DNA from: JBHIER01 sp046760705 [NCBI: bacterium]
GTDB lineage: Bacteria; JBHIER01; G020348925
Assembly: GCA_046760705.1 (NCBI GenBank)
Contig: JBHIER010000231.1
Coordinates: forward strand, 1 to 5,919
Reading direction: 5' to 3'
Length of the DNA stretch: 5,919 bases
Part shown: positions 1 to 5,919 of the stretch, piece by piece
How the letters are laid out: the number at the start of each line of letters is the position of its first letter
Position numbering within the stretch: the first letter of the stretch is position 1
Notes under the pieces: generated by a model
Database searches by the model: none
Told to the model about the DNA's origin: nothing
Seen by the model: the letters and a program-made list of their open reading frames with translations, nothing else
Made by a program: the position numbers and the translations under genes

Positions 1-2190
1 CTTTCCTCCACCCAGGGTGAGGGTCGGCTTGACGAAGTGGGCAGTGGCTACCGAACAGTTGGGCTTCTCGCCGAGCATGGAAGCCTGGGTTTGGGGGCTG
101 GTTCCGCTGGCAGCGCCGGTCCACTCTTTGAATGCCCATGCACCGGCGGCGGTGGCGCTCACATCCACCTGACTACCGCATCCGCCCTCCGTATACTCAG
201 GAGTGGCTGTGCATCCTTCCTCCGCAGCCTCAGGTGGGCTCACTTCTGTCCCGAGGCAGCATACTCCCGGCGGCCTCTTTCGATGCCTCTGAATGTTCCC
301 TCCGTCTGTTTCGCGGCCACTGTAAAGATACCTGGTGCCAGGTTCCGGACTGTAGGAGGTGAGCTGAGAGGCATCACCGGGGCACTGGGGGCCTGGGGTG
401 AGGCCGGTAGAATAGGTGTAGACGCCGCTGGATGTACTGATAGCAGCGAAAACGGTGCCATCGTGCACCTCTATGTCCCCAATCTCCCCTGAACTGCTAT
501 CGGTCTGGGCTACTCTCGAAGGGCTTGAGGAGTCGGAGACATCGAATGCCTCGATGGAGAACTCGAAATCAGGCCAGGAGCCAGTGACGCTCCCCACAAA
601 GGCGGTGTCTGCCCAGACCCAAACGCAGGTGGGCTCGGCCCAAGTCTCAATCGAACTGAAGGCTTGCGGAGCCGCCGGGTTGGAGACATCAATGATGTGA
701 AGCCCCTGGTCATCGACAACATAGGCAATGGTGCTGTCTCCTTGGACGAATACGTCGGCACCCCGATCAACTGGGAACTCACCAGCCTCGATGGGGTTTG
801 AGGGGGTGGAGACATCGATTATCTGCAGCTTATTGTTGAAAAGGAGGTAAGCGTAATTGCTCAGGACGAATAGGCTCCCCCAACCTCCTTCCGGGTAAAC
901 ACCTGCCTGGGTCAGATTACCGGGATCAGAGACATCGATGATATAGAGGCTGTCTGAAGTGAGAGCATAGAGATAGTTACCCTGAACAAACAAGCTACGA
1001 GCGGACCACTGGGCATAGGAACCCACTGGCGTGAGGTTCTCCGGGTCGGCCAGGCTATAGACCCAGAGCCTTTCGAAGGAGCTGAGGTAAAGATGGTCGG
1101 CGGAGGCATAGAGGTTCCCAACAGATTCCGGCACCTCATATTGCTCGGTTACACTGGGATTGACCGGGTCAGAGAGGTCAATCACCTGGAAGCCGACGTC
1201 GCCACTACAGGCGACATAAGCGCGGGGATAGATCAGGTGGATGGCCCCTGCTATCACATCCGGCAGCACCTTCACCTCGGTGGGATTTTCCGGGTCAGAG
1301 GCATCAAGTACCATCAGCCCATCCCACATTCCGGCGACGTAAACATAGGTGGAACCACCATACGCGGCAACGTCGTAGGCGTCCACAGTAGAGGAGCCTC
1401 TTACCGTGGGGTTGGCCGGATCGGAGAGGTCAACGATCTGAAGTCCTTTCCATGCATTGGCCACATAGGCGTAATCTCCCAGGACGAAGACCCGGTTAGA
1501 CCAATCTACTTGACAGGAGCCGATTGCGGTGGGATTTGTTGGTTCGGTGATGTCTATCACCCATAGCTTGCCTTCCGCCCAGGATACAAATTCCAAGGCA
1601 TAGGCGCGGTCGCTCAGGACGAAAACATCCCTGGCGTCCATCGCCAGGGAGCCAACCTCAGTCGGGGAGGAAGGCACGGAGACATCAACCACTTTGAGAC
1701 CCTCTAAGCCAGCCGCCACATAGGCATAGTCCCCCGAAACATGAACACCCGAGGTGTTCCCCTCTGGTGTGGCATGAGAGGCAACGATGGAGGGGTTGAG
1801 CGGGTCGGATATATCTACGATCTGGAGCCCCGACTCACCATCTGCCACATAGGCGTGGTTGCCGCTGATGAAAATATCAGGCGGCCCCGCCGGCAGGTCC
1901 AGGGAAGCCACTTGCTCGGGCTGCGCGCCGGAGATGTCGAGGACTGAGAGAGAGGGACCTGTCCCAAGGTAAGCGTAGTCCCCCTGAACGGCCACACAAC
2001 CGTGCCAGCCGCCGAAATGGGCTATCTGCTCGATTGTCTCATCCTGGGCGGAGACCATTTCAGCAAATCCAAACAGGAGACCGACGAGCAGTATGCCAAT
2101 CGTTGCAAACCTCCCGAAGGTTCCAAACCTTCGGGAGGTTGTTCTGAAAGACGCTGTCAGTCTCGGCGAGTTACTGATTCTGATATACAT
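1..2190 (-). CDS. Secreted LVIVD-repeat beta-propeller protein with C-terminal InlB-like repeat (3' end beyond window)
   Basis: An open frame of exactly 730 codons runs from ATG at 2190 to the window edge with no stop, so the C terminus is missing. Residues 1-48 look like an export signal: a basic N region, the hydrophobic core IGILLVGLLFGF (31-42), and a likely cleavage site VSA|Q at 48/49. Twelve copies of a motif like GLQIVDISDPLNPS start near residues 81, 121, 164, 208, 249, 291, 333, 374, 414, 454, 496 and 545, about 42 residues apart. Many are preceded by 'GDYAYVA'-type strands. This is the LVIVD repeat, a family known to build beta-propellers. Residues 655-720 (AFKEWTGAASG, then VATAHFV) resemble a divergent InlB B-repeat. 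Residues 610-650 are Arg-rich and match nothing I recognise. The likely role is extracellular binding or adhesion (inference); no catalytic motif is seen. A type IX sorting domain may lie beyond the edge. A 33-bp palindrome occupies codons 17-28. Confidence 0.9.
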   Translation of the reverse strand, partial: MYIRISNSPRLTASFRTTSRRFGTFGRFATIGILLVGLLFGFAEMVSAQDETIEQIAHFGGWHGCVAVQGDYAYLGTGPSLSVLDISGAQPEQVASLDLPAGPPDIFISGNHAYVADGESGLQIVDISDPLNPSIVASHATPEGNTSGVHVSGDYAYVAAGLEGLKVVDVSVPSSPTEVGSLAMDARDVFVLSDRAYALEFVSWAEGKLWVIDITEPTNPTAIGSCQVDWSNRVFVLGDYAYVANAWKGLQIVDLSDPANPTVRGSSTVDAYDVAAYGGSTYVYVAGMWDGLMVLDASDPENPTEVKVLPDVIAGAIHLIYPRAYVACSGDVGFQVIDLSDPVNPSVTEQYEVPESVGNLYASADHLYLSSFERLWVYSLADPENLTPVGSYAQWSARSLFVQGNYLYALTSDSLYIIDVSDPGNLTQAGVYPEGGWGSLFVLSNYAYLLFNNKLQIIDVSTPSNPIEAGEFPVDRGADVFVQGDSTIAYVVDDQGLHIIDVSNPAAPQAFSSIETWAEPTCVWVWADTAFVGSVTGSWPDFEFSIEAFDVSDSSSPSRVAQTDSSSGEIGDIEVHDGTVFAAISTSSGVYTYSTGLTPGPQCPGDASQLTSYSPEPGTRYLYSGRETDGGNIQRHRKRPPGVCCLGTEVSPPEAAEEGCTATPEYTEGGCGSQVDVSATAAGAWAFKEWTGAASGTSPQTQASMLGEKPNCSVATAHFVKPTLTLGGGK
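2108..2140. repeat. 33-bp perfect palindrome inside the signal-peptide coding region
   Basis: AACCTCCCGAAGGTT (2108-2122) and its exact reverse complement (2126-2140) flank the 3-base loop CCA. The element is 33 bp, a multiple of three, so it keeps the frame and encodes roughly residues 17-28 (TSRRFGTFGRF) of the LVIVD-repeat protein. Degenerate relatives lie at 2768-2800 and 3624-3652. It resembles the intragenic palindromic elements described in Rickettsia in behaviour, but I claim no sequence kinship with them. In mRNA it would form a very stable hairpin about 50 bases after the start codon. Confidence 0.88.
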
Positions 2191-2196
2191 TTTGTA

Positions 2197-2204
2197 CCTT
2201 CCTT
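2197..2204 (-). promoter_or_regulatory. Ribosome binding site of the LVIVD-repeat gene
   Basis: On the minus strand AAGGAAGG lies six bases before the ATG at 2190 and follows an A-rich stretch. It supports this start. The next in-frame ATG (codon 45) would remove the signal peptide. Confidence 0.6.
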
Positions 2205-2210
2205 TTTTTA

Positions 2211-2263
2211 CGAACCTGCATGAGGTTATTGAAGTTTGTTGTCTATTGTTGCATCTCGTCTTC
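2211..2263. repeat. Dispersed repeat copy A (partner at 3637-3690)
   Basis: This segment aligns by eye with 3637-3690 over about 54 positions, with one gap and about 14 mismatches (roughly 72% identity). Shared blocks include CGAA-CCTGCA, GAAG, TATTGTTG and TCGTCT. It sits in the 5' leader of the LVIVD gene, ending just upstream of the A-rich tract and ribosome binding site. It also contains a short inverted repeat, AACCT/AGGTT, at 2213-2227. Confidence 0.5.
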
Positions 2264-2309
2264 TTTTGCGTCATTACATAGACTCCCGAGGCCTCAATGA
2301 CTAACATTG

Positions 2310-2326
2310 CCCACCTACGAGGTGGG
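2310..2326. repeat. 7-bp hairpin in the leader region of the LVIVD gene
   Basis: CCCACCT (2310-2316) and AGGTGGG (2320-2326) pair perfectly around ACG. No U-tract follows on either strand, so it is not a convincing intrinsic terminator. It may be another small dispersed palindrome or a leader structure. Confidence 0.5.
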
Positions 2327-2592
2327 ATTGGGAATGAGTTCCGTACACTCGCTTTTCAGATAGACCCCCAAGATTCCCAATAGGCCCCATAAATGCATTC
2401 TCTCCTGTGCATGGAATGTCAACATCAGCGATGCGTTCTTCCCTCCCGATGATGGTTCTCTCGCTTATTGATGACAATCTTCATAGTCCTCATCCGGCTA
2501 CTCCCCATGCGTTGCAACCCCCCAACCCCGCGTTCTGCCCCGGAGAAAACTCATTTGCACCCATATCAATCGGCACTGCCCTCTTCTAAGAT

Positions 2593-2763
2593 AGTGGCTG
2601 TCCGAAAACCCCCCAATTTGTCATTCCGGCGTGTTTTTATGCCGCAATCTCGTTGTTCTGGGTAGGAGATTCCGAAATCGGAGATCCTGAGATCGTAGAT
2701 CCTGAATCAAGTTCAGGACCTGGTTCAGGATGACATGGAAACAGGTGTTTCCGGACAAACACT
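2593..2763. mobile_element. MITE-like nested inverted-repeat element, no coding capacity
   Basis: The left end AGTGGCTGTCCGAAAACC (from 2593) matches the reverse complement of the right end (AGTGTTTGTCCGGAAACACC, ending at 2763) at most positions. A second inner inverted repeat, TGTCATTCC (2619-2627) against GGATGACA (2728-2735), lies inside it. The interior has a direct repeat AGATCCTGA (2682-2690, 2697-2705) and a hairpin CCTGAA/TTCAGG (2701-2717). TA occurs at both boundaries (2592-2593 and 2763-2764), as expected if a Tc1/mariner/IS630-type transposase had mobilised it; that family assignment is inference. It contains no ORF, so it would be non-autonomous. Confidence 0.55.
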
Positions 2764-2767
2764 AAAT

Positions 2768-2800
2768 GACCACCCGGAGGTTCCAAGCCTGCGGGAGATC
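2768..2800. repeat. Degenerate second copy of the 33-bp palindrome
   Basis: Aligned without gaps to 2108-2140, this segment matches at about 26 of 33 positions, including CCCG, AGGTTCCAA and CGGGAG. The stem is eroded relative to the intact copy. It lies about 30 bases downstream of the restored stop codon of the MNT-HEPN gene and directly beside the MITE-like element. Confidence 0.6.
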
Positions 2801-2828
2801 TTGTTCTGTCTTTGAAAAATGAAGAGAT

Positions 2829-2967
2829 TCAAGTCATACGTTTTTTCGCGATCTTGAAAAGTTTTTCCGCCACCGAGAGAACAAACTCTGCATCTTCTCG
2901 ACTGATTTGAGCCCGGGGTTTATATCTGGCTTTTGCCCGCAGGTCGAGTGCTTTGTTGAAGGTTCTT
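2829..2967 (-). pseudogene. Detached C-terminal part of the MNT-HEPN protein, in the +1 frame
   Basis: From about 2967 down to the TGA at 2829-2831 this frame encodes RTFNKALDLRAKARYKP, then a charged helix ending KIAKKRMT. That is the expected tail of a HEPN domain following 'GQFGKIF...DVG'. It has no start codon or ribosome binding site of its own that suits a separate protein: an in-frame TTG at 3014 exists, but the residues it would add are out-of-frame translation of the upstream domain. Dropping one A from the run at 2966-2968 joins it to the upstream frame and gives a protein of about 240 residues. Confidence 0.75.
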
Positions 2968-3552
2968 TCCCACATCCCTCTCCACAAGCTCAGATAATAC
3001 AAAAATCTTACCAAACTGACCTACCACCCCTCCATGGGAAGAGGCCAGGGTGCTGCCCATGCTAAGAATAAGAGCTTTGGTGAGGAGTTCGGCAGCATTG
3101 TAAGCCGTATCGATAGCCAGTCGAAACTTATTTTCTTGTAAAGCATCCTTGGCGTACCCTAAGTATTCAGAGGACAGCTCCAAATGATCCCGAAAATCAA
3201 GAGCCCACTCAGTAGAAGTCGCTTGAGTAAATAGAGCTCGGCCGTGTTCAACTGCCTCCCAGAGAAATGGCGAATGACCAATGTCTTTTTTAAACTCTTT
3301 CTCAGACATAAGCACAGTCTCTATGGTCTCACCATATTCGCAAGATATGGCAAAGCTAATCTCAGCCACCAGATCTAATACCTCACTCTCCTTTGTGTCT
3401 TTAAATACAACTAACACATCGATGTCGCTATCCGGAGCGCTTGTTCCTTTTGCTGTACTTCCAAAGTGGTAGACTGCCACAAGCTTTTCTTTAAGCCTCT
3501 TCTTTAATCGAGAGATAAACTTCTCTAAAGCTATCGTCCTACTTTTTTCCAT
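2920..3552 (-). CDS. Nucleotidyltransferase (MNT)-HEPN fusion protein, frameshifted near its end
   Basis: The 210-residue frame has a pol-beta-type nucleotidyltransferase domain at residues 1-105. It shows the G31-S32 motif and the metal-binding D43-x-D45 in GSTAKGTSAPDSDIDVLVV, with E78 a possible third carboxylate. A HEPN-like helical domain follows from about 120, with YNAAELLTKAL and the later SHGGVVGQFGKIF. After DVG (193-195) the frame runs into unrelated sequence and stops at 2920, while the natural tail continues in another frame to 2829. The fault lies in GGGAAAGAA at 2963-2971. Such proteins are cytoplasmic, and relatives act as NMP-transferases in MntA/HepT-type toxin-antitoxin pairs. 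Here both domains are on one chain and the HEPN RNase motif R-x4-6-H is absent, so I do not call it a toxin. The ATG at 3552 is backed by AAGGAG eight bases upstream. The gene appears AT-richer than its neighbours. Confidence 0.85.
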   Translation of the reverse strand: MEKSRTIALEKFISRLKKRLKEKLVAVYHFGSTAKGTSAPDSDIDVLVVFKDTKESEVLDLVAEISFAISCEYGETIETVLMSEKEFKKDIGHSPFLWEAVEHGRALFTQATSTEWALDFRDHLELSSEYLGYAKDALQENKFRLAIDTAYNAAELLTKALILSMGSTLASSHGGVVGQFGKIFVLSELVERDVGKNLQQSTRPAGKSQI

Positions 3553-3560
3553 CAGTCGGT

Positions 3561-3566
3561 CTCCTT
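3561..3566 (-). promoter_or_regulatory. Ribosome binding site of the MNT-HEPN gene
   Basis: AAGGAG on the minus strand, eight bases upstream of the ATG at 3552. It is a strong match and fixes the start. Confidence 0.75.
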
Positions 3567-3586
3567 ATCGCACTGATATCCCTTTC

Positions 3587-3616
3587 AATATACTGCATAA
3601 AAGATCAAGATCGAAA
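3587..3616 (-). promoter_or_regulatory. Weak candidate sigma-70 promoter for the MNT-HEPN gene
   Basis: On the minus strand TATATT (3592-3587) could serve as a -10 box, with TTTCGA (3616-3611) as a poor -35 at 18-base spacing. Transcription would then start near 3580 and give a leader of about 30 bases that includes the ribosome binding site. The -35 match is weak. Confidence 0.25.
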
Positions 3617-3619
3617 TGG

Positions 3620-3646
3620 AAAAAATCCGGCAGGTTCGAAACCTGC
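3620..3646 (-). terminator. Possible intrinsic terminator downstream of the LRR/sorting-domain gene
   Basis: Read on the minus strand, GCAGGTT-TCG-AACCTGC forms a perfect 7-bp hairpin, followed by CGGA and six T residues (3625-3620). The 4-base gap before the T run is longer than ideal. It coincides with a member of the palindrome family, so the element may double as a terminator between the LRR gene and the MNT-HEPN gene. Confidence 0.35.
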
Positions 3647-3652
3647 AAAAGA
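3624..3652. repeat. Third, diverged member of the palindrome family
   Basis: It is centred on the hairpin GCAGGTT (3630-3636) / AACCTGC (3640-3646) with loop CGA. On the minus strand the core AGGTTT-GAACCT and the following GGA match the palindrome at 2108-2140 at equivalent positions, but the outer stem has diverged. It overlaps dispersed repeat copy B. Confidence 0.45.
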
Positions 3653-3690
3653 TTGCCGAAGGTTGCAGTGTATTGTTGGATTTCGTCTCT
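3637..3690. repeat. Dispersed repeat copy B (partner at 2211-2263)
   Basis: About 72% identical by eye to 2211-2263 over about 54 positions in the same orientation. Here it lies in the spacer between the LRR/sorting-domain gene and the MNT-HEPN gene, and it extends into the palindrome at 3624-3652. Confidence 0.5.
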
Positions 3691-3736
3691 CAACCCAGCC
3701 TATTTTTTGCTCCTGTCGAGCTACATGCCCCACCAC

Positions 3737-3795
3737 GTAGGGGCGGACGTCCCTGTCCGCCCTCACAAAGGGCCCACACTGAGTTGGGCCCCTAC
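3737..3795. repeat. Palindromic repeat folding into a perfect three-way junction
   Basis: GTAG (3737-3740) pairs with CTAC (3792-3795) and encloses two adjacent perfect hairpins. The first is GGGCGGAC/GTCCGCCC (3741-3748 with 3755-3762, loop GTCCCT). The second is GGGCCCA/TGGGCCC (3770-3776 with 3785-3791, loop of 8). A 7-base linker, TCACAAA, separates the two arms. 'GTAGGGGCGGAC...CCCCTAC' resembles dispersed repeats I recall from several bacterial phyla (recalled, not searched). It lies 63 bases past the stop codon of the LRR/sorting-domain gene and has no T run. It is not a tRNA. Confidence 0.7.
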
Positions 3796-3857
3796 AATTG
3801 CAGCCCGCCTCGATTGTGACCCCGATTTCCATACCACCTACGGTTTCTATACCGCGC

Positions 3858-5798
3858 TTACTTGACCAATAACATCCGCTTCGTATCGACAAATTCACCC
3901 GCCCGGAGACGATAGAAATAGATCCCGCTGGAGACTTCGTCTCCTCTCTCATTTCTTCCATCCCACGTTACCATATAGTAACCCGGCTCCTTCTTCCCAC
4001 CCACCAGGGTCCGAACTTCCTGCCCGAGAAGATTGTAGATCTTCAGGGTGGTGTGGACGGGTATCAACCGCTCTCCGCTCTTCGCTCTCCGCTCTTCGCT
4101 GGAAAGGGTGTAGTTAATGGTGGTGCTGGGGTTAAACGGATTGGGATGATTCTGAGAGAGCCCATACTCTGTGGGAAGGGGGAGCCGGTTCTCAATACCC
4201 GATGACAATCGACACACCGCTGACAATTGAGACACCGCCAGATCAACCTGCAGCACCCGCCCGTCTCCAACCCATACGGGTTTAGTGCTGTGAGCCCTCT
4301 GGCCATTGATATAAAAAGTCAACCTATCACCCACCTTCGCCCCCTCATAAACCCCCACGGTGGTCTCATCATCGCCATAGACCGGCACCAGGCCGTACCA
4401 ACCCCTGCTATGGGTAATCATCCCACCGCATTGAACCCCATCAGGATCGTACACCGTGACCACATCGCCTACCCTCACCGGCCCACCAGCCACCTCTGCC
4501 CGACCATAAAAATCCACCCACCTTGAGGTGGGAATAAAAGTGAAGGTAGAATCACTAACCGCCCCGGCCTTGGCCAAACCCGACGGACAGTCACCGGCCC
4601 CACAGGGATAGACCAGTGTCGTCTCGGCAGCATCCGGGTATAGCTTCACCCAATAACCGAAGGTGTTCATCATACATCTCAGAGAACTCAAGAGAGCCGG
4701 CAGGGTGGGATCGAAGGTCAACCCACCGTTGCTGCCCTGGCCGTGGGCCAACCCATTGAGGTCAAACCCACGCACCACCCGATAGGAGCCCGTCCAGTCC
4801 TGGGAGTTGATGTTCTCACCCCCCAACAGAGAGTCCAGAGCCGTGGCCACCTGATTGGACTCCTCCGGGAGATAACCCACTAAGTTCCACCCCCGATTCA
4901 AGGCCACAGGCTCATCACACCGACACCGATTCCCGCAGACCACTAAGGTGCACGCCTGGCTCACCTTCACCCAATAGCCGTACCGACAGCCCATCCATTT
5001 CAAGGAACTGAAGGCCGGTGGCAGACCCGGATCGTAGGTCAAGCCTCCATTGGCCCCCTGGCCGTGGTCGAGCCCGAGAAGATCAAACCCCCGGACGACA
5101 ATGAGATGGTCTAAAATTGTCGCTACGACTGAATCAACCAATGAATCAGGAGAGGCAAGGTTAAAAGAGATCAGGTTCCAGCCCTGATTCAAGGGGACGT
5201 TCACACACATTGTTTCACAGGCATCGCCGATGCCGTCGTTGTCGCTGTCCTCCTGACCCGGGTTATACACATCAGGACAGTTGTCCTGCTCATCGGTGAT
5301 TCCATCGCCATCCGAATCCTTCAGGGTCTTGGCCCACACCTCCTGGCTGAAGTCACTGACAAGATCGTTCTGCTGGTCGCCATGCGGTGGTGTGTGCGTG
5401 GTCACAACGAAGTAGTAGTCGGTATCACCCACCAGACCGGAGACGGTCAGGCCGGTGGCTGTTTTGGCGGGGGTCTCTTCGGTGGTGTTGGGATACGGTC
5501 CGCCTGGTGTTGTGCCGTAGTGCACGGTGTAACCACCGCCATCGCCGGTGTAAAGAATTGGGTCCCAGGTGATGTCAATACTGAAGGCAGTGGCATTGGT
5601 GGCGGCAACGTTGGTCGGGGGCACGGTCTGGGTCTGGGCCCAGTCAGGGTCTTTTGAGTTCAGAAAGGCAATCACCGCCGGGTCATCGCTGGAGAGCATA
5701 TTGTACCCGATATCAGTCCAATAGAGGTTCGTAAGATTTGTTATGGACGACGGGATGGTGCCGGAGAGCTGGTTGTTCATAAGGTGCAACCACTCCAA
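3858..5798 (-). CDS. Multidomain surface protein (LRR, FnIII, thrombospondin-3, duplicated module, type IX-like sorting domain), 5' end interrupted
   Basis: 646 codons are counted from TTG at 5798, but the frame stays open to 5858, just inside a TAG at 5859-5861. The extra codons continue the leucine-rich repeat (GPIPTQIGNLTALEWLHL), so TTG is not a true start. There is no signal peptide, so the 5' part is lost. Domains by residue: LRR 1-35; fibronectin III about 60-157; calcium-binding thrombospondin type 3 repeat 161-194 (DSDGDGITDEQDNCPD, DSDNDGIGDAC); two copies of a GWNLIS...GYWVK module (201-290, 297-396); a beta-rich domain 420-525; and a FlgD-Ig/type IX-like sorting domain 547-646 (HPNPFNPSTTI, LLGQEVRTL, SGIYFYRL). 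The family is exported and anchored or released at the outer membrane. Residues 566-577 are encoded by a short tandem repeat inserted in the sorting domain. Without its N terminus it is probably not exported. Confidence 0.85.
   Translation of the reverse strand: MEWLHLMNNQLSGTIPSSITNLTNLYWTDIGYNMLSSDDPAVIAFLNSKDPDWAQTQTVPPTNVAATNATAFSIDITWDPILYTGDGGGYTVHYGTTPGGPYPNTTEETPAKTATGLTVSGLVGDTDYYFVVTTHTPPHGDQQNDLVSDFSQEVWAKTLKDSDGDGITDEQDNCPDVYNPGQEDSDNDGIGDACETMCVNVPLNQGWNLISFNLASPDSLVDSVVATILDHLIVVRGFDLLGLDHGQGANGGLTYDPGLPPAFSSLKWMGCRYGYWVKVSQACTLVVCGNRCRCDEPVALNRGWNLVGYLPEESNQVATALDSLLGGENINSQDWTGSYRVVRGFDLNGLAHGQGSNGGLTFDPTLPALLSSLRCMMNTFGYWVKLYPDAAETTLVYPCGAGDCPSGLAKAGAVSDSTFTFIPTSRWVDFYGRAEVAGGPVRVGDVVTVYDPDGVQCGGMITHSRGWYGLVPVYGDDETTVGVYEGAKVGDRLTFYINGQRAHSTKPVWVGDGRVLQVDLAVSQLSAVCRLSSGIENRLPLPTEYGLSQNHPNPFNPSTTINYTLSSEERRAKSGERLIPVHTTLKIYNLLGQEVRTLVGGKKEPGYYMVTWDGRNERGDEVSSGIYFYRLRAGEFVDTKRMLLVK
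4071..4100. repeat. 14-bp (7-bp) tandem repeat within the sorting-domain coding sequence
   Basis: CTCTCCGCTCTTCG occurs twice exactly (4071-4084, 4085-4098), followed by CT. Each unit is itself two degenerate 7-mers, CTCT(C/T)CG. On the coding strand it yields SSEERRAKSGER between INYTL and TLKIYN, where family members normally have a short turn. The unit is not a multiple of three, so gain or loss of a single 14-bp unit would shift the frame ahead of the C terminus. Confidence 0.85.
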
Positions 5799-5844
5799 TG
5801 CTGTCAGGTTGCCGATCTGGGTCGGGATGGGTCCGGCTCCGGAA

Positions 5845-5919
5845 CATTTATAAAATCCCTACGAATGAACTCCATTCACAGGCTAAAGCCTGTGCCACAG
5901 GTGGCTCGGACTTTAGTCC
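5845..5919. repeat. Chain of small hairpins that interrupts the LRR gene (element continues beyond window)
   Basis: Four perfect-stem hairpins are packed end to end: GAATG/CATTC (5863-5877), CACAGGCT/AGCCTGTG (5877-5894), GCCAC/GTGGC (5894-5905) and GGACT/AGTCC (5908-5919). An AT-rich near-palindrome ATTTATAAAAT precedes them. Reading along the minus strand, a TAG at 5861-5859 ends any upstream frame before LRR coding sequence resumes. Subterminal hairpins of this kind are typical of elements moved by HUH single-strand transposases (IS200/IS605, REP-associated). That assignment is inference, since no transposase is visible here. Confidence 0.6.

Follow-up and report, generated by a model that had tools for sequence, protein, structure and literature searches.

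REPs are palindromes of 20-40 bp, some of them perfect with a 3-nt loop, which occur as singles and as inverted dimers, the latter able to form a longer hairpin, and which lie mostly between genes and sometimes within them (PMC3733652, PMC3116915, PMC8266576). Opitutus terrae and Rickettsia conorii are the richest in genic copies, which are described from many bacteria, Thauera, Thioalkalivibrio and Xanthomonas among them (PMC3733652). The RPEs of Rickettsia are palindromes that occur between genes and also, in frame, within protein genes of unrelated kinds (PMC2229807, PMC10969869), and two of these families, RPE-4 and RPE-6, have been classed as CGTC REPs (PMC3733652). Reports from Neisseria and enterobacteria add in-frame gene fusions of other small repeats (PMC2229807). 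The first-pass annotation of the DNA analysed here, which held that coding palindromes are known mainly from Rickettsia, therefore overstated the case, as both the genic REPs of taxa other than Rickettsia and these in-frame repeats show. The main text of PMC3733652 never uses the word 'phage', and among the titles and abstract openings listed from the open-licence literature, where an absence carries little weight, there was no paper on REPs inside phage genes or on the sequence family described below.

The whole stretch of DNA that we analysed, hereafter the window, is 5,919 nt of contig JBHIER010000231.1 and carries a 33-bp palindrome at positions 2108-2140. Its two arms (2108-2122 and 2126-2140) are 15 bp each, 100% complementary, and enclose a 3-nt loop. 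Dinucleotide shuffling of the window (500 rounds) gave perfect arms of at most 12 bp for loops of 3-8 nt, a length reached once, against the 15 bp observed, so that the perfect stem and 3-base loop originally read from the letters stand on both complementarity and the shuffle test. As single-stranded DNA the element folds with -17 kcal/mol (z -5.87). It is itself an inverted doublet of a 15-nt near-palindrome, AACCTCCCGAAGGTT, then 3 nt, then AACCTTCGGGAGGTT; the monomer is of the type AACCTCC-C/G-GGAGGTT, with 7-bp half palindromes of which 6 of the 7 pairs form in the window copy.

The element lies within a gene on the reverse strand (1-2190) for an LVIVD-repeat protein, which has a signal-peptide-like N-terminus and seven LVIVD stretches and runs off the window at position 1. 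The longest form of this ORF opens at 2307; we chose the ATG at 2190 as its start because a Shine-Dalgarno-like AAGGAAGG (2204-2197, reverse strand) stands 6 nt ahead of it. From this start the first base of the element falls 50 nt into the ORF, at codon position 3, and the element touches residues 17-28, for a gain of 11 codons. Without it, about 37 residues are left up to a VSA cut point, which we read by eye in the predicted signal peptide. The ORF coordinates thus uphold the original proposal of a frame-preserving insert of 11 codons in the n-region of a signal peptide that would otherwise be of about this length. A scan of bacterial genome contigs found no orthologue of the LVIVD protein; the sole locus that it returned (Acidobacteria, 46 residues matched) was set aside as a relative, since the genome concerned has no LVIVD match.

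A REP at a predicted N-terminus may in fact precede the true start codon (PMC3733652), a caution that bears directly on this gene. The hydrophobic part of the predicted signal peptide lies downstream of the element, and on reading the sequence we saw no in-frame ATG, GTG or TTG within the element or between it and the hydrophobic part; the element would therefore be translated if the protein is secreted via this signal. The hydrophobic core after the element and AAGGAAGG before the ATG both argue that the element is probably translated. An effect of the hairpin on translation initiation, which had also been suggested, is not indicated, the hairpin lying 50 nt past the ATG. The predicted fold of the leader leaves 7 of the 8 bases of AAGGAAGG free; the last G, together with two bases of the AUG, is part of a local 5-bp hairpin in which the element is uninvolved.

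Related sequences occur elsewhere in the window. An imperfect doublet at 2768-2800, identical at 26 of 33 positions (best in 500 shuffles, 23), lies between genes, as does a degenerate and weak copy at 3622-3654 (23/33, a score that one shuffle in 500 also attained). Upstream of the LVIVD start, positions 2213-2227 hold a half copy, a single monomer with three mismatches. All three are outside genes as called here, although the half copy would be coding if translation of the LVIVD gene started at 2307. The window therefore holds one coding and three non-coding copies, and the statement that related copies lie outside genes holds for all three, with the reservation that one is weak and one is a half copy. 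Two alike 20-nt intergenic stretches (2244-2263 and 3671-3690, by eye) lie near element copies; the repeated unit may extend beyond 33 bp.

Several other features of the window were noted in passing. The intergenic stretch 2658-2750 contains adjacent 15-nt units (2665-2694) and a CCTGAATCAAGTTCAGG palindrome, presumably of a type present in many bacterial genomes, and another intergenic stretch, 3739-3796, contains the palindrome GGGCGGACGTCCCTGTCCGCCC at 3741-3762 and looks MITE-like by eye. The third gene (3858-5798) encodes a FlgD_ig / fn3 protein; the region of its start (5840-5919) runs into a palindrome at 5877-5894 (CACAGGCTAAAGCCTGTG), near which a leucine-rich upstream part appears by eye to be broken. 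An NTP_transf_2 and HEPN gene (2829-3552) appears frameshifted within its HEPN part, since Pfam HEPN aligns only over positions 2-55 of 117 and HEPN-like sequence goes on in the ORF at 2829-3014.

An exact search of IMG/VR with a 27-nt core of the element (24 fixed bases) returned one stretch only, L002 of phage contig IMGVR_UViG_3300033141_001870. The copy there (L002:6978-7010) shares 32 of 33 bases with the window element, the sole difference being one loop base, so that the arms agree at 30/30 bases. It lies in frame in a 333-residue ORF (6459-7460) with a family 2 glycosyltransferase domain (PF00535, E 2e-15). Three further ORFs of this stretch were scanned, of which one matches tape-measure families and two have no PHROG match; the contig as a whole (G298) carries one true doublet in 43.5 kb. 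The only relative of the glycosyltransferase found in IMG/VR was itself, and tblastn in named phages gave no match. Seven of eight matching PDB sequences cover parts of residues 10-141 and one covers 255-322, while 9 of 199 Acidobacteriota genomes match parts of residues 6-152, with an alignment near the element that is not trustworthy; the homologues being too distant, the junctions of the element in this protein are not fixed. The next glycosyltransferase ORF contains a second, different perfect palindrome (L002:7783-7813, 15-bp arms, 1-nt loop), of which a search with 26 fixed bases found no other occurrence in IMG/VR.

One generic and one looser pattern scan of IMG/VR added two further stretches, here G299 and L023. 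G299 (IMGVR_UViG_3300028837_002052; 22,018 bp) is a phage contig on which all four scanned ORFs match phage families (tape-measure, major tail, major head and portal). A variant of the element at 3738-3770 lies in frame in its tail-assembly chaperone (ORF 3508-3945; phrog_344, E 7.9e-12). Homologues of this protein were collected from IMG/VR (43, being 44 loci minus the query) and from four named phages (five records, two of them one phage), giving 47 rows, 39 of them distinct, in which both flanks of the loop concerned are aligned. From F to VDE this loop counts 38 residues in G299 and 22-33 (median 29) in the 39 distinct homologues; without the 11 residues of the element it would count 27. 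As a point against reading the extra length as the insert, the G299 protein is also two residues longer than most before the loop and four to five longer after it.

The same contig is rich in the repeat, with 23 monomers at up to three mismatches against 0.85 in shuffles, mostly in inverted doublets whose spacers are 3 or 6-8 nt. Among those with a 3-nt spacer, three of four have the C-centred unit first, the fourth (9208) having a T centre, and among those with 6-8 nt, four of five have the G-centred unit first. Nineteen of the 23 monomers were grouped into 10 sites, nine of them outside an ORF set that covers 81% of the contig (binomial P 2.5e-6, with both the ORFs and the sites our own choice). 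This count excludes four weaker single hits, two outside ORFs (12761 and 14477) and two inside one ORF (17802 and 17990); with them, 11 of 14 are non-coding. The eight non-coding doublets measure 33, 33, 33, 36, 36, 37, 38 and 38 bp and all coding copies measure 33 bp, which are too few doublets to prove selection for a length of 3n among the coding ones.

The reading as an in-frame insert thus extends from the window to genes of two uncultured phages. The first base of the element falls at codon position 3 in the window, 1 in L002 and 2 in G299. The encoded peptides, which include TSRRFGTFGR, NLPKVANLREV and PPGGSKPPGG, are mutually unrelated, and each of the three coding 33-mers is stop-free in all six frames. 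Because three codon phases yield unrelated peptides, it is the DNA rather than the peptide that is conserved.

Other occurrences are sparser. In L023, two doublets each follow a stop codon at a distance of 5 nt (stops read by eye), and the genes before them end in a stretch which we take to be PEP-CTERM-like. A scan of IMG/VR with a core pattern returned four stretches, L002, L087, L088 and L089; the core lies between ORFs in L087 and L089, and that of L087 resembles a terminator of an AT-rich phage. In L088 a 21-bp core (7718-7738), which may be due to chance, lies inside a phage ORF of 1407 residues, in a region without a match among named phages. The core with the opposite unit order and a 3-nt spacer was found in no stretch of IMG/VR, and a search of named phages and plasmids gave no match to either 33-mer at E 0.01. 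Acidobacteriota were considered as a home for the element and set aside, as 0 of 297 genomes carry the arm pattern and 0 of 297 a looser pattern with one mismatch.

Compared with the described systems, the element shares with REPs its inverted doublets and the presence of copies both between and within genes, and differs in also lying inside phage genes. REPs are further marked by a high and mostly extragenic copy number in the host genome; the counts to set beside this are nine non-coding sites of ten in G299 and three non-coding copies of four in the window. For REPs a stem of 5-13 bp and a loop of 2-20 are given (PMC3733652); the monomer fits this range, whereas the doublet, with its stem of 15 and loop of 3, is slightly over. 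The two orientations seen in G299, with spacers of 3 and of 6-8 nt, resemble the head-to-head and tail-to-tail dimers of REPs, but the partners here are 3-8 nt apart, whereas most of the described spacers are 20-100 bp and some 1-5 bp (PMC3733652). Two inverted REPs that form one hairpin make a REPIN, and doublets with either class of spacer have this arrangement. Unlike in GTAG/CGTC REPs, whose two superfamilies are defined by this tag, there is no tag at a fixed place: in 2 of 15 elements such a tetranucleotide stands no more than 10 nt beyond the foot, at a distance that they do not share, and two more of the 15 contain GTAG internally, while there is none in the window copy or in either coding copy of the phages. 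We call the element REP-like and do not file it as a GTAG/CGTC REP, because the tag is not at a fixed place.

Like RPEs, the element stands in frame in unrelated genes, three here, as well as between genes, but the RPEs described are about 105-150 bp as against 33 bp (PMC2229807, PMC10969869). One review, moreover, assigns each RPE a conserved peptide (PMC10969869), whereas the coding copies here use three different phases. We infer that the proteins of the window (LVIVD repeats; FlgD_ig) are not rickettsial-looking. With MITEs such as ERIC and Correia/NEMIS the element has in common that these are non-autonomous repeats at times fused in frame to genes (PMC2229807); MITEs, however, are 70-300 bp with terminal inverted repeats (PMC3733652). 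A target-site duplication as in MITEs was not found at the 33-bp doublets, none of nine having a flanking duplication of at least 2 bp, whereas a perfect direct repeat of 5 bp borders both 38-bp doublets of G299 (L025; 3960-3997 and 6381-6418), which is expected by chance at about 0.2% of positions. The intergenic stem-loops of T4-type phages, known as mobile regulatory cassettes, likewise lie between phage genes but are promoter cassettes.

A different explanation is that the hairpin controls expression in cis, through attenuation, RNA stability or pairing of GGAGG with CCTCC, which resemble a Shine-Dalgarno sequence and its complement, so that the LVIVD copy would be a 5' regulatory hairpin. 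At seven of the nine non-coding sites of G299, 14-41 nt separate the end of the site from the earliest start codon that the next gene could use (ATG, GTG or TTG, by our own calls), the LVIVD copy lies only 50 nt past its start, and the RNA of the LVIVD leader folds better than all 200 shuffles (z -3.58). This fold strength is, however, due to the element, since a leader cut inside it folds no better than shuffles (z +1.59). Positions also vary, from 5 nt after stops in L023 to the inside of ORFs in L002 and G299, and neither an intrinsic terminator (a GC-rich hairpin followed by a T run) in 1900-2500 nor an Rfam match anywhere in the window was found. We consider such a control role unlikely.

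It is far less probable still that selection acted on the peptide, with the palindrome as a by-product: the insert does add basic residues to the n-region of the signal peptide, within the 11 that it contributes, but near-identical DNA is translated into a different, unrelated peptide in each of the three genes and sits between genes as well, and the three codon phases largely refute this reading. Template switching during replication makes perfect local hairpins and could have produced one in place, yet an event in place would not put identical 15-bp arms in the unrelated L002, and plain chance is opposed by the shuffles, none of which passes an arm of 12; together these two origins have the slightest likelihood of all.

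We instead favour, with a probability of roughly three in four, a small REP-like and probably non-autonomous mobile doublet that is tolerated in the n-region of the LVIVD signal peptide. A 15-nt near-palindrome present twice, inverted, around a 3-nt spacer would allow one strand to fold into a 15-bp hairpin, and the most likely mover would be a hairpin-recognising single-strand transposase acting in trans, of the RAYT/TnpA-REP or IS200/IS605 type. Against this reading stand the lack of a Y1_Tnp (PF01797) match in all three viral records, which may be fragments, the missing tag at a fixed place, the single true doublet of G298 and the negative searches of Acidobacteriota and of named phages and plasmids. 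Doublets moved in this manner would mostly settle between genes; a 33-bp doublet landing in a reading frame would add exactly 11 codons and, being stop-free in six frames, would not end the protein. Copies would then persist where the protein tolerates 11 further residues, here in the n-region of a secretion signal, and the LVIVD copy would be a late insertion. A broader proposal, to which we give only tentative credence, is that the element belongs to a REPIN-like family that lacks a tag, is open in six frames and passes between uncultured bacteria and their phages, the latter being carriers across lineages.

Coding REPs are already known from several bacteria; what is new here is the sequence family and its placement in phage genes, and protein-coding palindromes are thereby extended to both. 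With one DNA sequence in three codon phases, selection on the DNA can be told apart from selection for the peptide more clearly than in a family read in a single phase. If phages do carry such elements, this would account for their passage from one lineage to another, and should the tag-less family exist as proposed, bacteria and phages alike would receive ready-made inserts of 11 residues in whichever frame the element lands.
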